Shown here: in pieces, positions 1 to 64,000 of the stretch
Numbering within the stretch: the stretch's first letter is position 1
Layout: each line of letters opens with the position of its first letter
IMG/VR virus record: IMGVR_UViG_3300021963_000062
Span: 1-64,000 of that record
Reading direction: 5' to 3' (one strand)
Origin: a virus
DNA: 64,000 bases
Program-made: the position numbers and the translations under genes
The notes under the pieces: model-generated
Seen by the model: the letters and a program-made list of their open reading frames with translations, nothing else
Told to the model about the DNA's origin: nothing
Database searches by the model: none

Positions 1-306
1 TTCTTCTTGTTGACTCTGAAATTTATTTGTAATGAATTGTTGAACGTTTTGATTTATACCTTGTACCTTACTTTCTACATTATTAAGAATATTTGTAGAA
101 AGAGTTTTAATTATTGATCCGAGATCAGGAACTTTTGGTGCAACCGCTGCAGCACCACGTTGGAACCCTACAATTTTATTTGCAGCTGAAGAAACAATAG
201 AAGTTCCTAGTGGAGAACCACCAGAAATAAAGTTCATTGCACCACCAATTGATGCAGGTCTTTCTGCAACTCCTACACTTGGATTAATTGCTGGTTTAAT
301 TGCCAC
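1..306 (-). CDS. Tail/baseplate-region protein, N-terminal part (cut by window edge)
   Basis: The first 102 codons of a minus-strand gene that continues beyond position 1. The likely start is GTG at 306, giving MAIKPAINPSVGV; it overlaps the end of the upstream gene 51 homologue by 11 bases. The visible part is rich in Ala, Ser, Gln and Asn and ends in a probable amphipathic helix (KTLSTNILNNVESKVQGINQ), which suits an elongated structural protein. Its place directly after genes 26 and 51 suggests a tail or baseplate-hub component. I cannot assign it to a named T4 protein from this fragment. Confidence 0.6.
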   Translation of the reverse strand, partial: MAIKPAINPSVGVAERPASIGGAMNFISGGSPLGTSIVSSAANKIVGFQRGAAAVAPKVPDLGSIIKTLSTNILNNVESKVQGINQNVQQFITNKFQSQQEE

Positions 307-481
307 GATTTGCTGCCTGTTGTGCCTTTAAGTTTTCTTCTTCAATATGTTGTTTCAACAGAGTAAGATAGATATCTCTCTCCCAAGGCATTAAATTTTC
401 AATCTCAGTCAAAGAATATTTATGGAACTGCATGAGAGCAAAATTAATTCGAAAATATGACTCAAGATCAATATGAGCCAT
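296..481 (-). CDS. 51: Baseplate hub assembly protein, gp51-like (short form)
   Basis: A 61-residue acidic helical protein (MAHIDLESYFRINF, then MPWERDIYLTLLKQHIEEEN). Short proteins of this type directly downstream of gene 26 are annotated as the gp51 baseplate hub assembly factor in T4-like cyanophages, although T4 gp51 itself is far longer (about 250 residues), so the equivalence rests on position. The ATG at 481 lies two bases after the gene 26 stop, so the two are probably translated together. It would act transiently in hub assembly and not be a virion part. Confidence 0.6.
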   Translation of the reverse strand: MAHIDLESYFRINFALMQFHKYSLTEIENLMPWERDIYLTLLKQHIEEENLKAQQAANRGN

Positions 482-483
482 AA

Positions 484-1212
484 TTAACCGAAAAAACTTG
501 TTAGTCCCTCCAGAGTCACTATATTTTCAACTTTTGTTTTGGGATTGATTACTTTAAATGTATGTGAAAGTTTTGGCATAGTTTCAAAGAATTGTTCAAT
601 TTTTTTGAACTGGTCGGCATTCATACTTTCAATAAATTCAATCAATTCTTTTTTAGTGCAATCGGAAGCTGCCCACGCTTCTTCGGAAGTAAAAATAGTT
701 TCAATACAAGATGAAATAATGTCAAATGACCTTTCAATAGTTGAAACAGATTCTTGAGTTGTAAAATCAAAATTATTTTTAATGAACTGATCTAAAGATG
801 GATACCGCATCTTAATAACGATTTGATCGTCAAGTCTTATTTCTGGTGTATGTTCTGGATCTTTTTGGACTTGGACTTCATCCACATATACCTTTACTGG
901 AACTTCAGTCTGATTATCATCGGAACATGTTACAACTAGATCAATAGCTTCACCAACAGATTTTCCACGAACATTCAAGAAAATATACTCAATATCAAAA
1001 GAAGGTAAATCCTCTACTTTAATTCCCTTAGTTAAAATACAATCTTTTAGAACAGATTTAATTGCTAAAGTAATTTGTTTTGTATCTTGACTTTCTAGAG
1101 CCAAGATTAAAACTTTTTCTTCTTTAACTAAAAATGGTCTGTATTTAATCGTTTTTCCTGTAGATGGCAACTCAAGTTCATAAGTTGGAGTCGCAATTTT
1201 TGGTAATGGCAT
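484..1212 (-). CDS. 26: Baseplate hub subunit gp26
   Basis: A 242-residue protein beginning MPLPKIATPTYELELPSTGK, with the KYRPFLVKEEKVLILALES segment typical of gp26 proteins in T4-like cyanophages; the length is right for the family. It forms part of the central baseplate hub. The gene is followed by the gp51-like gene after two bases and preceded, 26 bases upstream of its ATG, by a CTAAATA late-promoter-like motif, so it should be expressed late with the other structural genes. No signal peptide or membrane segment is seen. Confidence 0.85.
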   Translation of the reverse strand: MPLPKIATPTYELELPSTGKTIKYRPFLVKEEKVLILALESQDTKQITLAIKSVLKDCILTKGIKVEDLPSFDIEYIFLNVRGKSVGEAIDLVVTCSDDNQTEVPVKVYVDEVQVQKDPEHTPEIRLDDQIVIKMRYPSLDQFIKNNFDFTTQESVSTIERSFDIISSCIETIFTSEEAWAASDCTKKELIEFIESMNADQFKKIEQFFETMPKLSHTFKVINPKTKVENIVTLEGLTSFFG

Positions 1213-1237
1213 TGAATATTACAAAATCAGATAAAAT

Positions 1238-1244
1238 TATTTAG
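1238..1244 (-). promoter_or_regulatory. Late promoter-like CTAAATA upstream of gene 26
   Basis: The plus strand reads TATTTAG, i.e. CTAAATA on the minus strand, about 26 bases before the gene 26 start. T4 late promoters use TATAAATA and cyanophage late genes carry the related CTAAATA/NATAAATA. The window encodes the late co-activator gp33, which fits. Confidence 0.5.
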
Positions 1245-1249
1245 AACGT

Positions 1250-2191
1250 TTAAAAAAGAAGGTCTGAGGTATCACCCCAACTATAACTGGGAGTTGCGAA
1301 TAACGAAGGTTCACTATTACTCTGTGCCCAATCTGGAAGAGTAGCAGAATTGTTTGTTGGTTGGGGTTGTTTGAATTCTGCAGAACCTGTTCCCTGATGA
1401 TTCAAAATAACATATCTGTCATAGTTAAAAGTAACTGTTGTTTTCGTGATAGTACTTCCTTCATAAGTAACTGGAAGTGCTGTTAATTGTGTTGGAAAAG
1501 CGTTAACAAAATAATATGTTAACATTGAAGGAGTTCTTACTACGTCCTTCATTGGGCTCATATGTGTGTCTCTTTCAAACTTTGTTACTGCTAAAGGTCT
1601 TTTATAAGTATTTGGATATCTAAATCTGAAGAATTCCCAATCATTAAACCTTTCAACTCCTCCTCTCGAAGTTCCTTTAGTAGCTCTTCCGTATTGATTA
1701 TAAAGTGGATTAATGAAGTTTAACCATTCTTCAAATAAACGAATAATCCCATATTCCGCATCAACATAAAATGTCATTGATATTTCTGGAAATTCTCTTC
1801 TATTTGGGAATTTTTCTACCATTCCTTGTCTACTCCCAGTTTCTTCAAACATGCTAAATGAAGAACCGGGAAGACTGGTTTCATTGCACATAAACTCATA
1901 ACGAAGGGAGTTTAAATTGGCATTATTTCCATTGAATAAATTTGAACCCAAAACTCCACAAGAAACTAACCACGCATTAATATCTGAATCTGATTTAGCT
2001 GTTGGATATGTATCACCCAAATATAAAGTAACCTTGAATTGACTGGTTACTGATAACTCGCCAAAAAGATCTTGTACACTAGGCAATCCAAATCGGTTGT
2101 CATTACTATCTCTAGGCAGAGTCATCCTTGCATAGATTGGATCAACTCTGTATGGATTAATTGGATAATCGTCTCTGAATGCCTCAGGCAT
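1250..2191 (-). CDS. 54: Baseplate tail-tube initiator gp54
   Basis: A 313-residue protein from the ATG at 2191 (MPEAFRDDYPINPYRVDP). The central part, with EFMCNETSLPGSSFSM followed by an EFPEISMTFYVD segment, has the fold signature of tail-tube-like proteins (gp19/gp54 family). gp54 sits on the baseplate hub and starts tube polymerisation together with gp48, whose gene lies on the opposite strand nearby. A longer frame opens at 2287, but it would run through the start of the divergent gene 4, so 2191 is preferred. The intergenic region with gene 4 is only 29 bases. Confidence 0.8.
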   Translation of the reverse strand: MPEAFRDDYPINPYRVDPIYARMTLPRDSNDNRFGLPSVQDLFGELSVTSQFKVTLYLGDTYPTAKSDSDINAWLVSCGVLGSNLFNGNNANLNSLRYEFMCNETSLPGSSFSMFEETGSRQGMVEKFPNRREFPEISMTFYVDAEYGIIRLFEEWLNFINPLYNQYGRATKGTSRGGVERFNDWEFFRFRYPNTYKRPLAVTKFERDTHMSPMKDVVRTPSMLTYYFVNAFPTQLTALPVTYEGSTITKTTVTFNYDRYVILNHQGTGSAEFKQPQPTNNSATLPDWAQSNSEPSLFATPSYSWGDTSDLLF

Positions 2192-2193
2192 TT

Positions 2194-2201
2194 GATAAAT
2201 A
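2194..2201 (+). promoter_or_regulatory. Late promoter-like GATAAATA upstream of gene 4
   Basis: GATAAATA differs in one base from the T4 late consensus TATAAATA and lies about 20 bases before the gene 4 ATG, between divergent genes 54 and 4. An AAGGA ribosome-binding site follows at 2208-2212. Confidence 0.5.
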
Positions 2202-2220
2202 TTTTTTAAGGATCTATAGT

Positions 2221-2664
2221 ATGTATATGAGTTATAAGGGAAAGTTCCGTCCAGAAAACCCAAAAAAGTATAAAGGAGATCCCACAAACATCGTCTATCG
2301 TTCTTTGTGGGAACGCAAATTCATGAGATATTGTGATTTGAATGAGAATGTAAACCAATGGCAGTCTGAAGAGTTCTGGATTCCTTATCGTTCACCTCTT
2401 GATGGTAAAGTTCACAGATACTTTCCGGACTTCTTTGTAAGATATAAAGATAAAAACGGAAATACACGAACAGTAGTTATAGAAATAAAACCAAAAAAGG
2501 AAGTAGAGATGCCAGAACAGAATCCTAAAAGAAGGACTAAAGCTTGGGCATATAAAGTTCAAATGTGGGTGAAAAATCAAGCAAAGTGGGAAGCAGCAAG
2601 AGAATACTGTGCTGATCGTAACTATGAGTTCCGAATCATGACTGAGGAGGATCTGGGGATATGA
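2221..2664 (+). CDS. 4: Head completion protein gp4
   Basis: A 147-residue protein (MYMSYKGKFRPENPKKYKGD). It matches gp4 head-completion proteins of T4-like phages, with the NIVYRSLWERKFMRYCD segment followed by an RYFPDFFVRY...VVIEIKPKKE stretch, which has the D...E-x-K arrangement of endonuclease-fold proteins. gp4 acts in finishing the DNA-filled capsid before tail joining. The start at 2221 is chosen because an AAGGA Shine-Dalgarno sits eight bases upstream; ATG 2227 is the alternative. The stop overlaps the next ATG (ATGA). Confidence 0.88.
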   Translation: MYMSYKGKFRPENPKKYKGDPTNIVYRSLWERKFMRYCDLNENVNQWQSEEFWIPYRSPLDGKVHRYFPDFFVRYKDKNGNTRTVVIEIKPKKEVEMPEQNPKRRTKAWAYKVQMWVKNQAKWEAAREYCADRNYEFRIMTEEDLGI

Positions 2665-3188
2665 GTTTTGATGGAATATTCCAACCTGGAAAGGGGTTTG
2701 GATACGATTTAATCAAACAGACTAAAGGAAAGAATGTAAAGAGTGACTGGTATACTGGTCAACTCAGACAATATCTCGGTGAACTTGATCAATTTAATAT
2801 TAATGAGATTGATACGGGTGGAATAGAAGTTGGTAGACTATATTTCTTTATCTATGGAGCATCTAGTCCTGGACTTCAATTTTATGATACTCAACCTCTA
2901 GCGTATATTACTGAAGTAAATTATAACTTAGGATACTTTATAGGAACAAATTTGCATTATTTAAATAGAAAGTATCGTGAAGGAGTAGCAAAAGGCCTAA
3001 TAAATAATGGCAGTACCATAGGTATACCTCGAAATACTATTCATCGTTATTCTTTTTCCGGAGTTAGTGGAGGATTCTTAAGAGTTCCAGAAAAAGATTG
3101 GCCCTCCGTCGCATTATTGCCTACTGAAAAATTTGTTGATAATAGAGGACAACCTTTTCCGAATCATAAAGCCTGGAGCAAACCTTAA
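2661..3188 (+). CDS. Conserved T4-like structural-module protein, unknown function
   Basis: A 175-residue protein in the operon 4-orf-48-53, starting four bases inside the end of gene 4 with a good GAGGAGG upstream. It has a conserved core: GRLYFFIYGA, a YYD-like segment FYDTQPLAYI, then GTNLHYLNRKYR. Proteins with the pattern 'Y-x-x-x-P-L...F-x-G-x-N-L-H-Y-L' occur beside baseplate genes in cyano- and pelagimyophages, but I know no proven role. Its location suggests a baseplate or head-completion part. No membrane segment is present. Confidence 0.75.
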   Translation: MSFDGIFQPGKGFGYDLIKQTKGKNVKSDWYTGQLRQYLGELDQFNINEIDTGGIEVGRLYFFIYGASSPGLQFYDTQPLAYITEVNYNLGYFIGTNLHYLNRKYREGVAKGLINNGSTIGIPRNTIHRYSFSGVSGGFLRVPEKDWPSVALLPTEKFVDNRGQPFPNHKAWSKP

Positions 3189-4646
3189 GTGGCATATTCC
3201 AACGTTACTCAGTCATTTATAACTAAGAACGGAGTCAATTACGATCTCCAGTATGAACCTTCTAGTGGAAAAGTCCAAATTATTCAACAGAACGCCCCTA
3301 CAGGAACAACTCCAATATATCAAGATGGTAATTGGAATGCATCTGCAACACAAATAGGTTTAACTACTCAAGATAAACAATCATTCCATAACAGTGTTCA
3401 AGAATTAATAAGAAATGCCCATGCAAAATCTGGTGGAAATGCAAAAGGATCCGTTCTTCCACAATTTGCACAATTACAGAATCAAGGAAAACCACCAGGA
3501 CAAACATCAATTACACCAGCAAATGGAACTGCGGTTACAAACAATGGAAGTGGTGGAGGATTGGGTAACGTATTGAATGCAGTTATAAATCCTGAAGAAG
3601 CGTTTAAAAATTTTTCTGTTAATGGAGATAAATTTGGAGTTGGAAATGAAAGTGATTTATTTGACGGAAAAAAGGTTTCTCTCATGTATCCAATCGACAT
3701 GCGTAGAGAAACTCAAGATAATTTTGTAATATCTCAATTTAGATATAAACCATCAAAAGCTGATGCTATTTTTGGTGGTACTGATGTTGCAAAACAAATT
3801 TTAGGAGGTGGATTGCAACAAAGTTCGAATTATAATTTAGAACAACTTATTGGTACTGTATATTTGCCGATGCCTAATGGTGTTCGTGATTCGAATGCGG
3901 TGAATTGGGGGGAGGATGCAATGAATAACCTTGCTGCGGCATCTGCAGCAAATACAACTCAAAATATGGTCGGTGCAGGCGCAGCAGCAGCTGCAGGAAG
4001 TTTACTTGGAGTAGGAGCAGATAAAGCTTTGGCTGCAAAAAATTTCATGGATCTAATGTCAAATCAAGCAGTTAGTCAAGAATTATCCCTTATGCTTGGA
4101 TCTGGGGCAGCATCCAAACTGTTAAAATTGCAAGGATTTGGAGTTGAAACTGAGTCTTTACTTGCAAGAGGTGCAGGAATTGTACCTAATTCAAACCTAG
4201 AATTACTTTTTAATTCTCCGACTCTCAGACAATTTAATTTTACTTATAGATTATCTCCAAGAAGTCATAAAGAATCGGAAACCATAAGGAGAATCATAAG
4301 ATTTTTTAAACAAGGTATGGCTGCTAAGAAAGTAAAAGGAAAAGCAGGTCAAGCCTCTTTTTTCTTAGGCACTCCGAATGTTTTTAGGTTAGAATACAGA
4401 ACAGGAAAAAATTCTTTAATTGATGGTGTAAATAAATTCAAAACCTGTGCTTTAACAGGATTCCAATGTGATTACACTCCAGACGGTTTTTGGGCAGCAT
4501 ATGATGCAGGCCAACCATTATCTGTCACAATGACGATGATGTTCTACGAGTTAGAACCAATATATGATACAGATTATCAAAATAACAATATTTTCGATGG
4601 TCGAGTGGATCTATTCTCAGTTAGCGATAATGCAGTAGGATACTAA
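3189..4646 (+). CDS. 48: Baseplate tail-tube cap gp48
   Basis: A 485-residue protein that starts with GTG directly after the preceding TAA. The C-terminal half carries the gp48 hallmark NSNLELLFNSPTLRQFNFTY (about residues 338-357) followed by RLSPRSHKESETIRRIIRFF. gp48 caps the baseplate hub and, with gp54, is the platform on which the tail tube grows. It is longer than T4 gp48 (about 360 residues); the extra sequence is an N-terminal Gly/Asn/Gln-rich region and a central Ala-rich segment near residues 240-300. It is followed after one base by gene 53. Confidence 0.85.
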   Translation: MAYSNVTQSFITKNGVNYDLQYEPSSGKVQIIQQNAPTGTTPIYQDGNWNASATQIGLTTQDKQSFHNSVQELIRNAHAKSGGNAKGSVLPQFAQLQNQGKPPGQTSITPANGTAVTNNGSGGGLGNVLNAVINPEEAFKNFSVNGDKFGVGNESDLFDGKKVSLMYPIDMRRETQDNFVISQFRYKPSKADAIFGGTDVAKQILGGGLQQSSNYNLEQLIGTVYLPMPNGVRDSNAVNWGEDAMNNLAAASAANTTQNMVGAGAAAAAGSLLGVGADKALAAKNFMDLMSNQAVSQELSLMLGSGAASKLLKLQGFGVETESLLARGAGIVPNSNLELLFNSPTLRQFNFTYRLSPRSHKESETIRRIIRFFKQGMAAKKVKGKAGQASFFLGTPNVFRLEYRTGKNSLIDGVNKFKTCALTGFQCDYTPDGFWAAYDAGQPLSVTMTMMFYELEPIYDTDYQNNNIFDGRVDLFSVSDNAVGY

Positions 4647-4647
4647 A

Positions 4648-6981
4648 ATGGGATACTTCAGAGAACTACCAAATTTACAAGTTCTGAATAGAACAAAAAA
4701 TAATGTTTCTAATGATGAAGTTGTAATAATTAAAAATATATTTAAAAAACCAAAAATTCGTGAAGATTTTTTGTCAATATTTTCTGCATTTGAATATTAC
4801 TCAATTACTGATAATGAAAGACCTGAACAAATTGCGGAAAAAGTATATGGTGACCCCGAATTGGATTGGGTAATCTTAATTACTAATAATATTACAAACG
4901 TTCAAGAACAATGGCCTTTGGATCTGGATTCATTTAACAGATATATGTTAGATAAGTATGGATCCGAAGAAGCATTTTCAAATATTAAACACTATGAAAC
5001 TTTAGCGGTTAAAGACGCTTTCAACAGAGAAGTATTCCCTGCAGGTTTAATCGTAGATGAAGCTTTTTATAATGCACCAGAGTTCGAAAGTTTAGAAGAA
5101 TTGCCTCCTGGAATAACATTTCCTCCAATTTATATTCCGGGAACTCAAGCTTCAGCTACGGCTTCAATTGGTGCAGGTCAATCGATTGCTAATATCAATA
5201 TAACTAATAGTGGAGCTGGATATCAACAAACGCCCAGAGTGTTTATTTCATCACCTCCATTTACTGCAAATGCTTCTGCAAGTTGTTTTATCAATAATTT
5301 TAATGTTTCATCTATAGTCAATCTTGATGGTGGTCAAGGATACAATTCCGCACCTAATGTTTCAATATCAACTGCGCCACAATCAGTCCAAGCTACTGCT
5401 TCTTGTGGACTTGGTACAGGTATTTTCTATGATAAAGTAATTTCTATCTTAGACATACAAGGTGGATCTGGATATGGACTGACTGCTCCAACTGTTACTT
5501 TTACTCCTCCTCCAAATATTATTCAAGGATCTTACTTAAATCAATCTTCTGGATCTGCTGGAAATCAAATAGAAGGATTTTATCTTCGACAAGATGGAGT
5601 AAAATTATATACGGCTAGTATATTTGGAGCAAATCAAATTAAAGAATATAGTTTTCTTGATCCATGGAATGTTACGACAGTTATATTTGAAAAAGAAATC
5701 GACGTAAGTGTAGAGTTTAGTTATTGCACTGGAATTGAGTTTAGTCCAGATGGTTCTAAAATGTATATTACTGGAGGTCAGGGTGGATCTTATAAACTGA
5801 TATCTTATCAACTTTCTACACCATGGGACATATACACTGCAGCAAAATGGCATGAAGTTTCTACAACAAATCCTGGGGGGATTAGATTTAAACCAGATGG
5901 AACAATGTATTATTTCCTTGAGGCTGAAAATCCTGACGTAATTAAACAATATTCTTTATCAAGTCCTTGGAATTTAACTACAAGATCTGGATCTCCAGTA
6001 GGTACATATAACATAACTACGGTTTCTGGAGAAAATAGAATGTTAGGAATATCATTCTTAACTGATGGAACCAAAATGTTTGCTACGGGTGAAGATAATT
6101 CTAGTATATTTGAATTTACTTTTGATACTCCTTGGGATATTACAACTCTTAATTACTCTCTTTCATTTTATGTTGGAGATAAAATAACAAATCCCGTAGA
6201 TGTTTTTATACGATCTGACAAAGAAAAATTCATTGTTGGTGGTGGAGTTGGAGATAAAATGTATGAGTACACTATTGTATCTTTGGCAAAAGGATTTTCT
6301 ACAGTACTAAATGGTTCTGTAAATTCAATTCAAATTACTCAGTCTGGAGTAGGTTATACTGTCGCTCCAACTATCACTCTTAGCTCACCATATCCAGCAG
6401 TAAATGCTACAGCAGTTGCAAACGTATCTGGAGGAATTGTTACCAGTATTTCAATTACTAACGCTGGTTTTGGATATACTATTGCACCATCACTTACCAT
6501 AGATCCCGCTCCAGTTTCTAGACAAGCATCTGCAATAGCTTCTATATCAAATTCTGGAATTTCATCCATTCGTATTCTTGATGGAGGATTAAATTATGTC
6601 AATGCAATTTCTATAACTATTGATCCACCTGAAGATATTTTAAATGTGGTGGAAGGTCAAATTTATAGTCAAAATCAAAAAATGTGGAAGTGGTTTGGTA
6701 CAGAGTGGAAAGAACAAGTAACAGACGAATTCAAATATTTGGATCCAACTATCAATACTCTTGTTAAAATTCCTGGGAATGCAATGTCAAAACCAGTTAC
6801 AAACTATGAATATGAAGTTAATATTAATGAGAAAAAAAGACAGATTTTAATTTTAAAACCACAATATTTGTCAACATTAATTCAAGACCTAAGAAATATG
6901 ATGAAATATGATCCAGAAATGAAAGATTATATCTCGGATAATTTGAAGTCTACATATAATGAGAAACTATTTGGAGTTTAA
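4648..6981 (+). CDS. 53: Baseplate wedge gp53 with large inserted repeat/propeller-like region
   Basis: A 777-residue protein. Residues about 1-130 match gp53 (RPEQIAEKVYGDPELDWVIL is the core signature, compare T4 RPEELANAIYGNPQLYWVLL) and the last 110 resemble the gp53 C-terminal helix region. T4 gp53 is about 196 residues, so some 500 residues are inserted. The insert contains copies of a 'GxGYxxxPxVxI' repeat (e.g. SGAGYQQTPRVFISSP, NAGFGYTIAPSLTID), flanking five copies of 'F-x-x-DG-x-K-M-Y...L-x-x-PW-D-I', which look like propeller blades. The insert may be surface-exposed on the baseplate. See findings. Confidence 0.85.
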   Translation: MGYFRELPNLQVLNRTKNNVSNDEVVIIKNIFKKPKIREDFLSIFSAFEYYSITDNERPEQIAEKVYGDPELDWVILITNNITNVQEQWPLDLDSFNRYMLDKYGSEEAFSNIKHYETLAVKDAFNREVFPAGLIVDEAFYNAPEFESLEELPPGITFPPIYIPGTQASATASIGAGQSIANINITNSGAGYQQTPRVFISSPPFTANASASCFINNFNVSSIVNLDGGQGYNSAPNVSISTAPQSVQATASCGLGTGIFYDKVISILDIQGGSGYGLTAPTVTFTPPPNIIQGSYLNQSSGSAGNQIEGFYLRQDGVKLYTASIFGANQIKEYSFLDPWNVTTVIFEKEIDVSVEFSYCTGIEFSPDGSKMYITGGQGGSYKLISYQLSTPWDIYTAAKWHEVSTTNPGGIRFKPDGTMYYFLEAENPDVIKQYSLSSPWNLTTRSGSPVGTYNITTVSGENRMLGISFLTDGTKMFATGEDNSSIFEFTFDTPWDITTLNYSLSFYVGDKITNPVDVFIRSDKEKFIVGGGVGDKMYEYTIVSLAKGFSTVLNGSVNSIQITQSGVGYTVAPTITLSSPYPAVNATAVANVSGGIVTSISITNAGFGYTIAPSLTIDPAPVSRQASAIASISNSGISSIRILDGGLNYVNAISITIDPPEDILNVVEGQIYSQNQKMWKWFGTEWKEQVTDEFKYLDPTINTLVKIPGNAMSKPVTNYEYEVNINEKKRQILILKPQYLSTLIQDLRNMMKYDPEMKDYISDNLKSTYNEKLFGV

Positions 6982-6984
6982 TAA

Positions 6985-7266
6985 ATGAGTCATGTGAAAG
7001 TTTTGTTCATTGCCAAGATAAAAAATTTGAATAAAGAATATGAAGAATATAATGAGAGTTTATTTAGTAGTGCTAAACATTTACCAGGGTTTTTGGGGAT
7101 ATCTAGTGAACAACTTGACGATATTGAAATTACCACTAGTATGTGGAAAAGTAAAGAAGACGTAATAAATTGGGCGAAAGATCCTGAGCATATCGAAGCC
7201 AAAAAAAGAGTCCATGAGTGGTATCATTGGGTAAAAGGAATTCATTTGGAATGTGTAGATGATTGA
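6985..7266 (+). CDS. Small ABM-domain (antibiotic biosynthesis monooxygenase-like) protein
   Basis: A 93-residue protein with the layout of ABM/dimeric alpha-beta-barrel domains: beta strand VKVLFIAKIK, helix, then HLPGFLGISSEQ, an ITTSMWKSKEDVINWAKDPEHIEAKKR segment. In that family the W-x-s-x-e-d-l-x-x-w-x-x-x-x-x-H-x-x-a pattern is typical. Members range from haem-degrading to quinol-oxidising enzymes and many have no known substrate. It follows gene 53 after three bases and overlaps the radical SAM gene by eight bases, so the two are likely co-translated. Confidence 0.6.
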   Translation: MSHVKVLFIAKIKNLNKEYEEYNESLFSSAKHLPGFLGISSEQLDDIEITTSMWKSKEDVINWAKDPEHIEAKKRVHEWYHWVKGIHLECVDD

Positions 7267-8527
7267 TACAAACAAAATTGATGGAAATAAAAAAGTTTTT
7301 TGTGTTGCACCATGGTTAAGTTTAAATATTAATCAAAATGGAAATATTCAACCATGTTGTAATAATGATACTGTTTTTGGTAATATTTTAAAATCCAATC
7401 TAGAAGAAGTTTGGAATGGTGACTCCATAAAAAACTTTAGAAAATATATGATTGAACAGGTTCCACAAAAATCGTGTCAATCTTGTTATGAAAAAGAATT
7501 ATCTGGACAAAAATCTCTTAGGGAAATTTTAAATGAAAATCTTTTAGATGATGGATTCGAATTTATTTCAGATACCAACGACGATTATTCAGTAAATGAA
7601 TTTGGATTTATTCACTGGGATGTAAAACTAGGCAATAAATGCAACTTTAAATGTAGGACATGTTGCCCTGGTTCTAGCTCAAGTATTGAATTTGAGACTT
7701 ATGGAAAACTATCTGGACTTTTTGATGCATCTACTATAAGTTTTGATAGGATTAAACCACATTTAAATAAAGTAAATCACTTATATTTTTCTGGTGGAGA
7801 ACCGTTATTAATAGAAGAACATTATCAAATTCTTTTTTTATTGATTAAACTTGGAAAAAATAAACAATCAAATTTCTATCTTACATACAACACTAATTTT
7901 AGTACTTTAACATATAAAAAATTTCATATTTTTGATCTTTGGAATTTGTTTAAGTATGTTCAGATACACATTAGTGTAGATGGTGTAGGTGAAAGGGGAG
8001 AATTAATACGAAATGGATTTAAATGGGATAAATTTATTTCCAACGTAAATGAATTTAATGAAAAATTTAAGGATAAATTCAATACGCATCAACTTTATTT
8101 TGATTGCACTGTACAGGCCTTGAATATTTTTGATGTTGTTACTTTACACCAAACTCTTTTTAATGATGGATTGTTAAAAGATATAGACAACTTTCATTTA
8201 AATTATTTGCATGGGCCTAGAAATCTTTCTGTTTGGTTGTTAGATAAAGAGACAAAAGAAGAAGCAAAGAAAAATATAAAAAATCATATTGAAACTTTCT
8301 TAATTCCAAATAACGCAAAAGATACTGTACGTTCATTTGAGGGTTTAATTAAATTTATTGACCTATATCAAGATCAACAATTGATATCCGATTTCGTAAG
8401 TACTATGACAAATCTAGACAGGAAAAGAGGAGAGGATATATTTAAGACTTTTCCAGAATTGAAAAAAACTTGGATTTTATATTTAAAGACAAAAAAAAAA
8501 TCTCTCATCGAAATGAGAGATTTATGA
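7259..8527 (+). CDS. Radical SAM protein with N-terminal twitch/SPASM-like cysteines
   Basis: A 422-residue protein. The radical SAM motif CxxxCxxC is present as CNFKCRTC (Cys128, 132, 135), with a GGEP motif about 50 residues later (SGGEPLL). It is preceded by a cysteine-rich N-terminal segment (Cys15, 33, 34, 73, 76; VFCVAPWLSLNINQNG) like the auxiliary cluster region of SPASM/twitch enzymes, here placed in front of the barrel. Such phage proteins probably modify peptides or sugars, but the substrate is unknown. The last codons overlap the terminator of the convergent gene 32 operon. It is AT-rich, Lys/Asn-rich compared with gene 53. Confidence 0.75.
   Translation: MIDTNKIDGNKKVFCVAPWLSLNINQNGNIQPCCNNDTVFGNILKSNLEEVWNGDSIKNFRKYMIEQVPQKSCQSCYEKELSGQKSLREILNENLLDDGFEFISDTNDDYSVNEFGFIHWDVKLGNKCNFKCRTCCPGSSSSIEFETYGKLSGLFDASTISFDRIKPHLNKVNHLYFSGGEPLLIEEHYQILFLLIKLGKNKQSNFYLTYNTNFSTLTYKKFHIFDLWNLFKYVQIHISVDGVGERGELIRNGFKWDKFISNVNEFNEKFKDKFNTHQLYFDCTVQALNIFDVVTLHQTLFNDGLLKDIDNFHLNYLHGPRNLSVWLLDKETKEEAKKNIKNHIETFLIPNNAKDTVRSFEGLIKFIDLYQDQQLISDFVSTMTNLDRKRGEDIFKTFPELKKTWILYLKTKKKSLIEMRDL
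8491..8523 (-). terminator. Intrinsic terminator of the gene 32 operon
   Basis: A perfect 11-bp stem (8498-8508 with 8513-8523) around a CGAA/TTCG tetraloop, followed on the minus strand by ten T (8491-8500). It lies 12 bases after the gene 32 stop and is embedded in the last codons of the convergent radical SAM gene. Confidence 0.85.
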
Positions 8528-8534
8528 TCAGAGA

Positions 8535-9467
8535 TCAGGACTCAGCGAGTCGTTGGAAGTAACTCAGTGCATCATCTGCATCCTCATCTTCTTCCTCATC
8601 ACGAGCAACGGGTTTGGAGATCTCAAAGGAAGGAGTAGAACGTTTCGCAGAGAAATCACCACGACGTTCAGCTTCCCACTGTTCATCTTCTTCAACCGTC
8701 TCAGGATCTTGACGTTGGGGAGCGGGTTTTGCACCCAGAACGTAGTCAAGACGCTTCTTCAGTTCATCATAAGTCTTGAAGTTAGATGTAGCACTGAACT
8801 CATTCAGATCGTTCAGATTCTTGTAGATACGTTCCAGTTTGTCATCATCATCCAGAAGGGCATTAGGACGATCAAACTCGGACTTATCATAGTTCCAGTA
8901 ACCTTCAACCTTGCGAATCTTCAGTTTGAAGTTAGCACCAGTCCAGAAGTCAAAAGGATTGATAGCTTCTTCATCTGCAAACTGAGGTTGCATTGCTTCG
9001 GTGATCTTGTCATAGATCTTCTTACCGAACTTGTACAGGAACACACGACCCTCGTTCTCGGGGTGTGCGGGATCACTCACCACATAGATGTTAGCGTAAT
9101 AGGAGAGTTTGCGTTTCTGTTTCCGAGCAATCTCCTTGTCACGATCAGAACCACTGTTCCACAGAACACGATTGTGTTCAGAGACAGGATCCTTCTGACC
9201 GAGAGTAGTCAGGGAGTTCTCAATATACCAACCACCAGGGCCTTGGAACGCATGGCTCCAGACTTGTGCCCAGGGAAGTTCACATCCTTCAGGCGCAGGA
9301 AGGAATCGGATCACTGCATAACCGTTACCAGCCTTGTCAACTTCAGGCTTCCAGAAACGTTCATCAGCTCCACCACCTTCACCACTATTCAGTTTTTCTA
9401 CTTTCTTGATCAGTTTTTCAGTCAACGAACCAGCACGGGACTGTTTCTTGAGATCAGCAAAAGACAT
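8535..9467 (-). CDS. 32: Single-stranded DNA-binding protein gp32
   Basis: A 310-residue protein. The N-terminal LKKQSRAGSLTEKLIKKVEKL is the basic LAST-like region for cooperativity, the core has the DKAGNGYAVIRFLPAPEGCELPW and KLSYYANIYVVSDPAHPENEG segments of gp32, and the C-terminus is acidic (RDEEEDEDADDALSYF), the protein-recruiting tail. It coats ssDNA in replication, recombination and repair. The zinc-binding cysteines of T4 gp32 (Cys77, 87, 90) are absent; only one Cys is present. A consensus sigma-70-type promoter lies at 9513-9541. Confidence 0.93.
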   Translation of the reverse strand: MSFADLKKQSRAGSLTEKLIKKVEKLNSGEGGGADERFWKPEVDKAGNGYAVIRFLPAPEGCELPWAQVWSHAFQGPGGWYIENSLTTLGQKDPVSEHNRVLWNSGSDRDKEIARKQKRKLSYYANIYVVSDPAHPENEGRVFLYKFGKKIYDKITEAMQPQFADEEAINPFDFWTGANFKLKIRKVEGYWNYDKSEFDRPNALLDDDDKLERIYKNLNDLNEFSATSNFKTYDELKKRLDYVLGAKPAPQRQDPETVEEDEQWEAERRGDFSAKRSTPSFEISKPVARDEEEDEDADDALSYFQRLAES

Positions 9468-9512
9468 TTGTATTTCTCCGTATTGAGTGTATTTGGCCTT
9501 TGGGACGACTTT

Positions 9513-9541
9513 ATCATACAGGACGCATGAATGGTTGTCAA
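9513..9541 (-). promoter_or_regulatory. Sigma-70-like promoter for gene 32
   Basis: On the minus strand TTGACA (9536-9541), 17-base spacer, TATGAT (9513-9518), followed by a 45-base leader to the gene 32 ATG. It should be read by host RNA polymerase, giving early expression. Confidence 0.7.
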
Positions 9542-9553
9542 GCCACAGGTTAT

Positions 9554-9823
9554 TCAGTCTTTGGGGAGTTCCTCGGGGTTCTCCAGTGCCACTTCAAAGA
9601 GAAGTGGGTGACACATTTCATCAATCAAATAATTTGACCAACGATACATGTCTTCGGAAGTGTAACTATAATGATCCTCAGCTTCCATTTGTATGTATGG
9701 ATCCTGTTGCATTATTAATGGAATGTCATCAAAGGTAAATGGTATTCCATTAATGAAATACATATCTACAATCTCACCATTATGGTAACAATAAGCTGAG
9801 GTGATCTTGTAGTTGTACGACAT
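9554..9823 (-). CDS. Conserved cyanophage protein, unknown function
   Basis: An 89-residue acidic protein (MSYNYKITSAYCYHNG) rich in Tyr, Asp and Met, without membrane segment or recognisable motif. It ends in front of the gene 32 promoter and begins one base downstream of the DUF1825-like gene, so it is the last gene of the 33-59 operon. I do not recognise a function. Confidence 0.6.
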   Translation of the reverse strand: MSYNYKITSAYCYHNGEIVDMYFINGIPFTFDDIPLIMQQDPYIQMEAEDHYSYTSEDMYRWSNYLIDEMCHPLLFEVALENPEELPKD

Positions 9824-9824
9824 C

Positions 9825-10154
9825 TTACATATCTGCGATTTTATCTAGACGATCCAGAGTATTTTCCATCTCTGAAAACAGTTCATTAACATTATTTCCG
9901 TCAAATCCCAAGAATTTTGCTGCATCTTGAATTCTTTCTTTCATTTCAAGTGCTTCTGGGTCATCAGATAAAGAGAGACGGAAGTAAAGATTCTTCTGTT
10001 TCTCTAGAAAAGTTCTCATCAATTCAACATGTTCTCTCTTTTGTTCCCTATTCATGATAGGGGCTTTGAAAGTATCTTCAATAATTTTTTGTTGAAGTTC
10101 TTCCATCTCTTTGATGGCTTCTCTTACGATCTCGGATTGAAAAAATCCACTCAC
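9825..10154 (-). CDS. DUF1825-like protein
   Basis: A 109-residue helical protein. It begins SGFFQSEIVREAIKEMEELQ and has the LSLSDDPEALEMKERIQ segment; both are hallmarks of the cyanobacterial DUF1825 family, so the gene was probably taken from a cyanobacterial host. Function in hosts is unknown. It overlaps the end of gene 59 by four bases and sits where T4 has only replication genes, which suggests a role early in infection. Confidence 0.7.
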   Translation of the reverse strand: MSGFFQSEIVREAIKEMEELQQKIIEDTFKAPIMNREQKREHVELMRTFLEKQKNLYFRLSLSDDPEALEMKERIQDAAKFLGFDGNNVNELFSEMENTLDRLDKIADM

Positions 10155-10741
10155 AATACAATCTCCTTTAGTGTCTGAGTATACTTTTCCTTATCAATAT
10201 TTAGGAAAGATTTGTATTTTTTGATGCGTAAACTGACGGATTCCCACACTGGATCTAAGAGTTGTTTATCAAAGTTTTTAGAAAATTTAAGGATCATATC
10301 CATTATAACAAAAGTTTCTATAGATATGCCTTTTTGCAAGTATTTCTTAAGAATCTCTGGGTGTGATGAACCTTTGATAGCAAAAAGATCTTCAAAGGTA
10401 TCCTTATGTAAGAATACCTCAGACTCTGTTTTGAAGAGATAGAAGAGACTTTGAGATCTTTTCAACCAGTTAGCATAATTCTTTTCACCTGACTCAATAA
10501 TTTCACCGATCCACAGTTTAGAGGGATCATCACATTCTACAAAATTTGCCAGAAAGTATTGTTTGATCTCGTCATCAGATTTCTGACGAGACATTCGTTC
10601 AAAGAAGTAACGATCTTTCCTCTTGTTGAACGATTCTTTTGAAGCTCTAGACTTCCCGCAATATTGAAAGTAGTCGTAGTTTGGTTTAGTGAAATGATTC
10701 TTGAATGCCAGGTACGTTTTGTATACCTCTATTGGCGTCAT
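10151..10741 (-). CDS. 59: Helicase loader gp59
   Basis: A 196-residue basic protein. It aligns by eye with T4 gp59: VYKTYLAFKNHF, the KRKDRYFFERMSRQ segment (T4 KRRDKYFFQKLSE), FVECDDPSKLWIGEI and the C-terminal KYKSFLNIDKEKY (T4 AYRKILNIDSQKA). It loads the gp41 helicase onto gp32-coated forks. Gene order 33-59-32 matches T4, with one extra gene pair between 59 and 32. The ATG overlaps the gene 33 stop (TAATG). Confidence 0.88.
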   Translation of the reverse strand: MTPIEVYKTYLAFKNHFTKPNYDYFQYCGKSRASKESFNKRKDRYFFERMSRQKSDDEIKQYFLANFVECDDPSKLWIGEIIESGEKNYANWLKRSQSLFYLFKTESEVFLHKDTFEDLFAIKGSSHPEILKKYLQKGISIETFVIMDMILKFSKNFDKQLLDPVWESVSLRIKKYKSFLNIDKEKYTQTLKEIVL

Positions 10742-11004
10742 TAGAATACTAGTTTAGCACGACTTGTTTTTTTAAGAAAATTCAGTTGAGTTGCCTCACA
10801 TTTAATCTTTTCTTTCAATGGTTTTGAAATCAGTTTAGATACTGATTCAAACTCAATACCATTTTCCTCACAATATGTGACGATAGCTTCAATGTAATTA
10901 ATTTTTGAAGTAGAAACTAGATATTCAATGTCCTGGGCAAACTTGGACTGACAGAGAAACTTTTCTTTTATTAAATTGTTTACATCTTCAGTGTTGTTCT
11001 GCAT
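10741..11004 (-). CDS. 33: Late-transcription co-activator gp33
   Basis: An 87-residue protein from the ATG at 11004 (MQNNTEDVNNLIKEKF). It has the conserved KEKFLCQSKFAQDIEYLVSTS and C-terminal LNFLKKTSRAKLVF of cyanophage gp33. gp33 bridges host RNA polymerase and the sliding clamp for transcription from TATAAATA promoters, which occur in this window. The frame stays open further upstream, but that extension would overlap the nuclease gene by over 100 bases, so the inner ATG is preferred. Confidence 0.82.
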   Translation of the reverse strand: MQNNTEDVNNLIKEKFLCQSKFAQDIEYLVSTSKINYIEAIVTYCEENGIEFESVSKLISKPLKEKIKCEATQLNFLKKTSRAKLVF

Positions 11005-11674
11005 AGGTTTTTGTGTGATGAGCGACGAACTCTCGGATGTACTTGGTAAGAAGTTTAATATAGTAATCTTTGTTGCGTTTTTCATAGACAAAACATTCTC
11101 CATTATCAGCTACCATTATGGTAATCAACTTTTTAACTGGGATACCAGTCATTTCATAATACATGCAAGCGTAAGCTACTTCCTGAACGAAGTAGTTTTC
11201 AATCCATTCTTCAGGTTTAATTTTCTTAGAAGTCTTGAAGTCAATAATTGCGAGTTCCCCGTCATATTCGGCGATACAATCTACACGACCCGCAAGTCCC
11301 AGATAATCACTATAGAGTGACTTCTCTAAAGCATGTATGTTATTTATACGATCAAGATATGGTTTAGCCGAGAGAAACAGAAACTTTGTGGTGGGAAGTG
11401 GATTGAAGTCATCCACATTCTGATTCAACAAATACTTTTCAACAATATCATGGAACTTGGTTCCACGATCTGTAGCAACCTTAGTGATCTTATTGGCTTC
11501 TTCATCACCAACTTTTTTGCGCCACTCAATAAACTTTTCTCTACCATAAAAACTGGTAACAGAAGTGATAGAAGGATACAACTTACCAGAAGGGACACGA
11601 TAAAAACGTGTCCCTTCAATACTCTGGGCTTCTAAGTCAACTTCTTCTTTTAAATAATCTAAATGAACAAACAT
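10988..11674 (-). CDS. PD-(D/E)XK exonuclease, RecB-like
   Basis: A 228-residue protein with a nuclease core: GRTK-like helix ATDRGTKFHDIVEKYL, then GRVDCIAEYDGELAIIDFKTSKK, i.e. Asp...(D)-F-K catalytic arrangement, and QEVAYACMY, the motif IV helix of RecB-family nucleases. Such proteins occur next to phoH and gene 33 in cyanophages and are annotated as exonuclease; likely roles are host DNA degradation or recombination. It overlaps the phoH stop by TAATG. Confidence 0.8.
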   Translation of the reverse strand: MFVHLDYLKEEVDLEAQSIEGTRFYRVPSGKLYPSITSVTSFYGREKFIEWRKKVGDEEANKITKVATDRGTKFHDIVEKYLLNQNVDDFNPLPTTKFLFLSAKPYLDRINNIHALEKSLYSDYLGLAGRVDCIAEYDGELAIIDFKTSKKIKPEEWIENYFVQEVAYACMYYEMTGIPVKKLITIMVADNGECFVYEKRNKDYYIKLLTKYIREFVAHHTKTYAEQH

Positions 11675-12432
11675 TACATACCTAAGGCCAACTTTGTAAC
11701 AATATAGTTTTTGACAAGTCCAGAACGAACAATATCATCAACACCAAACTCTACAGTGGAAAAATCATATTCCATTGCACGAATAATTTTCATAAAATCA
11801 AGAATCCCATTTTTCTCATGGGTTTTAACAAGATCGGATTGAGTAGCATCACCACAGAACATGATCTTACTATTTTCACCAATACGAGTAATTATACTAT
11901 CTAATTCATGAAAGTTCAAGTTTTGCATCTCGTCAACAAGAACGATTGCATTATCAAGAGTTGTACCACGAATAAAACTTGTAGACCAGAATGAAATAGT
12001 TTCTTGAGCCTTAAGGTTTCCGTAAAGCATTTCAAAGTCGGAGTCCGATGGAAGTTCAAACATGTACTTACACATGTTCTTGTAGGGAATCTGATAGAGT
12101 GCCGCTTTATCCTCATGGTCACCAGGAAGGAAACCAATCTCACGAGTAGAGACAAGAGAACGAACAATGTAAACCTTTTCATAAGGAGTTCTTTCATCCA
12201 GAACATCCTTGAGTGCAAGATAGAGTCCTACAAAAGTTTTACCTGTACCAGCAGCACCATAGGCAAAAATGTTTTTACCTTTTTTATATTCATCAAAGAA
12301 CTTCTGTTGATTATCGGTAAGTGGAGAAATATCCACCATCAGATCAGAATTAATTGGTTTTTTACGGCGCATTTGTTTTGCGCTCATACCAATTCCAATG
12401 TTGCTATTAGAAGTTTTTCTTGATCTTGCCAT
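11674..12432 (-). CDS. phoH: PhoH-like P-loop ATPase
   Basis: A 252-residue protein with Walker A GAAGTGKT (about residues 59-66), then RSLVSTREIGFLPGDHEDK and the Walker B LVDEMQN. It is a standard PhoH ATPase of cyanophages, where phoH is a signature gene. The name reflects a phosphate-regulated E. coli homologue, but the biochemical role (probably RNA-related helicase or nuclease accessory) is unsettled. The N-terminus is basic. It starts one base after the preceding small gene's stop. Confidence 0.92.
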   Translation of the reverse strand: MARSRKTSNSNIGIGMSAKQMRRKKPINSDLMVDISPLTDNQQKFFDEYKKGKNIFAYGAAGTGKTFVGLYLALKDVLDERTPYEKVYIVRSLVSTREIGFLPGDHEDKAALYQIPYKNMCKYMFELPSDSDFEMLYGNLKAQETISFWSTSFIRGTTLDNAIVLVDEMQNLNFHELDSIITRIGENSKIMFCGDATQSDLVKTHEKNGILDFMKIIRAMEYDFSTVEFGVDDIVRSGLVKNYIVTKLALGM

Positions 12433-12681
12433 TTAGATTTTCTTTACTCGTGAACCAGGTGCTTTGGAGGCTTTAGTGAGAACATCATTCCAGCCTGGAT
12501 TTCTGGTAATGAGTTTGTCTTTCCACTCGCCTACTTCTCCAGAACCAGGACAGGTAGATGGATCACTCCAATCCCTGTCCCAGTCTGGGTTGTCAATCTT
12601 CCACTGAGACCATTCGTGAACGCTCATCGTCACTTCTTTTTGTTCTCCAGTGGATTTGTTAATAACAGGATAAGTCGCCAT
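12433..12681 (-). CDS. Conserved small T4-like phage protein (zinc-less FmdB-like layout)
   Basis: An 82-residue protein with MATYPVINKSTGEQKEV at the start, a Trp/Asp-rich middle (NPDWDRDWSD) and the C-terminal RNPGWNDVLTKASKAPGS. The layout resembles short phage proteins described as FmdB-like, but the zinc-binding cysteines are missing (a single Cys). The function is unknown. It is directly followed by phoH. Confidence 0.65.
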   Translation of the reverse strand: MATYPVINKSTGEQKEVTMSVHEWSQWKIDNPDWDRDWSDPSTCPGSGEVGEWKDKLITRNPGWNDVLTKASKAPGSRVKKI

Positions 12682-12709
12682 TTAAGTAATGAAGTTCAAT
12701 ATGATTTAT

Positions 12710-12889
12710 TTATTGACTAATGTCAAGTTCAGAATAGTCTAGTCTTTGTAGTTCTTCTGGAGAAATTTCTTTGGTCTTTACTTCTCCATTATCTGTATAT
12801 TCAACGATATATGTTTCTGGTTTGGCTTCTAAAATCGTACATGTAGTTGGAGCATGATCTTTTGATAGTGCCTTACTTTGGTAGTACAT
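12710..12889 (-). CDS. Small conserved protein, 59 aa
   Basis: An open frame of 59 residues (MYYQSKALSKDHAPTT...SELDISQ) with a perfect Shine-Dalgarno, TAAGGAGG at 12900-12907, 10 bases before the ATG. It fills the otherwise empty stretch between the phoH operon and thyX. It has a beta-rich middle (KPETYIVEYTDNGEV) followed by an acidic tail. No function recognised; the strong ribosome-binding site makes it likely real. Confidence 0.65.
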   Translation of the reverse strand: MYYQSKALSKDHAPTTCTILEAKPETYIVEYTDNGEVKTKEISPEELQRLDYSELDISQ

Positions 12890-12922
12890 GTTACTGTTTC
12901 CTCCTTAAGGACAAATTATATA

Positions 12923-13555
12923 TCACCATTCTAAAGCTTCTGCAACTGAAGGGAATTGTTCGGTAAACACTCGTTTACAATCAAGAGCAATATCCATATG
13001 TTCTTTCTGAGTTCCATTTGCGGAACGGAGATTGATATAATGAATCCAAGAACGACAAGAACCGGTCATGTAAATACGAGTCGGAGTTGCAAGAGGCAAC
13101 ACGAAACGAGCGCACTCCTTTGCAATATCTGCATCAAGAAGTTCTTTGTAGAGTTTCATCCCTGCTTCAAAGTGATCATTGATTTTCAACCACAGATCTT
13201 CTTTCAATTCCTGAGGAAGATCATCGGTAGAATTCTGACGATTCTTGGTATCCTGACGACGAAGTTCGGGGACAGGAATACTTTCTCCAAGAAGAGAACT
13301 ATCTGCATAACGTTGCGAGAACTCCTGAAAGGTGAATGAGCGGTGACGCAAAATCTGGGCTGCGATACCACGAGTTGTTTCAATTTCCAGTGTCATCGTA
13401 GCTTGTTCAAACACACTCCAGTGGTTGTGTTTGATGCAGTAAGCAAGAAGACGAGCATAGTTCTCGTTCTCTTGATTAGCGGGGTTAGAGACCCTGGCAA
13501 TGTACGCCATGGTCTTTTCTGCGTCAGGGGTGATAGAAATAAGTCGTGCAGTCAT
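12923..13555 (-). CDS. thyX: Flavin-dependent thymidylate synthase ThyX
   Basis: A 210-residue protein with the ThyX motif RHRSFTFQEFSQRY (residues 70-83; consensus RHRxxSxxxxSxRY with Phe-Thr in the middle) and the C-terminal RSWIHYINLRSANGTQKE substrate-binding segment. It makes dTMP from dUMP with FAD and methylene-tetrahydrofolate, supporting phage DNA synthesis. Length is normal for the family. A small gene precedes it by eight bases. Confidence 0.95.
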   Translation of the reverse strand: MTARLISITPDAEKTMAYIARVSNPANQENENYARLLAYCIKHNHWSVFEQATMTLEIETTRGIAAQILRHRSFTFQEFSQRYADSSLLGESIPVPELRRQDTKNRQNSTDDLPQELKEDLWLKINDHFEAGMKLYKELLDADIAKECARFVLPLATPTRIYMTGSCRSWIHYINLRSANGTQKEHMDIALDCKRVFTEQFPSVAEALEW

Positions 13556-13563
13556 TTAATTCC

Positions 13564-13731
13564 TCAATCAGGGTAGCCATCGTCATCAAAAACCTCATCA
13601 TAATCAGAGATGTGGTTTGTATTTTCTTTTATTTGTTTGTAAGAATCTGGATCCGAATATACTTCAGACTTAAGACATTCTACCAGAGACTCCAGATTCT
13701 TTACAATCAATTTGAGTCTTTCTTTATCCAT
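13564..13731 (-). CDS. Small conserved protein upstream of thyX, 55 aa
   Basis: An open frame for MDKERLKLIVKNLESLVECL...DDDGYPD, 55 residues. The N-terminal half is an amphipathic helix and the C-terminus is acidic. Similar short Lys/Leu-rich proteins sit next to thyX in T4-like cyanophages. It ends eight bases before the thyX ATG and begins shortly after a terminator, so it should be read with thyX. No function is known. Confidence 0.65.
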   Translation of the reverse strand: MDKERLKLIVKNLESLVECLKSEVYSDPDSYKQIKENTNHISDYDEVFDDDGYPD

Positions 13732-13762
13732 AACTATAAGTACTCTCTATCAATTTTAACAC

Positions 13763-13788
13763 AAAAAAAGGAAGGGATCAACCCTTCC
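13763..13788 (-). terminator. Intrinsic terminator, small-gene cluster
   Basis: Stem GGAAGGG (13770-13776 with 13782-13788), five-base loop, followed on the minus strand by seven T. It closes the small-gene cluster at 13.8-14.7 kb; the last gene of that cluster stops in its loop. Confidence 0.8.
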
Positions 13789-13945
13789 TATTAAGTATTG
13801 GTTTAAAAGATAACATGTCTTCAAACCATTCTCTTAAGTGTATGCGATAACACGACCAATACTTGCATCCCCTATAAGTTAGTTGATAACAAGCAGGTGG
13901 TCTACTATCCTTATCCATATCATCGTCGTGATAGTTGTAGTCCAT
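13778..13945 (-). CDS. Small protein, 55 aa, ending in a terminator loop
   Basis: Open frame for MDYNYHDDDMDKDSRPPACY...LNRKG, 55 residues, with an acidic start and a Cys/Tyr/Arg-rich centre (RGCKYWSCYRIHLREW). Its ATG overlaps the stop of the preceding 28-residue gene (TGATG), which favours translational coupling, and its stop codon falls in the terminator loop at 13778-13780. No recognised family. Confidence 0.5.
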   Translation of the reverse strand: MDYNYHDDDMDKDSRPPACYQLTYRGCKYWSCYRIHLREWFEDMLSFKPILNRKG

Positions 13946-14031
13946 CACTTATAAAGCCATTGGATATAAAGGGATAGTAACATTGTAGCTAATGCAATTC
14001 CCGCAGTTATGGAAAGGATAGCTTGTGTCAT
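13945..14031 (-). CDS. Single-helix membrane mini-protein, 28 aa
   Basis: Frame for MTQAILSITAGIALATMLLS then LYIQWLYK. It is one hydrophobic helix with a Trp/Lys end, the size class of photosystem and cytochrome b6f mini-subunits, but I could not match it to PsbI, PsbN, PetL or PetN. It overlaps its neighbours on both sides by TAATG and TGATG, which argues for a translated gene in a coupled series of four. Confidence 0.5.
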   Translation of the reverse strand: MTQAILSITAGIALATMLLSLYIQWLYK

Positions 14032-14132
14032 TACTTTGCTCCAACGAGTTGTGCTAGTTGTGCTTGATGACGACGATTTTCTTTTTGTTTTTGTTCTTTA
14101 ATAAGTTGTAGGAAGTTGAGTTTTTGAATCAC
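14031..14132 (-). CDS. Basic Gln/Lys-rich mini-protein, 33 aa (GTG start)
   Basis: Frame for MIQKLNFLQLIKEQKQKENR then RHQAQLAQLVGAK. GTG at 14132 is preceded by AAAGGAGGGG, a strong Shine-Dalgarno. The product would be a single amphipathic basic helix. It overlaps the TGA of the preceding DUF4278-like gene and, by TAATG, the following membrane mini-gene. Confidence 0.45.
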   Translation of the reverse strand: MIQKLNFLQLIKEQKQKENRRHQAQLAQLVGAK

Positions 14133-14266
14133 TTGTGCCCCTCCTTTACAAACTTGACGCCACGATAGACTTCACTTTGTTGTTGGGGTTGTTGCATCAT
14201 CTGTTGTTGATAAGCGATACGCTTTTCGGTATCATACTCAACACCGCGATAAACGACTTTGGACAT
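14129..14266 (-). CDS. DUF4278-like small protein with two YRG motifs
   Basis: A 45-residue product (MSKVVYRGVEYDTEKRIAYQ...VYRGVKFVKEGHK) with two copies of VYRGV(E/K)(Y/F). Short proteins with repeated YRGxxY are typical of marine cyanobacteria (DUF4278) and their phages. AGGAG lies eight bases before the ATG. About 40 bases upstream lies a structured block resembling a glutamine-II aptamer, so this could be the regulated downstream peptide. Confidence 0.65.
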   Translation of the reverse strand: MSKVVYRGVEYDTEKRIAYQQQMMQQPQQQSEVYRGVKFVKEGHK

Positions 14267-14302
14267 TGGTTTTCTCCTAAAGAAATGAGAGGTTTTAATT
14301 CC

Positions 14303-14474
14303 CGTTCCTTCAGTCGGCTTTTGCGTCTAGGTTACAACTTTTTTTAGTCATCTGTTTAACTTCAAAGATAATTTCAGATTTGAATTGATCCTCAAGTCTC
14401 AGATTGTTATTAACATTTTTAATAATCATTTGTGCCTGTAAACAGGTCAATAAAAGTTGTTCCATAGATGAACG
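14303..14474 (-). promoter_or_regulatory. Glutamine-II riboswitch-like motif B (ORF-containing P2)
   Basis: On the minus strand: CGTTCATC (P1/P2 5' part, near 14474), then about 120 bases, then GACGCAAAAGCCGACTGAAGG and AACG at 14303-14327. The 5' CGTTC pairs with 3' GAACG (P1), TCTA with TAGA, and ACAACTTTT with AAAAGTTGT (extended P2). GACGCAAG and GAAGGAACG are conserved blocks of the glnA/Downstream-peptide glutamine aptamers. The block is diverged and its P2 loop holds an ORF, so this is a candidate only. It precedes the DUF4278-like peptide gene. Confidence 0.4.
14310..14465 (-). CDS. Small protein, 51 aa, nested in riboswitch-like motif B
   Basis: Frame for MEQLLLTCLQAQMIIKNVNN...KSCNLDAKAD, 51 residues, helical and charged. 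Its ATG follows directly on CGTTCATCT and its last codons are the conserved block of motif B. It lies just downstream of motif A, where Downstream-peptide RNAs have their short ORF. There is no clear Shine-Dalgarno. It could be a real regulated peptide or a chance open frame through an RNA. Confidence 0.4.
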   Translation of the reverse strand: MEQLLLTCLQAQMIIKNVNNNLRLEDQFKSEIIFEVKQMTKKSCNLDAKAD

Positions 14475-14477
14475 ATC

Positions 14478-14730
14478 CGTTCCGAGTCGGCTTACTTGCG
14501 TCCTATTTAATTTTTAGCACCTTGTCACTACGTCTCTTCGTAGTTCTAAAAGCAATCGGTCTTCTCTTCTTTGATTTACTACATCGTCGTTTTTAACGAT
14601 GTCCATAAGTTCCCACGCTGCGTCACAACTTATAGTCACAGGATATGGATTCTGGACAAGTCGTGGCGTTGAAACAGAAAGAAGTGGAACCCATGCCAAA
14701 AGCAAAAGTGCTTTAGTCATAGGATGAACG
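14478..14730 (-). promoter_or_regulatory. Glutamine-II riboswitch-like motif A (ORF-containing P2)
   Basis: On the minus strand: ACGTTCATCCTATG at 14731-14718, then the 68-codon frame, then ATAGGACGCAAGTAAGCCGA followed by CTCGGAACG. CGTTC can pair with GAACG (P1) and TCCTAT with ATAGGA (P2). GACGCAAGTA and GGAACG are conserved glnA/Downstream-peptide aptamer blocks. The loop of P2 would be over 200 bases. Candidate only; see findings. Confidence 0.4.
14514..14720 (-). CDS. Small exported-type protein, 68 aa
   Basis: MTKALLLLAWVPLLSVSTPRL is a signal-peptide-like start, followed by a soluble charged part with two Cys (ISCDAAWELMDIVKND, C-terminal VVTRC). The start codon follows ACGTTCATCCT; no Shine-Dalgarno is seen. 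A possible promoter lies at 14741-14770. No known family. The frame is contained in riboswitch-like motif A. Confidence 0.5.
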   Translation of the reverse strand: MTKALLLLAWVPLLSVSTPRLVQNPYPVTISCDAAWELMDIVKNDDVVNQRREDRLLLELRRDVVTRC

Positions 14731-14740
14731 TTAGGAGATT

Positions 14741-14770
14741 AGTATACTCCTATTCATACTATCTAGGCAA
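14741..14770 (-). promoter_or_regulatory. Possible sigma-70-like promoter
   Basis: TTGCCT (14765-14770), 18-base spacer, TATACT (14741-14746) on the minus strand, just upstream of motif A. The spacer begins with AGATAGT, a string shared with two other intergenic regions (18514-18522, 19426-19434 on the plus strand as ACTATCTAG). Confidence 0.45.
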
Positions 14771-14805
14771 GTTTTTTTGTAATTTATGTTACAAATTTAC
14801 TTAAC

Positions 14806-14928
14806 TTAACCCCAATAGATGACTCCAAGAGTGAAGAAGAGAAATATAAGAACGGTGAAGACCATCATACCTACACCAAACCAAATTGACCACTTAGGCA
14901 TGGGTTCATATTCAGTATTATGAGACAT
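14806..14928 (-). CDS. Single-span membrane protein, 40 aa
   Basis: Frame for MSHNTEYEPMPKWSIWFGVG then MMVFTVLIFLFFTLGVIYWG: a short polar N-terminus and one long hydrophobic helix ending in Trp-Gly. The shape is that of cyanobacterial thylakoid or plasma-membrane mini-proteins, but there is no specific match. It begins two bases after the stop of the next upstream gene and is the last of the operon before the 14.74-kb promoter. Confidence 0.55.
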   Translation of the reverse strand: MSHNTEYEPMPKWSIWFGVGMMVFTVLIFLFFTLGVIYWG

Positions 14929-14930
14929 AA

Positions 14931-15185
14931 TTAACTATCAATCCCTTGTGCAACATCTAAAGCTTTCTTGGCAGTTCCCAACAATCTATATCTTCTTTTA
15001 TCTTTAGTATAAGGTATGAATAACGAAAATCCCAGAAGATCACCATCTGGATCATCTGGGATTCCTACTGGTTGCACAAAGAATATTCCTGCATGTGCAA
15101 CGCATTTCCAACCAATATCTACAAATCCTAAGTCTCTTAAAGCACACTCAAGTTTTAAAGAATAACATGCTTCCTCTAACTTCAT
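14931..15185 (-). CDS. Hypothetical protein, 84 aa
   Basis: An alpha/beta protein (MKLEEACYSLKLECALRDLG) with a Gly/Pro/Asp-rich turn (GIPDDPDGDLLGFSLFIPY). It has no recognised motif and no membrane helix. It lies in the 14.8-15.4-kb operon of three small genes downstream of a possible promoter at 15430-15458. Confidence 0.6.
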   Translation of the reverse strand: MKLEEACYSLKLECALRDLGFVDIGWKCVAHAGIFFVQPVGIPDDPDGDLLGFSLFIPYTKDKRRYRLLGTAKKALDVAQGIDS

Positions 15186-15209
15186 ATGTACGGTAAACCG
15201 AACTATGAC

Positions 15210-15407
15210 TTATTTAGAGTTGATTCTAGCCTCTAACTCATTGATACGACTGAATTCTGTATAAGCTTGTTCTGATCTCTCATGGAGAATATCCATAAGG
15301 TCATCATAGATTACATCAATCTCAACATAATCATTAAAATAAGTTTCAAGGGCTTCTCGAAGGTATCTTTTACGATTCCACTCAGGAGAATAAGGTTTAT
15401 AGTCCAT
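15210..15407 (-). CDS. Conserved cyanophage protein, 65 aa
   Basis: MDYKPYSPEWNRKRYLREAL and ETYFNDYVE followed by an acidic helical part. Short proteins with the PEW-x-R-x-x-Y-L-x-x-A-L-E-x-Y-x-x-D-Y-V pattern recur in T4-like cyanophages, with no known function. It is the first gene of its operon, behind a TTGACA-type promoter. Confidence 0.65.
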   Translation of the reverse strand: MDYKPYSPEWNRKRYLREALETYFNDYVEIDVIYDDLMDILHERSEQAYTEFSRINELEARINSK

Positions 15408-15429
15408 GATACAGTAATATTATAATTAT

Positions 15430-15458
15430 AATCTATCAGATTACAGTTGATTTGTCAA
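15430..15458 (-). promoter_or_regulatory. Possible sigma-70-like promoter
   Basis: TTGACA (15453-15458), 17-base spacer, TAGATT (15430-15435) on the minus strand, 23 bases before the ATG at 15407. The -35 is perfect and the -10 is a weak match (4/6). Confidence 0.5.
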
Positions 15459-15685
15459 GACCTTGGTTGATGATCTTTCATACCATCATGATTTCCGTCT
15501 CCCGGAAGTTTACCAAATGCAAGATATTCTACTGCCTGTAGAGATCCTTGCAATCTTGCCAGATCTTCCTGGATCTTTACATATTCAGAATATGCATCAT
15601 ATAACTCATCTGCCCTAGAAGTGAGTTGAACGGTTCGTTTAGTAAACCTTTCGATCAGTTGTTCGTAATTTTCTGTAGGTTTCAT
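15455..15685 (-). CDS. Hypothetical helical protein, 76 aa
   Basis: MKPTENYEQLIERFTKRTVQ, then a predicted coiled-coil helix (DELYDAYSEYVKIQEDLARL) and a Gly/Asp/His-rich tail. The ATG at 15685 is preferred over an upstream alternative because it overlaps the preceding stop (ATGA) and follows GGGAGATGGAAGA. No function recognised. Confidence 0.6.
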   Translation of the reverse strand: MKPTENYEQLIERFTKRTVQLTSRADELYDAYSEYVKIQEDLARLQGSLQAVEYLAFGKLPGDGNHDGMKDHQPRS

Positions 15686-15897
15686 TCTTCCATCTCCCAA
15701 CATTTTTGGAACTTATCTCTTAACTCATTGAGTTTGGTTTGTTGTTGAAATTCTAAGATATATCCATTTATTTCTTTTTCTTCTTCGGTGAGTTTCATAC
15801 GATATTTTTGTTTAATATCAATCAATCGCACCATATCCATATAGTGCTCTGAACTTTTATTAACAAATTCTTCGTAGGTCAATCCCTTTGCCTCCAA
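15682..15897 (-). CDS. Hypothetical helical protein, 71 aa
   Basis: MEAKGLTYEEFVNKSSEHYM, then Lys/Glu-rich helices to WEMEE. It overlaps the preceding gene by 19 bases and the next by four, so the three genes 15455-16202 are a translationally coupled set. No motif is recognised. Confidence 0.6.
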   Translation of the reverse strand: MEAKGLTYEEFVNKSSEHYMDMVRLIDIKQKYRMKLTEEEKEINGYILEFQQQTKLNELRDKFQKCWEMEE

Positions 15898-16202
15898 TCG
15901 GTTTCGTCATCATCTCTCTTAAACCAATCGTGCAAATCTTCTGGTGAATCAAATCCACGAAGACCAAATCTCTCATGACCTAATCCTCCAAGATCTAATT
16001 GATTCATGAAGTCGTCTAGATCACCCTCCTGCATGTCTGGGTTTTCGGCTCTCCTTCTTGCTTGTCTAAGCATAGTACCAGCAGAACGGTTTGCTTTCGC
16101 AAGTTTTTCTGCCCAAATCATGTCTTCTAGACTGACTGATTCTTGAGCCACAATCTTCTCACAGATTGCTTCTAAACGAAGACGATACTGAGTAGAAAGC
16201 AT
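15879..16202 (-). CDS. Hypothetical protein, 107 aa
   Basis: The N-terminal half is helical (LEAICEKIVAQESVSLEDMI), the C-terminal half acidic and Gly-rich (EGDLDDFMNQLDLGGLGHERFG). It resembles small acidic proteins seen next to speD in cyanophages, without known role. It starts 38 bases downstream of speD's stop. Confidence 0.6.
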   Translation of the reverse strand: MLSTQYRLRLEAICEKIVAQESVSLEDMIWAEKLAKANRSAGTMLRQARRRAENPDMQEGDLDDFMNQLDLGGLGHERFGLRGFDSPEDLHDWFKRDDDETDWRQRD

Positions 16203-16240
16203 AGGAAATTCTCCTTATTAGGATTATTTAGAGTAATATA

Positions 16241-16567
16241 TCACCTTTCAATGTAACTTAGTGTATGATTTGTTGCATTAATTTGGTGAATAATGATATC
16301 ACAACCAATCTTTGGATTGCAATCACCGCATGTAAAAATATCTACTGCCGCTTCTCCCTTTTCTGGCCAGGTATGAATACTAATATGACTTTCCGAAAGT
16401 AGTGAGAGTACAGTAACTCCTTGTGGATCGAATTGTTTAAAAATAGTTTGAACTACATTTGCACCACTAGCAATTGCAGCATTTTCTAACAACTCTATTA
16501 AAAATAAAGAGTTGTCCAATCTATCGAAAGGACAACCATAAAGATTTAAAAGATAGTGTTTCCCCAT
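16241..16567 (-). CDS. speD: S-adenosylmethionine decarboxylase proenzyme
   Basis: A 108-residue bacterial-type SpeD. The self-processing site is LSES-HISIHTWPE with Ser60 becoming the pyruvoyl group; the active-site Cys lies in FTCGDCNP (Cys80). It makes decarboxylated SAM for polyamine synthesis. speD is a recurrent auxiliary gene of T4-like cyanophages, perhaps providing spermidine for DNA packaging or for host physiology. It begins one base downstream of the next upstream gene. Confidence 0.93.
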   Translation of the reverse strand: MGKHYLLNLYGCPFDRLDNSLFLIELLENAAIASGANVVQTIFKQFDPQGVTVLSLLSESHISIHTWPEKGEAAVDIFTCGDCNPKIGCDIIIHQINATNHTLSYIER

Positions 16568-16729
16568 TTAAGTAGGATTATCCTCCTGATCCTTGAGTAA
16601 GCGACTAACGATTTGTTCTCTACCGTCTAACATAGCTACGGTATAAATTGAAGATCTCATGTACCTTTTGATCTTTTTGTACTGTTTTCTGATATCCTTA
16701 ATCGCATCAAGGTTCATCTCAATGTTCAT
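16568..16729 (-). CDS. Hypothetical basic protein, 53 aa
   Basis: From ATG 16729: MNIEMNLDAIKDIRKQYKKI and KRYMRSSIYTVAMLDGREQI. It is a short basic helical protein. A GGTGA precedes this ATG, which lies 12 bases after the stop of the upstream gene; a longer frame from 16810 would overlap that gene by 70 bases. No function recognised. Confidence 0.6.
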   Translation of the reverse strand: MNIEMNLDAIKDIRKQYKKIKRYMRSSIYTVAMLDGREQIVSRLLKDQEDNPT

Positions 16730-16740
16730 GTCACCAGAGA

Positions 16741-17001
16741 CTACTTTTTGGTTTTCTTCTCCGGAGCTTGATACCCCCACATCTTTGGGTTCGCTTTTCC
16801 CTCTGTCCATTTCATTCCTCTAAAATCACGATATTTGTCCCAATAGTGATCAAAAATATCACTTTGGAGTCCTTGAACGACATCAAATCGTTCTCCATTG
16901 TCATCCCCATAAGTCACGAGATAAGAATCTCTAGGAAGAGAACTATCTTCAGCTGCAGATGGGTCGCAATTCACATGAATAATATTAATGCCCTTACCCA
17001 T
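16741..17001 (-). CDS. Conserved cyanophage protein, 86 aa
   Basis: From ATG 17001: MGKGINIIHVNCDPSAAEDS, SYLVTYGDDNGERFDVV, DIFDHYWDKY and a C-terminal WTEGKANPKMWGY. The order 'H-V-x-C-D-P-x-A-A-E...Y-L-V-x-Y...D-I-F-D-x-Y...G-x-x-N-P-K' is familiar from other T4-like cyanophage genomes, with no assigned role. It starts one base past the DUF6433 gene's stop. Confidence 0.68.
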   Translation of the reverse strand: MGKGINIIHVNCDPSAAEDSSLPRDSYLVTYGDDNGERFDVVQGLQSDIFDHYWDKYRDFRGMKWTEGKANPKMWGYQAPEKKTKK

Positions 17002-17002
17002 C

Positions 17003-17545
17003 TCAGGAACGATTCCCCCATTGAATATCAGGATACGCCTCGGAAACAAGTTCTTTGGTGATATTATATTTAGTTTGCAATTTTTTGTCCTTTACAAGAC
17101 ACAAAACCTCTGCCTCACCAGGATGGAAGGACTCAAGCATGTTAATGAACATCGTCTCTTTACGAAGTTTGTTCATTGCATCATTACCGCCCTTCACAAA
17201 GTTGTAGAATTTACTCCACTCTTTGCGGATGTTTGAAGATGGGTTCTTATCTGCATCTTCTTTGGCTTGAACAGGAACTTCTCCTTCAGGAAGAACAGAC
17301 TGAACACTAGGATCAAAGTTCCAAATCAAAAGAGCTTTAATAAAGTTCTCGTTATACTGCTGGAGAATACCAATTTTCTTATCTTTCGTCCTTTCTGCAA
17401 CAACTGCTGCAAAAATCTCATGAACATAAGATGTAGGAGTCAACTGAATCTTTTCTGCAGCTTTAGCAGCAGGTTTTGTAGCAGTTGTCTTCTTTGGAGT
17501 AGTAGTCTTCGCTCTACTCGTCGTCTTCTTCGTCGTAGTCGTCAT
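17003..17545 (-). CDS. DUF6433-like T4-type phage protein with Lys/Thr/Ala-rich tail
   Basis: From ATG 17545 the product is 180 residues. The first 35 are a Lys/Thr/Pro/Ala tail like histone H1 (TKKTTSRAKTTTPKK). The folded part, with YVHEIFAAVVAERTKDKKIG, NFVKGGNDAMNKLRKETMFI, MLESFHPGEAEVL and ELVSEAYPDIQWG, fits the family DUF6433 found across T4-like phages. The basic tail hints at nucleic-acid contact. It overlaps the next gene's end by 32 bases. Confidence 0.7.
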   Translation of the reverse strand: MTTTTKKTTSRAKTTTPKKTTATKPAAKAAEKIQLTPTSYVHEIFAAVVAERTKDKKIGILQQYNENFIKALLIWNFDPSVQSVLPEGEVPVQAKEDADKNPSSNIRKEWSKFYNFVKGGNDAMNKLRKETMFINMLESFHPGEAEVLCLVKDKKLQTKYNITKELVSEAYPDIQWGNRS

Positions 17546-17741
17546 AGCTATTTTCAAATCGTACTGCAATTACTTCATCTGGAATTAAGTTTCCATGATC
17601 GTCAAACATTTCTGGATGAGCGAATACTTGTTGCGGAGTGGAGAAAACCACATGTTCTTTCCATAACCAACCAACTATACCACCAACAATCAAGAACATG
17701 AAAGATACCATACAGAATATGGCAACTAAGGGTGCTGTCAT
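17514..17741 (-). CDS. Membrane-anchored acidic protein, 75 aa
   Basis: One N-terminal transmembrane helix (APLVAIFCMVSFMFLIVGGI), then a short soluble part containing EMFDDHGNLIPDEVIAVRFE and an all-acidic C-terminus (DDYDEEDDE). The HGN-x-x-P-D-E-x-I segment is shared by other cyanophage membrane proteins. It overlaps the DUF6433-like gene. Confidence 0.65.
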   Translation of the reverse strand: MTAPLVAIFCMVSFMFLIVGGIVGWLWKEHVVFSTPQQVFAHPEMFDDHGNLIPDEVIAVRFENSYDDYDEEDDE

Positions 17742-17760
17742 GGCCCTACCTCCGAGAGAT

Positions 17761-17937
17761 TTACTTCTTTTTTATATCAAACGAGAAGTTTAAGTAAACA
17801 TGAATCTCTCTTCTAAGGAGAGAAACCATCTTACCAAAACTGAATTGAAACGTTTTTGGTGCTTCAGGTTCTTCCCTCCTATTTCTTAATAATAATTCCA
17901 CACCTCTATTTATGTGTAGCTCATTAGGCTCACTCAT
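17761..17937 (-). CDS. Conserved small cyanophage protein, 58 aa
   Basis: Open frame for MSEPNELHINRGVELLLRNR followed by KTFQFSFGKMVSLLRREIHV. Similar 'NELHINRGVELLLRNR' proteins recur in T4-like cyanophages. It lies two bases after the glutaredoxin stop and 20 bases before the membrane-anchored gene. A beta-strand-rich C-terminus is likely. The function is unknown. Confidence 0.65.
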   Translation of the reverse strand: MSEPNELHINRGVELLLRNRREEPEAPKTFQFSFGKMVSLLRREIHVYLNFSFDIKKK

Positions 17938-17939
17938 AC

Positions 17940-18176
17940 TTAAATTACTGCAAGTTCTTTTAAGTATGAAATAGTATCGTTACATCCACCCAAATGTTTA
18001 TCGTCCATTACAACCTGAGGAAAAGTAGATCCTTTACCAAATTCTGAATAAAATTCTTCTTTGGTAAAATGTTCATCTAAAGTATAGACGACAAAATCTT
18101 TCCCACAAAGTTCAAGAACTTGTTTAATTTTATAGCAATATGGACATTCAGACTTGGAATAAACGGTAAATTTCAT
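17940..18176 (-). CDS. nrdC: Glutaredoxin
   Basis: A 78-residue glutaredoxin with the redox motif CPYC (Cys11, Cys14), the cis-Pro segment TFPQVVMDD and GGCNDTISYL. In phages it donates electrons to ribonucleotide reductase. It is the first gene after a sigma-70-type promoter at 18224-18252. Confidence 0.88.
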   Translation of the reverse strand: MKFTVYSKSECPYCYKIKQVLELCGKDFVVYTLDEHFTKEEFYSEFGKGSTFPQVVMDDKHLGGCNDTISYLKELAVI

Positions 18177-18223
18177 TTCATTTGGTGATGTTTTGTAATA
18201 TTTAGAGATGTGATTTATAATGA

Positions 18224-18252
18224 ATAATACACCAAAACTTTAGTTGTGTCAA
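18224..18252 (-). promoter_or_regulatory. Sigma-70-like promoter for glutaredoxin operon
   Basis: TTGACA (18247-18252), 17-base spacer, TATTAT (18224-18229) on the minus strand. A late-type CTAAATA lies further downstream at 18199-18205, so the operon may have early and late transcription. Confidence 0.65.
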
Positions 18253-18258
18253 TATATA

Positions 18259-18468
18259 CTACTCATTTAAAGGGTTTCCAGTACGCCAAGCTTTTGCGTC
18301 AGGGGCATCACACTTTGCGTCCCAAGATCGTACAAGCAACTCAGTGAACAACTCCATTTTTTCTGGATGAACAGAAGCTGGATTATCATTGATGGCTTCT
18401 TTGAGGGCAACAAGTTCTTTCCACTCTTCGTCCGTAAGGGGTTTGACACTGGATTGCGAGTAGGTCAT
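18259..18468 (-). CDS. Conserved small protein, 69 aa
   Basis: MTYSQSSVKPLTDEEWKELV then a helical, acidic body ending AWRTGNPLNE. The 'L-T-x-E-E-W...I-x-x-x-P-x-x-V-x-P-x-x-M-E-x-F-T-x-L-x-V-R-S-x' order is known from cyanophage hypothetical proteins. No function. It ends seven bases before the glutaredoxin promoter. Confidence 0.62.
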   Translation of the reverse strand: MTYSQSSVKPLTDEEWKELVALKEAINDNPASVHPEKMELFTELLVRSWDAKCDAPDAKAWRTGNPLNE

Positions 18469-18570
18469 TGAATCTCCGTTTGATTGTGTTCAAATTCTAA
18501 CACACAATCTAATACTATCTAGTAGACTTAATTATTTCTTCGGGATTGCGTTACATAAAAGTAACAATTA

Positions 18571-18936
18571 TTACTCTAAAAATTTGTCTAGTGCATCCAG
18601 ATCAGATTTAAGTTCTTTTTCTTTTTTCTGGTCATGGTAATAAGTCCAAAGAGCATTGTGGACATCCATCAAATGATCTACCCAGAACCCCACTGGATAG
18701 ATGCCTAGTGCATCCTGAAGACCACGATGACTAGTTCCCTCATGTTCTGCCTTGCACATGATATGACAGATCGCCTGAACCATATCAAGTTTGTCTTCTT
18801 CAGAAAGCATAAAATACTTTCCTATGGCTCGTTGTTTAGCTTCTTCATTTTTCTTCTGAAGTTCTTTACATGCATCAGAATCCCACCACTTTTGGAGAGC
18901 ATTATTCAGTTGTGCATTTGACTCTTGTTCATTCAT
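18571..18936 (-). CDS. Hypothetical helical protein, 121 aa
   Basis: From ATG 18936 (MNEQESNAQLNNALQKWWDS). It is mostly helical, with a Cys/His-containing centre (AICHIMCKAEHEGTSHRGLQ) and an acidic C-terminus. The start overlaps the HNH gene's end by eight bases. An upstream in-frame start at 18981 would overlap more. No function recognised. Confidence 0.6.
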   Translation of the reverse strand: MNEQESNAQLNNALQKWWDSDACKELQKKNEEAKQRAIGKYFMLSEEDKLDMVQAICHIMCKAEHEGTSHRGLQDALGIYPVGFWVDHLMDVHNALWTYYHDQKKEKELKSDLDALDKFLE

Positions 18937-19405
18937 AGTGATACTGTTTCCACTCCTCAACATTGGTTCTTTCAAGATCAAAAAGCATTTTGTTAACGGG
19001 AGCCCGTGGTTTACGAGCCAATTTCATCCCAGTTTGTTCCAACATCATACTACCTTTTTTAGTATTGCAAGAACTACATGCAACGACTAAGTTTTCCCAA
19101 GTGTCTTCTCCACCTCTACACCTAGGGATGACATGATCAATAGTTAGTTTGGATTTTGCACCACAGTATTGGCAAGTATTATTATCCCGTTTGTAAATCA
19201 TTGAACGAGACGGACTGATGTTCATAATTTTAGATAAAGGAAGTTTCACATAGTTTAGTAGTCTTATTACTCTACTTGAGAGTACTTGTGCTTTCTCTTT
19301 TAACAAGAGGACTAAAGCTCTCTTCCAGTTCGTGAAATTGATTGGTTCATAACTAGAATTTAAAACCAATATTGTCTGATAGGGTGTTATTGGTAACTCA
19401 TGCAT
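18929..19405 (-). CDS. HNH endonuclease-family protein
   Basis: A 158-residue protein with a full HNH site: CQYCG (Cys78, Cys81), IDHVIPRCRGG (Asp90, His91), NLV (Asn105) and CSSCN (Cys110, Cys113). The N-terminal VLVLNSSYEPINFTNWKRAL segment is shared with chromosomal cyanobacterial HNH proteins, which suggests a host-derived nuclease and not a free-standing homing endonuclease. Its role, such as host DNA breakdown or packaging, is not determinable here. Confidence 0.85.
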   Translation of the reverse strand: MHELPITPYQTILVLNSSYEPINFTNWKRALVLLLKEKAQVLSSRVIRLLNYVKLPLSKIMNISPSRSMIYKRDNNTCQYCGAKSKLTIDHVIPRCRGGEDTWENLVVACSSCNTKKGSMMLEQTGMKLARKPRAPVNKMLFDLERTNVEEWKQYHYE

Positions 19406-19434
19406 GACCGTTCTTATGAGCTATCACTATCTAG

Positions 19435-19668
19435 TCAAGATCCAAATGGGCCCCAACGACCCCTTTTAGAGTCATCATCACCATTCATCCTTTCCTCCAA
19501 CTTATCAATCAGTTTATCTGCAGAGATGAGGTTATCAATCTCCATAATCATATCTGCGATATGTTTTCCAATGAAAGGTTTTTCTTGACGTGCAGCATAT
19601 GCTAGAGCATTACGCAATGCAGCTTCTGCTTCTCTCAAACTGGTTTCAACTGATTCGGATAATGCCAT
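19435..19668 (-). CDS. Conserved small protein, 77 aa
   Basis: MALSESVETSLREAEAALRN followed by AARQEKPFIGKHIADMIMEI, a helical protein with a Gly-Arg-Trp-Gly C-terminus. Short 'E-x-S-L-R-E-A-x-x-A-L-R-N-A-L' proteins occur in T4-like cyanophages. It starts on the stop codon of the next upstream gene. No known role. Confidence 0.62.
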   Translation of the reverse strand: MALSESVETSLREAEAALRNALAYAARQEKPFIGKHIADMIMEIDNLISADKLIDKLEERMNGDDDSKRGRWGPFGS

Positions 19669-19862
19669 TAGTATTTTACCGGAGGACTATTTTCACATTT
19701 TTCATAGAAAATCCCATTCTTGTAACAGGACATTCCAGGTTGATAATATTTTACCACAGATGGTGGATCTTGTCTAAAATTACAGAGTTCACCTTGTTTT
19801 GTCATGAAGTTATCAAAACAAAGACCAGCAACAAAGGGAGCAAGAAGTTGAATTGTATACAT
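19668..19862 (-). CDS. Small protein with signal-like N-terminus, 64 aa
   Basis: From ATG 19862: MYTIQLLAPFVAGLCFDNFM then a Cys-containing soluble part (ELCNFRQDP, GMSCYKNGIFYEKCEN). The four or five Cys and hydrophobic start suggest an exported, disulphide-bearing protein. The ATG overlaps the upstream TGA (TGATG). No family recognised. Confidence 0.55.
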   Translation of the reverse strand: MYTIQLLAPFVAGLCFDNFMTKQGELCNFRQDPPSVVKYYQPGMSCYKNGIFYEKCENSPPVKY

Positions 19863-20776
19863 CAGCACTCATCCATTCGGAGAGGTCGTGCTACTTTACG
19901 CAACAGATAAGAACCATCACCTTGATCCACCCATTCAACCTCATCACCTTCTTTCAGGTCTGTTGCTTCTAGAAGATCATCAGGGAATGTTACACAGTAA
20001 ATATTTTCGTCAGTGTCTTCATCTTTGACTTCTTCTACAGGGAGAATCCACTTCTTAGAAGGTTCGGAAGTACTATAACCATCGGCTTTAACAATGGTTT
20101 TTTCTAGAGATCCTACTTTACGTTTAGTTACGGTTTTGCCACCATCTGGAGATTCATAGATCCAACCATCTTCATACTTCAGACGAGTAGAGTCATTGCG
20201 GGACATCATATCAAGTTTTGCACGTTGATTATAATACTCGGCCTCACGCAGATTATATTCACGACATTTATCCTTCTCTTGGTCTGATGCTGCTTTATCG
20301 CACATCGCATTCAGTTCTTCTTCGGTATATTGTTTGTGTTCTTCTGGATAATAATTCTCTTCCCAAAAGTCATTCCAAGACTTCTGACATTCAGGAGATT
20401 TATCATCTTTATCACAACTCAGAGGTTTTTGGGCATTCGCAATCAGATACTCCAAATCACTATGTCCCCAAGGACGCATACCATCATCCTTTCCTTCATA
20501 GTATTCTCTTTCTGCAACTGCTGTTTCAAAGAGTTCTTTTTCTACTGATTTTTGAGCAACTACCGTTTCTTTCCAAGCTTTCTTGAACTTTACATCAAAC
20601 TCTTCAAGGTAGTAACCAAGAAACTCATAAGCAGCATTAGCCATGGCTTCTGCTCTATCATAATCGCTATTTTGAATTGACTCTGATACAACATCAATCA
20701 TTTCACGAGCAGAACAAATCTTAGATGTTACCATCTCAAGATCATTCATCACTTCCCAAACTTTGTTGTAACTCAT
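19862..20776 (-). CDS. Acidic helical protein fused to a C-terminal AbrB/MazE-like domain
   Basis: A 304-residue protein from ATG 20776, preceded by GAGGAAG. Residues 1-195 are highly charged helices with no known motif. The last about 45 residues (IYCVTFPDDLLEATDLKEGD, EVEWVDQGDGSYLLRKV) match the swapped-hairpin AbrB/MazE-type DNA-binding domain, which in cyanophages also exists as a small stand-alone protein. Fusion suggests dimerisation or DNA contact of the N-terminal part. The start overlaps the upstream gene by 35 bases. Confidence 0.65.
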   Translation of the reverse strand: MSYNKVWEVMNDLEMVTSKICSAREMIDVVSESIQNSDYDRAEAMANAAYEFLGYYLEEFDVKFKKAWKETVVAQKSVEKELFETAVAEREYYEGKDDGMRPWGHSDLEYLIANAQKPLSCDKDDKSPECQKSWNDFWEENYYPEEHKQYTEEELNAMCDKAASDQEKDKCREYNLREAEYYNQRAKLDMMSRNDSTRLKYEDGWIYESPDGGKTVTKRKVGSLEKTIVKADGYSTSEPSKKWILPVEEVKDEDTDENIYCVTFPDDLLEATDLKEGDEVEWVDQGDGSYLLRKVARPLRMDEC

Positions 20777-20957
20777 CTGCAACTTCCTCTAAGTTAAGTT
20801 TCAATTCAACTGTTTCCTCTATGATAGTCTTAATCTGTTCATCTGTCAACTTATTCAACCATTGCCATCTTTCATCATTAGGATCCCATTCAAATGCAAA
20901 TGATCCATCAGAATTTTCAATAATGTTTAAACCAGATTCGTGAAATTGTTTTTCCAT
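20742..20957 (-). CDS. Conserved small acidic protein, 71 aa
   Basis: MEKQFHESGLNIIENSDGSF followed by FEWDPNDERWQWLNKLTDEQ and an acidic helix. Short proteins with 'N-x-D-G-S-x-x-x-x-W-D-x-N-D' appear in many cyanophages and have no assigned function. It lies five bases after the DegT-like gene's start region boundary (that gene begins upstream at 21543 and ends at 20962). Confidence 0.6.
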   Translation of the reverse strand: MEKQFHESGLNIIENSDGSFAFEWDPNDERWQWLNKLTDEQIKTIIEETVELKLNLEEVADELQQSLGSDE

Positions 20958-20961
20958 TTAA

Positions 20962-21543
20962 TTACTTTTTAAAAACTGACATTGAAGGTAAATATGGGTA
21001 ATCCCTGTGGCTCCATTTTTTACCGGGAATTTTTTTCCGCTCATTTAGTAATTCTATTCCAATTTTCGCCACTTCGGGAGTCATATAATAATGATAACCC
21101 ATAGTAGTTATATCTTGTTCAGCCCATGGACGATTAAAGTCTCTACCATCATAGGACATTTTCTTTAACGCATCATAGTCATCTTTATTTTGTAAGAGAA
21201 TCATACCACCTTTACCAAGATTTAAATGTTTACGAAATTGAAAACTTAAACACATAAATGTTCCAGGAATATATGCATTTTCTTCCCAAAGAACAGCAGC
21301 ATCAATAATATTAGTATTACCCAAATGATAATAGTCCGACCATTCTTCTTCTTTCCAACTCCAATTTAATCCAAGTTTAATGCACGTCATGGGGACGGAA
21401 ACATAAGTCCTGGTTGGAATTATAATATTGTCATATCCAGTATATCTTAAACAGAGTTCTAGTGCATGTGTACAACAATCTGTAGAAACTGCATAAGGAG
21501 CTCCGAAAAACTCTGCAATTTGTGATTCGAATTCTTCTATCAT
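20962..21543 (-). CDS. Truncated DegT/DnrJ/EryC1/StrS-type protein (large domain only)
   Basis: 193 residues, about half the usual 370. It keeps the N-terminal PLP-fold features: FFGAPYAVSTDCCTHALELC, IIIPTRTYVSVPMTCI, IIDAAVLWEE (PLP-binding Asp) and SFQFRKHLNLGKGG with the Schiff-base Lys. The C-terminal small domain is missing and there is no continuation in another frame. Family members usually transfer amino groups to keto-sugars; the short form may be a two-subunit partner or a scaffold. It overlaps the GT25-type array by four bases. Confidence 0.75.
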   Translation of the reverse strand: MIEEFESQIAEFFGAPYAVSTDCCTHALELCLRYTGYDNIIIPTRTYVSVPMTCIKLGLNWSWKEEEWSDYYHLGNTNIIDAAVLWEENAYIPGTFMCLSFQFRKHLNLGKGGMILLQNKDDYDALKKMSYDGRDFNRPWAEQDITTMGYHYYMTPEVAKIGIELLNERKKIPGKKWSHRDYPYLPSMSVFKK

Positions 21544-22388
21544 AATACAAAATTTCTATTAATATTATTTGAACCTATTTTATTTGATAATTGATTTAGA
21601 TTTAAATAAAAATCGGCACTAGAGTGGTAAAGATGAAATTGTTCTAAACCAGCATAATCTTTACACTTTTTCCACCATAAAGAATAAAGTTTTTTATTAT
21701 TTTTGAGATCTTCTTTAGTAAAATATTTGTCTTTTGTAAGTTCTGGATGTCTTGGAAACATTGGTATAGCATAACTTTTCCCACATTGATTCATAAAATA
21801 ATGTAAGGGTATTAAACCATTTTCATTTTTCCAAAATCTATTGGATATTTTTTGAAAAAAATTATACTTCTCCGAGACGTAATGAAATTTTACTAGTTTT
21901 TCTGCATATTTTCTATTTAAGAGTGTCATTCCAGTTCCATGCGAATCTCTCATTGGATGCAAAAAACATGGTAAAATATTCAATTTATCTTCAAATCCAA
22001 GCAGGATAGAATCGAAATCATGAGGAATATTTTTCATAAAATAATCCCAGTTCCATTCATCATAGAAATATTCAACGTAACTATAATCAATATGATCAGG
22101 CATAATGATCATATATTTTTCCGTTGTATTTTCTAACCATCTCTTAATTGTATCAATATACAAAATTGATTGGCTAATCTCTGATTGAAGTTCAAAAGTT
22201 ACTTTATGATCATTATACACCAAATGACGCCATCTTGCAAAATCTTCAGACCTGAATTGTAAATTTGATACTCTTGTAAAATTTGATATTCCAATATTAA
22301 TTAAATTTTGTTCAGTGTATTCTCTTAAATCCGTTCTCTCTTCTAAATTTATATAATAAATGTGAGGTATATTTTCAAATCTATCCAT
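21540..22388 (-). CDS. GT25-like glycosyltransferase paralogue, array member 1 (altered metal site)
   Basis: 282 residues, with the family start IPHIYYINLEERTDLREYTE. At the position where the other five members have M-E-D-D or A-E-D-D this one reads IIMPDHIDYS (Pro97-Asp98-His99), so the metal/donor-binding acidic motif is lost. The rest of the fold signatures (FDSILLGFEDKL, CFLHPMRD, GMTLLNRKYAEKLV, CGKSYAIPMF) are kept. It may be inactive or have changed metal use. It is the last gene of the array and overlaps its neighbour by eight bases. Confidence 0.75.
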   Translation of the reverse strand: MDRFENIPHIYYINLEERTDLREYTEQNLINIGISNFTRVSNLQFRSEDFARWRHLVYNDHKVTFELQSEISQSILYIDTIKRWLENTTEKYMIIMPDHIDYSYVEYFYDEWNWDYFMKNIPHDFDSILLGFEDKLNILPCFLHPMRDSHGTGMTLLNRKYAEKLVKFHYVSEKYNFFQKISNRFWKNENGLIPLHYFMNQCGKSYAIPMFPRHPELTKDKYFTKEDLKNNKKLYSLWWKKCKDYAGLEQFHLYHSSADFYLNLNQLSNKIGSNNINRNFVL

Positions 22389-23274
22389 TACTGCTATTAC
22401 GGTTCTTATACCAAGGCATATTCATATTTAGTATCATTTTCGGATCATTGGGTTTACCATAAGTGAAAAAATCATCAAGAGTAAATTCATCTTTCATTTT
22501 AGTCCACCAAAGTATGTGCGCTTTATTTGATGTGATGTGATGTGGTTTTGGGGGATCATCTAACCAAGGATTTGATGTAAATACTGGCAATTGATACACC
22601 TTTCCATTATGTCCCATAAACTCATCTACATCGAGAACCGTTATTCTAACGTCACTATCAGCATTGGATTTATTTGGCAAAAAAGTATATATTCTCTCGG
22701 GTTCTATATAATTTGATTTATTGACTCTATTCACTTTTTTGATGAAATTGTATTTGTTATCTTTATAATACAAAGATAACAATTTTTCACCATATGATCT
22801 CCTGATCAAAAGTGGACCATTCCAAGTAATTAATTTCTTTGGATGCAAAAAACAATATATCCTTATATCTGAATTATACATCAATTGTATAGCATCCCAA
22901 TCATAAGGAAGATTATCCATTAAATATTGCCAATCAAAATGCCAGTACTCAACCAAACTTATGTCAGTATCATCTTCCATTATGATCATATATTCTTCTG
23001 AAGTTTCTTCAAGCCATTTTCTTATGGTTTCTAAGTGAGACAATGATACGCATACAGATCTTCTTCTATCGGCAGGAATAATGTATGAAAAATGAACAAG
23101 ATCTTTCCACGTTTTAATGTCATCCTTTAAAAATTCAGAAGCATTTACCCTAGAAAATTTTTCAATACCCCATTGATTAAATTGATTTTCCATGAACTCT
23201 CTTCGATCTTTGCGATCTTCCAAGTTAATGTAGTAAATATGAGGTATTCCTTCTAATTTTTTGTGTAAAGTCAT
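22381..23274 (-). CDS. GT25-like glycosyltransferase paralogue, array member 2
   Basis: 297 residues: IPHIYYINLEDRKDRREFME, then SVCVSLSHLETIRKWLEE, the acidic motif IIMEDDTDIS (about residues 97-106), HFDWQYLMDNLPYDWDAIQL and CFLHPKKL. This is the glycosyltransferase family 25 (LPS beta-type, LgtB-like) layout. It retains a trace of the canonical GT25 segment 'CxLSHxxxxxxW'. Closest by eye to members 5 and 6. The acceptor is unknown; the host envelope or the virion are both possible. Confidence 0.78.
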   Translation of the reverse strand: MTLHKKLEGIPHIYYINLEDRKDRREFMENQFNQWGIEKFSRVNASEFLKDDIKTWKDLVHFSYIIPADRRRSVCVSLSHLETIRKWLEETSEEYMIIMEDDTDISLVEYWHFDWQYLMDNLPYDWDAIQLMYNSDIRIYCFLHPKKLITWNGPLLIRRSYGEKLLSLYYKDNKYNFIKKVNRVNKSNYIEPERIYTFLPNKSNADSDVRITVLDVDEFMGHNGKVYQLPVFTSNPWLDDPPKPHHITSNKAHILWWTKMKDEFTLDDFFTYGKPNDPKMILNMNMPWYKNRNSSNG

Positions 23275-23277
23275 TGT

Positions 23278-24144
23278 TCAATAACTAACTTTTAAATTAA
23301 GTTCGATTCTTTTATCAGAATTTCTACTAAAAATATCTTCAAGAGTATATTTATTTTCAATAAACTTTTTCCACCACTCTAATGTTACTAGATCGGATTT
23401 TTTAGCCATAAAATTGTTAGAATTTTTATAACTATCACTGAGAAAATCAGAGTTTGTGATAAAGAGGGGAAAAGTGTAAGTAACTCCTATTTTGTAGGGT
23501 ACAAAATCTGCAGATTGATAATGATACTTTAACCAAGATGAGTTATATCCATAGTTATCATAGAATTGAAACTTATCTTCGATATAATGCATCTGTTTAA
23601 GTTTTGAAGCAAAATTTCTATTAATTAGATAACAAGCTGCAGAATGATTATTATTGGATCTATCACTGAGTCCCATGGGAACAAAATATTCACCAATTAC
23701 ATGCAATTGAACACAGTCCCAATTGCAAGGTAACTTAGAAAAAAAATATTCCCAAGTGAAAGGCCAATATTTTGCGGTTAAAAAATTTACATCGTCTTCT
23801 GCAATAATACAATAATCCGATGTATTTGAATCATACCAATCAATAATAACTTGAAATTGATTCAGAAGTGTTGATAATCTTGCAATTTCATTTGATGGTT
23901 CGCACAAAATTTTAGTCTTCCACAAGTCAAAAGTATTAATTGAAAATCTATTAGCGGAAGTTCTAGTAAAATTTTTTATTCCTAATATTTGAAATTGTTT
24001 TTCAATATATTCTCTTTTATCTTGTCTTTCATCTAAATTTAAATAAAATATATGAGGTATTTTTTTAAATTTAAACCTCAAATTATTAACAACATCTGTA
24101 GATTTTTTAGAGGAATAACTATTCTCCTGAGTGTGAGTGTCCAT
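23278..24144 (-). CDS. GT25-like glycosyltransferase paralogue, array member 3
   Basis: 288 residues from ATG 24144, chosen for its GAGGAAAG ribosome-binding site; an earlier start at 24162 is possible. It has IPHIFYLNLDERQDKREYIE, the acidic motif IIAEDDVNF (EDD 116-118), LPCNWDCVQLHVIG and ACYLINRNFASKL. It is the sister of member 4, with which it shares PMGLxxRSxNNH, VPxxIGxTYTFPLFITNSxF and AKKSD, so the pair looks like the most recent duplication. It overlaps member 4 by 26 bases. Confidence 0.78.
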   Translation of the reverse strand: MDTHTQENSYSSKKSTDVVNNLRFKFKKIPHIFYLNLDERQDKREYIEKQFQILGIKNFTRTSANRFSINTFDLWKTKILCEPSNEIARLSTLLNQFQVIIDWYDSNTSDYCIIAEDDVNFLTAKYWPFTWEYFFSKLPCNWDCVQLHVIGEYFVPMGLSDRSNNNHSAACYLINRNFASKLKQMHYIEDKFQFYDNYGYNSSWLKYHYQSADFVPYKIGVTYTFPLFITNSDFLSDSYKNSNNFMAKKSDLVTLEWWKKFIENKYTLEDIFSRNSDKRIELNLKVSY

Positions 24145-25000
24145 ACTCTTTCCTCGTATCATAAGTATTATATTGTATTGGGATTATCATTTCTCTTCTA
24201 CGAACAGTATTTGTAGAAAATAAATCCTGCAAAGAAAATCTATCAGAATCTTCTTTCCACCATTTAGCAATAGTAAAATCGGATTTTTTAGCCATCATAT
24301 TAATTTTTCCATCATAACAATCACTACCAAAATTTGAATTGGTTATGAAAAGTGGAAAAGTATAAGTAATTCCTATTTCAAAGGGAACAAAATCGGGAGA
24401 TTGATAATGATATTCTGGCCAAAATTTACTATATCCATAGTTGTTATAAAAAGTAAATTTATTATCAATGTAGTGCATATTGATTAATTTTTCTACGTAT
24501 CTTCTATTAATCAAATATGCTGTGGCTCCATGATTATTTCTAGATCTTACAGTAAGTCCCATAGGAATCCATTTACCTCCAATAACCTGCAATTGAACAC
24601 AATCCCAATTACAAGGTAAATTTGATATGAAGTATTTCCAATCAAAAGGCCAAAACTTTACTGTATCTAAATTTAAATCATCTTCTGCGATTATACATGT
24701 TTCCGAAATATTATCATTATACCAATCTATTATACTTTGAAATTGGTTAACTAAAATTGAAACATAACAAATATTATCTTTTCTAACATACTTACCGTAT
24801 TCTGCAACTGTTAATTTTGATTTCCATTCATCAAAATTATGTGGTCCATACCTATCTGCGGAAATACGAACATAATCTATAATTCCATACTTCTCAAAGT
24901 GTTCTTCCATATATATTTTTCTATCTTCTCTCTTGTCGAGATTTAAATATCTAATATGGGGAAGGCCTTCCAATTTAGAATGGATTTTAGTTTCATTCAT
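24119..25000 (-). CDS. GT25-like glycosyltransferase paralogue, array member 4
   Basis: 293 residues: LPHIRYLNLDKREDRKIYME, NQFQSIIDWYNDNISE, IIAEDDLNLD (EDD 106-108), FDWKYFISNLPCNWDCVQLQ, GATAYLINRRYVEKL. All fold signatures and the acidic motif are kept. It is closely related to member 3 and overlaps it by 26 bases at the 3' end, as well as member 5 by eight bases at the 5' end. No signal peptide. Confidence 0.78.
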   Translation of the reverse strand: MNETKIHSKLEGLPHIRYLNLDKREDRKIYMEEHFEKYGIIDYVRISADRYGPHNFDEWKSKLTVAEYGKYVRKDNICYVSILVNQFQSIIDWYNDNISETCIIAEDDLNLDTVKFWPFDWKYFISNLPCNWDCVQLQVIGGKWIPMGLTVRSRNNHGATAYLINRRYVEKLINMHYIDNKFTFYNNYGYSKFWPEYHYQSPDFVPFEIGITYTFPLFITNSNFGSDCYDGKINMMAKKSDFTIAKWWKEDSDRFSLQDLFSTNTVRRREMIIPIQYNTYDTRKEYGHSHSGE

Positions 25001-25946
25001 AACGATTGTCTTTCAATGAACTCAATTTATTTAGTAAATCATTGTTATCTTGAATACTAGTTACAATGAATTCAAAATGATCGATATTATTTTTAGTAAT
25101 AAAAAAATCATTAGGTTTTCCATACATAAAAAAATCTTCCAGAGAATACCTATCCCTTAAAGTTTTCCACCACAATTTTACAGCTCTATCCGTAAAATGT
25201 AAAGCAGGAAAATCTTCATTTCTTACTATTTTATGAGAATAACTACCTATAGTTGTATTTTGGGTTATTAATGGCAAACAATATGTTTTTCCACAATGCC
25301 CCATAATATAATCAAATGACATATTTGGATGTCTCCATTTATTATTTTGTAATGAAGAGTGTTCACCAAGTTTACACCTTTTATAATTTCCTATTCTTTT
25401 TCTTAAATCAAACTTACCATCGGTGGTTGTCACTCTTACTATTTTTTCGACATATTTTCTATTCAATAAAGCACCACCCATAGCATGATCTGGCAAAATT
25501 GGATGTAAAAAACAGGGTATTAGTTCATTATTTTCAAATGATATTAGTATACAATCCCAATCAAAGGGGATTGTATTCATGAGATGTTCCCAATCAAAGT
25601 GCCAATAATCAATGTAACTCAGATCATAATCATCTTCCATCAAAAGAATTTGATCCTCATCAGTAGTTTCTAACCAAGTTTTTAAGAAGTCTAAGTAAGA
25701 AAAAGTTCCCGCACACTCTATAATGTGTAAATTTGGTCTTGGTGAACTATAAACATCATTCAATATCAATTGATTCTTCCATTCATCAAAATTTTCATAT
25801 CTATATTTTGATGTGGAATGTCTTGTATAATTTTTTATTTTATATTTTTCATATTGAGTTTCGGTATATTCTCTTCTATCTGGCCTTTCATCAAGATTGA
25901 GGTAATATATTTTTGGAAGTCCTTTTAGTTTATTATTTAAATTCAT
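24993..25946 (-). CDS. GT25-like glycosyltransferase paralogue, array member 5
   Basis: 317 residues, the longest member: LPKIYYLNLDERPDRREYTE, LLMEDDYDLSYIDYWHFDWE (EDD 104-106), IPFDWDCILISFENNELIPC, GGALLNRKYVEKIVRV, MGHCGKTYCLPLI and a C-terminal SLEDFFMYGKPND. The last string is shared with members 2 and 6. It starts five bases after the member 6 stop. GT-A fold with manganese-dependent donor binding is expected for the family. Confidence 0.78.
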   Translation of the reverse strand: MNLNNKLKGLPKIYYLNLDERPDRREYTETQYEKYKIKNYTRHSTSKYRYENFDEWKNQLILNDVYSSPRPNLHIIECAGTFSYLDFLKTWLETTDEDQILLMEDDYDLSYIDYWHFDWEHLMNTIPFDWDCILISFENNELIPCFLHPILPDHAMGGALLNRKYVEKIVRVTTTDGKFDLRKRIGNYKRCKLGEHSSLQNNKWRHPNMSFDYIMGHCGKTYCLPLITQNTTIGSYSHKIVRNEDFPALHFTDRAVKLWWKTLRDRYSLEDFFMYGKPNDFFITKNNIDHFEFIVTSIQDNNDLLNKLSSLKDNRYE

Positions 25947-25950
25947 AAAT

Positions 25951-26832
25951 TTACAGACCAGAAAATTTAGAATCGACCCTAAGAATTAAATCATTCGATT
26001 TTCCATAACTAAAAAATTCTTCTAAAGTATAATTGTCTCTAAGTATTTTCCACCATTTATGATAGAGTTCTTTTATATGAGAATAAAATTCGGGAAAATC
26101 CACCCTCATAAAATTACTATCATAAGACCCAAGATTCGGGTTTAGATATATCAAAGGGATAGAATATCCTTTTCCATTTTTTGAAAAAACATAATCTGGA
26201 ACTAATCCAAGAGTACCAGATTGTTTTGTCCATTTATTAGAAGATACCATTTGATGAAAATTTACTTTTCCTTCATTAGTGTAGTGAATTCTGATTAATT
26301 TTTCAGCATACCCTCTATTAATTAATAGAGGACCAGTCCAACTTCTATCCATCGTAGGATGTAAAAAACAAGGAATTCCAGTTCCATTTGTAACCTCAAA
26401 TTGAATAACATCCCAGTCATATGGTATGTGATTCATGAGATATTCCCAATCAAAGTGCATGTATTCTATCATGCTCAAATCATGGTCATCTTCCATAAGA
26501 ATAATATATTTCTCATTGGTAGTCTCAAGCCAATTTTTAATGGTTTCTAATTGATTTAAAATATGAGCAGTCTCAATTACATATTTTTGATACTTTAATT
26601 CTCCATAATCATAAGGAAAAGTATCTTCAAAAAAGTTCCAGTCGGGATTTAAAATTACTAAATGTTTCCAATCATCATAATTTCCAGGAGTATATTTAGA
26701 ACTAGAAACTCTTTTATGGCCAATTTTCCAAAAATCAAACTGAGATTCCATGTATATTTGTTTATCCTGTCTGGAATCTAAATTAAAATAGTATACTTTT
26801 GGTATACCTTTTAATTTATCGATCATTTTCAT
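25951..26832 (-). CDS. GT25-like glycosyltransferase paralogue, array member 6
   Basis: 293 residues: IPKVYYFNLDSRQDKQIYME, NQLETIKNWLETTNEKYIIL, MEDDHDLSMIEYMHFDWEYL (EDD 114-116), IPYDWDVIQFEVTNGTGIPC, LLINRGYAEKLIRIHY, SLIYLNPNLGS-type ending and LEEFFSYGKSND. It is the first array gene in transcription order and follows the double 2OG oxygenase gene after five bases, so array and oxygenase may share a transcript. Confidence 0.78.
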   Translation of the reverse strand: MKMIDKLKGIPKVYYFNLDSRQDKQIYMESQFDFWKIGHKRVSSSKYTPGNYDDWKHLVILNPDWNFFEDTFPYDYGELKYQKYVIETAHILNQLETIKNWLETTNEKYIILMEDDHDLSMIEYMHFDWEYLMNHIPYDWDVIQFEVTNGTGIPCFLHPTMDRSWTGPLLINRGYAEKLIRIHYTNEGKVNFHQMVSSNKWTKQSGTLGLVPDYVFSKNGKGYSIPLIYLNPNLGSYDSNFMRVDFPEFYSHIKELYHKWWKILRDNYTLEEFFSYGKSNDLILRVDSKFSGL

Positions 26833-26836
26833 TTAA

Positions 26837-28042
26837 TTATATGTACCAAGTTATAACAGAATATCTAGTACCTTCCGTAACTGGCATTATTTCGTGAGGA
26901 TACATAAAATTTGATGGGAATACAATTACAGATCCCTGACCGGCTTTAATTACAAGTTCTCTATCAAAGAAAGCAAATTCTCCGCCGGAGTAATTATCAT
27001 TGATACACACTGAACAAGAAATACTTCTCTGTTGTTGCAAAAATGAGTCCGTATGTTGTGTGTAAAATTGGCCACTTTCGTAACGAAGAAGATCATATCC
27101 AGTGTCAATACTGGGACAAAAGTCTGGAAATTCTTCGGAATACCTTTTAACAACTTCTAAAAGTTGTTGATGTAGTTCAACATCGATGAATTTCCTTATT
27201 TCAAAATTTTTATCTATAACCTGAGGATCGGAAATTTGCACAACACTACAATTTCTTATATTTGAATTTACTATTCCTTCCCCAACCATAGTAGCATTCC
27301 AGTGGTCTCCACTAGTATATTCGTTTAGAATTTTATTACATAGTTCTGTAGTAACAATATTATCGTAAACCTTAATAAAATCTTCTAATTTTCTAGTAGA
27401 CTTATATGTTACTATAGAAGGAGACTCTTTTGTTTCAATAATTTCTTGAGTTTTTGATTCTGATTTTTCAAATACTTCTTCTTTATCTGGGGTTCCAATC
27501 TTACCTTTTTCTCTATTATCAAAATAAGCATAAGAACATTCACCACGACTTCTTACATAGTGCAAAAAAACCTGGGAATAATAACTACCTTGATATTCAT
27601 CTCTCCAATGAGGTGCAATGCGGCCGAGATAAAGCATTGCATCTCCAGGATTTAGACTTACAAATTTTTTCTGTTGTTGTGGAGTCTCAATCCAAATTGG
27701 CCAAGGGTGATCACCATCAAGGTGCAAAGTGAGAGAAATTTCACAAGCATCTCGATCAGTATGTTTTTCTAAAACAGATCCTTCCTTATACACCCTTGCA
27801 TAAGAGTATGTTGGTAGTACTGTTTCTTCCAACAAAGTGGAAACCTCTGGAGTTTTTTCACATAATAATTCTAAAAAAGATATATGATTATAAATTGCGT
27901 GAGAGTTTGGGGCTTGATTGTCACCAGGAAACTCATTATTTTCACAATGGGTTTTGAATTCTTCTGATAAAACTTTTGCTCTATCAGAAGAAATAAAATT
28001 CGGAATTACCAAGTAGTTGTTTTCAATTAATTTAGAATTCAT
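26837..28042 (-). CDS. Double-domain 2OG-Fe(II) oxygenase
   Basis: 401 residues with two complete cupin-type oxygenase domains. N-terminal domain: His94-Thr-Asp96 and distal His145 (NPGDAMLYLGRIAPHWRDE). C-terminal domain, P4H-like: His330-Thr-Asp332, GGEFAFF, distal His383 and Arg393 (YPHEIMPVTEGTRYSVITWY). A linker of about 50 charged residues (residues 180-220) separates them. P4H-like phage enzymes may hydroxylate proteins or other substrates; none can be named here. It is 5 bases upstream of the glycosyltransferase array. Confidence 0.85.
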   Translation of the reverse strand: MNSKLIENNYLVIPNFISSDRAKVLSEEFKTHCENNEFPGDNQAPNSHAIYNHISFLELLCEKTPEVSTLLEETVLPTYSYARVYKEGSVLEKHTDRDACEISLTLHLDGDHPWPIWIETPQQQKKFVSLNPGDAMLYLGRIAPHWRDEYQGSYYSQVFLHYVRSRGECSYAYFDNREKGKIGTPDKEEVFEKSESKTQEIIETKESPSIVTYKSTRKLEDFIKVYDNIVTTELCNKILNEYTSGDHWNATMVGEGIVNSNIRNCSVVQISDPQVIDKNFEIRKFIDVELHQQLLEVVKRYSEEFPDFCPSIDTGYDLLRYESGQFYTQHTDSFLQQQRSISCSVCINDNYSGGEFAFFDRELVIKAGQGSVIVFPSNFMYPHEIMPVTEGTRYSVITWYI

Positions 28043-28075
28043 GAGTAAATTATATAAATCTAGTTTTATTTAAAA

Positions 28076-28540
28076 TCAAAGGTCGGCAAGAAGTTTCTCA
28101 AGATCGTCTTCAAGTTTTAAAGCAATAGCATCTTCATCAGTTTCAGAGTCGGAAAGAAGAGTTTGCATATCAAGTTCAAGATAAGCTTCTCTGATCTTTG
28201 CTTCTTCTTCTTCTCTTATTCTTTGAAGTTCTGCTTCTGCTGCTGCAATTGCTTCTTCTTCTGCGATTCTAGCGGCTTCCTTAGAATTTTCCCAAAGAGA
28301 AATAGCCTCTTCAAACACACCCAGTTTTTTAATAATTAAATTAGGTACTGGTTTTTTAAACTCTACTTCACCATAAGGCGATTCTTCGCCAAATCCATAT
28401 TCTCCATCTTCATCGGGATCTCCATACCACTGAAGAGCATGAAATTTTCCCCATGTTTTTTGATCATAGCCTTCTACCCAACTAAGATCATCGAAAATAC
28501 TTAGATCAGCATGGTAACCAACACCATCTTTAATGATCAT
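28076..28540 (-). CDS. Tail-fibre-associated chaperone-like protein
   Basis: 154 residues from ATG 28540, four bases after the preceding stop. The N-terminal part DLSIFDDLSWVEGYDQKTWG, KFHALQWYGDPDEDGEYGFG carries the 'HALQW' motif of proteins encoded beside phage tail fibres. The C-terminal half is a long Glu/Ala-rich coiled coil (ARIAEEEAIAAAEAELQRIR). It sits directly after the tail-fibre-tip genes and may help their assembly, but this is inference from position. Confidence 0.6.
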   Translation of the reverse strand: MIIKDGVGYHADLSIFDDLSWVEGYDQKTWGKFHALQWYGDPDEDGEYGFGEESPYGEVEFKKPVPNLIIKKLGVFEEAISLWENSKEAARIAEEEAIAAAEAELQRIREEEEAKIREAYLELDMQTLLSDSETDEDAIALKLEDDLEKLLADL

Positions 28541-28544
28541 ATTA

Positions 28545-28907
28545 TCAGATCTGACTATCGTTAGTCTCATTGGTTTCTTCTCCTTGTAAAATATTTTGAG
28601 ATGTTAGTGGAGTAACGTTTACTGGCAAAACATTTTGTTGCATAAGCCCCTGAATATATAGGTCTCGATTTTGTTCATTGGCTTTTACAACTTCATTTCT
28701 AAATGATTCCACAGCAGCACTGGTATGTCTTTGTTGTTGAGAATTTTCAATCGTCATAATAGGCATCCAAGTTACTGCACAACCCCACTCATCAATATCT
28801 TCACCAGTATTTGGATTCATTCCACGAACTCTCATGAACCAAGAACATTTCAATCCAATACAATCTTTTCGAATAAGAGGGCAAAATTTACCTTGTTCTA
28901 ATTTCAT
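28545..28907 (-). CDS. Conserved phage protein with four-cysteine motif
   Basis: 120 residues. The N-terminus holds four Cys in GKFCPLIRKDCIGLKCSWFM and EWGCAVTW (Cys9, 16, 21, 43), spaced like a small metal-binding site. The rest is Gln/Asn-rich (NSQQQRHTSAAVESFRNE). Proteins of this kind lie next to tail genes in cyanophages. Metal binding and role are inferred, not shown. Confidence 0.6.
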   Translation of the reverse strand: MKLEQGKFCPLIRKDCIGLKCSWFMRVRGMNPNTGEDIDEWGCAVTWMPIMTIENSQQQRHTSAAVESFRNEVVKANEQNRDLYIQGLMQQNVLPVNVTPLTSQNILQGEETNETNDSQI

Positions 28908-28942
28908 AACTCAAAAGATAATTACTAAAATAATAACATGAA

Positions 28943-29461
28943 TTAACTAAAAGTGCAATATATCACACTAACGTATTGTACACTAAAATCAACACTAGTA
29001 TTGATTGGTCCACTAGCAGAACTTAAAGCAATTGGATGAGCATGAGCACCACTATTTCCAAAGTTTCCCGTATTTCCAGAGTTTGCAACTCTTGCAGGTC
29101 CTCCACCAGCAGCTTGAACGTTTCCGCCAGCGTTAGCGGGGTGGGCGTGTTGAGGGACAGTATTAACATCTAATGTTGTATTTCCACTCGATAGACCATT
29201 GATAGTAACTGGTACTGTTCCAGTAACTGGTCTAGAAGCCATTGTAGTGGTAAAATCATTGGTGCCTCCTGAATTTGCTGCAGCACCACTAACAACTCTT
29301 AGGGCTTTGTTATTATGAACAGTAGCGGCAGCTACCCAACCAGTAGGAGCAGCTGCTTGGTAAAAAACAGCGTTAGATAATTGTGGAAATATTCCGTACT
29401 TAGAATTGAGAACAGTAAGATCACTAAATTGTATTCCAGTTGTAGTTAATACTGCAGCCAT
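28943..29461 (-). CDS. Tail-fibre-tip/collar-type protein 1 of 3
   Basis: 172 residues, Gly/Ala/Thr/Asn-rich. It contains IPQ-type VPQHAHPANAGGNVQ and NSGAHAHPIALSSASGPINT, i.e. two HxH motifs, and ends VQYVSVIYCTFS. HxH motifs in trimeric fibre tips (T4 gp12 and gp37) bind metal ions along the threefold axis. It is paralogous to the next two genes. A late motif CTAAATAA lies at 29481-29488, about 20 bases before the start. Confidence 0.7.
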   Translation of the reverse strand: MAAVLTTTGIQFSDLTVLNSKYGIFPQLSNAVFYQAAAPTGWVAAATVHNNKALRVVSGAAANSGGTNDFTTTMASRPVTGTVPVTINGLSSGNTTLDVNTVPQHAHPANAGGNVQAAGGGPARVANSGNTGNFGNSGAHAHPIALSSASGPINTSVDFSVQYVSVIYCTFS

Positions 29462-29480
29462 ATTTTTTCTCTACTTTTTT

Positions 29481-29488
29481 TTATTTAG
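29481..29488 (-). promoter_or_regulatory. Late promoter-like motif for fibre gene 1
   Basis: TTATTTAG on the plus strand, CTAAATAA on the minus strand, 20 bases before the ATG at 29461. It overlaps the end of fibre gene 2, so each fibre gene has its own late motif. Confidence 0.55.
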
Positions 29489-30018
29489 TCAAATCTACAA
29501 ATGTTGCAATCTACATATTGTATTGCCATATTTACAGGTGATGATCCTGGACCTGAAGCAGCAGTAAAAGCAACGGGGTGATTGTGACCACCACTATTTC
29601 CAAAGTTTCCAGTGGTTGTTGAAGGAGCAGTTCCACTCGATGTTCCCTGTGATGGGTTTGGACCATTTCTAGCTTCAGCACCACCAGCATTCAAACCATG
29701 GGAGTGTAGAACCATAGTATTTATATCTATAGTGGTGCTATTTACTGCAAGTCCACTAATTGTAACTGGTACTGTTGCACTAAAAGTTTGTGCAGCAAAA
29801 GTACCACTAAAAGTGTTTGTTCCTGCGACAGTACCACCATTTCCACCAGCATTTACAACTCTAAGAGCTCGATCATTTATAGCTAATGTAGTCCAACCAC
29901 TAGGAGCTGCTGATTGAATAAAGAGCATGGGAGTATTTGTTTGTGGAATAATCCCATACTTACTATTTAATACATTACCGACAGCAAATTGTATCCCATC
30001 AGCAGTTAGTATCGCCAT
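29485..30018 (-). CDS. Tail-fibre-tip/collar-type protein 2 of 3
   Basis: 177 residues, same architecture as its neighbours: QSAAPSGWTTLAINDRALRV, two HxH motifs (VLHSHGLNAGG and SGGHNHPVAFTAASGPG) and a C-terminal NMAIQYVDCNICRFD. It would form a trimeric fibre or collar tip. Sequence diversity is highest between the two HxH motifs, the likely exposed loop. A late motif lies at 30042-30050. Confidence 0.7.
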   Translation of the reverse strand: MAILTADGIQFAVGNVLNSKYGIIPQTNTPMLFIQSAAPSGWTTLAINDRALRVVNAGGNGGTVAGTNTFSGTFAAQTFSATVPVTISGLAVNSTTIDINTMVLHSHGLNAGGAEARNGPNPSQGTSSGTAPSTTTGNFGNSGGHNHPVAFTAASGPGSSPVNMAIQYVDCNICRFD

Positions 30019-30041
30019 TTCAAATATCTCCTAGTTATTTT

Positions 30042-30050
30042 TTTATTTAT
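30042..30050 (-). promoter_or_regulatory. Late promoter-like motif for fibre gene 2
   Basis: ATAAATAAA on the minus strand, 24 bases before the ATG at 30018, ending at the stop of fibre gene 3. Confidence 0.5.
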
Positions 30051-30574
30051 TATCCATTAAATGAACATATAATAACATCGGCATACTGAACTCGCATATC
30101 GATAGATGCACTAAAAGGTCCGTTGGCCGAGGTAATTGTTACTGGATGAGTGTGAGCACCACCATTTCCATAGTTGCCAGTAGTGGATCCAGGATTAACT
30201 ACCGTGGCACCACCACCACCAGAAGCAGAAGAATTTCCTCCATTATTCGCTGGATGCCCATGAGAGGGAATGGTATTCACACTAAGAGTAACAGGTCCTA
30301 GAGAAAAACTCATCGATACTGGGACGTTTACACTAACGGATCTATTAGTTAAAGCTGCACTAAAGGCATTTGTACCACCTGCGGTCCCTCCAGCTGCACT
30401 AGGAACACTAACTATTCTTAACATTTTATCATTTTGAGCAACTGCTGTCCATCCTGTTGGAGCAGCTTGTCTATAAAAAAGTGTATTAGTTCCAGATGGA
30501 AAAGAAAAACTAGCTCTACCTGTGGCACTAGTTCCATTACTAAAATTAATTCCTGTTGCTGTAAGTACCGCCAT
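30050..30574 (-). CDS. Tail-fibre-tip/collar-type protein 3 of 3
   Basis: 174 residues: YRQAAPTGWTAVAQNDKMLR, IPSHGHPANNGGNSSASGGG and GGAHTHPVTITSANGPFSAS, with two HxH motifs, ending MRVQYADVIICSFNG. It shares the full plan with the other two, so the three arose by tandem duplication. Preceded by a perfect TATAAATA at 30603-30610. Confidence 0.7.
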   Translation of the reverse strand: MAVLTATGINFSNGTSATGRASFSFPSGTNTLFYRQAAPTGWTAVAQNDKMLRIVSVPSAAGGTAGGTNAFSAALTNRSVSVNVPVSMSFSLGPVTLSVNTIPSHGHPANNGGNSSASGGGGATVVNPGSTTGNYGNGGAHTHPVTITSANGPFSASIDMRVQYADVIICSFNG

Positions 30575-30602
30575 TTATATAATCAGAATTTCTCTTTCCT
30601 TT

Positions 30603-30610
30603 TATTTATA
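30603..30610 (-). promoter_or_regulatory. T4-type late promoter TATAAATA
   Basis: Exact T4 late consensus TATAAATA on the minus strand, 28 bases before the ATG at 30574. It is the best late-promoter match seen in the window. Confidence 0.7.
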
Positions 30611-30613
30611 TGT

Positions 30614-31192
30614 TTATACAAATCCCGAGTGATATAACCATCCAGTACAAAGATACTTAACTACTCCTTTAGGAGGCATAATTCCCCTATGAATATAATT
30701 CCATGTTGCTGGAAAAAATATTATTTTACCTTCTTCTGGTTTCACTTTTGTTCCATCAACAAACTCGGTTTCCCCACCAGGGCCTTCAACAGTATTTAAA
30801 TACCAAATAAAAGTAAGCATTCTGACACCATCCGAAACATTCCAATGAGAATCATGATGCCAACTATAAAACCCCTCTCCACCTATCGTTCTTTGAATTT
30901 GATAACCAGTGTCATTCAAATCCATATCCATGGGATTAATTGGAAAATTGTTTTTTAAGTATAATCTATATTCTTTTAAAGAATCAACTAAAGATTCATA
31001 AAAAACTTTATCTTCTTCTTTCCACCCATTGATATATGTAATAGAAATATCGGTAGATATTTTTGTATTAACGTCTACCCCGCCCAAAGTTTTGCCGGAA
31101 GTTTTCCTTAAGTCTCTTTCAAATTTATAAATTACATTCTTACAGAATTCACTATCAAGTGCATTCTGTTTTTCCCATATAAACTTATTCAT
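30614..31192 (-). CDS. 2OG-Fe(II) oxygenase (P4H-like)
   Basis: 192 residues with His112-x-Asp114 (WHHDSHW), GGETEFVDG, distal His168 (FFPATWNYIHRG) and Lys179 in place of the usual Arg (VVKYLCTGW), consistent with 2OG binding by Lys in P4H-type enzymes. Substrate unknown; location beside the fibre genes allows modification of virion proteins. The start overlaps the preceding stop by TAATG. Confidence 0.82.
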   Translation of the reverse strand: MNKFIWEKQNALDSEFCKNVIYKFERDLRKTSGKTLGGVDVNTKISTDISITYINGWKEEDKVFYESLVDSLKEYRLYLKNNFPINPMDMDLNDTGYQIQRTIGGEGFYSWHHDSHWNVSDGVRMLTFIWYLNTVEGPGGETEFVDGTKVKPEEGKIIFFPATWNYIHRGIMPPKGVVKYLCTGWLYHSGFV

Positions 31193-31401
31193 TATTTTTT
31201 TGGACTTGGTTTTGATTTATCACAAACATTACAATAGTATGAAAACCCCTCTCTGAAGTACTTCACAGGTTGGAAGTTATCTTCATTAAGTGGTTTAGTC
31301 TCTCCGCACTTATCACAGATTCGGTTCTTTTCTTGACTGTTTTCTGACTTTTTTGAGTTCTTTGAGTTCCATTTTAATATTCTTGTAAGCAGTCTCAGCA
31401 T
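31192..31401 (-). CDS. Small zinc-ribbon protein, 69 aa
   Basis: From ATG 31401, eight bases after GGAGG. The N-terminus is basic (MLRLLTRILKWNSKNSKKSE), followed by a four-Cys zinc-ribbon, ICDKCGETKPL and YYCNVCDKSK. Such ribbons often precede HNH domains or bind nucleic acids on their own. It overlaps the end of the next upstream gene by 89 bases in another frame, which is unusual, but the ribosome-binding site and the Cys pattern support it. Confidence 0.6.
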   Translation of the reverse strand: MLRLLTRILKWNSKNSKKSENSQEKNRICDKCGETKPLNEDNFQPVKYFREGFSYYCNVCDKSKPSPKK

Positions 31402-31495
31402 CAATCTTTCCTCCCATTTCTAGGGCGCAAATAATATCAACTCTGGTTCCAAAGTGTGACAGGGCTTTTTCAAAGCAATCTAATTCTTCATACAT
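31313..31495 (-). CDS. Hypothetical helical protein, 60 aa
   Basis: From ATG 31495, overlapping the preceding stop by eight bases: MYEELDCFEKALSHFGTRVD then GGKIDAETAYKNIKMELKEL and a basic tail. A helical protein with a charged C-terminus; short proteins of this layout occur in related phages. No function. Confidence 0.55.
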   Translation of the reverse strand: MYEELDCFEKALSHFGTRVDIICALEMGGKIDAETAYKNIKMELKELKKVRKQSRKEPNL

Positions 31496-31709
31496 CGTAT
31501 TGAATTCCACAACGCTCGGCAATAATATCTATGCGAGCATCAAGAGAGTTCTCAAGTTCATAGAGAGCATTAGTCATCCCAATGTTTTCTTCTTCTAAGA
31601 CTTTTACACGGTCTTCAAGTTCCTGAAGTCTCTGAAAGACTACATCACCAGGCGTAGGTTCTGCGAACCCCCACTTCTGAAAAAACCAATAAGGATCTTG
31701 TTTAGTCAT
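31488..31709 (-). CDS. Coiled-coil protein, 73 aa
   Basis: MTKQDPYWFFQKWGFAEPTP, then a clear heptad region (LQELEDRVKVLEEENIGMTN), ending ERCGIQYDV. The coiled coil suggests oligomerisation. It overlaps both neighbours by a few bases (ATGA at the start). No known family. Confidence 0.6.
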   Translation of the reverse strand: MTKQDPYWFFQKWGFAEPTPGDVVFQRLQELEDRVKVLEEENIGMTNALYELENSLDARIDIIAERCGIQYDV

Positions 31710-31906
31710 AATACATTCACGGACTTCAAATAGTTTCTATAAGCCATGAACCTGCGAAGTGAAGGTTGTCCTGGTATTGGGCCTAGACTTTCGCAGATCT
31801 CACAGTAACATAACCAATCATACCAAGGTGTTGTCGGATCCAGTGCTGGATGCGGACTTGTTTGTGTGTAGTTCTTTAAGGAGTTTAGCCAGTTCTGGAG
31901 TTTCAT
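31706..31906 (-). CDS. Conserved small protein, 66 aa
   Basis: From ATG 31906 (MKLQNWLNSLKNYTQTSPHP): the frame opens further upstream only from TTG. It contains WYDWLCYCEICESLGPIPGQ with three Cys and PSLRRFMAYRNYLKSVNVL. The 'W-L-x-x-L-x-x-Y...T-P-W-Y-D-W-L-C-Y-C' pattern recurs in cyanophages. The function is unknown. Confidence 0.58.
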   Translation of the reverse strand: MKLQNWLNSLKNYTQTSPHPALDPTTPWYDWLCYCEICESLGPIPGQPSLRRFMAYRNYLKSVNVL

Positions 31907-31944
31907 CCCATTCCCATACTTGATTGTGCGTTGGATCTTTCTTT

Positions 31945-32160
31945 TCAATCGTATAAGTTCTCTTCGTCATTTGTAATTTCTCCTTCGGTAATTTTGAGAT
32001 GTTTTTCTATAATTTTTTTTCTTATGAGAAGATAATAAATTTTATAAGCGGGAAAATTATTATCGGGATCTAAAGAAATTGTTACTGCATGTTTCCACAA
32101 TTTTTTAAGTTGTTCATCCAAAATAACTATTGATTTTTCGTTTGTTGTTTCCTCTTTCAT
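31945..32160 (-). CDS. Hypothetical protein, 71 aa
   Basis: MKEETTNEKSIVILDEQLKK, LWKHAVTISLDPDNNFPAYK and an acidic tail. It is the first gene behind a TTGACA-type promoter (32182-32210). No recognised motif. Confidence 0.58.
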   Translation of the reverse strand: MKEETTNEKSIVILDEQLKKLWKHAVTISLDPDNNFPAYKIYYLLIRKKIIEKHLKITEGEITNDEENLYD

Positions 32161-32181
32161 AATAACAAAAATATTAATATT

Positions 32182-32210
32182 ATTTTATTATATAGAGAAT
32201 ATTATGTCAA
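32182..32210 (-). promoter_or_regulatory. Sigma-70-like promoter
   Basis: TTGACA (32205-32210), 17-base spacer, TAAAAT (32182-32187) on the minus strand, 22 bases before the ATG at 32160. A second TATAAT overlaps the spacer at 12-base distance and is less likely to be used. Confidence 0.65.
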
Positions 32211-32218
32211 GGACTTTT

Positions 32219-32509
32219 TTATTGAGATATAAAATAAACTACACCAGAAGAAAATTCCTTATATTCATTAGAAACTGGCAAAAGAGGAAATCTTTTAGCG
32301 GATAAAATATATTCCGAAATACGTTTTTTATAACTATCATTAAAAATATAATTATTTTTTATTTCTGAATGATATTCATCAATATAAGAATCATCGGAAA
32401 GTTTTCTTTCACAAATAACTTGAAGTGCTTCTTGATCGGAAGATGCTATTACATACATTGTTCCAATTTTTTCCGGAACCCAATAGTCAATTATGTATAA
32501 AAATTTCAT
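32219..32509 (-). CDS. FLYIIDYW-family protein, paralogue 1
   Basis: 96 residues from ATG 32509: MKFLYIIDYWVPEKIGTMYV, IASSDQEALQVICERKLSDD, then KKRISEYILSAKRFPLLPV and GVVYFISQ. It is a clear paralogue of the gene at 42984-43277 (shared FLYIIDYW, IASSDxEA, ISxxKLxxDS, FPLxxxxxxxxEYxSGxxYFIS). The family is not one I can name. Beta-alpha layout, no membrane helix. Confidence 0.62.
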   Translation of the reverse strand: MKFLYIIDYWVPEKIGTMYVIASSDQEALQVICERKLSDDSYIDEYHSEIKNNYIFNDSYKKRISEYILSAKRFPLLPVSNEYKEFSSGVVYFISQ

Positions 32510-32517
32510 TTTCTTCG

Positions 32518-32769
32518 TCAAATTTCGGGGAGTGGTGATCCATCTTTAATCTCAATATAGATTGCAGGAGGAGAATCGTTCCAGTGACGAATCACCCCAG
32601 CCACAATAAAACCATTAGTGACCAGGTAAGAAACAAAAATAAAGGTGCGTATCCAAGCAATAGTATCAGATTCTCGGTCGCATTTAGATGCCTTTTCTCC
32701 AAGTGCTTTAGCCCACCAACGCCAGATTGTCTTCCTCTTCTTCGTGGACTGATTCTCTAAATTTGACAT
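32518..32769 (-). CDS. Small membrane protein, 83 aa
   Basis: A basic N-terminus with Trp (KKRKTIWRWWAKALGEKASK), one transmembrane helix (IRTFIFVSYLVTNGFIVAGV) and a short extracytoplasmic end (DSPPAIYIEIKDGSPLPEI). Known as a hypothetical in related phages. It overlaps the next upstream gene by 62 bases. Confidence 0.6.
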   Translation of the reverse strand: MSNLENQSTKKRKTIWRWWAKALGEKASKCDRESDTIAWIRTFIFVSYLVTNGFIVAGVIRHWNDSPPAIYIEIKDGSPLPEI

Positions 32770-32968
32770 ATTCCAGATCTTTCCATTGTTTGTGATAACA
32801 TAAAACTAACAATCTTTCGTTGCGGTGTAAACAACAGGCCTCATAATTAACACAATCTTTAGGACGAACATTAACTTCTATTGTAATGTAGTCATCACAT
32901 TTAAAATAAACCCAACCTTCAACTCCTTTTGTCCACCTAACATAATCGTTGACTTTGGGTTCATACAT
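32708..32968 (-). CDS. SH3-like small protein, 86 aa
   Basis: MYEPKVNDYVRWTKGVEGWV, YFKCDDYITIEVNVRPKDCV, then Cys-rich VNYEACCLHRNERLLVLCYH and an acidic tail. The 'G-x-V-x-W...G-W-V' opening is typical of small SH3-like barrels. Cyanophage relatives exist; function unknown. It shares its first base with the stop of the upstream gene. Confidence 0.6.
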   Translation of the reverse strand: MYEPKVNDYVRWTKGVEGWVYFKCDDYITIEVNVRPKDCVNYEACCLHRNERLLVLCYHKQWKDLEYVKFRESVHEEEEDNLALVG

Positions 32969-33177
32969 TAGAGTTTTCCTCCTACCGTACCTTCATGAAC
33001 TGCTTCGGGTTCAGGCCAACCTTCCTGCCGTCCTTTAAGATAAAAACGGGTGCCTGATATACATGAGTCTTCAGTGAGAGCCGAGACCAATCCATTTCCT
33101 TCTTTGTCATAACTATCCCAGAGAAATTTTCCTTGTTCAACACGGAACGCATCATCAATCCATTGAATTTCTTGCAT
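32968..33177 (-). CDS. Conserved small protein, 69 aa
   Basis: MQEIQWIDDAFRVEQGKFLW, LVSALTEDSCISGTRFYLKG and a C-terminal GTVGGKL. It is predicted beta-rich. An alternative frame on the same strand (32982-33206) is less protein-like. Function unknown. Confidence 0.58.
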   Translation of the reverse strand: MQEIQWIDDAFRVEQGKFLWDSYDKEGNGLVSALTEDSCISGTRFYLKGRQEGWPEPEAVHEGTVGGKL

Positions 33178-33187
33178 TTATATCTTT

Positions 33188-33409
33188 TTAAAGTTGACTC
33201 GGACATTTACTTACCACCATAGCAATGGCAGCAGCTTCAATAGCAGGAGAAGTGGAGATTACTCTCCTCACATTTGACCCGCCATATTTATCGTTAGCCT
33301 TACTATAGGCAACTAGAACTGATCGCAGAGTGTCCATACCTTTATTACGATTCGCACAAAAGTCTACTGCGACAGTATTCAATAGTGTCAGTAAAGTTAG
33401 TTCAGCCAT
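33188..33409 (-). CDS. Hypothetical protein, 73 aa
   Basis: MAELTLLTLLNTVAVDFCAN, DTLRSVLVAYSKANDKYGGS, SPAIEAAAIAMVVSKCPSQL: helices rich in Ala/Leu/Val, mildly hydrophobic but with no clear membrane span. The ATG overlaps the upstream TGA. No family recognised. Confidence 0.52.
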   Translation of the reverse strand: MAELTLLTLLNTVAVDFCANRNKGMDTLRSVLVAYSKANDKYGGSNVRRVISTSPAIEAAAIAMVVSKCPSQL

Positions 33410-33572
33410 CCCCTTTAATACTTAAGGTGTAATCTTTCTTTGTTAGTTTATGTTGTTTTACGAATCTGTCAACATGATCTTTACATTCAAACCAACAGAT
33501 TCGTTTTTCTTTACCCTCCTTCAGATCCACTCGGAAGATGAAGGTTTCATACGGAAATTTTTCGTCAGTCAT
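33402..33572 (-). CDS. Small protein, 56 aa
   Basis: Open frame for MTDEKFPYETFIFRVDLKEG, KEKRICWFECKDHVDRFVKQ and SIKGDG. Lys-rich, with a strand-helix pattern. It is coupled by overlapping codons to both neighbours (TAATG at the start, TGA overlapping the next gene by eight bases). No function known. Confidence 0.58.
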   Translation of the reverse strand: MTDEKFPYETFIFRVDLKEGKEKRICWFECKDHVDRFVKQHKLTKKDYTLSIKGDG

Positions 33573-33733
33573 TAAGTGGGTTGTTCCTGCCTTTGAGTAT
33601 AGACCACATCAAAGAGTTCGTCAAGTATTTCGTTACACTCGTGATACTCTTTACCATCAAGCAAAGTCTTCTCGAATTGATAACGACGAACTGCAGTGAA
33701 GATTAGTTTATATTGTTCGGGTGTAAAGTTCAT
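33572..33733 (-). CDS. Small protein, 53 aa
   Basis: Open frame for MNFTPEQYKLIFTAVRRYQF then EKTLLDGKEYHECNEILDEL. The 'M-x-F-T-P-E-Q...I-x-x-A-V-x-x-Y-Q' beginning recurs in cyanophage genomes. It overlaps the next gene by TAATG and starts on the last base of the cupin-like gene's stop. No function known. Confidence 0.6.
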   Translation of the reverse strand: MNFTPEQYKLIFTAVRRYQFEKTLLDGKEYHECNEILDELFDVVYTQRQEQPT

Positions 33734-34206
33734 TATTCTCCAAGTGTGTGAATGACAGGTTTTTCGTGGGCAAGGATATGATAAAGGTCTGGGTTCTTTG
33801 CTGCTGATACAGGAACAAACTCCGTCTCAGGATTAAACTCTTCATCACGAATTGCCTGGTTAATGACAATGGAACCTTCCTCCCCAGAATAAGACCGATG
33901 GAAAGTCATTTTAGGGATCACCAGAGCCCCAGAAGAACGATTGAGATGAACGATATGATACGGATAACGCCATTCTGGGTTTACCAGTTCAAATGTGCGA
34001 ATACCAGACAGAACACGATTATGATCTACCTGGTGATAATGAATATAAAATTGTTTAGCTCCTACAATATCATCAGGTGGTGAAATAGCAGCACCAGTAT
34101 GAATTACAAGATCTTGTGCGTTTGAGTTTTCTACAGAGATGTCATAGAATACAACTGCATCTGTTTCCCTGAATACTCTATGTTTTTTAAAGTGAACTTC
34201 GCTCAT
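33733..34206 (-). CDS. Cupin-like protein
   Basis: 157 residues of beta-rich sequence with VFYDISVENSNAQDLVIHTG, FYIHYHQVDHNRVLSGIRTF (several His), GALVIPKMTFHRSYSGEEGS. The spacing of His residues suggests a cupin (RmlC-type) barrel with a possible metal site. Proteins of this type are widespread in T4-like cyanophages. A direct enzymatic role cannot be given. Confidence 0.6.
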   Translation of the reverse strand: MSEVHFKKHRVFRETDAVVFYDISVENSNAQDLVIHTGAAISPPDDIVGAKQFYIHYHQVDHNRVLSGIRTFELVNPEWRYPYHIVHLNRSSGALVIPKMTFHRSYSGEEGSIVINQAIRDEEFNPETEFVPVSAAKNPDLYHILAHEKPVIHTLGE

Positions 34207-34400
34207 CAGTCGTAGGTGTTTTGCTCCTGTTGCAATCTATCTATATAAAAATAAATGGTAGCATTTGAATACTGAAATTCTTCAAATCTATGAGGTTTTT
34301 TCTCCTTCATCTTGGTCAACATATTAATCCAGTCGTATCGTTTGTCAACGACCCAACCATAATGTTGTTCATCCTGAAAAAGATCATACTTAGTTTTCAT
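34206..34400 (-). CDS. Small protein, 64 aa
   Basis: MKTKYDLFQDEQHYGWVVDK, RYDWINMLTKMKEKKPHRFE and a C-terminal DRLQQEQNTYD. The ATG at 34400 overlaps the upstream stop (TGATG). It is rich in Tyr, Lys and Gln. No family recognised. Confidence 0.56.
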   Translation of the reverse strand: MKTKYDLFQDEQHYGWVVDKRYDWINMLTKMKEKKPHRFEEFQYSNATIYFYIDRLQQEQNTYD

Positions 34401-34624
34401 CACTCAAACTCCCGAGTCCTGTTAATCCTTTGAACTGGAGGGGTATAAGGGGGAATAACCTCACAAGTCACACGAATATCAGAACCTTTGGTTGCTTCAG
34501 CCATCTCACGATAACCAAGACCAACATAGATCTGTCCACCGACTACGGCAACTGCCATGGATCCCCAGAAATAATAATACCACTTAGTTTTTACTTGGTG
34601 GCGTAGAATCTTATTGACTTTCAT
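34400..34624 (-). CDS. Small membrane protein, 74 aa
   Basis: Basic N-terminus (MKVNKILRHQVKTKWYYYFW), one transmembrane helix (GSMAVAVVGGQIYVGLGY), then a soluble part with TCEVIPPYTPPVQRINRTRE. The same kind of protein (Lys-Trp-Tyr-Tyr-x-x-Trp-G then TM) is common in cyanophages. It overlaps the next upstream gene by ATGA. Confidence 0.62.
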   Translation of the reverse strand: MKVNKILRHQVKTKWYYYFWGSMAVAVVGGQIYVGLGYREMAEATKGSDIRVTCEVIPPYTPPVQRINRTREFE

Positions 34625-34764
34625 TTGAATACAGCGGTAACTCCGACTACTTTGGCATTAGGATTGCGGGCAAGGGCAACTTGTCTTGCTTCTTGATAGT
34701 CACGGGCTTGTACTTCTTCTTTGAAGACCTTACCTGCAACATAAAGGGTAACTTCACATTTCAT
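34621..34764 (-). CDS. Conserved T4-like cyanophage protein, 47 aa
   Basis: Open frame for MKCEVTLYVAGKVFKEEVQA followed by RDYQEARQVALARNPNAKVV and GVTAVFK. The 'V-A-G-x-V-x-x-E-E-V-x-A-R-D-Y-x-x-A-R-x-V-A-x-A-R-N-P-x-A' sequence recurs in many T4-like cyanophages. It overlaps both neighbours by a start/stop codon. Function unknown. Confidence 0.68.
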   Translation of the reverse strand: MKCEVTLYVAGKVFKEEVQARDYQEARQVALARNPNAKVVGVTAVFK

Positions 34765-34943
34765 TTTAAATAATGTTCTTTATCAGTATCAAATTCAATC
34801 CATTTAGCATCTTTCATATTAAGGCACATTAGAATTGTCTCATGTTCCCGATGTTCTCGTGGTGTACCACGATACAGGTATCTCCTTTGATACGCACAAC
34901 ACCAGACATTATAATAGATCTTAGCTTTTTCAGAAAGAGCCAT
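34761..34943 (-). CDS. Small protein, 60 aa
   Basis: MALSEKAKIYYNVWCCAYQR, RYLYRGTPREHREHETILMC and KWIEFDTDKEHYLK. It is rich in Tyr, His and Cys, with no clear motif. It overlaps its upstream neighbour by 14 bases. Confidence 0.55.
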   Translation of the reverse strand: MALSEKAKIYYNVWCCAYQRRYLYRGTPREHREHETILMCLNMKDAKWIEFDTDKEHYLK

Positions 34944-35187
34944 TTCCTAGTCGTTCAAAACAAACACTGTTAAACTTACCCTCTACACCGCGAAGAATAA
35001 GTTTGGTGTGGGAAGACTTTATAATTATTTGTTGAACAAAGTAAACTCCACCAGGAACTAACAGATGTTCTGGATCTGTATTATTTCCCCAAGCAACTTG
35101 TTCTTTAGAACACCCAACAAATTTTACAAAGTCTCCCTCTTTGATTTCACCATAAGAGAATTTTGGAATCTTAAGATCTTTCTTCAC
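34930..35187 (-). CDS. Conserved beta-rich protein, 85 aa
   Basis: MKKDLKIPKFSYGEIKEGDF, VKFVGCSKEQVAWGNNTDPE, LVPGGVYFVQQIIIKSSHTK and GVEGKFNSVCFERL. The 'G-x-Y-x-V...S-x-H-T-x-x-x-L-x-G-x-x-G-K-F-N-S-V-x-F' arrangement is that of small SH3/KOW-like cyanophage proteins. No function known. Confidence 0.6.
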   Translation of the reverse strand: MKKDLKIPKFSYGEIKEGDFVKFVGCSKEQVAWGNNTDPEHLLVPGGVYFVQQIIIKSSHTKLILRGVEGKFNSVCFERLGNGSF

Positions 35188-35426
35188 TTCTTTTCCTCTT
35201 TTGGTTGCACTTTCTGTTTGGTAGGATCTGCATAAGGGACTCGTCCCTCTTTCTCGTACATCAGTATATCATACTTAAACTTGCACTCATGGGGTTTCTG
35301 ATTGCAAAGAATCAGTGTGTCATTGATTGCACGATGAGATCCAACGGCAGAACCAAGTGAACTTCCTAAGAGCAATGTAAGTCCAAACATCCCAATGTTT
35401 TTAAGATTTAAAGAACGTTCAACCAT
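35184..35426 (-). CDS. Membrane-anchored protein, 80 aa
   Basis: From ATG 35426: MVERSLNLKNIGMFGLTLLL followed by GSSLGSAVGSHRAINDTLIL, then a Cys-containing soluble part (CNQKPHECKFKYDILMYEKE). One N-terminal membrane span; the 'S-A-V-G-S-H-R...D-T-L-I-L-C-N-Q-K-P' core is conserved in cyanophages. An alternative ATG at 35465 would overlap the glycosyltransferase gene; neither has a good Shine-Dalgarno. Confidence 0.6.
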   Translation of the reverse strand: MVERSLNLKNIGMFGLTLLLGSSLGSAVGSHRAINDTLILCNQKPHECKFKYDILMYEKEGRVPYADPTKQKVQPKEEKK

Positions 35427-35451
35427 AATGAATTTCAGAAGTCTTTTTATT

Positions 35452-36624
35452 CTAATGTATTTCATCTGGCCAGTCAACCCTGCCAGTATAATCTCTAAAA
35501 ATCCATTTACCCAATGAATTCGTTGAAACTATTAAATCAGCAGAAATAACTTTTTTCCTCTTATAAACTGTGAAAAGAGAACTCCAATTAGAAATTGATT
35601 TAACTACCGTTTTTGAATAACAACCCGCCATCAGATCAAATACATTTTCAAAGATTTTTATAGTTCGAAGTAAGTATTTTATTTTAAATTTTTCTTTTGG
35701 TATTTTATTTTGATGTAAAGTTATAAACTTCTTAAGATAATAAGACTTATCAATTATATTATTTGGATATCTATCATAATAATATGAATAATACTTTTTA
35801 GGAATGTCAGAACTAATATAGATTTTTTGATTAGGATTTTCTGAAAGAATAAAATTATCAATCAAATTAAAATAATCAGAGTCTGGTATAATTTTATACC
35901 TATTAACCCAATCAAAATCATTATTAATATTTTCTGATTCAAAAAATATTTTTTGTCTGTTTTTATCTTTTTTTAATAACATATCATAATACTTATATTT
36001 TCCAGAATTTCTATATTCTTTTCCCAATCTATTTTTATGAAAATTTTCCCAATAAGAATCTATTGTTTCCTTTGGTAAAATTTTTTCTATTTCATTCAAA
36101 AATTTTTCAGTGGGATATGTACCCAGCCCTCTGCGTAAATGTATGCAACAAACATCGGAAAACTCATTTTCCATAAAATTAATAGCTGTTGTCAACTTTA
36201 ATTTTATTTTAGATACACAATTGTGCAGTATTTCTTTATATGTTATATTTTTATAATCAAAAAAATGATATAAGTGATCAAAACAAGAGATAGAAAAGTC
36301 AAGATAATAATAAGTATTTTCAGAACTATTTTTATAATCAAATTGTTCTGTTAAAAGAATGTCTCTAAATTTTTCACACGTTATTGGAATTAGTTGATTA
36401 TTAGATGATTTTAAAACCGAAACATCTTGAGCTGTAGTATTTGGCAAATTAATTAATAATAGTTCAGGCCAATAGTTATCTTCCACAATTATTTCAACAT
36501 CTTTAATAATTGTAGAAAAATAATATGCTAGACTCCAAATAGCAATTCTATCTCCAAATCCACTGTCATGTTCAAATAAGTTATTACCCGCCCATGGTTC
36601 AAAACATATTAGTTTTATGGACAT
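35452..36624 (-). CDS. Fucosyltransferase-like GT-B protein 1
   Basis: 390 residues, AT-rich. It has an N-terminal GFGDRIAIWSLAYYF (acceptor domain), a central VCCIHLRRGLGTYP (Arg-rich motif like the HxRxxD of fucosyltransferases), and a C-terminal KIYISSDIPKKYY...NIIDKSYYLKKF followed by DLMAGCYSKTVVKSISNWSSLF. The order is that of NodZ/FUT8/O-fucosyltransferase-type enzymes. It is a distant paralogue of 38231-39343. Both bracket the amidinotransferase. Confidence 0.6.
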   Translation of the reverse strand: MSIKLICFEPWAGNNLFEHDSGFGDRIAIWSLAYYFSTIIKDVEIIVEDNYWPELLLINLPNTTAQDVSVLKSSNNQLIPITCEKFRDILLTEQFDYKNSSENTYYYLDFSISCFDHLYHFFDYKNITYKEILHNCVSKIKLKLTTAINFMENEFSDVCCIHLRRGLGTYPTEKFLNEIEKILPKETIDSYWENFHKNRLGKEYRNSGKYKYYDMLLKKDKNRQKIFFESENINNDFDWVNRYKIIPDSDYFNLIDNFILSENPNQKIYISSDIPKKYYSYYYDRYPNNIIDKSYYLKKFITLHQNKIPKEKFKIKYLLRTIKIFENVFDLMAGCYSKTVVKSISNWSSLFTVYKRKKVISADLIVSTNSLGKWIFRDYTGRVDWPDEIH

Positions 36625-37589
36625 TAGTGTTCTCTTTCAAGATCTAAAGTTACGCAATGAAAAAATCCGGCTAGGGTTCTACCATGTCTCCAAGGGAGCA
36701 TTGCAGATTCAATACCGTATTTTTCCAGTTCTTTTCTAGTTTCATGTTGGTGTTCTTCCAAAACTACTAGATTGGGATTAATACTAATAAGATTCAAATT
36801 CCCCCAAGGAGAAGCGTTATTATAACTGGCATAGTATCCAGTATCATAAGGTTCTGGAGCAAAAATAACATCCCAACTTCTAAAAGGTTCCGGGAGATCA
36901 TCTTTAGATTTAACTCTAGATGGATTAACCATCACTAAACCTTCCCTCAAAAATGCAACTGTACTATCGATGTGAACATAACTGTATACACCTTGGAGTA
37001 AATGTACTCTAACTTCAGATCCTACAAGTTCTTGAAGTAACTCTGCACCTTTTATGTTACCAGTATTTGAAACAAGATAGAGGAGATCATTATTAGCTCT
37101 AATGATATTGGCAGCATCAAAAGCAGGAGAAGATTCAGTTAAAGAAAGAATGTCTTTATTTCCAATACAATCTTCAGTGTACAATTCATCTTCACAAGAA
37201 CAAGGAATGTGAATTAAATTGTCAAAATGGTGTGCAAAAGACTTCCAATTATTTTTTCTAGATCGTAAAGGCATTGGAGTTGCAATAGACAAATCTCCAT
37301 GAGTAAAAATACAATCTCTGGGACAAAAATTATAATATTCTGTTTCTTCTCTATTGGGTCTGACTACTTCTATTTGTTGACTTTTTAAAAATTCAACAAA
37401 AGTTTCCAAGTCTTCATTAGCTTCTTCAATTACTTGTTGTGGATATTCGCCAATAACTACATCAATTACATCTTGTTTATCGGCATAATTAACAAATCTT
37501 AGAGACCTATCCATTTCAGGAACTCTAGCGTAATCTGCAACTCCTACGAGTACTTTTTTTAGAGGATCCCACTCATTTCTACTAGTCAT
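36624..37589 (-). CDS. Glycine/inosamine amidinotransferase-family enzyme
   Basis: 321 residues with the pentein-fold catalytic set: Asp158 in AFDAANIIRANNDLLYLVS, His207 in YVHIDSTVAFL, Cys312 in AGFFHCVTLDLE, and the opening NEWDPLKKVLVG typical of amidinotransferases. These enzymes move the amidino group of arginine to an amine (glycine, scyllo-inosamine). Phage function is unknown; it might modify an aminosugar or produce guanidinoacetate. It overlaps the fucosyltransferase-like gene by one base. Confidence 0.8.
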   Translation of the reverse strand: MTSRNEWDPLKKVLVGVADYARVPEMDRSLRFVNYADKQDVIDVVIGEYPQQVIEEANEDLETFVEFLKSQQIEVVRPNREETEYYNFCPRDCIFTHGDLSIATPMPLRSRKNNWKSFAHHFDNLIHIPCSCEDELYTEDCIGNKDILSLTESSPAFDAANIIRANNDLLYLVSNTGNIKGAELLQELVGSEVRVHLLQGVYSYVHIDSTVAFLREGLVMVNPSRVKSKDDLPEPFRSWDVIFAPEPYDTGYYASYNNASPWGNLNLISINPNLVVLEEHQHETRKELEKYGIESAMLPWRHGRTLAGFFHCVTLDLEREH

Positions 37590-37821
37590 TATTTTTAATA
37601 AATTCTTTTTCTAATTCTTTTGCAAGTTTCATCGCTCTTCTCCACATTAAATATTTTACTATGGGATTACGAGGATTATTTAATAACCACCATTTGGTTT
37701 TCCCATACTCAAATTTCAAAAGTTTAGTAATAAAATAAAATGATCTTGCAACACTATCATCAGTTATGATAAAGTATGCAGCTATTACAAAGAGAAAAAA
37801 CCAAATAGAATAATATTCCAT
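37582..37821 (-). CDS. Membrane protein, 79 aa
   Basis: An N-terminal membrane segment (MEYYSIWFFLFVIAAYFIIT) then a basic helical tail (WRRAMKLAKELEKEFIKNND). Similar proteins with 'NPRNPIVKYLMWRRAMKLAKEL' occur in cyanophages. It overlaps the amidinotransferase start by eight bases. Role unknown. Confidence 0.6.
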   Translation of the reverse strand: MEYYSIWFFLFVIAAYFIITDDSVARSFYFITKLLKFEYGKTKWWLLNNPRNPIVKYLMWRRAMKLAKELEKEFIKNND

Positions 37822-37822
37822 A

Positions 37823-38020
37823 TTAATGCCAACGAAGAGACTTTAAGTATTCCAATACGGTATCTCTCACATCCATGAGCTCATGATAACACTTTTGATT
37901 ATGGGCACATTGTCTAAGTTCATGATCTGGTTTATATACACTTTCCACAAATAAATCTAATCCTCTATTCCACTTATCCTTTTTGGATTCTCCATCATGT
38001 GTGCAGTAAGGTTGTGACAT
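37823..38020 (-). CDS. Conserved small Cys/His-containing protein, 65 aa
   Basis: MSQPYCTHDGESKKDKWNRG, LDLFVESVYKPDHELRQCAH, NQKCYHELMDVRDTVLEYLK. Three Cys and four His may bind a metal but the spacing is irregular. It starts on the last base of the preceding TAA (TAATG). No family. Confidence 0.55.
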   Translation of the reverse strand: MSQPYCTHDGESKKDKWNRGLDLFVESVYKPDHELRQCAHNQKCYHELMDVRDTVLEYLKSLRWH

Positions 38021-38190
38021 TAAACTTGCTCCAAATCTTCTATGGATGATACTGGTACTTCGTGTTCTGCAATTCGGTAATAATGTTCACCTTCTCGTAT
38101 ACCAAGATACTCGATATCATCACAATTATATTCTCTTAACCACGCTTGAAGACGCAAATGCATCAACTCCGAGGCGTTTGGGACATTCAT
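38020..38190 (-). CDS. Small protein, 56 aa
   Basis: Open frame for MNVPNASELMHLRLQAWLRE, YNCDDIEYLGIREGEHYYRI and EHEVPVSSIEDLEQV. It is the first gene after the promoter at 38214-38241 and is coupled to the following gene by TAATG. Acidic, with an alpha-beta pattern. No function. Confidence 0.6.
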   Translation of the reverse strand: MNVPNASELMHLRLQAWLREYNCDDIEYLGIREGEHYYRIAEHEVPVSSIEDLEQV

Positions 38191-38213
38191 AGATAATCAC
38201 TAAACACTTAGTA

Positions 38214-38241
38214 ATTATAAGTTATTTAGCTTATTTGTCAA
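38214..38241 (-). promoter_or_regulatory. Consensus promoter with overlapping late motif
   Basis: TTGACA (38236-38241), 16-base spacer, TATAAT (38214-38219) on the minus strand. A late-type CTAAATAA occupies 38222-38229 in the spacer. The -35 is inside the last codons of the upstream gene. Confidence 0.65.
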
Positions 38242-39343
38242 GTTTAAGTTCTGATAGATTTAATAAACCAAAATCTGATATATTTAATAAAGTATAGTTC
38301 AACAAGTCTGTGGAAGGAGAATGTCCCATTGATAATCGGTAATATTCAGAAAACAAAACCCAAAATGAATAACAATCATATATGATATCTTTTTCACAAT
38401 TGCATAGAGAAAATAAATCCAAAAGGTAAGTAAGCATGTGCATATCAGATTTTGATAAATCGTTTCCAAAAAAAGAAAAAAATTCTGTAAGTAGATCATC
38501 TCTGTTTATAATTTTATTTGGATATTTTTCTTTATAGTGTTGTACGTATTTTGTTTTTACATTACATGATAGATAAAATTTTTGTTCTGGATTTATTTCC
38601 AAAATTTTATCTATTTTTTGAAAATAAATTTCATCCGGTATAAATTTATTTTTCATCTGATTTTTTAAATACTGAGAAACATTTTTATACAGATCAACAT
38701 TACCTTGCCAATAATCTGAAATAAAATCTTGCCTGATATTTTCAGGGAGAGTGTTAATATCTTCCATTGTCATAGGTATATGAGTTCTTCTAATATAAAG
38801 ACCCATATGCCCTTTAAGTTTGTTTCTTAGATAATTATTTGCTTCTTCTGAGGATAATTTTATTTTACTAATTTCTTTCAACAGTTTGAACTTCATTTTT
38901 ATAAATTCATCAAAAGATATATCGTATTTTTCATATCTAGTTTGATGATATTTAACTTCAAACAACAATAAATCATTACATAAACTAGTGGAATATGAAA
39001 AAGATGAATGGTCATTTAAATAGTCAAAATTTCTTTTAATAAAGAAGTCTAAAAAGTTTTTCTCAGTTAGAGGAAAAGAATTTGATAACTGTTCTTTTTT
39101 TATAGAATCAAATGAAATTTGATCTGGAAATTTTATAAATTTACTTTCCGGCCACTTTTCTTTCTCTAGGACAATGTTAAAATTGTTTTCGCTTACTATA
39201 CTTAAAACAAGAGAGTACATCAAAAAATTTAACCTATGTCCTAATCCAACATCTACTTCTTTAGTTTGGTGATTAACAATGCAATGGTTAGCTCCAAAAT
39301 GAGATTTAGGTAAAATCCAATACAAAATTTTTTTATCTTGCAT
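38231..39343 (-). CDS. Fucosyltransferase-like GT-B protein 2
   Basis: 370 residues, AT-rich. It shares with 35452-36624 a GLGHRLNFLMYSLVLSIV segment, GHMGLYIRRTHIP (Arg-rich motif), KFYLSCNVKTKYVQHYKEKY, IINRDDLLTEFF and a DLFSLCNCEKDIIYDCYSFW...LFSEYY end. This is the layout of GDP-fucose-dependent GT-B enzymes, although donor and acceptor are not readable. The base composition is lower in GC than flanking small genes, consistent with separate acquisition. Confidence 0.55.
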   Translation of the reverse strand: MQDKKILYWILPKSHFGANHCIVNHQTKEVDVGLGHRLNFLMYSLVLSIVSENNFNIVLEKEKWPESKFIKFPDQISFDSIKKEQLSNSFPLTEKNFLDFFIKRNFDYLNDHSSFSYSTSLCNDLLLFEVKYHQTRYEKYDISFDEFIKMKFKLLKEISKIKLSSEEANNYLRNKLKGHMGLYIRRTHIPMTMEDINTLPENIRQDFISDYWQGNVDLYKNVSQYLKNQMKNKFIPDEIYFQKIDKILEINPEQKFYLSCNVKTKYVQHYKEKYPNKIINRDDLLTEFFSFFGNDLSKSDMHMLTYLLDLFSLCNCEKDIIYDCYSFWVLFSEYYRLSMGHSPSTDLLNYTLLNISDFGLLNLSELKLDK

Positions 39344-39353
39344 ATAATTTGAA

Positions 39354-39680
39354 CTAATCTCTTTTAATTGGTATAAATTCCACTTGAGTTTTCCATTTAA
39401 ATCCAGGAGTTTCCCAAGTTTGGTTGTTATTATAGATTCTATTATTGTTTACCAGTTCTTCCTCAGTAATATCAGAGTCATCGGAAGGAACATAATCCGC
39501 AAAAGTACTTCCGGAATAAAGTTCTTCAAGCCTCAACTTACTTGGGTAATGTTTTAGAAGAGCTCTTGCAGATAACCTGACTTTTTCAGGTACATCTACA
39601 ATTTTTTTGGAGTCCATTAAGTCAATAAGAAACTCTCTAGTAGCGAGAAGAGAGTTGTGTTCTTGTTGTGGTAAAGTCAT
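39354..39680 (-). CDS. Conserved cyanophage protein, 108 aa
   Basis: MTLPQQEHNSLLATREFLID and LMDSKKIVDVPEKVRLSARA, LLKHYPSKLRLEELYSGSTF. The 'E-x-x-S-L-L-x-T-R-E-F-L...V-R-x-x-A-x-x-L-L-K-H-Y-P' core is recurrent in T4-like cyanophages. The C-terminus here is longer and Asn/Asp-rich. Function unknown. Confidence 0.65.
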   Translation of the reverse strand: MTLPQQEHNSLLATREFLIDLMDSKKIVDVPEKVRLSARALLKHYPSKLRLEELYSGSTFADYVPSDDSDITEEELVNNNRIYNNNQTWETPGFKWKTQVEFIPIKRD

Positions 39681-39683
39681 AAC

Positions 39684-39842
39684 TCATCTGGCATACTGCT
39701 CAATAATAAATAATACCTCATTTAAGTACTTGTGGGCAAGTTCTTTCTCTTTTTTGTATGGAGTTGGTTCTTGATCTATTCTATTCTTTAGATTGAGAAC
39801 TCTCACTCTCATTTCATCTCTGGTGATCTGATTCCGTGGCAT
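39684..39842 (-). CDS. Conserved small protein, 52 aa
   Basis: From ATG 39842: MPRNQITRDEMRVRVLNLKN followed by RIDQEPTPYKKEKELAHKYL. Similar short helical proteins ('L-x-x-R-I-D-x-x-P-x-x-Y-x-x-x-K-E-L-A-x-K-Y-L') are common in cyanophages. The longer frame from 39887 starts with TTG in an inverted repeat and is less likely. Four bases separate it from the next gene. Confidence 0.6.
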   Translation of the reverse strand: MPRNQITRDEMRVRVLNLKNRIDQEPTPYKKEKELAHKYLNEVLFIIEQYAR

Positions 39843-39885
39843 CGTCAAAAAATCCGCGCCTTCTATATAGGCGACCCTGGCAGTC

Positions 39886-39907
39886 AAAAATTTTACCGGA
39901 AATTTTT
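39886..39907 (-). repeat. AT-rich inverted repeat (AAAAATTT / AAATTTTT)
   Basis: A perfect 8-bp inverted repeat around TACCGG, preceded on the minus strand by GGGGGAAAAATTT and ending in TTTTT. It lies after the gene 39924-40130 and could be a weak terminator for it; a pure A/T stem makes this uncertain. Confidence 0.4.
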
Positions 39908-39923
39908 CCCCCGAAAAATGAAA

Positions 39924-40130
39924 TCAGTCCTCAGTTTCAGTTTTCTGGTGTTTCTTTTTACATGCACCACGAGCCCATGCACGAGCAAGGCTATTAACGT
40001 GTGAACATGGTTTCTGTTTCTCCCCGCAGTAAGGACATGAGGCGTCTGGGGGATCCGCAATGTATCCTTCAGGCGTGTACATCCTTATTTTCTTTTGATT
40101 CTGTGATTGTTTTCTTTTACGATGATTCAT
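39924..40130 (-). CDS. Small basic zinc-finger-like protein, 68 aa
   Basis: Very basic N-terminus (MNHRKRKQSQNQKKIRMYTP), then SCPYCGEKQKPCSHVNSLAR and AWARGACKKKH, with Cys/His suited to one zinc site. It may bind nucleic acid. It overlaps the following upstream gene by ATGA. No named family. Confidence 0.58.
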   Translation of the reverse strand: MNHRKRKQSQNQKKIRMYTPEGYIADPPDASCPYCGEKQKPCSHVNSLARAWARGACKKKHQKTETED

Positions 40131-40444
40131 GACAGATTAAGAGGTTCCAGTTCACTCTCAGGTAATTTAAGTTGACCCTCTTTCAGTTGTTTTGGTTCTT
40201 CAACTTTCCAAGATCCACCAACACCACCATCCATATTCACGACAATCTCATTGGTGGGAAGTGCCTTAGGCATCTCAACATCAATCACTTGACCCATCAG
40301 ATGATTGGTGTTCTTGATATAAGTCCTGTTAGGATGCATTTGAGCCAGATTATGGGCGTCCAATTCATTACCGCAGTCAGCAATTTTCTTCCCAGTCCTC
40401 TGGTCAATCACTGACCAATACTCTTCGGGCAAATATTTATTCAT
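40127..40444 (-). CDS. Conserved cyanophage protein, 105 aa
   Basis: MNKYLPEEYWSVIDQRTGKK, IADCGNELDAHNLAQMHPNR, TYIKNTNHLMGQVIDVEMPK. The first half looks like a small alpha-beta domain, the C-terminus is Glu/Leu/Lys-rich. A recurrent hypothetical of cyanophages. Confidence 0.6.
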   Translation of the reverse strand: MNKYLPEEYWSVIDQRTGKKIADCGNELDAHNLAQMHPNRTYIKNTNHLMGQVIDVEMPKALPTNEIVVNMDGGVGGSWKVEEPKQLKEGQLKLPESELEPLNLS

Positions 40445-40446
40445 AG

Positions 40447-40653
40447 TTAAAATCCCTTTGATTTTGTTTTGGGTTTCTTTTTATCAAGAACTTCAAACAG
40501 ATCTAGTTGACCAGTGGATGACCATTGGAACCAATAAACCTGGGCATCCTCCCAGTTATCAAACTCCATCGTCTTTCCGTTCTTAAAGAATAATTTATAG
40601 TCATGTCTATTATAAGGTAAATCAGAAGTTTGTGCAAAAGTTTTAATTGTCAT
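40447..40653 (-). CDS. Conserved small protein, 68 aa
   Basis: MTIKTFAQTSDLPYNRHDYK, LFFKNGKTMEFDNWEDAQVY, WFQWSSTGQLDLFEVLDKKK. The 'K-N-G-K-x-x-x-F-D-N-x-E-D-A-Q-V-Y-W-F-Q' core is widespread in T4-like cyanophages. Basic C-terminus. Overlaps the LOG-like gene by four bases. Confidence 0.65.
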   Translation of the reverse strand: MTIKTFAQTSDLPYNRHDYKLFFKNGKTMEFDNWEDAQVYWFQWSSTGQLDLFEVLDKKKPKTKSKGF

Positions 40654-41198
40654 AATAAAAGTCCTTTCAAAAGATGAGTAGCCTCAGAGAACCTATCAAC
40701 ATAATGAACTAAGTCCATATCTTCACTACTAATGAATCCATTATCAAGCATTTCTTCCTCAATCCAATGTTTGAGTGTTCTCCACATTCTACCAACACAG
40801 ATAATTGGTTTCTTATCCATGTGACTGACTTGAACTAACTGATAGATCAATGCCATTTCTAGGAGAGTTCCTACACCACCAGGAGTAACGATAAACGCAT
40901 CGCACTCTGCGAATGTCTTAAGTCTGGAGTAGAAAGTCTGGTGTTTTTCATACTCCTGAACATACTTATTAACTCCTTCCTCAAAGGGAAGATAGATTGC
41001 TTCTGCAATAGAACAGAGGTGATCTCCACCGCATCCTTCTATTGCACCCTTATTGGCGGCTTCCATAGTTCCAGGGCCGCCTCCAGTTACTACTGTCCAA
41101 CCTTGTGCAGAGATATTTCTTCCGAGTTTTTCTACTGCCTTATAGAGATCGGATTCCGGATTCGTTCTTGCAGAACCAAAGATTGCTACTTTTTTCAT
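40650..41198 (-). CDS. LOG-family (Rossmann-fold, TIGR00730-like) nucleotide phosphoribohydrolase
   Basis: 182 residues with both LOG signatures: GGGPGTMEAANKGA (residues 39-52) and TPGGVGTLLEMALI (PGGxGTxxE, 106-114), after an N-terminal VAIFGSA strand. LOG enzymes remove ribose 5-phosphate from adenine nucleotides, producing cytokinins in plants; bacterial relatives act as AMP/PPGN hydrolases. In a phage it might serve nucleotide salvage or pyrimidine/purine base supply. Overlaps the Mom-like gene by ATGA. Confidence 0.82.
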   Translation of the reverse strand: MKKVAIFGSARTNPESDLYKAVEKLGRNISAQGWTVVTGGGPGTMEAANKGAIEGCGGDHLCSIAEAIYLPFEEGVNKYVQEYEKHQTFYSRLKTFAECDAFIVTPGGVGTLLEMALIYQLVQVSHMDKKPIICVGRMWRTLKHWIEEEMLDNGFISSEDMDLVHYVDRFSEATHLLKGLLL

Positions 41199-41845
41199 TT
41201 AAGTTTATAGACGTAAATGTGTTTACCAGGGGTTTCAATGTACTTTGCATCACCACTTTCCAAAGCATCTTTAACTCTTTGTGCGAAAGGCTTGAGATTT
41301 TTATTCCCATACCTATCTATATGATAAGTTCGGATACATTTATCGTGATATATCTTACCATCATAATCAATAACACGACCCTTGGCAGTCATGCCACAAT
41401 GTTCAAAGTTGGATGCCTTATAGATTGTACCCTGATGATTATGAAACGTGTCTGCGTAGGATACAACAACCTTATATGATGTGTTCTTCTTCAACCACCT
41501 CAGAGTTTTTCCAATAAAATAACTCTCAGTATTTCTAGGAGTATTATCAATACAACAAAGACGACGTAGTTCTACAACTTGATCCTCAGAATCTGCATAC
41601 TTTTTCCAAGTATTAGCCATTCCTAAAGGGCCATAGATCATAGCACCAATAAGATTTTCATTATAAAATAAACCAAAAACATTAGAGATTCTAAGACCAT
41701 TAACATTAGAAGAATAATGCCAAGTTTCAACAAAGTCTCTAACGTATTGAATGGTAGTAGGTTTGACTACAAAATCCTTTACGTTTACATCCCTGCAGTC
41801 AAGTTCTTCAAACAGTAGGGATGATAAAGGATTCATAGTGTTCAT
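41195..41845 (-). CDS. Mom-like GNAT DNA-modification protein
   Basis: About 216 residues. It carries the Mom-type core: VVELRRLCCIDNTPRNTESY followed by FIGKTLRWLKKN, and later VSYADTFHNHQGTIYKASNF and EHCGMTAKGR. In phage Mu Mom (a GNAT-fold protein) the equivalent region modifies adenine to a methylcarbamoyl form, protecting DNA from restriction. ATG at 41845 and 41836 are possible starts. The gene overlaps the endonuclease-like gene by about 30-40 bases and lies behind a consensus promoter. Confidence 0.78.
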   Translation of the reverse strand: MNTMNPLSSLLFEELDCRDVNVKDFVVKPTTIQYVRDFVETWHYSSNVNGLRISNVFGLFYNENLIGAMIYGPLGMANTWKKYADSEDQVVELRRLCCIDNTPRNTESYFIGKTLRWLKKNTSYKVVVSYADTFHNHQGTIYKASNFEHCGMTAKGRVIDYDGKIYHDKCIRTYHIDRYGNKNLKPFAQRVKDALESGDAKYIETPGKHIYVYKLK

Positions 41846-42350
41846 CAAATTTTTTCTTTAGTTCGTCCCTAATGATAATTTTAACATCATTTACATGAGA
41901 AAGAAAGTCTTCCCATTTATTCTCAACACCAAGATATTTAAAAATAGCTATTCCATGAAGGTGACGAATACCATCCTTCATGTAATCATTCTTTTTTCGA
42001 TCTTCCCAATATGCATAAATAGGAATCTTATTCTTTTCTGCGGCAGACTCCTTCAATTTAACATTGTTAGCCTTTTTAGAAGAAGAATTATCAGTCGCAG
42101 GATTCTTTTTTTGTTCAACAACGATACTAGAGTTCTCCCAATCAGTCTTACATCCAACTCCAAGATGTTTTGCTTCGGGGTCTGGATCCCACTCAGGAAT
42201 TACTTCTTCAATATAATCTCCAATTAATTGGGCAATACGACTGCCAAGAAACACACCACGATTTTCGGAAAGATCCAGTAGAAAATCATAATCAAACTGA
42301 GACACATCATAATTTTGGAGACGAGTCTTCAGGTTGTCAAGAGCAGACAT
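41808..42350 (-). CDS. Type II restriction endonuclease-like protein (Eco47II-type PD-(D/E)XK)
   Basis: 180 residues. Asp70 and Glu79-x-Lys81 (CKTDWENSSIVVEQKK) form a PD-(D/E)XK catalytic centre, followed by NPATDNSSSKKANNVKLKES, very like the 'N-T-x-N-S-S-S-x-K' string of Eco47II-family enzymes. IYAYWEDRKKNDYMKDGIRH and the C-terminal helix HGIAIFKYLG complete it. It would cut DNA lacking protection, e.g. host DNA, or be a decoy. It is transcribed first, from a perfect promoter, with Mom directly behind. Confidence 0.7.
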   Translation of the reverse strand: MSALDNLKTRLQNYDVSQFDYDFLLDLSENRGVFLGSRIAQLIGDYIEEVIPEWDPDPEAKHLGVGCKTDWENSSIVVEQKKNPATDNSSSKKANNVKLKESAAEKNKIPIYAYWEDRKKNDYMKDGIRHLHGIAIFKYLGVENKWEDFLSHVNDVKIIIRDELKKKFDEHYESFIIPTV

Positions 42351-42353
42351 AAT

Positions 42354-42385
42354 AAAAAAAGGAGATCTCTTTAAGAGGTCTCCTT
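42354..42385 (-). terminator. Intrinsic terminator upstream of the restriction/Mom operon
   Basis: A 13-bp stem with one G-T pair (AAGGAGACCTCTT with AAGAGATCTCCTT, minus strand) followed by seven T (42354-42360). It terminates transcription from the thioredoxin-like operon; the -10 of the next promoter is directly beside it, so its 5' arm is also at the expected start of the downstream transcript. Confidence 0.7.
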
Positions 42386-42414
42386 ATTATAGTGCGATAG
42401 TTCATCCTTGTCAA
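42386..42414 (-). promoter_or_regulatory. Perfect sigma-70 consensus promoter for endonuclease/Mom operon
   Basis: TTGACA (42409-42414), exactly 17 bases, TATAAT (42386-42391) on the minus strand. The transcript would start near 42379, about 30 bases before the ATG at 42350. There is no clear Shine-Dalgarno. A full-consensus promoter indicates immediate strong transcription by host RNA polymerase. Confidence 0.85.
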
Positions 42415-42508
42415 GGATTTTTTTTCGTTTTTTTGGTGGTCTATAAAGATTTGGCCAGGTATCTCTGATAATTTCCGCCAGTTTGTATGGTGTATCAGAA
42501 CTAATCAC

Positions 42509-42646
42509 TTATCCGTAATACTTTGATAGTTTTGGGCAAAGATAAGGTCTTTTGCAAACTTCCCTGAATGGAAGAGTATCTAATACTTCCAATTCTTCAT
42601 TTGAAAGTTCTCCCCAACGGAGATGTGCAAGGATATATTTAAACAT
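42509..42646 (-). CDS. Small protein, 45 aa
   Basis: Open frame for MFKYILAHLRWGELSNEELE then VLDTLPFREVCKRPYLCPKL. It overlaps the thioredoxin-like gene's stop by eight bases and is followed by the terminator at 42354-42385. No family recognised. Confidence 0.55.
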   Translation of the reverse strand: MFKYILAHLRWGELSNEELEVLDTLPFREVCKRPYLCPKLSKYYG

Positions 42647-42911
42647 ATTTTTCTAGCAGTTTTACAATGTTTTGGGTAATGGGTACTCCACCTTCATACT
42701 CTTCCAGTTTTTCTCCGTTTTCGTCAACCGCAATCAACACAGGAGTTGCAGTGACTTTATATTTTCTAGCAAGTTCTAGATTTTCTTGGCCGCATCCCTC
42801 ATCAAGTAGAACTTCTTGGATTTGATCCGTTCTTGAATCATTCATGGCTTTAAAATATTTTTTAACCAGAATACAAGGCCCACAATCCGTCTTTGAAAAG
42901 ATATACAACAT
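42639..42911 (-). CDS. Thioredoxin-like protein
   Basis: 90 residues. It has the redox motif CGPC (Cys10-Cys13: FSKTDCGPCILVKKYF), then KYKVTATPVLIAVDENGEKL with the cis-Pro and the C-terminal helix. It is somewhat shorter than a cellular thioredoxin. Likely a reductant for ribonucleotide reductase or other phage enzymes. Behind a TTGACA-type promoter. Confidence 0.82.
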   Translation of the reverse strand: MLYIFSKTDCGPCILVKKYFKAMNDSRTDQIQEVLLDEGCGQENLELARKYKVTATPVLIAVDENGEKLEEYEGGVPITQNIVKLLEKYV

Positions 42912-42935
42912 AAAAAAAAAAATTTTTTCTTTAAT

Positions 42936-42964
42936 ATTTTACTAAAGTTTTCTTTTTTTGTCAA
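42936..42964 (-). promoter_or_regulatory. Sigma-70-like promoter for thioredoxin-like gene
   Basis: TTGACA (42959-42964), 17-base A-rich spacer, TAAAAT (42936-42941) on the minus strand, 25 bases before the ATG at 42911. Confidence 0.65.
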
Positions 42965-42983
42965 TTTATAATAATAAATTTAA

Positions 42984-43277
42984 TTATCTTTTAAAAGAGA
43001 TAAAATATAAAATTCCAGAATGATATTCTTTTACTCCATAAAAATATCTACATAATGGAAATCGTTGTGATTTACAAATATTTTTCCAAACTCTGTTTTT
43101 ATATTTTTCATTATATTCATAATGATATTTAATTTCTGACTCATGCCATCCTGAATCTTTCATTAATTTTTTAGTAGAAATAATTTCAAAAGCTTCTTCA
43201 TCAGAAGATGCTATTAAATTTAGAACCCCATCATATTCAGGAAACCAATAATCAATTATATACAGAAACTTTATCAT
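42984..43277 (-). CDS. FLYIIDYW-family protein, paralogue 2
   Basis: 97 residues from ATG 43277: MIKFLYIIDYWFPEYDGVLN, LIASSDEEAFEIISTKKLMK, then NRVWKNICKSQRFPLCRYF and EYHSGILYFISF. It is a duplicate of 32219-32509 about 11 kb away, with most identity in the first 40 residues. The start overlaps the oxygenase stop (ATGA). Function unknown. Confidence 0.62.
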   Translation of the reverse strand: MIKFLYIIDYWFPEYDGVLNLIASSDEEAFEIISTKKLMKDSGWHESEIKYHYEYNEKYKNRVWKNICKSQRFPLCRYFYGVKEYHSGILYFISFKR

Positions 43278-43957
43278 AATTCTTTCCACAAAGATGGATG
43301 TGTTTTTGTTTCATTTAATCCCGTTAGAGTTACTATTATATCTCCAGAAATAGCAATTCTATGGCCCGCTCTCCTTGTATAACTTCTAACAGCATGATTC
43401 AACTTTGATGGAAATATAATTATCTTACCTTCTTTTGGATCAATAATGTGATATCTCCTATTATACTTATTCCATTCTGTTACAATATTATTAACGGTAG
43501 ATATTTCTAATAGTCCATCAAGATCATTTTGATTTGCAAAACAATTTTCAAAATAAAGTTTATCCGAAGTTTCATCTGCACTAACATAGTATATGAAGGA
43601 AAGATCAGAACCAGGATGCCAATGAGATCCCAAGGCAGATATCATATCATATCTGTTTTCATTTATATCCACTTGTTCTTCCGGTTCATCAAATTTACGA
43701 ATTATCCAAGATCTGAATACATGATATGATAACTTAGTATAATCGATTCCCAAGGAACAAATATATTGATTAAGATTATCTTTTAATGAAGAAAAAAATG
43801 TTTTAAATCTAGGATTATTATGTAATAACATAAAGTTTCCATACATTTCATGTTCATAATTATCTAAAGCATCTACACATTCCCCTTTAAACTTTTCATG
43901 ACAACTTACATCGCCAATGTATAAACATAATGGAAATAAATCAACTATTTCATACAT
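43274..43957 (-). CDS. 2OG-Fe(II) oxygenase-like (Oxy_5-type) protein
   Basis: 227 residues. SHWHPGSDLSFIYYVSADET gives an HxH/HxxxxD-type metal site, KLYFEN follows, and the C-terminus GKIIIFPSKLNHAVRSYTRR, AGHRIAISGDI supplies the distal His and Arg. This matches the putative 2OG-Fe(II) oxygenase family that is frequent in cyanophages (TIGR02466-like). Substrate unknown. Confidence 0.7.
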   Translation of the reverse strand: MYEIVDLFPLCLYIGDVSCHEKFKGECVDALDNYEHEMYGNFMLLHNNPRFKTFFSSLKDNLNQYICSLGIDYTKLSYHVFRSWIIRKFDEPEEQVDINENRYDMISALGSHWHPGSDLSFIYYVSADETSDKLYFENCFANQNDLDGLLEISTVNNIVTEWNKYNRRYHIIDPKEGKIIIFPSKLNHAVRSYTRRAGHRIAISGDIIVTLTGLNETKTHPSLWKEL

Positions 43958-43999
43958 ATTACTCTACCAATTATGAATAAAAAATTATTTATTGATCAC

Positions 44000-44021
44000 A
44001 AAAAAGACCCTTTCGGGTCTT
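44000..44021 (-). terminator. Intrinsic terminator after psbD
   Basis: Stem AAGACCC (44004-44010 with 44015-44021), GAAA loop in the transcript, followed by six T on the minus strand. It lies eight bases beyond the psbD stop. Confidence 0.85.
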
Positions 44022-44028
44022 GTGAAAA

Positions 44029-45090
44029 TCAAAGTGCATTACCCCTTGGAAGTACTTCCTCTGGGAACACGAAGTTCTCATGAGGTTGGTCTACTGGTGC
44101 CATCCAAGCACGTAAACCTTCGTTGAGCAAGATGTTCTTAGTATAGAAAGTCTCAAACTCCGGGTCTTCGGCCGCACGGATTTCTTGTGAAACGAAATCA
44201 TATGCACGAAGATTAAGAGCGAGTCCAATGATACCAATAGAACTAGTCCAAAGACCCATAACGGGAACAAAAAGCATGAAAAAGTGAAGCCAACGCTTAT
44301 TACTAAAAGCGATTCCAAAAATCTGAGACCAGAATCTGTTAGCCGTGACCATTGAGTAGGTCTCTTCTTCTTGGGTAGGTTCAAATGCCTTGAAGGTATT
44401 TGACTGATCACTGTCTTCATAAAGTGTATTCTCAACTGTTGCACCATGAATAGCACAGAGCAGTGCTCCTCCTAGTATACCAGCAACTCCCATCATATGG
44501 AAGGGGTTGAGTGTCCAGTTATGGAAACCTTGTAGGAATAGGAGGAACCTAAAAATCGCAGCAACACCAAACGACGGCGCAAAGAACCAAGATGATTGTC
44601 CGAGTGGATACATGAGAAACACACTGACAAAAACAGCAATAGGCCCAGAAAACGCGATAGCATTGTACGGTCTAATTCCTACTAAGCGAGCAATTTCAAA
44701 CTGACGCAACATAAAACCTATAAGACTGAAGGCTCCGTGGAGCGCCACAAAAGTCCAGAGTCCCCCAAGTTGGAACCAGCGGACGATATCTCCCTGAGCC
44801 TCAGGGCCCCAGAGAAGAAGAAGAGAATGACCCATAGAATCTGCTGGAGTACTAACTGCCGCAGTAAGAAAGTTTGCGCCCTCAAGATAACTGGATGCAA
44901 GGCCATGAGTGTACCAACTCGTAACGAAAGTTGTCCCAGTAAGCCAACCACCAAGAGCAAGATAAGCTGTGGGAAAAAGAAGTAATCCAGACCAACCAAC
45001 AAAAACGAAACGATCTCTCTTAAGCCAGTCGTCAAGGACATCAAACCACCCCCTTTGTTGAATAGGTTGTTTTAGTGCAGATGAAACCAT
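44029..45090 (-). CDS. psbD: Photosystem II reaction-centre protein D2
   Basis: 353 residues, full length for D2, with the N-terminal [20 protein letters not shown], five hydrophobic membrane helices, the [20 protein letters not shown] segment with the ligand His and the C-terminal [10 protein letters not shown]. It pairs with phage D1 to maintain PSII during infection. AAAGGAG precedes the ATG. No intron or frameshift. It follows psbA in the same direction with a terminator in between, so it depends partly on read-through. Confidence 0.98.
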
Positions 45091-45124
45091 TTATATCTCC
45101 TTTAAAAAACTTAACATTTTGGAT

Positions 45125-45149
45125 AAAAAGAAAGGGGATCTAAGTCCCC
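45125..45149 (-). terminator. Intrinsic terminator after psbA
   Basis: Stem GGGGA/TCCCC with a six-base loop (45134-45138 with 45145-45149), followed by TTTCTTTTT on the minus strand. It separates psbA and psbD and may only partly stop transcription, as no separate psbD promoter is obvious. Confidence 0.7.
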
Positions 45150-45180
45150 AATCTTCCTTAGTATTCAGTTTTTAGATATA

Positions 45181-46260
45181 TCAACCGATTGCAGGTGCGG
45201 TGAGTGCAACAGGAGTTGACTCAGCAGCAGCGAGGTCAAGAGGGAAGTTGTGAGCATTGCGCTCGTGCATTACCTCCATGCCCAGACCAGCACGGTTCAG
45301 AACATCAGCCCAAGTGTTAATAACTTTACCCTGACTATCAACGATAGACTGGTTAAAATTGAAACCGTTGAGATTGAAAGCCATCGTGGAAACACCAAGA
45401 GCGGTGAACCAGATACCAACTACAGGCCATGCAGCAAGGAAGAAGTGCAGTGAACGAGAGTTGTTGAACGATGCGTATTGGAAGATGAGACGACCGAAGT
45501 AACCGTGAGCGGCTACAATGTTGTAGGTCTCTTCTTCTTGTCCGAACTTGTAACCGTAGTTTTGGGACTCGTTTTCTGTTGTCTCACGAACGAGACTAGA
45601 GGTGACGAGAGATCCATGCATAGCAGAGAAAAGAGAACCACCGAAGACCCCAGCAACTCCCAACATGTGGAAAGGATGCATGAGAATGTTGTGTTCCGCC
45701 TGGAAAACAAGCATGTAGTTGAAAGTTCCCGAAATCCCCAGAGGCATTGCGTCAGAGAAGGATCCTTGACCGAAGGGATAGACCAGAAAAACTGCGCTAG
45801 CAGCAGCAACGGGTGCGCTGTAGGCAACACAAATCCAAGGACGCATACCAAGTCGGTAAGAAAGTTCCCATTCACGGCCCATATAAGCATAGATACCAAT
45901 TAGGAAGTGGAAGACAACAAGTTGGAAAGGCCCACCGTTGTAGAGCCACTCATCTAGGGAAGCAGCTTCCCAGATGGGATAAAAGTGCAGTCCAATCGCG
46001 TTGGACGAAGGAATCACAGCACCAGAGATGATGTTGTTTCCGTACATGAGTGAACCAGCAACGGGTTCACGGATACCATCAATGTCCACAGGGGGAGCAC
46101 CGATGAATGCGATGATGAAACAAGTCGTAGCAGCAAGCAGGCAAGGAATCATCAGGACTCCAAACCAACCAACATAAAGACGATTGTCGGTGGAAGTAAC
46201 CCAGTTGCAGAACTGTTCCCAAGTATTTGATTTTTGTTGACGTGAAATTGTAGCAGTCAT
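45181..46260 (-). CDS. psbA: Photosystem II reaction-centre protein D1
   Basis: 359 residues: complete D1 with [40 protein letters not shown] (His ligand), [20 protein letters not shown] and the C-terminal extension after the mature Ala ([20 protein letters not shown]). The phage copy replaces the rapidly turned-over host D1. No intron is present, unlike some cyanophages. A leader of about 170 bases with hairpins precedes it; there is no clear Shine-Dalgarno. Confidence 0.98.
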
Positions 46261-46311
46261 TTGTTTAAAAGGATAGTAAGACCATCAGGGAAATGGTGGA
46301 GATACTATGCT

Positions 46312-46380
46312 CCCCGCACCCTTAGCGGGGATATGAGAGACGGATTGGTAACCCTGCCTAGTCTCGGTCAAGCGGCAGGG
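46312..46380 (-). other. Two GC-rich hairpins in the psbA leader
   Basis: CCCTGCC/GGCAGGG (46352-46358 with 46374-46380) and CCCCGC/GCGGGG (46312-46317 with 46325-46330). Both lie in the transcribed leader between the promoter at 46431 and the psbA ATG. Neither is followed by a T-run, so they are not terminators. They could stabilise the mRNA or be a processed small RNA. Confidence 0.6.
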
Positions 46381-46425
46381 AATACAATGTTACAGAAGAT
46401 GAAAATCTCTTAACATTTGTTTACC

Positions 46426-46459
46426 TATTTATCATACCATGCGGTAAACCGACTGTCAA
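46426..46459 (-). promoter_or_regulatory. psbA: psbA promoter: sigma-70-like plus late-type motif
   Basis: TTGACA (46454-46459), 17-base spacer, TATGAT (46431-46436); GATAAATA (46426-46433) overlaps the -10. The combination would allow early transcription by host polymerase and continued late transcription. Confidence 0.7.
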
Positions 46460-46462
46460 GCC

Positions 46463-47437
46463 CTATTCGAGGATGTCAAACCAATGGTCAATCATCTCAT
46501 CAATCATTGATTCAAAAGTATATTTTGGTTTCCATCCCAAAATATTTCTTACTTCCGATGAATCTCCTCGAAGATAATTAACTTCTTCTTTTCTTAAATA
46601 TTTTTCATTTTGGATAATGTGATCTTTATAGTTTAACCCAAGAGAATTAAAAGTATATTCACATAAATCCCTAACACTTCTTGTTTGTCCTGTAGATACA
46701 ACCCAATCTCTGGGCTCAGGATAATTCAAAATAAGGTGCATTGCTCTTACATAATCATAAGAATGGCCCCAATCCCTATATGAATCCAAATTACCCAATT
46801 CCAATTTATCTCTTATGCCTAATTTAATTTCTACAGCACCTTTTACAACTTTATTAGTTACAAAGTTTGTTCCTCTTCTTGGTGATTCGTGGTTAAATAA
46901 AATTCCATTACAAGCATGAAGTTTATATCCTTCACGATAATGTCTAGTTAAATTAAACCCCATTACTTTTGAACATCCATAGGGGCTTACAGGTCTCATA
47001 GGAGTTTCAAGTCGTTGAAAGTTATCATTATCAATACTGTTTCCAAACATTTCAGAGGAACTTGCTTGATAAAACTTTGCATGTGGAACTTTTGTTCTTA
47101 AAGCCTCAAGTACATTAAGAACTCCTAAAGAATTTGTTTTAATTGTAAATGAAGGTACATCAAAACTAACTCTTACATGACTCATTGCAGCAAGATTATA
47201 AACTTCATCTGGTTGAACCTCTTCAATTATTCTATACAAAGAGTGTTCATCTAATAAGTCTCCATAATGTCCATTAATATGATTGTCAAAAATATGATCA
47301 ATTCTTTCTGTCTGATTTTCAGCAACAGACAATCTACGAACTATTCCATGAACTTCATAACCAAGTTCGATTAAATGTTCGGATAGATAACTTCCATCTT
47401 GACCAGTAATGCCAGTAATTAAAGCAACTTTACTCAT
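46463..47437 (-). CDS. gmd: GDP-mannose 4,6-dehydratase
   Basis: 324 residues of the extended SDR type: GITGQDGSYLSEHLI (NADP-binding), YQASSSEMFG, the catalytic SPYGCSKVMGFNLTRHYREG (Tyr/Lys) and NHESPRRGTNFVTNK. Slightly shorter than cellular Gmd (about 350-370), the C-terminus being trimmed. It makes GDP-4-keto-6-deoxymannose, precursor of GDP-fucose, perosamine or, via ColD, colitose. It is four bases downstream of the cupin gene. Confidence 0.93.
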   Translation of the reverse strand: MSKVALITGITGQDGSYLSEHLIELGYEVHGIVRRLSVAENQTERIDHIFDNHINGHYGDLLDEHSLYRIIEEVQPDEVYNLAAMSHVRVSFDVPSFTIKTNSLGVLNVLEALRTKVPHAKFYQASSSEMFGNSIDNDNFQRLETPMRPVSPYGCSKVMGFNLTRHYREGYKLHACNGILFNHESPRRGTNFVTNKVVKGAVEIKLGIRDKLELGNLDSYRDWGHSYDYVRAMHLILNYPEPRDWVVSTGQTRSVRDLCEYTFNSLGLNYKDHIIQNEKYLRKEEVNYLRGDSSEVRNILGWKPKYTFESMIDEMIDHWFDILE

Positions 47438-47844
47438 AAAAATACTTTATCATTTTCAATTCCAGTGTATGGGCCAGTTTTATATTCATAAACAATAGTA
47501 TCATCCTCAAGAATTTTATATGTATGACCACCCTCAAATGTCATGGAACAATCACCAGAATTTATTACTTCTTCTGTTAAGAGTTTGCCGTCAATATCAT
47601 ACAAATAAACTCTTACAGACCCTTTAATAATAACCCAAGATTCCTGTGCGATTATTTTTTCAGTAGGAGAATCTTTCCAAATATGTTGATGTGGTTTAAA
47701 AGTCTTATCTTTTTCCAATCTAAGAGTAGCCAACTGAAGAAATTGATTCTCTGGAGCAACGTTTGTTCTTTCTACTATGTCGGATACTCTATTAATAATA
47801 TGAAGTAGTTTCTCTGGATGTTTTTTAGAATAGATACGTTTCAT
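47434..47844 (-). CDS. Cupin protein of sugar-biosynthesis type (WbuC-like)
   Basis: 136 residues from ATG 47844. This start is chosen because the promoter at 47872-47900 would put the transcript start near 47865, after the alternative start at 47871. Core: FKPHQHIWKDSPTEKIIAQE, SWVIIKGSVRVYLYDIDGKL, GDCSMTFEGGHTYKILEDDT. Similar small cupins accompany O-antigen genes and may act in nucleotide-sugar metabolism. It overlaps gmd by four bases. Confidence 0.75.
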   Translation of the reverse strand: MKRIYSKKHPEKLLHIINRVSDIVERTNVAPENQFLQLATLRLEKDKTFKPHQHIWKDSPTEKIIAQESWVIIKGSVRVYLYDIDGKLLTEEVINSGDCSMTFEGGHTYKILEDDTIVYEYKTGPYTGIENDKVFL

Positions 47845-47871
47845 GCAGAAAAAATAATCACTAATATACAT

Positions 47872-47900
47872 AGTATATCTATCTTACTATAAAATGTCAA
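47872..47900 (-). promoter_or_regulatory. Sigma-70-like promoter for cupin-gmd operon
   Basis: TTGACA (47895-47900), 17-base spacer, TATACT (47872-47877) on the minus strand. The -35 is part of the first codons of the divergent radical SAM gene. Confidence 0.6.
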
Positions 47901-48733
47901 CCAATCTAATGGATGTAAAATTAGATATACACATAACACATAATTGCAATTTGACCTGCGAAAGTTGTTCCGATTTCACAAACGTTGGTTTAAATTGGAT
48001 GATAACTAAAGATGAATTTGCATCTTGGATAAAAAACTGGAACAAAAGAATTAGTCCAGATCAACTTGAAATATTAGGTGGAGAACCAACATTACATAAG
48101 GATCTAGAAGAATTACTGTACATATCAAGAGAATTATGGGGTTCTGAACAAAAAATAACTTTATACACTAATGGTTTTTTCGTACACCTTCATCCAAATT
48201 TAGGAAAAGTGTTGAGAGAAACTAATATAAATCTTGAAGTTTCAATACACAGTATAGAAAAACATTATTTAAAAAAAATAAAAGATAATATTTTATTACT
48301 GAAGAAATGGAAATCTGAAGGTACTGATATTTTTTTCCTTGATTGTTTTAGTGATTGGAGAAAAATATATAAAGGTCATGGTATTTCAATATTGCCTTAC
48401 GAGGATAATGATCCCGAGTCCAGTTGGAAAAATTGTTTTACATCTCCATGGAAATGTTTTCAATTATATGAAGGAAATCTTTGGAAATGTCCACCAATAA
48501 CATATTTAAAAGAACTGAATAAAAAACATGAAATTTCTAAAAAATGGGATCCATATTTAAAATATGAACCCCTAAAAGCCGATTGTTCTGATGAAGAATT
48601 AATGAAATTTTGGAATAGTGAATGTATAGATATATGTGCTATGTGCCCTGCTAAGAAAATCAACATAGAAGTAAGAAGAGATCCTCTAATGAGTGTTTCG
48701 GAATTAGAAAAGTATTACCAACAAAACACTTAA
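47894..48733 (+). CDS. Radical SAM protein, tandem paralogue A
   Basis: 279 residues: HITHNCNLTCESCSDFTNVG (CxxxCxxC, Cys18/22/25), EILGGEPTLHKDLEELL, a C-terminal region with cysteines (WKNCFTSPWKCFQLYEGNLW, KCPPITYL, SECIDICAMCPAKK) typical of SPASM/auxiliary cluster binding. About 65% of positions match the next gene. The tandem pair stands on the plus strand among minus-strand sugar genes. The substrate is unknown. Confidence 0.75.
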   Translation: MSTNLMDVKLDIHITHNCNLTCESCSDFTNVGLNWMITKDEFASWIKNWNKRISPDQLEILGGEPTLHKDLEELLYISRELWGSEQKITLYTNGFFVHLHPNLGKVLRETNINLEVSIHSIEKHYLKKIKDNILLLKKWKSEGTDIFFLDCFSDWRKIYKGHGISILPYEDNDPESSWKNCFTSPWKCFQLYEGNLWKCPPITYLKELNKKHEISKKWDPYLKYEPLKADCSDEELMKFWNSECIDICAMCPAKKINIEVRRDPLMSVSELEKYYQQNT

Positions 48734-48765
48734 TCGAATATATACTATATCTAAATGAATATAAA

Positions 48766-49680
48766 ATGACTACGAATAAAGATTTAGGCCCCAAAACAAC
48801 TACTCAAGATCCATGGATAATTGCTATTCATATAACTCATAATTGCAATTTAACTTGTGATAGTTGTTCAGACATGACTAATATTGGTCTGAACTGGATG
48901 ATAACTAAAGATGAATTTGTATCTTGGATAAAAAATTGGAATGAAAGAATCAAACCAGATCAATTCCATATATTAGGTGGAGAACCAACATTACATAAGG
49001 ATCTAGAAGAATTCTTATACCTGGCTCGAGAACTATGGGGCCCAGACCAAGAGATCAGATTGATGAGTAATGGATTTTTTGTAGATCGTCATAAAAATTT
49101 AGGAAAAGTTCTTAAGGAAACTAATACATCAATCGATATTGGCCTCCATAGTAAAGAAAAAGATTACTTAGGTAAACTAAAAGATAATATTATATTGATG
49201 AAGAAGTGGAGAAAAGATGAAGGAACAACAGTAAACTTCATGGACTTCACTGAAGAAGGTTCAGGTTGGAATCCAAGTGGTAGAACTTGGAGAAGAATAT
49301 ACAAAGGTTATGGTGCATCAATGTTACCTTATGAAGACAATGATCCAGAATCTAGTTGGGAAAATTGTTGGATGGATGGTGCAAGATGTTTCCAATTATA
49401 TCAAGGAAACCTCTGGAAGTGTCCACCAATAACATACTTATCAGAGGCAAAGAAAAAATATGGTGATCTACTATCGGAAAAGTGGGATCCATATCTTGCA
49501 TACGAACCTTTAAAGCCAGAGTGTTCTGACGAAGAGTTAATGCAATTCTGGAAGAGTGAGTGCCTAAGTATATGTTCCATGTGTCCCGCTAAGCCACATT
49601 ACATAGATAATCTAAAAAATCCTCTTATGAGTGTCTCGCAGTCCGAAAAATACTATCAGTCTACAGAACCAGTAACTTGA
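48766..49680 (+). CDS. Radical SAM protein, tandem paralogue B
   Basis: 304 residues: a longer N-terminus (MTTNKDLGPKTTTQDPWIIA), then HITHNCNLTCDSCSDMTNIG (Cys27/31/34), HILGGEPTLHKDLEEFL and the same Cys-rich C-terminus (ENCWMDGARCFQLYQGNLWK, ECLSICSMCPAKPHY). It has an extra loop of about 15 residues in the middle (EEGSGWNPSGRTWRR). It converges with and overlaps the next minus-strand oxygenase gene by 25 bases. Confidence 0.75.
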   Translation: MTTNKDLGPKTTTQDPWIIAIHITHNCNLTCDSCSDMTNIGLNWMITKDEFVSWIKNWNERIKPDQFHILGGEPTLHKDLEEFLYLARELWGPDQEIRLMSNGFFVDRHKNLGKVLKETNTSIDIGLHSKEKDYLGKLKDNIILMKKWRKDEGTTVNFMDFTEEGSGWNPSGRTWRRIYKGYGASMLPYEDNDPESSWENCWMDGARCFQLYQGNLWKCPPITYLSEAKKKYGDLLSEKWDPYLAYEPLKPECSDEELMQFWKSECLSICSMCPAKPHYIDNLKNPLMSVSQSEKYYQSTEPVT

Positions 49681-50162
49681 ATTGCATATCTATCTCTCAT
49701 ACTAAAATTGTAAAATGCATGTGGTTGGAATCCTCTCCAACCAAAACAATCTCCAGACTTCCATTTACCGAAACAATCATCTTCAATTTGAATAATTTGT
49801 CCAGGAAAACTATCTTCTAACATCAAAATATATCTAACTATCTTTTCGATTTTAACGTCATATATTTTTGTGTAAGTGGAAAGTGGATCAGTATGTACTG
49901 GCAAATATTTTCCTGGTTTAAATAAATTTACAGCTACAGCAACATTGTTCAGAAAATGAAACTTTGGTTTCACATAATCATGTAAAAAAGTTGGCATAGA
50001 ACTTGGTTCTTGACAGTTATATAAAGTCATGTGGTTTTTGTCATGTCCACAACTTATATACTTGTCCACAAGATCATAATCTTTATGGGTTGTGAGAAAA
50101 TAATCCAAATGATAAAATTCGGTTACATCCCATTTTGGTTCTATTCTATATCTTAGTGACAT
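49656..50162 (-). CDS. Aspartyl/asparaginyl-hydroxylase-like 2OG-Fe(II) protein
   Basis: 168 residues with His90-x-Asp92 (LPVHTDPLSTYTKI), distal His148 and Arg158 (GFQPHAFYNFSMRDRYAIQV). This is the Asp/Asn beta-hydroxylase type of jelly-roll. The acceptor may be a small molecule or sugar intermediate of the neighbouring cluster. It overlaps the upstream gene by one base. Confidence 0.8.
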   Translation of the reverse strand: MSLRYRIEPKWDVTEFYHLDYFLTTHKDYDLVDKYISCGHDKNHMTLYNCQEPSSMPTFLHDYVKPKFHFLNNVAVAVNLFKPGKYLPVHTDPLSTYTKIYDVKIEKIVRYILMLEDSFPGQIIQIEDDCFGKWKSGDCFGWRGFQPHAFYNFSMRDRYAIQVTGSVD

Positions 50163-51256
50163 TATGCTGGGGAAAATTCTAAGTACTTTTGAATTAACTC
50201 AAGATCATTTTTATTCCTCAAAACAAGGTACTCATTGGCAAAGTGTAGTTCTACTCCACATTCTAGAGCTAAATTGAGAATAGTATTTCTCCACTTTTTT
50301 TTATCTGGAAGAGAGAATATACTTAACATAACAATTCCATCTGGTTTTCCCTTAATATAACTTTGAAGATTTGGACACCAATCTAGATACTCATTTTCAA
50401 ATTGAGAGTCTGAGTAATTAATTTTGTTTTTTTCACAGTAGTCATCAATAACATTTCTTTGCATAGGCAAAGGAATGTTTTTTGAATATTTACTACTCCA
50501 AGAATCGTATGTAATAAAATGTCTTCCCGTATTGTCTTCAGAAACATCGGAAAGATAATCTCCAGGAAATCTCAACCAAGCTCCAGGAAGTCTCCTAAGA
50601 TACGATTCCCCCTCAATTAAAATTCTCATATCCATACTTACTCTAGTAATATCGGTATTATTATTCACATTTCCATGCATATGTTCTTGAAAAAACAAAT
50701 GACATTGGCCATAATCAAGAGTAACTGGAAAAGAATGTTTGAGACATTCTTCTTCAAATTTTTCTAGAGACCATCTATTGTTTATACACTGTTTGGTAAT
50801 TTTCCTAGAAATTTTTAAGGGAAGTATTTGCATACTATTACTTTCATAACATTTAGTAAAAGGCATCCAAACTGTTCTTAAACCTTTTCCATTTCCAACC
50901 CAAATACCCTGGTGAAAAGCAACTCTACGTGATTTTTTTGATTGATTAGGTTCTACAATTCTTAAAGTTGGATATCGTTGAATTAAATATTTTTTATTAT
51001 CAATTCTCGATGGAATATACTCTTTCATAAATTCATCTACCATTATCATAAATTCTTTTCTAAGTGATGCTTTATGAAAATGTTTTCTAATTAATGGAAG
51101 TTCTTCTGAACTAACTTGGAGATGAAGTTTTTCTAATTCTGTTACTTCTGGTTTTATTTCTTGAATTACGGAAATAGCCCATTCTCTAAATTTAAATTTA
51201 GTACTATCATAATTTAGAGTTTTATTATCCCATTCCAATTGCGTTTTTGTTATCAT
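50162..51256 (-). CDS. 2OG-Fe(II) oxygenase-like / LIC12192-type fusion with HxG metal motif
   Basis: 364 residues. The N-terminal two thirds match the 'sporadic carbohydrate cluster' oxygenase type: RVAFHQGIWVGNGKG, TVWMPFTKCYESNSMQILPL, EHMHGNVNNNTDITRVSMDM (His194, Arg205). The proximal metal motif is His115-Gln-Gly117, not HxD. The last 130 residues (PMQRNVIDDYCEKNKINYSD, KPDGIVMLSIFSLPDKKKWR) resemble the small LIC12192-type proteins of carbohydrate clusters, normally separate genes. Loss of the Asp is also seen in Fe/2OG halogenases. Confidence 0.65.
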   Translation of the reverse strand: MITKTQLEWDNKTLNYDSTKFKFREWAISVIQEIKPEVTELEKLHLQVSSEELPLIRKHFHKASLRKEFMIMVDEFMKEYIPSRIDNKKYLIQRYPTLRIVEPNQSKKSRRVAFHQGIWVGNGKGLRTVWMPFTKCYESNSMQILPLKISRKITKQCINNRWSLEKFEEECLKHSFPVTLDYGQCHLFFQEHMHGNVNNNTDITRVSMDMRILIEGESYLRRLPGAWLRFPGDYLSDVSEDNTGRHFITYDSWSSKYSKNIPLPMQRNVIDDYCEKNKINYSDSQFENEYLDWCPNLQSYIKGKPDGIVMLSIFSLPDKKKWRNTILNLALECGVELHFANEYLVLRNKNDLELIQKYLEFSPA

Positions 51257-51258
51257 AT

Positions 51259-52677
51259 TTAATTAAAAATTTTTACGTTATAAGTCTTTTCCCATTCTAT
51301 CATATTACTATGATCGTTGACAATAGGATATCCTTTAATGTTCAAACTAGTATTTAAAAGGATTGGACAACCGGTTTTATTTTTCCATTGAAATAAAAGA
51401 TCATAAAACTTTGGGTTGTCCTTCTTACTTAAAACCTGAACTCTACTAGTACAATCAACATGTTGTATAGAAGTCAACTCTTTTGATTTACATCTTACAG
51501 CAAACTGCATATACTTATTACCACCTTCAAAATATTCCTTGGCATATTCTTCCAAAACAACTGGTGCAAATGGTCTGAACTTTTGTCTTTTTTTTATCTC
51601 ATTGACTTTATCTTTTATAAAAGGATCTCTAGGATCTGCAATTAAACTTCTATTACCTAAAGCTCTAGGGCCAAATTCCGATTTGCCCCTTGCAATACCA
51701 CAAACTTTTTTATCTAAAAGATAATCAACAATTTCTTCATTTGTAGAGTTATATCCCATATCATATCCAAGATATGGTCCTTTCCAATCAATGTGTTTTT
51801 TCTTATGTGCAAGAACCGATCCAATAGAAGAACCACTATCTCCAGGAGAAGGCATAATCCATATATTATCATAATAATTGTATGCAATTGGATTTGCAGA
51901 ACAATTCAATGCACATCCGCCCATCACTACAAGATTATCAGACTTAACCAAAGATTTAGATTTCTCTAATACATTTTTGAATAAAATTTCATAAACTGAT
52001 TGTGTTCCTGCAGCAATATCAAAATAATCCTCTTCCGTTTTAAGATCCGATCTCCAATTTAAACAACCTTTATGAAGATTATTTTTAAACCTAAGATCTT
52101 CCCCAATAAAATCATCAAAAATATCACAAGTCAATCTACTAGGATCTCCATAAGCAGACATACCCATCAGAATATATTCTTCTTCGTTTGGTTTCAGTCC
52201 GCACCTTTGTGTCATTGCAGAGTACCAAAGTCCGATACTATGTGGATAATTACGTTGAAATTTTAGTTTTAACTTGTTTCCCTGAGCTTCCCAGATTGTG
52301 AGTGTTTGAAATTCACCTATAGCGTCAATAACCACCACGCAACATTCATCAAACTCGCTGGTGAAATAACCAGCACAAGCATGAGTATAGTGATGATCAT
52401 AATACTTGATTGGAACATCAACATACTTTTTGACGTTCTGGATCCAACCCTGGCCCGCAAGAAGTTGTCTAAGTGTTTTCTTATATGGGTTCTCATACCA
52501 ACATACTAGCTCTGGTTTCCCAAACTTTAGTGCATAGTTGATTATGCCATCATTCAACTGAGAATCATTTTTGACGCCACTAAATCTCTCACTTTCACTT
52601 GCAAAAACAAGAGTGTCCTTAACAAAAACCGAAAGTGCAGCATTGTGACTTTCCGATGATATTCCCCAGGTTATCAT
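51259..52677 (-). CDS. O-carbamoyltransferase (NodU/CmcH/TobZ type)
   Basis: 472 residues with all landmarks: ASESERFSGVKND, YYDHHYTHACAGYF (HHxxHA, residues 95-100), VVMGGCALNCSANP, MPSPGDSGSSIGSVL, and SEFGPRALGNRSLIADPRDP, NTSLNIKGYPIVND. The length is somewhat under the usual 550-600. It transfers carbamoyl to a hydroxyl, probably on a deoxysugar made by the cluster. Overlaps the ColD-like gene by four bases. Confidence 0.88.
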   Translation of the reverse strand: MITWGISSESHNAALSVFVKDTLVFASESERFSGVKNDSQLNDGIINYALKFGKPELVCWYENPYKKTLRQLLAGQGWIQNVKKYVDVPIKYYDHHYTHACAGYFTSEFDECCVVVIDAIGEFQTLTIWEAQGNKLKLKFQRNYPHSIGLWYSAMTQRCGLKPNEEEYILMGMSAYGDPSRLTCDIFDDFIGEDLRFKNNLHKGCLNWRSDLKTEEDYFDIAAGTQSVYEILFKNVLEKSKSLVKSDNLVVMGGCALNCSANPIAYNYYDNIWIMPSPGDSGSSIGSVLAHKKKHIDWKGPYLGYDMGYNSTNEEIVDYLLDKKVCGIARGKSEFGPRALGNRSLIADPRDPFIKDKVNEIKKRQKFRPFAPVVLEEYAKEYFEGGNKYMQFAVRCKSKELTSIQHVDCTSRVQVLSKKDNPKFYDLLFQWKNKTGCPILLNTSLNIKGYPIVNDHSNMIEWEKTYNVKIFN

Positions 52678-53843
52678 AAGTCACCAATAATATCTTCCAA
52701 GACTTTGAATCTTTTATTTCCTACTAGATGACTATTTCCAATATAAAGTCCATATTCATGAATAATATCTACATTAAATGGTGCATCACCAACGATAGAA
52801 TAGTTTTTTAAGAATGGTTGTTTAAGTAGATTGCCTGCGACAATAGGTCGATATTCAATTCCATATTCTTCAAATTTTGAGATGAGATTTAAATACGTTT
52901 CTTTCTTTTTGCAAATAAACGGAAGACAAAGGTTACTGCTAGTATTATCTTCCTTAGGAATATAGAATTTATCTGGATATTTTTTAAGTAAAGATAACAG
53001 TCTTTGATAGTTATTTTTTCTAGATTCGATAATAAAATCTATACGTCTGAGTTGGGAACTACCAAGAACTGCACAGATTTCATGATTTCTGAAGTTAAAC
53101 CCGTCAGTTGGAAAAAGAAAACTTGGAGAAATGTTGGGATATTCTTCTTGATATTTTTTAAAGTTTTCTGGAGAAGCTTCTCTGGCAATACCATGACTAC
53201 GTTTCATACGCATCAATTCATATAGTTCCTTATCACAAGTAGAAATCATACCACCTTCAATACTAGTCATATGATGACTGAAATAAAAACTGAATGTGGC
53301 TCCCAGAGAATTCGCACCATGTTTCACACCTTGAGAATTAGATACCCCCTGAGCTTCACAGATATCCTCAAGAATTAGAGCGTCTGGAAAAATTTCCTGA
53401 TATTTATCCAATTCTGCTTCCAATCCAAGAAGGTGAGTAACAAAAATTATTTTGATGTCTGGATGAAGCTCTTTTACTTGTTTTAGTTTTTCGACATCAA
53501 AACTAAGAGAATTTAAATTGATATCTGCAAATACGGGTTCAAATCCAGTTTGCAACACTGGAGAAATATTAGTAGACCAAGTACATGCAGGCACTAATAC
53601 TTTATCTCCGTTTTTCAATCCATACTTTTCTTTCACTGCAGATAAAAGTAGGATGTTTGCGGAACTACCAGAATTTACATAAAGGGAATATTTGGATCCC
53701 AACCATTGATTCCATTCGGATTCAAACTTTCTCACTTTTTCTCCATTAGTAAATCTTTTGGTAGTGAGAATAAATTTAATCATTCTTAGTTTATCGCCCC
53801 AAGTTATGATATCATCCATCAAGGGCCAAATATTTTTAGTCAT
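52674..53843 (-). CDS. ColD-like PLP sugar 3-dehydratase (DegT family, Lys replaced by His)
   Basis: 389 residues, the length of ColD (388). The fold is DegT/DnrJ/EryC1: YVNSGSSANILLLSAV, VPACTWSTNISPV, ILEDICEAQG. At the Schiff-base position it reads SFYFSHHMTSIEGG with His190 instead of Lys, as in ColD (SHHIATMEGG) and RfbH/E1. RPIVAGNLLKQPFL and YGLYIGNSH also match ColD. It should remove the 3-OH of a 4-keto-6-deoxysugar; Gmd supplies GDP-4-keto-6-deoxymannose. Confidence 0.82.
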   Translation of the reverse strand: MTKNIWPLMDDIITWGDKLRMIKFILTTKRFTNGEKVRKFESEWNQWLGSKYSLYVNSGSSANILLLSAVKEKYGLKNGDKVLVPACTWSTNISPVLQTGFEPVFADINLNSLSFDVEKLKQVKELHPDIKIIFVTHLLGLEAELDKYQEIFPDALILEDICEAQGVSNSQGVKHGANSLGATFSFYFSHHMTSIEGGMISTCDKELYELMRMKRSHGIAREASPENFKKYQEEYPNISPSFLFPTDGFNFRNHEICAVLGSSQLRRIDFIIESRKNNYQRLLSLLKKYPDKFYIPKEDNTSSNLCLPFICKKKETYLNLISKFEEYGIEYRPIVAGNLLKQPFLKNYSIVGDAPFNVDIIHEYGLYIGNSHLVGNKRFKVLEDIIGDL

Positions 53844-53858
53844 ATCAATTCAATAAAG

Positions 53859-53883
53859 AAAAAAAGAGGAGGTTTCCCTCCTC
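53859..53883 (-). terminator. Intrinsic terminator after peroxiredoxin gene
   Basis: GAGGAGG/CCTCCTC stem (53866-53872 with 53877-53883), four-base loop, seven T on the minus strand. It separates the ferredoxin-peroxiredoxin block from the ColD-like operon. Confidence 0.85.
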
Positions 53884-53893
53884 AAAATATTTA

Positions 53894-54430
53894 TTAGACT
53901 GCCAGAGATGGAATATTTTGTTTTACGTATTCAAGAACCTTTTCAGGAGAAGACCATTCATAAGGATCGGACTCTGCGTTATCTGTAATACCATCTTCCA
54001 TAAAGATCTGTTCGATCACACCGTCATTGATTACTGCAGCATAACGCCAAGAGCGAGCCGCGAAACCAAGGTTACGTTTCTGAACAAGCATACCCATGGC
54101 AGTAGTGAACTCACCGTTACCATCAGGAATCAGTTTGACTTTCTCAATATTCTGATCTTTAGCCCATGCGTTCATCACAAAGGCATCGTTGACAGACAGA
54201 CAATAGATTTCATCAATACCCTGTTCTGCAAACATATCATAGAATGCTTCGTAACCAGGAAGTTGATAAGCACTACAAGTAGGGGTAAATGCACCAGGAA
54301 GGGCAAACAGAACTACTTTCTTTCCGTTGAAGAGTTCCTCAGTAGAACGAGTCACAAACTCTCCGTCTTCACGGAACATAAAGTCCACTGAAGGGACTAC
54401 AGATTTTTCTTCAGGAGCTAGTTGAGGCAT
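53894..54430 (-). CDS. Peroxiredoxin (Prx5-like)
   Basis: 178 residues: peroxidatic Cys52 in ALPGAFTPTCSAYQLPGY, then DEIYCLSVNDAFVMNAWAKD, GFAARSWRYAAVINDGVIEQ. This is the AhpC/TSA Prx5 type. It would reduce peroxides produced by photosynthetic electron flow during infection, perhaps with the adjacent ferredoxin or glutaredoxin as donor. It overlaps the upstream gene by 20 bases. Confidence 0.9.
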   Translation of the reverse strand: MPQLAPEEKSVVPSVDFMFREDGEFVTRSTEELFNGKKVVLFALPGAFTPTCSAYQLPGYEAFYDMFAEQGIDEIYCLSVNDAFVMNAWAKDQNIEKVKLIPDGNGEFTTAMGMLVQKRNLGFAARSWRYAAVINDGVIEQIFMEDGITDNAESDPYEWSSPEKVLEYVKQNIPSLAV

Positions 54431-54683
54431 GTTTTTGTTTTAATTCAGGATTAGGTTGAGAAGGAACAACAGGGTTCCTAGATTTATTTTTAATAACGAT
54501 GAATGCATCGTTTTGATATGTAACTGTACCAAAAGGTTTAGACCACTTTGGATTACTGTTTGGGTTGGTGGCAGTACCAGTTACACATACTCCACCGATT
54601 TCTACAGCGATTTCATCGCCATATTCCCATCCGAGATTTTGAAGGGCAATAGCAAGTTGTCCTAACCATGCACCTTCACTCAT
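54411..54683 (-). CDS. Hypothetical protein between ferredoxin and peroxiredoxin, 90 aa
   Basis: From ATG 54683, overlapping the ferredoxin TGA (TGATG): [60 protein letters not shown]. The first part is helical, the middle a small beta barrel-like stretch, the tail Pro/Gln-rich. I do not recognise it. Position suggests a redox or photosynthesis-linked function. Confidence 0.55.
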   Translation of the reverse strand: MSEGAWLGQLAIALQNLGWEYGDEIAVEIGGVCVTGTATNPNSNPKWSKPFGTVTYQNDAFIVIKNKSRNPVVPSQPNPELKQKHASTSS

Positions 54684-54976
54684 CACAGATTTTCCTCTTG
54701 CTCGGTAAGAATGACACAATCACTAGTGGGGTATGCCACACAGGTGAGGACGAACCCATTAGAGATTTGATCGTCATCCAGAAATGTTTGATCTTCATTG
54801 TCTACTGTCCCACTGATAAGTTTTCCAGCGCAAGCAGAACAAGCACCAGCACGGCAACTGGAAGGTAGATCAACGCCAGCTTCTTCAGCAGCGTCCAAAA
54901 TATACTGGTCTTTAGGGCATTGGATAGTCGTTTCGGATCCATCGGGGGAACGAAGAGTTACATTAAAAGAGGTCAT
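54683..54976 (-). CDS. petF: Plant-type [2Fe-2S] ferredoxin
   Basis: 97 residues with the cluster ligands CRAGACSAC (Cys41, 46, 49) and Cys79 ([12 protein letters not shown]). It accepts electrons from photosystem I; cyanophage PetF can feed reductases or bilin synthesis. Same length as host PetF. It follows a TTGACT-type promoter at 55000-55028. Confidence 0.95.
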
Positions 54977-54999
54977 TGTGATTTAATAACAACAATAAG

Positions 55000-55028
55000 A
55001 GTTTATCAAGAAAGTCTTAAGAAGTCAA
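55000..55028 (-). promoter_or_regulatory. petF: Possible sigma-70-like promoter for petF
   Basis: TTGACT (55023-55028), 17-base spacer, TAAACT (55000-55005) on the minus strand, 24 bases before the petF ATG. Confidence 0.5.
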
Positions 55029-55032
55029 TAGA

Positions 55033-55158
55033 CTAGATGGGGTTGTATGCGGGAATCATCATACCCCCACCTTGATCATCGTCATCGTCTGCATCGTTAC
55101 TACCAATGGCACTTATGAAAAACCAAGTCCCTATTAGTATTACTGCAAACAATAACAT
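55033..55158 (-). CDS. Small membrane protein, 41 aa
   Basis: Frame for MLLFAVILIGTWFFISAIGS followed by NDADDDDDQGGGMMIPAYNP. One transmembrane helix and an acidic/Gly-rich tail. The ATG overlaps the hli stop (TGATG). Such proteins follow hli in T4-like cyanophages, with unknown role, probably in the thylakoid or cytoplasmic membrane. Confidence 0.6.
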   Translation of the reverse strand: MLLFAVILIGTWFFISAIGSNDADDDDDQGGGMMIPAYNPI

Positions 55159-55277
55159 CAGAGTACACCAGGAATGATTTGTCCGGTGATCAGATAAGAA
55201 CCAACTCCAGCAACGAAACCGAGCATTGCAAGACGAGCGTTGAGGATCTCAGCCTCAGGGGTGAAACCGAATTTCAT
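55158..55277 (-). CDS. hli: High-light-inducible protein (Hli), short form
   Basis: 39 residues with the single chlorophyll-binding helix motif: FTPEAEILNARLAMLGFVAG (ExxNxRxAM type). It starts after AAGGAGAACAATT. HLIPs bind chlorophyll and dissipate energy around PSII. It is coupled by TGATG to the next membrane protein. Confidence 0.88.
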   Translation of the reverse strand: MKFGFTPEAEILNARLAMLGFVAGVGSYLITGQIIPGVL

Positions 55278-55288
55278 AATTGTTCTCC

Positions 55289-55375
55289 TTAGTAAGTTTC
55301 AGAAAGTTTTTCTACGGAAATTGCCAACAAAACAAAGAAGGCAATACTAGTAATTGTAAACAGTACTTCAGTCAT
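55289..55375 (-). CDS. Single-span membrane mini-protein, 28 aa
   Basis: Frame for MTEVLFTITSIAFFVLLAIS then VEKLSETY: a single hydrophobic helix with an acidic/charged tail. Its stop is in the ribosome-binding region of the short hli gene. Possibly a photosystem-associated mini-subunit, but it does not match PsbX, PsbT or PetM by eye. Confidence 0.5.
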   Translation of the reverse strand: MTEVLFTITSIAFFVLLAISVEKLSETY

Positions 55376-55383
55376 CGTCTGTC

Positions 55384-55587
55384 TCAGAAGATACCGAAGA
55401 AAAGTTTACCAGTGAATGCATAGGAAATCGCACCAGCGATGATGCCCATCATGGCCCAACGACCATTGTACATTTCAGTGGTCTGCATAGGAGTCAAGAG
55501 ACCTTTGCGGTTATACTCTTGGTAAACCATTTGGGGTTCTTTGGCCCACATGTTTTGTTGACCACGATCATTCGTTGTTACAGTCAT
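55384..55587 (-). CDS. hli: High-light-inducible protein (Hli), long form
   Basis: 67 residues from ATG 55587 (MTVTTNDRGQQNMWAKEPQM). The C-terminal helix TTEMYNGRWAMMGIIAGAIS is the chlorophyll-binding HLIP helix (E-x-x-N-G-R-x-A-M), followed by YAFTGKLFFGIF. The frame is open further upstream but the promoter at 55615-55643 lies there, so the inner ATG is used. First gene of the hli-petF block. Confidence 0.9.
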   Translation of the reverse strand: MTVTTNDRGQQNMWAKEPQMVYQEYNRKGLLTPMQTTEMYNGRWAMMGIIAGAISYAFTGKLFFGIF

Positions 55588-55614
55588 TTTCGTTTTATTA
55601 CGAATTGTTACACA

Positions 55615-55643
55615 ATTATATAGGAAATCTAAAGAGTCGTCAA
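55615..55643 (-). promoter_or_regulatory. hli: Sigma-70-like promoter for hli
   Basis: TTGACG (55638-55643), 17-base spacer, TATAAT (55615-55620) on the minus strand, 27 bases before the ATG at 55587. Confidence 0.7.
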
Positions 55644-55665
55644 GCCCCTTATGTTTGCGATTCAT

Positions 55666-55693
55666 AAAAAAACCACCCCAGAAAGGGGTGGTT
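55666..55693 (-). terminator. Intrinsic terminator after outer-membrane-type gene
   Basis: A 9-bp stem AACCACCCC/GGGGTGGTT (55671-55679 with 55685-55693), loop of five, followed by T-run on the minus strand. Confidence 0.85.
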
Positions 55694-55716
55694 CCACTCA
55701 ACTTATGAGTATCTTA

Positions 55717-56094
55717 TCAGAAAGAGTAACGAACTTTCAGTTCACCACCGAGGGCAAACACTTCGCTATCAAAACCATACTCACCAGCAACTTTAGCCTT
55801 ACCAGTCAGACTTCCGGCGATAGGGAAGTTAACACCAACTTCACCAACAGCAACACCCTCATTGGTGCCACCATTGTTCCACTCATAACCAGGGCCGATT
55901 TCACCGAACACGGTCACACCATTGGAAGCCTTTTGTTCATAACCAACGCGAAGTTCGGTTTGAGCACCAGTGAAATCACCACCATCGGTGATAGTACCAG
56001 CAGCAGTGGTCTTAGACTCAACATAAGGGCCAGCGAAAGCAGCAGTGGCAAGGAAAGGGGCAACAGCAGCAGTTGCGATAACAGATTTAATCAT
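55717..56094 (-). CDS. Secreted beta-barrel/outer-membrane-type protein
   Basis: 125 residues. A classic signal peptide MIKSVIATAAVAPFLATAAF then A|GPYV, followed by alternating beta strands (TELRVGYEQK, GVTVFGEIGPGYEW, VAVGEVGVNFPI, GKAKVAGEYGFD) and a C-terminal aromatic strand ELKVRYSF, as required for outer-membrane insertion. Four to six strands suggest a small or oligomeric barrel. It has its own promoter and terminator. Possible role in altering host surface or release. Confidence 0.72.
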   Translation of the reverse strand: MIKSVIATAAVAPFLATAAFAGPYVESKTTAAGTITDGGDFTGAQTELRVGYEQKASNGVTVFGEIGPGYEWNNGGTNEGVAVGEVGVNFPIAGSLTGKAKVAGEYGFDSEVFALGGELKVRYSF

Positions 56095-56172
56095 TTAATT
56101 AATACCTCGTAAATTTACTTGCGGAATGGTTACCCGCAGATGAAAGAAGACTTGACTTGTCTTCGTTCCCTA

Positions 56173-56202
56173 ATTTTAACATTCTCTTTGGGATCATGTC
56201 AA
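56173..56202 (-). promoter_or_regulatory. Sigma-70-like promoter for the outer-membrane-type gene
   Basis: TTGACA (56197-56202), 18-base spacer, TAAAAT (56173-56178) on the minus strand. The leader to 56094 holds a GAAGAC/GTCTTC inverted repeat. Confidence 0.6.
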
Positions 56203-56207
56203 GGTAG

Positions 56208-56230
56208 TAAAAACCCACCTTTCGGTGGGT
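56208..56230 (-). terminator. Intrinsic terminator after the GT11/GT25 operon
   Basis: Stem ACCCACC/GGTGGGT (56213-56219 with 56224-56230), GAAA loop, then TTTTT on the minus strand, nine bases after the GT25 stop. Confidence 0.8.
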
Positions 56231-56238
56231 GGTTTGAA

Positions 56239-57045
56239 CTATGAAGTTTGTTGTTGAGCTTCTGATGTCCTTCCAAGATATGGATCATAATCCATAAGTT
56301 TTTCAATTTCTAGATCAGAACCACGAGTCTCCCAGAGATTTCTCAATCCATCATGAGATCCTCTGTGGAAAATCTCAATGTGTTCTGGATGAATGGAAGA
56401 ACCCAATTCAATCTTATACAAGAAAAGAGGAATTGCAAAAGTATTTCCAGAATTATAAATCAAATCATCTGCAACTGCACGAGGTTTAATTTGATAATCA
56501 AGTTTATACTTATCTCCACGACAATGGAATCTTACAATCTTTTCTGCATGGTGACGAGTAATTACATAACAAGCAGTAGAAAAATCATTGACAAATCTAC
56601 GATGTAAGTTTACATGAAGAGTTCCTGGACAAATAATAGCAAGTTGAACTACATCATAATCATATGGAAGTCTTGCAACAAATTGGCTCCAAGTAAAATT
56701 CCAATACTTTGCAATACTAATATCTACATCGTCTTCCATGACAACACAATACGGTGCATCAGAAGTTTCCAAGAAATGTTTGAGTAGTTTAAGGTGAGAA
56801 GTAACACAACCAATCTCACCAGAACTCATTCCTTGTGGATATCTGCCATGGATAATATCACTCAGATCATCATCTCTACCATCATACGCAGAGATTCTTT
56901 CATAATTTTCAATCTCCCAGTGTGCAAACATGTCTTCCATATACTGTTTGCGTTCTGGTTGATCATCTAAGTTGATATAGTAGATAGGACCAATACCTTT
57001 TAGTTTGTATGCGGACTTATTTTTATCCATTACAGCAACTTCCAT
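56239..57045 (-). CDS. GT25-family glycosyltransferase, canonical copy
   Basis: 268 residues from ATG 57045 (TGATG overlap with the upstream gene). It has IYYINLDDQPERKQYMEDMF, the standard GT25 segment SSGEIGCVTSHLKLLKHFLE and VVMEDDVDIS (EDD 104-106), then LPYDYDVVQLAIICPGTLHV. Only this copy retains the full 'GEIGC-x-x-SH' string, so it may be closest to the ancestor of the array at 21.5-26.8 kb. GC content is higher than in the array. Confidence 0.82.
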   Translation of the reverse strand: MEVAVMDKNKSAYKLKGIGPIYYINLDDQPERKQYMEDMFAHWEIENYERISAYDGRDDDLSDIIHGRYPQGMSSGEIGCVTSHLKLLKHFLETSDAPYCVVMEDDVDISIAKYWNFTWSQFVARLPYDYDVVQLAIICPGTLHVNLHRRFVNDFSTACYVITRHHAEKIVRFHCRGDKYKLDYQIKPRAVADDLIYNSGNTFAIPLFLYKIELGSSIHPEHIEIFHRGSHDGLRNLWETRGSDLEIEKLMDYDPYLGRTSEAQQQTS

Positions 57046-57899
57046 CAGAGAACTTCCCAACCCTCACAATAAAGGTCACTAGTATCTTTATCTGCATAAG
57101 AAGGACCAAACCACATTTTAGGTGCTACAATTTTACCAGCACCATTCTGCAACCAGGCACCCCACCAAGATAGTGAAGAGTTTGCGATAATACCACCTTT
57201 ACAATTAGCCATGATGCAGAGATCGACATAAGGAGTATAGGATCCATCGGGGTACTTTTCTTCTGGAGTAGAAACGTAGAAACGATCTGGTTTGAAAAGT
57301 TCTTGTTCCAGAACCCACTCGGGAGAATCTGAGACAACTACTACTTCTTGATCTTCGGGGAAAAGTGCAAGGGCTTTCTCATAATACTCTAGTGGTTGAG
57401 GAGGATGTTGATCAGAGCATTTGGTATAAGACCACTCAAATCCACGAGCATCCACAAGGTTAGGATCTCCACGACGAACATGGAGAAAGATAGGATCCTT
57501 AAGTTCACTAAGAAATCCTTTTACTGGAACACTTAAATCATCATGAAATGTAAAATCTTTACGAATCTCATCTTTAATATGTGCAAAATATTTTTCCGTC
57601 TGGAAGAATCCATGAATGGAAACATCATTTGGACAAAGATCTAGAAGTTCTTTATCAAAGTGATATTGTTTTTCAGCAACAATAGGAGCGAAACCACGAT
57701 CAAGCAAATACAAATTTGTTGATTTTACAGACTCAAGAGTAAAACAATTTGCTAGACTATAATTATCAATTCGTCTTTCACCAAAAGGTGGGATGCACCA
57801 ATCATAACCTTTAGCGGCTGCAATACCTCTAAGAGCCGCATACTGAAACATTTGGTTGCCTAAGCGACCATTATTTCCAAGTTCGTTAAACGCTAACAT
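57045..57899 (-). CDS. GT11-family glycosyltransferase A
   Basis: 284 residues: GRLGNQMFQYAALRGIAAAK (GT11 opening), IFLHVRRGDPN (donor-binding HxRRxD motif), VVVVSDSPEW, and GGIIANSSLSWWGAWLQ. GT11 enzymes are alpha-1,2-fucosyltransferases and related colitosyltransferases. First of three G11 paralogues around a GT-A gene. It overlaps the GT-A gene by 14 bases. Activity depends on GDP-fucose or GDP-colitose. Confidence 0.85.
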   Translation of the reverse strand: MLAFNELGNNGRLGNQMFQYAALRGIAAAKGYDWCIPPFGERRIDNYSLANCFTLESVKSTNLYLLDRGFAPIVAEKQYHFDKELLDLCPNDVSIHGFFQTEKYFAHIKDEIRKDFTFHDDLSVPVKGFLSELKDPIFLHVRRGDPNLVDARGFEWSYTKCSDQHPPQPLEYYEKALALFPEDQEVVVVSDSPEWVLEQELFKPDRFYVSTPEEKYPDGSYTPYVDLCIMANCKGGIIANSSLSWWGAWLQNGAGKIVAPKMWFGPSYADKDTSDLYCEGWEVL

Positions 57900-58707
57900 A
57901 AAGTTCTTTTCCTCTTTTTTTAATGTATTCTTGTTGACTATAATAAGATTTCAATTTACTTGGATCCCAAGTTCTAATATTTTGCCATAAATTATGATTA
58001 TCCATAAATTTAGGATTGTGGTAATGAGAATTGAAAGTTCTACCATGTTCAAAATGATATACATCATTATTAACTCTACCAACTTTGCATCCAAATGAAT
58101 TTAGTCTGTAGTAAAATTCACAGTCTTCTGCACCCCAAGAAATAAAATTTTCATTCCAAAGACCGACTTGGATTTCAACTTCTCTTTTTATCATTTGACC
58201 CCAACCAATAGAAGAGGCAACTCTAAATTTTGAATCAGTTAAAATACCAAAATCAAAATTAGAATCAAGAAATTGATTAAAAGTTGACTCAGAATAATTT
58301 ACAGCCCATTGATAGACTCCACACCCAAAAGGATACACTGCATCTGCGTTTCCAGATAATATTGCATCATAGGCAATATTATAACTTTTTTTGGGTAAAA
58401 CTATATCTACATCATGATTATAAACTATTTTTGTTTCTGAAGCAACCAACAAATCATTTAATATACGAGTTTTATGAAAAAACTTGTCATCGTTTTGTTC
58501 AAAAATATGAGTTAATTGATCAGTGTCAACATATTTTTTAATTACTGGAAGAGCCCTAAACCTAAAGTGAGAATGGGTATCAACCTCCTTTAATATTACT
58601 TTCGATTCTGGGAAATTTTTGAGGAGATATGTAACTGAAGTAATTACATTTTTAAGTCTATCTTCAGACTCAATACGACAAGGCAATAAGAATGTTAAAT
58701 CTTTCAT
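57886..58707 (-). CDS. GT-A glycosyltransferase with galactosyltransferase-type C-terminus
   Basis: 273 residues from ATG 58707 (ATGA overlap). A GT-A domain with DxD motif in VYNHDVDIVLPKK (Asp99, Asp101), and a C-terminal NENFISWGAEDCEFYYRLNS, the 'W-G-x-E-D-x-x-x-x-x-R' motif of family GT7/GT27 type enzymes such as chondroitin polymerase or GalNAc transferases. It is located between two GT11 genes with overlaps on both sides. Confidence 0.78.
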   Translation of the reverse strand: MKDLTFLLPCRIESEDRLKNVITSVTYLLKNFPESKVILKEVDTHSHFRFRALPVIKKYVDTDQLTHIFEQNDDKFFHKTRILNDLLVASETKIVYNHDVDIVLPKKSYNIAYDAILSGNADAVYPFGCGVYQWAVNYSESTFNQFLDSNFDFGILTDSKFRVASSIGWGQMIKREVEIQVGLWNENFISWGAEDCEFYYRLNSFGCKVGRVNNDVYHFEHGRTFNSHYHNPKFMDNHNLWQNIRTWDPSKLKSYYSQQEYIKKRGKELYVSV

Positions 58708-59600
58708 GATTCTACTGGAATTGGAGATGGATCGTTGTGAATTTTGATCCACCTTTCAGGGATCATATCTTTCATATTGTAATGAGCATAAGCAGGCCCG
58801 AACCAGGGATCAGGAACAACAACTTTACCAGCATCACCCTGCAACCAGGCGCCCCACCAACTCAGAGAGGAGTTAGCAATAATCGCACCACCACACAGAC
58901 TCATGAGACAAAGGTCAATGTAGGGGACGGCAGCACCATCTCCGAAGGTCTCATAAGATGAGTCCGAGAAGTGGAACCTATCACCTTGTAGCCATTCTTG
59001 GCGTTTGCACCAATCAATAAGATCAGAAACAACAATCACATTCTTATCTTCTGGGAACTGTTTCAGAGCTTCAAGATAATAATCAACTTTACATAGTGGG
59101 TGGTATTCTTGCACCATCTGATAAGCCCACTTTTCGCCTCTCCGACCAGTAAGATTTGGAGAGCCGCGACGAACATGCAGGAAGATGCAATTATCCCTTC
59201 CGCCAAGAGAATCAACAAACTCTTGACACGGTTCCGAATACGACTTCTTAAAACGGAAATCCTCACGGATAGAGGAGGCAATGGCCTCAAAGTACCTTTC
59301 CGTTTGAAAGTTACCCGAAAAATTCGTATTGTCCTCGCAATTGTTGAAGATATCTTCATTGAAATGCATATCCCTATATTCTACAGTTTTGTAGAAGGGT
59401 TCTCCAGTGTTCTTATTTAGATCACAGTTTGTAAGTTCAAATGCATCAAACAAACCATAATTATCTAAACGATCTGCGTCTGGGCCTGGAATAACCCAGT
59501 CAAACCCACGATTCGCAGCAAGACCACGAATAAATGCGTATTGAAACATTTGGTTTCCAAGGCGCCCCTCATTACCAAGTCCTTTAAATGATACAGCCAT
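58704..59600 (-). CDS. GT11-family glycosyltransferase B
   Basis: 298 residues: GRLGNQMFQYAFIRGLAANR, IFLHVRRGSPNLTGRRGEKW, VIVVSDLIDWCKRQEW, GGAIIANSSLSWWGAWLQGD. It has the complete GT11 pattern. Sequence identity to the neighbouring GT11 C is clear over the whole length. It shares its first base with the stop of GT11 C. Confidence 0.85.
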   Translation of the reverse strand: MAVSFKGLGNEGRLGNQMFQYAFIRGLAANRGFDWVIPGPDADRLDNYGLFDAFELTNCDLNKNTGEPFYKTVEYRDMHFNEDIFNNCEDNTNFSGNFQTERYFEAIASSIREDFRFKKSYSEPCQEFVDSLGGRDNCIFLHVRRGSPNLTGRRGEKWAYQMVQEYHPLCKVDYYLEALKQFPEDKNVIVVSDLIDWCKRQEWLQGDRFHFSDSSYETFGDGAAVPYIDLCLMSLCGGAIIANSSLSWWGAWLQGDAGKVVVPDPWFGPAYAHYNMKDMIPERWIKIHNDPSPIPVES

Positions 59601-60460
59601 TACTTACTCCACTCTTGAATAGTCCAACGATCAGGCACAATGTCTGAGGTATCTAGGTGAGTCATTGCAGTACCAAACCACTTCTTAGGATCTGGTGCAA
59701 CTACCTTACCACGATCATTTTGCAACCATGCTCCCCACCAAGAGAAAGATGAGTTTGCAATGATAGCACCAGAACAAAGACTCATTAGGCACAGATCAAC
59801 CTGTGGCAAAAGAGTGTTCTGCATTTGTCCAGTACCATCAATAGTACGATATGTATATCTACCATTACTTTCATTAAACAGGAAGCGATCCTGTTTGAAG
59901 AATTCTTGAGACTTACACCAATCAATATCATCAGTGAAGACAAAACAAGGAGTGTCTTCTGGAAATTCCTTTAACGCATCTTCAAAATACGATATCGGGA
60001 GGATGGGATGGTATTCTTCTCTACCAATGTTGTCAGACTGACGAATGTGGAGAAAAATAGGACTCCGATCCAGGCTGTCAACATACTCAGAACAAGGTAA
60101 TAGGTAATCTTTTTTAAACTTGAAGTCCTCACGGATCTCCTGTGCAATGTGACTGAAGTACTTTTCCGTCTGATAATAACCATCTAAGCTCACATTGTCT
60201 GGACATTCTTCAAAGAACTCCGGAATAAAGCAATGGTCATTCTCTTGTATATATTGACCATTGACAAATCCAATGTTAGACTCCTTAACATTTGTCATCT
60301 CAAATGTTTCAAAGAGGCCATAATTGTCTTTATGATCATATGTATCTGGAGGAATAACCCAGTCATATCCTCGTTTTGCAGAAATACCTCTCAATGAGGC
60401 ATACTGAAACATCTGGTTACCCAAACGTCCATTACTTCCTAGCCTATTATAACCAATCAT
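59600..60460 (-). CDS. GT11-family glycosyltransferase C
   Basis: 286 residues: GRLGNQMFQYASLRGISAKR, IFLHIRQSDNIGREEYHPIL (here IRQSD replaces HVRRGD), CFVFTDDIDWCKSQEFF, GAIIANSSFSWWGAWLQNDR. All other GT11 landmarks are present. The altered Arg-motif might change donor use. It begins the operon after a promoter at 60485-60512. Confidence 0.83.
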   Translation of the reverse strand: MIGYNRLGSNGRLGNQMFQYASLRGISAKRGYDWVIPPDTYDHKDNYGLFETFEMTNVKESNIGFVNGQYIQENDHCFIPEFFEECPDNVSLDGYYQTEKYFSHIAQEIREDFKFKKDYLLPCSEYVDSLDRSPIFLHIRQSDNIGREEYHPILPISYFEDALKEFPEDTPCFVFTDDIDWCKSQEFFKQDRFLFNESNGRYTYRTIDGTGQMQNTLLPQVDLCLMSLCSGAIIANSSFSWWGAWLQNDRGKVVAPDPKKWFGTAMTHLDTSDIVPDRWTIQEWSK

Positions 60461-60484
60461 AAGTTACTTTTTAATCATTTTTTT

Positions 60485-60512
60485 ATTTTAACAGACAAAA
60501 TTTAATTGTCAA
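60485..60512 (-). promoter_or_regulatory. Possible sigma-70-like promoter for GT11 operon
   Basis: TTGACA (60507-60512), 16-base spacer, TAAAAT (60485-60490) on the minus strand, 25 bases before the ATG at 60460. The -35 lies in the last codons of the upstream oxygenase gene. Confidence 0.5.
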
Positions 60513-61134
60513 CTTCATAACAAAAAACAGATAATCCTATTTTATGTTTATGAGTATTACTAGATGAATGAAGTTGTCTTCTATTCCAAACTATACAATC
60601 TCCTGGATTCCATTCAACAATATTGTTAACAGTTAATCCATGCATATTTTCATATGGTAGATGTGAAAGATATTTTTCATATATTACCTTATCAAAAGGT
60701 TGATCATTATAATTCTTTATTTTAGAATAATCGGCAACTCTATCATCTCTTTTGTATGTGGATCCCCCACCATCATATATGTTTTTGCCTTTTACAAATT
60801 TAGAAGCGTTACCTTCCCAATAATTATCAAAAAATACTGTACTGCCACCATCAGAAACCAAAGGAAATAAGTATTGTATACTTGGTTTTAATTTACCATA
60901 TCCACTATCAACATGTACCTGAAAAATTCCTCTCCAAGTTTCTAAATAAAAAACTTCTTCTACTAAAGAATCAACTGTTTTTTCAATTATATATTGAGGC
61001 CAATCAGTAACATTCCAAATCGGATGTTTACTTGAAACGTTTTCGTTAGTTTCTTTTAGATTATCATCAGAATGATAAAAATCTAAAAGTTTTTTAATGT
61101 CTTCAGAAGATAATACATTTTTTAAGATATTCAT
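60502..61134 (-). CDS. 2OG-Fe(II) oxygenase
   Basis: 210 residues: FQVHVDSGYGKLKPSIQYLF (His-x-Asp), GGSTVFFDNYWEG, and a C-terminal WNPGDCIVWNRRQLHSSSNT, HKHKIGLSVFCYEV with distal His and a Lys/His-rich 2OG-binding region. It sits between the GT11 operon and the sugar dehydrogenase gene. Substrate unknown; a nucleotide sugar or glycan is plausible. Starts one base after the dehydrogenase stop. Confidence 0.8.
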   Translation of the reverse strand: MNILKNVLSSEDIKKLLDFYHSDDNLKETNENVSSKHPIWNVTDWPQYIIEKTVDSLVEEVFYLETWRGIFQVHVDSGYGKLKPSIQYLFPLVSDGGSTVFFDNYWEGNASKFVKGKNIYDGGGSTYKRDDRVADYSKIKNYNDQPFDKVIYEKYLSHLPYENMHGLTVNNIVEWNPGDCIVWNRRQLHSSSNTHKHKIGLSVFCYEVDN

Positions 61135-61135
61135 C

Positions 61136-62278
61136 TTAAATATTAATTGACATTATACTAATATCTTTAGGTGGTTTACCAAATCTAACTTTGTCGCCAT
61201 ACTTCTCAGATAGATGGTCCAATTGTTTGATGATAGATTCAACGTCATCAATGTAAACGGTATAACCTTCATTCAGAAGATCTACACAAAGACGGTATTG
61301 TTGACTCTCGGTTAGAATATCAGTTCCTTTTTTATAGGAAACATATTCAAAATAAAATGGGCGACTATCCGTATTTTTCTTTAAGAAATACTTTTTGAGG
61401 AACTTTGCATGTTCATCATTAAAGTTATCAGTAGTCTCACCCAAATTATAATTCAAACCTTGTTTCTTTGCAAATGCAGCAAAGGATCGGTTATCTCTTG
61501 GAAGACATGGGCCACCAAACCCATATCCATAGTTCAAATATTTATTACCAACTCTAGAGTCGTTGCCGATGGCATTAAGAACGGTCTCAATCTCATTTTC
61601 CAAACCAGCCATGATCATTACTTCACCAACCATGTTTGCATAACTGATCTTAGTAGTCAGATAACAATTCACTGCGAGTTTAACAAGTTCTGCAGCAGTT
61701 GTTGACATGCAACTAATCTTTGGTTTGGTAACTTGAATCTTCTTATACATCTCAGATAGAGAATGCATAACTTCTTCATTATCACCACCGATCAGAACCA
61801 TATCTGCATGAGTAAGATCTTTAATGATGGATCCCTGTGCGATAAATTCTGGATTGTAAATAACACTTACACCATAAGACTTAAGTTGTTCTTGGAACCT
61901 TGCACAATCTCCTGGATTTGTAGTACATCCAACAACAAATGTCTTACCAGAAACATCACCAGCAGTTTGAATATCGCGGATGACATCATAGACTGCGTTT
62001 ACATTATAAGAACCATCATCTAAAGATGGAGTTGCAACAAGAGTAAAGATAATATTACACTCTCTGATAACTCTTTTATTATCAGTTGTCGCTTCAATGT
62101 TGCGAGCTTCTTTCAAGTGTTCTGCAACATGAGGTTCCGCAGTTTCTATGATTTTTTTATTGAGGTTTTCTACATAATCCTCACGAATGTCTGAGACCAG
62201 GACATCATATCCTGCATTCTCCATAAGGAGTGCAAGACAGATTCCCAGTCTCCCTGCGCCGATTAATCCTATTTTCAT
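61136..62278 (-). CDS. UDP-glucose/GDP-mannose 6-dehydrogenase-family enzyme
   Basis: 380 residues: Rossmann start MKIGLIGAGRLGICLALLME, VATPSLDDGSYN, IYNPEFIAQGSIIKDLTHAD, AELVKLAVNCYLTTKISYAN and the catalytic GYGFGGPCLPRDNRS with Cys258. It oxidises a nucleotide sugar at C6 to the uronic acid, or a related sugar; the substrate (UDP-glucose, GDP-mannose or UDP-HexNAc) cannot be fixed by eye. It overlaps the NadE gene by four bases. Confidence 0.88.
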   Translation of the reverse strand: MKIGLIGAGRLGICLALLMENAGYDVLVSDIREDYVENLNKKIIETAEPHVAEHLKEARNIEATTDNKRVIRECNIIFTLVATPSLDDGSYNVNAVYDVIRDIQTAGDVSGKTFVVGCTTNPGDCARFQEQLKSYGVSVIYNPEFIAQGSIIKDLTHADMVLIGGDNEEVMHSLSEMYKKIQVTKPKISCMSTTAAELVKLAVNCYLTTKISYANMVGEVMIMAGLENEIETVLNAIGNDSRVGNKYLNYGYGFGGPCLPRDNRSFAAFAKKQGLNYNLGETTDNFNDEHAKFLKKYFLKKNTDSRPFYFEYVSYKKGTDILTESQQYRLCVDLLNEGYTVYIDDVESIIKQLDHLSEKYGDKVRFGKPPKDISIMSINI

Positions 62279-63066
62279 AGCTTGAATGTGGGAATTTCTA
62301 CCATCTTATGTTTGTTTTGCATGTGAAACTTCTGATACACATTGATTGCATTAGTTTGTTCTTCATTGAATGTTAGTGGATCTTCTAAGAGACCCCTTTC
62401 CATAACCCACTCAAGAAGTGCATAAGAAGTTCCGATCTGATCTTCATCAGTTCTACCATCATCCCAAAGACCATCGGTGGGTGGTGCAGAAACAATTCTC
62501 TCATCTACACCTAGATGTTCACCAAGCATCCATACTTCAGTCTTGTAGAGATCTGCAATAGGAGCAATATCAATACCACCATCACCGTACTTAGTATAGA
62601 AACCTACACCATAATCTTCAACTTTATTACCAGTTCCTACGACAATACCATTAACTGTTGTGGCAACTTGGTACAAAGTTACCATACGAAGTCTTGAACG
62701 AGTATTGGCTTGTGCAAGTTTATTAGTTGCAAAATTTTCACCAATATCATTAGATATTGTTTGAAGGAAAGAATCATAGACCGAACTCATATCAGTCTTG
62801 ATAAACTTTACATTACTAAATTTTGACTCCAACCACTTACCATGAGCATCAGAAAGAGACTCCTGATTTTCAAGTTGATTAATAGGCATCCCAACAACGT
62901 AAGTTGGCATACCAGTCAAAGCACAAAGAGTAGAAACCACAGAGGAGTCAATTCCTCCAGAGATTCCTACTACAAGACTCTTAAGTTTAGGATGGGTGAT
63001 GCAATAATCGGAAATCCATTTTACAATCCGATCTTCCAACTCATCATAGTCTTTGATACGATTCAT
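62275..63066 (-). CDS. nadE: NH3-dependent NAD+ synthetase
   Basis: 263 residues: P-loop SGGIDSSVV (residues 36-44), NTRSRLRMVTLYQVATTVNG, IVVGTGNKVEDYGVGFYTKY, GDGGIDIAPIADLYKTEVWM and the ERIVSAPPTDGLWDDGRTDE segment. These are landmarks of NadE and not merely of PP-loop amidotransferases. It amidates nicotinate adenine dinucleotide to NAD+, the cofactor of the adjacent sugar dehydrogenase and Gmd (NADP). It overlaps both neighbours by a codon. Confidence 0.88.
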   Translation of the reverse strand: MNRIKDYDELEDRIVKWISDYCITHPKLKSLVVGISGGIDSSVVSTLCALTGMPTYVVGMPINQLENQESLSDAHGKWLESKFSNVKFIKTDMSSVYDSFLQTISNDIGENFATNKLAQANTRSRLRMVTLYQVATTVNGIVVGTGNKVEDYGVGFYTKYGDGGIDIAPIADLYKTEVWMLGEHLGVDERIVSAPPTDGLWDDGRTDEDQIGTSYALLEWVMERGLLEDPLTFNEEQTNAINVYQKFHMQNKHKMVEIPTFKL

Positions 63067-63842
63067 CAGCTCTTTTCCTTTGCGAGAATTACAGTGTTTT
63101 CGTAATCTTTATGAGTAGTGAATTCAAAACGTTCACTCATTCTTTCAGTAAACTTATTATAGTAGAAATCATTAAAGTTGACAAGGTTGTAAATGATGTA
63201 AGCAAATTTAGAATCAGATACTAAATTGTCGTAATATTTTACTTGAGTATCATAGTCACACTCAGAGAGAGCGTAATTACTAATAAACAAATCAACATCT
63301 TTGATTTGTTCTACATCATCACAACTAACAAACTTACACTTTGAATAAAGTTCTGGGAAGTTTTTGAGATACTTTTCTTGAACTGCAACAGCTTCTGGAA
63401 GATCAACCAAAATATATTCATCAAAATCGCAGACCACACTCAAGGTCTTGCAAAGTCCACCGTACCCGCCACCAACTTCTACTACACGACTAATGGGAGA
63501 CTCCCCTAAGAGAGTTGCCATCTCAAATACATTCTTGATGTATCTGATTGTAGTGGGAGAGATTTTACCCGTTTCTGGATAAGAGAATTTATCAGGAGTT
63601 CCTATAGTATCATTCTCTTTAAATCCTTCTAGATTTTCTAGAAGTGCATCTCCAGCCATTTCCATAGCAATTTGAAGATACTCTGCACCCTGACGGGGGG
63701 TAACATGTTCTAGAATATTCTTGTACCCTTGCAGAGATTTAAACTTTGCAAAGATCTCATTATCTGCAACTGCACTACGACAAGTCTCCAGATAATCAAC
63801 TGCGATTTGTTCTTCGGCTTCCCAGCCCTTGTAAGTACTCAT
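63066..63842 (-). CDS. Putative sugar O-methyltransferase
   Basis: 258 residues. SAM motif I is VVEVGGGYGGLCKTLSVVCD, with ILVDLP as motif II; the N-terminus (EHVTPRQGAEYLQIAMEMAG) and NFEMATLLG match the 'putative sugar O-methyltransferase' type of O-antigen loci. It would cap a sugar hydroxyl. The start overlaps the preceding stop (ATGA). Confidence 0.8.
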   Translation of the reverse strand: MSTYKGWEAEEQIAVDYLETCRSAVADNEIFAKFKSLQGYKNILEHVTPRQGAEYLQIAMEMAGDALLENLEGFKENDTIGTPDKFSYPETGKISPTTIRYIKNVFEMATLLGESPISRVVEVGGGYGGLCKTLSVVCDFDEYILVDLPEAVAVQEKYLKNFPELYSKCKFVSCDDVEQIKDVDLFISNYALSECDYDTQVKYYDNLVSDSKFAYIIYNLVNFNDFYYNKFTERMSERFEFTTHKDYENTVILAKEKS

Positions 63843-64000
63843 TTCCAGTAAGTCTCGTATAGGTAATCTTCTGCAACTTGCAGATTGTTTGCACGTTCAA
63901 AGTTATCCTTGATCGCATCCATTTTAGAATAATAAAGTTCTTCTGTCAAAGTAGAAACATCAAAGTCATCATCCAAGAATATAATACCATCCTCGTTGAA
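63839..64000 (-). CDS. C-terminal end of an upstream carbohydrate-cluster gene (cut by window edge)
   Basis: The last 53 codons of a minus-strand gene that begins beyond position 64000, ending DNFERANNLQVAEDYLYETY W. The stretch NEDGIIFLDDDFDVSTLTEE, followed by an amphipathic helix, resembles the end of a glycosyltransferase, but the fragment is too short to classify. It is coupled by ATGA to the methyltransferase. Confidence 0.55.
   Translation of the reverse strand, partial: FNEDGIIFLDDDFDVSTLTEELYYSKMDAIKDNFERANNLQVAEDYLYETYWK

Follow-up and report, generated by a model that had tools for sequence, protein, structure and literature searches.

The minus-strand region 14303-14730 of the window (the whole 64,000-nt stretch of DNA analysed) is probably a single composite riboswitch of the glutamine-I class that controls a phage DUF4278 peptide and has P2 loops serving as gene slots. 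The window is part of a 97-kb virus record, and its closest relatives are marine T4-like cyanophages. An earlier note on this DNA had described two glutamine-II-like motifs arranged head to tail, each with an ORF in its P2 loop. Both motifs and both ORFs are present, with every block at the position given there (Table 1), and the minus-strand order is CGTTCATCC, ORF A, GGACGCAAGTAAGCCGACTCGGAACG, GAT, CGTTCATCT, ORF B, GACGCAAAAGCCGACTGAAGGAACG and the YRG peptide gene. The reading as two separate motifs had to be abandoned, since P3, loop E and the 19:41 pair each join one element to the other, and the two elements are almost certainly one composite, interlocked structure.

Table 1. Features of the composite element in the window, with positions counted from its first letter
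Feature	Position	Strand	Remarks
Promoter TTGCCT-N18-TATACT	14739..14763	-	-10 inside short palindrome AGGAG...CTCCT
Element 1, 5' block CGTTCATCC	14730-14722	-	
Outer P1 5' strand CGUUC (element 1)	14726..14730	-	From sequence; trans partner 14307-14303
Outer P2 5' arm UCCUAU	14719..14724	-	Overlaps ORF A start codon
ORF A, 68 aa, two Cys	14514..14720	-	In outer P2 loop
Block after ORF A ATAGGACGCAAGTAAGCCGACTCGGAACG	14506-14478	-	Followed by GAT
Outer P2 3' arm AUAGGA	14501..14506	-	Pairs with 14724-14719 (TCCTAT/ATAGGA)
nt 19 of outer pocket, C	14498	-	Partner G14302
Loop E 5' strand GUA	14493..14495	-	Element 1 only
P3 5' strand AGCCGACU	14485..14492	-	Pairing analysis across loci
Inner P1' strand GAACG (element 1)	14478..14482	-	From sequence and RNAalifold consensus
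nt 41 of inner pocket, G	14477	-	Partner C14323
Element 2, 5' block CGTTCATCT	14474-14466	-	After GAT
Inner P1' strand CGUUC (element 2)	14470..14474	-	3-nt linker from GAACG
Inner P2' 5' arm UCUA	14465..14468	-	A common to ORF B start codon
ORF B, 51 aa, two Cys	14310..14465	-	In inner P2' loop; ends DAKAD-stop inside aptamer
Element 2 P2, second stretch ACAACTTTT/AAAAGTTGT	14460-14452 with 14342-14334	-	
Inner P2' 3' arm UAGA	14326..14329	-	Pairs with 14468-14465 (TCTA/TAGA)
Element 2, 3' block GACGCAAAAGCCGACTGAAGGAACG	14327-14303	-	
nt 19 of inner pocket, C	14323	-	Partner G14477
P3 3' strand AGCCGACU	14312..14319	-	Y = A14319; pairing analysis across loci
Loop E 3' strand GAA	14309..14311	-	Element 2 only; overlaps ORF B stop UGA (14312-14310)
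Outer P1 3' strand GAACG	14303..14307	-	nt 41 = G14302
YRG peptide gene, 45 aa, DUF4278	14129..14266	-	Putative regulated gene; AGGAG just upstream

Pairing between the two elements

The P3 strands, AGCCGACX in element 1 and YGCCGACU in element 2, pair with each other across the elements. The X:Y pair is U-A at 150 of 215 loci, G-C at 46, A-U at 18 and U-G at one. Among the 157 of 161 unique composites that have an 8-nt P3 strand, X and Y pair in all 157 (types UA, GC, AU and UG), compared with 90.8±4.6 in shuffles. Sliding the strands lowers P3 pairing in the unique composites from 76% to 34%, 26% and 10%. On a tree of the downstream peptide, which is short and makes the tree noisy, X and Y changed jointly in all 14 supported independent pairs (p=1.2e-4). 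Compensatory changes in related phages, which the earlier note had proposed looking for, occur in P2 and, in trans, in P3. BLAST found AGUCG/CGACU as the P3 pairing of the named phages Bellamy, S-SM1, Syn19, syn9, S-TIM5 and S-CAM3, with compensated versions in P-RSM4 (AUUCG/CGAAU) and S-H34 (GGACGG/CCGCCC). Changes of Y are often accompanied by DANAD in place of DAKAD in the ORF B tail, which would fit a protein sequence that yields to the RNA pair.

Loop E is divided between the elements. Across more than 200 loci, element 1 has GUA and lacks GAA, element 2 has GAA or AAA and lacks GUA, and no contiguous phage element contains a complete loop E. Host glnA aptamers carry GUA and GAA together in one element (30 of 30). 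Neither an exchanged element order nor exchanged loop-E halves were ever found among real pairs. The 19:41 pair, numbered as in PMC6698751, behaves in the same manner. Nucleotide 19 of element 1 pairs in trans with nucleotide 41 of element 2 at 216 of 216 loci (C:G 97, G:C 119), against 103 of 216 for the cis pair inside element 1, while the inner trans pair is C:G at 206 of these loci, G:C at three and fails at seven. For the 161 unique composites the trans pair forms in all 161, the cis pairs of elements 1 and 2 in 90 and 87, and shuffles give 80.8±6.3. The downstream-peptide tree places changes of 19:41 at two well-supported independent events, both concordant, and at 11 events on the best tree.

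P1 has practically no strand variants on which cis and trans covariation could be compared, and the lone match, locus L127, is an unrelated sequence. Since P1 does not vary, its strand partners were deduced from geometry, energy and the alignment to the Rfam model. Three bases separate nucleotide 19 from P2, and a single base separates P2 from CGUUC; a helix supplying nucleotide 41 to element 1 must therefore hold the CGUUC of element 1 as well. Two checks are independent of the pairing scheme used here. The best alignment to RF01739 is an outer hybrid of the element 1 5' half and the element 2 3' half with 44-57 nt in P3; it scores 47.6 (L158), 45.5 (L151) and 43.7 bits (S-H34), above any single element, and elements taken alone reach 33-39 bits against RF01739 or RF01704. 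RNAalifold, run unconstrained on 61 short-loop composites, gave the trans fold at -46.75 versus -43.22 for the forced cis fold, and single-sequence energies were lower in trans for 57 of 57. The GenBank record of S-CREM1 has a single 99-nt glnA feature that spans the whole composite.

Relation to known glutamine aptamers

The window sequence gave no glutamine match in Rfam, either at gathering or at E<=10. Its copy falls below threshold because ORFs fill its loops (150-210 nt). A pattern scan of viral contigs provided more than 100 homologues, many of them without an ORF and with P2 as an ordinary short hairpin, such as CGTTCATCCCATAAGGGACGCAAGTAAGCCGACTCGGAACG-GAAT-CGTTCATCCTCTTTGAGGACGCAAAAGCCGACTAAAGGAACG. 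Short-loop homologues pass RF01739 gathering at 35.1-47.6 bits (35.1-39.4 in the first set of elements). The covariance-model scan, chosen beforehand as a test that could refute a glutamine aptamer, was thus blank for the window and positive for its short-loop relatives, and membership in the glutamine-aptamer family is upheld by the latter. The proposed glutamine-II class fits less well, since RF01739 (glutamine-I/glnA) outscores RF01704 in nearly all relatives; a single relative, L083, passes RF01704 gathering (33.2 vs 33 bits), and the others score 24.6-28.7. In alignments judged by eye only, no consistent complement for an RF01704-type P2 helix round the pseudoknot loop was found in the 3' flank. 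RF01739 is carried by 172 of 291 genomes of the host class. Judged from sequence, the phage element belongs nearer to glutamine-I than to glutamine-II.

Like glutamine-I, the phage element has P1, P2, loop E and the GGAACG core and lies upstream of DUF4278, and its outer hybrid aligns to the RF01739 model with scores as high as 47.6 bits. It differs in that P3 is a hairpin in host glnA whereas the phage P3 ends in a second, circularly permuted pocket, in having the loop E strands in different elements, and in carrying ORFs in its P2 loops. The core blocks, the C19:G41 pair, the short downstream peptide gene and the phage and marine setting are shared with glutamine-II (Downstream-peptide), but a glutamine-II-type P2/pseudoknot is not visible. 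The pocket segments common to both classes (CGUUCA, GACG and GGAACG) are kept in the phage loci. Glutamine binding and ON regulation are known for relatives (PMC6698751, PMC6316151), and the ligand is quite likely to be glutamine. Glycine and glutamine doublets and other tandem, pseudo-cooperative riboswitches (PMC9481103) similarly use a single leader with two pockets for the same ligand, but they are described as separate aptamers, whereas the phage pair consists of exchanged halves.

Proteins encoded in the P2 loops

Both P2 loops are optional gene slots. Among 210 parsed loci the loop combinations are short/short at 69, short/ORF at 79, ORF/ORF at 38 and ORF/short at 24, and the same block order at all 210 excludes chance. 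A long loop is present in 37 first and 85 second elements of the first 125 loci, and without exception it contains an ORF whose start lies at the P2 5' arm. The total is 182 loop ORFs (61 ORF A, 121 ORF B). Exactly two Cys are present in 61 of 61 ORF A and 119 of 121 ORF B sequences, the median dN/dS is 0.32 for ORF A and 0.56 (weak constraint) for ORF B, and the two are homologous (hhalign probability 97, E 2.5e-11). Many phages have them annotated as genes (T4-GC 429, 430). These features suggest that the loop ORFs very probably encode real proteins. Both are predicted, with moderate confidence, to form helical hairpins; the predictions matched no PDB fold (best E above 2) and the sequences no Pfam family. 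The sole annotation match is that of ORF B to phrog_504, where a function is not assigned. A tblastn search of phage records found nothing with the ORF A of the window; a marine ORF A relative matched 57 records and an ORF B relative 76.

ORF A lies inside its P2 loop as first described, with a stop 13 nt short of the aptamer 3' half, but ORF B runs on through the 3' half, where its five final codons and the stop lie (GAC GCA AAA GCC GAC TGA, DAKAD-stop). Such read-through of the aptamer is seen for 117 of the 121 ORF B sequences. The shared RNA block is read as DAKAD-stop in ORF B, as GRK-stop in many ORF A sequences, or is untranslated, so it is conserved as RNA. Pairing of P2 across the ORFs, another feature of the earlier description, exceeds that of permuted partners and shows compensatory changes: contiguous pairs average 6.59 versus 4.15 across ORF B (41 protein clusters, 0 of 5000 permutations) and 5.55 versus 3.87 across ORF A (11 clusters, reached by 5 of 5000). 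The window also bears out start codons at the P2 5' arm, and relatives are mostly alike: contiguous P2 covers all or part of the AUG in 116 of 121 ORF B and 46 of 61 ORF A cases, and the AUG lies outside it in the other 15 of 61 ORF A cases. A Shine-Dalgarno sequence is absent before all 61 ORF A. Gain and loss of the ORFs on the downstream-peptide tree take at least 38 and 51 changes, and in locus L101 an element-1-type ORF occupies the element-2 slot. Group I introns likewise carry protein genes in the peripheral loops of a structured RNA, and one phage-composite relative has a probable GIY-YIG gene; unlike those introns, the phage element lacks a ribozyme, encodes small two-Cys proteins and has the start codon in an aptamer stem.

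Downstream gene, promoter and expression platform

The YRG peptide of the window scores 19.4 bits against DUF4278 (PF14105; Pfam cut-off 25.3), and four of five relatives tested are above the cut-off. Cyanobacterial glutamine aptamers mainly precede DUF4278 genes, and DUF4278 also forms the N-terminal part of IF17, the inactivating factor of glutamine synthetase (PMC6316151). The ON direction is known for glutamine-II (PMC6698751). By analogy with these systems, it seems fairly likely that the phage RNA would act as a glutamine ON switch for DUF4278.

Promoter-like hexamers of the sigma-70 type lie upstream in most relatives, with a spacer of 17 (119) or 18 (37). The -10 usually ends 7-10 nt ahead of the first CGTTC, which puts the probable start of transcription at the aptamer. 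The arms of the palindrome around the -10 box vary by phage (AGGAG/CTCCT, GTGTTA/TAACAC, GGTATG/CATACC, GTCATG/CATGAC, GGTCTA/TAGACC) and seem to change together, which is odd for a fixed operator. In the C41 clade, nucleotide 41 is the first of 8 nt predicted to pair with the Shine-Dalgarno sequence (CTCTTTAA/TTAAGGAG, pairing probability 0.95); the same base would thus switch partners. This hairpin is clear in the C41 clade only and is absent from the G41 clade of the window.

Distribution and variants

The short-loop element matches 416 phage records, nearly all of them cyanophages. The composite pattern had 14 matches in 11.3 million bacterial and archaeal contigs, of which seven were real; these were attributed to phage DNA within marine SAGs/MAGs and were rejected as host-genome copies.

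Several relatives have unusual arrangements. In L141, L164 and L218, 549 nt separate element 1 from element 2, and the inner P1' loop has a 182-aa ORF that is probably GIY-YIG (motif GRGYIGSR) at scores below the Pfam thresholds; the trans pairs persist despite this ORF in the linker loop. L050 has a triple array at 6526-6824 (+), two GUA-type elements and then one GAA-type, of which the second and third, but not the first, have matching P3 strands (AGUCA/UGACU). In L115, at about 1847-2075 (-), an ORF A-type two-Cys gene lies just upstream of the composite promoter, not in the loop, and the first P2 loop is a plain hairpin. A manA RNA (RF01745, 168-184 bits) lies near the composite in L054, L120 and L122; it is upstream of the composite in L122 (P-SSM4), and in L120 a tRNA follows. 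The window also contains a PhotoRC-II RNA (RF01717, 63 bits) at 46297-46392 (-), a known cyanophage element.

Proposed mechanism and alternative explanations

In the interlocked structure the outer pocket combines the element 1 5' half with the element 2 3' half, with P1, loop E and P3 in trans. P3 continues into a circularly permuted inner pocket, to which element 1 contributes its 3' half and element 2 its 5' half. The P2 loops face outward, with ORF A in the outer and ORF B in the inner one and the start codons in or beside P2. At high glutamine the RNA would fold, P2 and P2' would hide the ORF starts, and DUF4278 would be switched on. At low glutamine, translation of the ORFs would bring ribosomes into the aptamer 3' strands, and their passage or stopping there would keep the RNA unfolded. 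The inferred mutual exclusion of ORF translation and RNA folding is an evenly balanced proposition, and regulatory coupling of the ORFs to folding has about the same chance of being right as of being wrong. The fullest version of the model falls slightly short of an even chance: two interlocked glutamine pockets would let one RNA choose among three proteins, the DUF4278 regulator when folded and two small two-Cys proteins when unfolded, with start and stop codons as parts of the aptamer.

Two separate tandem aptamers that fold alone and act independently, the view first taken of this locus, would agree with the 33-39 bits reached by single elements and with the 157 glutamine doublets counted as independent pseudo-cooperative systems (PMC9481103). 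This arrangement is very improbable, given that neither element has a whole loop E, that the cis 19:41 pair fails at about half of the loci whereas the trans pair holds at all, that P3 covaries in trans and hybrid matches score higher, and that no real pair has exchanged order or exchanged loop-E halves. The same architecture with a ligand other than glutamine is unlikely, if less so. The C:G-clade phage pockets do differ from host glnA at nucleotides 19 and 41, and in the inner pocket loop E is incomplete, but the conserved pocket segments and the shared partner gene, DUF4278, argue for glutamine, and the C19:G41 pair is of the type of glutamine-II (PMC6698751).

It is hardly credible that the long loops are untranslated spacer RNA with the ORFs as by-products. 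The missing Shine-Dalgarno sequence ahead of ORF A would fit; the open frames, the two invariant Cys, the dN/dS of ORF A, the homology of ORF A and ORF B and the annotation as genes in many phages all speak against it. A more serious alternative, which has a substantial chance but less than an even one, keeps the composite as described and treats the ORFs as passengers that share its promoter and sit in harmless P2 loops with no regulatory coupling. The repeated shifts in ORF presence on the tree, the element-1-type ORF in the element-2 slot of L101, the probable GIY-YIG ORF of three relatives and the ORF A relative upstream of the promoter in L115 are in its favour. Start codons are nearly always in or beside the P2 arm, P2 pairing reaches into the coding region and ORF B nearly always crosses the aptamer, which point to coupling, but these features could also follow from insertion at a fixed point.

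Implications

In the open-access papers searched, no description was found of interlocked aptamers or of ORFs in aptamer loops, and riboswitches whose aptamer loops house protein genes that start in the aptamer stem appear not to have been reported there. Tandem glutamine aptamers that form one RNA of exchanged halves alter how ligand response and cooperativity are to be modelled. The exchanged halves also mean that single-element scans score cyanophage elements poorly or miss them. The nested loop genes permit a direct test of whether translation competes with ligand folding, and if the choice among three proteins is true, nearly all marine T4-like cyanophages would have it. Hundreds of cyanophage genomes carry the element ahead of a DUF4278 peptide. 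Since the DUF4278 class includes the N-terminal part of IF17, the element is a candidate means by which phages may read and adjust the nitrogen status of the host.

Follow-up and report, generated by a model that had tools for sequence, protein, structure and literature searches.

A candidate restriction-modification-like gene pair with a Mom-family DNA modifier in T4-like cyanophages

Why would a cyanophage carry a gene for a nuclease-like protein that overlaps a gene for a Mom-type DNA modifier? The question is raised by a locus in a 64,000 nt window (the whole stretch of DNA that was analysed) contained in a 97 kb viral record, which psbA and psbD genes and the best DNA matches assign to a T4-like Synechococcus phage. 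The original prediction held that the two genes form a restriction-modification pair in which the phage is protected by Mom-type base acylation and not by methylation.

Arrangement of the locus

Gene calls place both genes on the minus strand at the positions first proposed. The putative endonuclease gene (41808–42350, 180 aa) precedes the mom gene (41195–41845, 216 aa), and the end of the former overlaps the start of the latter by 38 nt (41808–41845); such an overlap is seen in all complete relatives. On the same strand, the mom stop codon is overlapped, through an ATGA, by a SLOG/LOG-like gene (40650–41198) whose product is lysine-decarboxylase-like and is DprA-like in PHROGs. LOG-type enzymes cleave N6-substituted AMP, and a link between this gene and modified adenine is attractive but unsupported. 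As a third component of the system the gene was rejected, because it is absent beside mom in other loci.

Elsewhere in the window, a carbamoyltransferase-like protein was recognized by reading at 51259–52677. An annotated Nol-like carbamoyltransferase also lies near mom in phage S-SSM7 (L024, 6084–7619), and both proteins are probably glycan-related. Two tandem paralogues on the plus strand (47894–48733 and 48766–49680) carry, by reading only, a C-x3-C-x2-C motif of the radical-SAM type.

The sigma-70-type promoter that had been proposed upstream of the pair (TTGACA-N17-TATAAT, 42386–42414, minus strand) matches the consensus at 12 of 12 positions. Approximately 0.24 perfect sites of this kind are expected per window and two were found, the second promoter-like site (TTGACA...TATAAT) residing at 38214–38241 on the minus strand. 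The earlier analysis had missed an intrinsic-terminator-like hairpin on this strand (AAGGAGAcCTCTtaaAGAGaTCTCCTT followed by a T tract, 42351–42385; fold of -12.3 kcal/mol). It directly follows the -10 box and lies between this box and the nuclease ATG, so that the predicted transcription start falls inside the hairpin. We infer that the hairpin would terminate upstream transcription, and that the pair would be transcribed from a fresh start.

When the upstream regions of related loci were read, a promoter adjoining a hairpin was found in many of them. In the window and in many relatives, the promoter overlaps or abuts the stem-loop terminator at the module boundary, which is the arrangement that characterizes PeSL promoter-terminator cassettes. 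Such cassettes have been credited with the shuffling of genes among T4-like phages (Arbiol 2010 and Comeau 2014, as cited in PMC4503421). What is shared with the cassettes described there, an early-type promoter beside a stem-loop at a module boundary, is a likeness of architecture only, and the element may play a comparable role in gene shuffling. Six loci (L005, L006, L007, L019, L022 and L045) have a very compact terminator-promoter element upstream of the nuclease, in which the -35 TTGAC is located in the loop or 3′ arm of the terminator hairpin and the T tract serves as the spacer before a TATAAT-like box.

Identity of the modifier and of the nuclease-like protein

The mom gene matches the Pfam Mom family (PF25680) with 123.5 bits (cutoff 27.1; E = 1.2e-35), phrog_1384 in PHROGs (2.7e-60) and, in the PDB, the structure of phage Mu Mom (8bv8; 2.7e-10). 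Residues 23–182 align with the Mu protein, with which they share, besides the family, the E-L-x-R...PRN and A-D...Y-x-A-S-N-F segments; the Mom-type segments pointed out previously are thus present. These profile and structure searches, which had been proposed as a check, give firm support to the assignment of 41195–41845 as a genuine Mom-family DNA modifier, in this case a predicted adenine modification gene. Relatives of this Mom occur in 327 phage records.

Assignment of the overlapping protein, which we term type A, is less direct. The predicted catalytic motif D70-x8-E79-x-K81 (42108–42143, minus strand) is located as originally described, and its three named residues are invariant in an alignment of 14 type A homologues. 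The N-x4-N-S-S-S-x-K string (N83 to K93) is also present, with N83, N88, S91 and K93 invariant, but the Eco47II label attached to it was dropped: no type A member reached the gathering cutoff of RE_Eco47II (PF09553), and only 1 of 14 matched at all (E = 0.27). There was no above-threshold match for type A in Pfam, PHROG, NCBIfam or PADLOC, and none with RE_EcoO109I (PF14511). A tblastn search of 50,697 phage records revealed no relative, and 27 loci with relatives were found in IMG/VR. The sole match in a genome collection lies in a contig of a Formosa MAG, where it again forms part of the nuclease-mom pair; a bacterial origin of type A was therefore rejected, and the contig is probably a misbinned phage contig. 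Foldseek searches with a type A model (pLDDT 74) yielded no significant structural match, the best PDB entry being HindIII (E = 0.34), and a viral structure library gave nothing significant.

More can be learned from a second cyanophage nuclease family (type B), which occupies the same slot before mom, as in phage DSL-LC03. A type A profile retrieves type B proteins (best E = 2.2e-8), and hhalign comparison of the two families gives 92.8% (E = 3.9e-7) with an alignment that is gapped near the motif. By ungapped scoring around the motif, a register of +15 is best by far (16.0 versus -2.8 for the next), and this register pairs D70 with D85, E79 with Q94, K81 with K96 and K98 with K113 (type A and type B respectively). 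For the segment around A122–143 the top register is +14, with a score that exceeds those of all 300 shuffles. The predicted secondary-structure elements of the two families come in a matching order, shifted by 15 residues almost throughout. In type B, Q replaces E and the D-QxK centre is retained; centres of this kind are found in Mrr/MspJI-type nucleases.

The type B model (pLDDT 90) aligns with EcoO109I (1wtd) in Foldseek with a probability of 1.00 and a TM score of 0.60, at an E value of only 3.1e-3. L033, a member of type B, scores 24.9 bits against PF14511 and clears the cutoff of 22.5 bits; three other members fall below it or match weakly. In Pfam, type B also resembles the Holliday-junction endonuclease family PF10107 weakly, and PDB sequence searches with type A, type B or L033 returned no meaningful match. 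From these profile and register comparisons, we conclude that type A is distantly related, in active-site register, to the EcoO109I-like type B family. Type A is thus probably a PD-(D/E)XK enzyme, by virtue of the type B link more than of its own fold. The predicted nuclease identity draws support from motif conservation and from the relationship, seen at the profile level, with a family of EcoO109I type; the protein's own structure search was not significant.

Coupling of the two genes and exchange of the nucleases

The survey of gene neighbourhoods that had been suggested for the pair showed that it recurs. In viral contigs scanned with type A seeds, an overlapping downstream mom was present in 27 of 27 loci with enough sequence; with type B seeds the count was 23 of 23, and two more contigs end first. 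The combined 50 of 50 comprises loci that are mutually related and do not represent 50 independent events. The genomes in which the pair was detected all come from metagenomes. In every locus found the nuclease precedes and overlaps mom, and no mom-less nuclease copy was observed among nuclease-seeded viral loci with enough sequence. Scans seeded with mom revealed 26 loci with type A, 14 with type B, 17 with neither and one at a contig edge, such that mom lacks a nuclease in 17 of 57 loci. The dependence thus runs in one direction, in that the nuclease is accompanied by mom whereas mom can do without a nuclease. Nuclease and modifier genes are therefore adjacent and co-inherited (50 of 50), as expected of type II restriction-modification systems, but the candidate protector is Mom in place of a methyltransferase.

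The idea that mom is coupled to nucleases in phages at large was rejected, since five of six non-cyanophage phages examined have no annotated nuclease neighbour. The exception is Geobacillus phage vB_GthS_PK3.6 (L025), where an HNH endonuclease gene (3514–4023) overlaps the mom gene (3965–4696); this may be an unrelated third kind of Mom-coupled nuclease. Five viral contigs (L060–L063 and L080) carry a tandem overlapping pair of different Mom-like genes, the upstream one Mom-like by reading.

In a maximum-likelihood tree of Mom, the two partner types, A and B, are interleaved, with five changes each, at least two and three of which are forced by well-supported branches, and moms of the same clade occur without an upstream nuclease. 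DNA identity in three pairs of type A and type B loci is approximately 80–90% through mom (approximately 70–85% in one pair) and falls in a sharp step at the mom start to approximately 40–55% upstream of it. Given this interleaving and the collapse of identity at the mom start, we conclude from the sequences that nucleases are swapped above a retained mom, with the 38 nt overlap as the breakpoint region. Median dN/dS values of 0.19 for type A, 0.22 for type B and 0.08 for mom show that purifying selection acts on all three genes.

Possible function and comparison with known systems

Overall, we assign a probability of roughly 0.6 to the reading of the pair as a restriction-modification-like module carried by the phage, in which Mom is the protector. 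This reading follows from three properties of the nuclease, namely that it occurs only with the modifier, that it is replaceable without replacement of the modifier and that it is kept by selection. In such a module, the host-type (early) promoter would drive both proteins, and Mom would attach a bulky group of the acyl type (in Mu, methylcarbamoyl) to adenine N6 in many contexts of the phage DNA. The nuclease would then cut DNA without the Mom mark, be it the host chromosome, superinfecting phages or both. The opposite arrangement, modification-dependent (type IV-like) cutting, was set aside because a co-encoded Mom would then make the genome of the phage itself a target.

Classical type II systems consist of a nuclease and a modifier with one common specificity. 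Replacing the nuclease above an unchanged mom would destroy this match, unless Mom is broad. A broad Mom could let a single mom protect against nucleases of differing specificity, and exchange of the nuclease ORF while mom stays would follow from shielding of this type. More tentatively, and with the odds somewhat against it, cyanophages may possess restriction-modification without methylation in which a broad adenine-acylating modifier is the general immunity partner, the nuclease is a plug-in and the two specificities are uncoupled.

Alternatively, Mom might act as it does in Mu and many other phages, as a plain anti-restriction modifier. The nuclease would then be a REase-fold enzyme of recombination, repair or packaging type whose gene simply has a place in the same early operon. 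This explanation accommodates the mom genes of RaK2, phiSHEF2, ICP1, Darwin, Phynn and S-SSM7, which have no annotated nuclease neighbour, and REase-fold resolvases have been proposed in phages (PMC7824862). The weak type B matches to PF10107 would likewise suit a recombination or repair role. We nevertheless consider it unlikely, as a housekeeping nuclease should occur without mom too and overlapping mom genes were found in all 50 nuclease loci, with two distinct nuclease families filling one slot.

Less probable again is a selfish, homing-type nuclease gene that invades a conserved mom locus to little benefit of the phage. The sharp breakpoint at the mom start, the repeated gain or exchange of nucleases, the promoter-hairpin cassettes upstream and the HNH gene that overlaps mom in phage PK3.6 are all compatible with such a gene. 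Set against these are the restriction-enzyme fold of the EcoO109I-like type B relatives, the long-term purifying selection, and the position of the nuclease always before and overlapping mom, with mom-less copies not found. The least probable proposal, that the upstream protein is a specificity or regulatory subunit of Mom with structural D, E and K residues, comparable to Com, which activates mom translation in phage Mu according to PMC6483171, would fit the strict co-occurrence with mom and the lack of a family match and weak fold search of type A, but it conflicts with invariant catalytic-type residues whose register agrees with that of an EcoO109I-like family, with retention of the D-QxK centre in type B despite Q for E, and with same-clade moms that have no upstream protein.

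If the restriction-modification-like reading is true, cyanophages carry an offensive system for self/non-self discrimination based on a bulky adenine mark, with bearing on host genome breakdown and on phage-phage competition in co-infected cells. It makes the clear prediction that a single mom suffices as protection from several nucleases that are only distantly related, and the published Mom-REase idea would gain small, separable and easily expressed proteins for its testing.

Several known systems share parts of this arrangement. To our knowledge, the Mom of phage Mu has no nuclease partner. EcoO109I is protected by a methyltransferase, and its likeness to the cyanophage nucleases consists of the type B model fold, one type B Pfam match and the PD-(D/E)XK centre, type A itself being outside the Pfam family. 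A similar locus is present in Synechococcus phage DSL-LC03 (OR003938), a metagenome-assembled genome in which an annotated 'type II restriction endonuclease' overlaps a 'Mom-like' gene in the same order and by 38 nt. Its mom is 71% identical to that of the window, whereas its nuclease is type B and distant from the type A protein of the window. The paper on DSL-LC03 does not discuss the pair.

Marseilleviruses and chloroviruses are likewise lytic viruses bearing a nuclease and a protective modification, and action against competitor viruses or host DNA has been proposed for their restriction-modification systems (PMC7253447). In the marseillevirus, protection is by N6-methyladenine from a methyltransferase, in contrast to Mom here (PMC7253447). 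Mom-REase domain fusions in jumbo phages were predicted by Iyer et al. (2021; PMC7824862) to be restriction-modification systems with the same logic, whereby phage DNA is protected and host or superinfecting DNA is attacked. The suggestion that such a pairing had not been described is therefore only partly right, given both this proposal and the annotated DSL-LC03 pair. The concept is known already; what is new, in comparison with the fusions of jumbo phages, is a discrete pair of separate, overlapping genes in T4-like cyanophages, in which two apparently swappable nuclease families show a one-way dependence on Mom.
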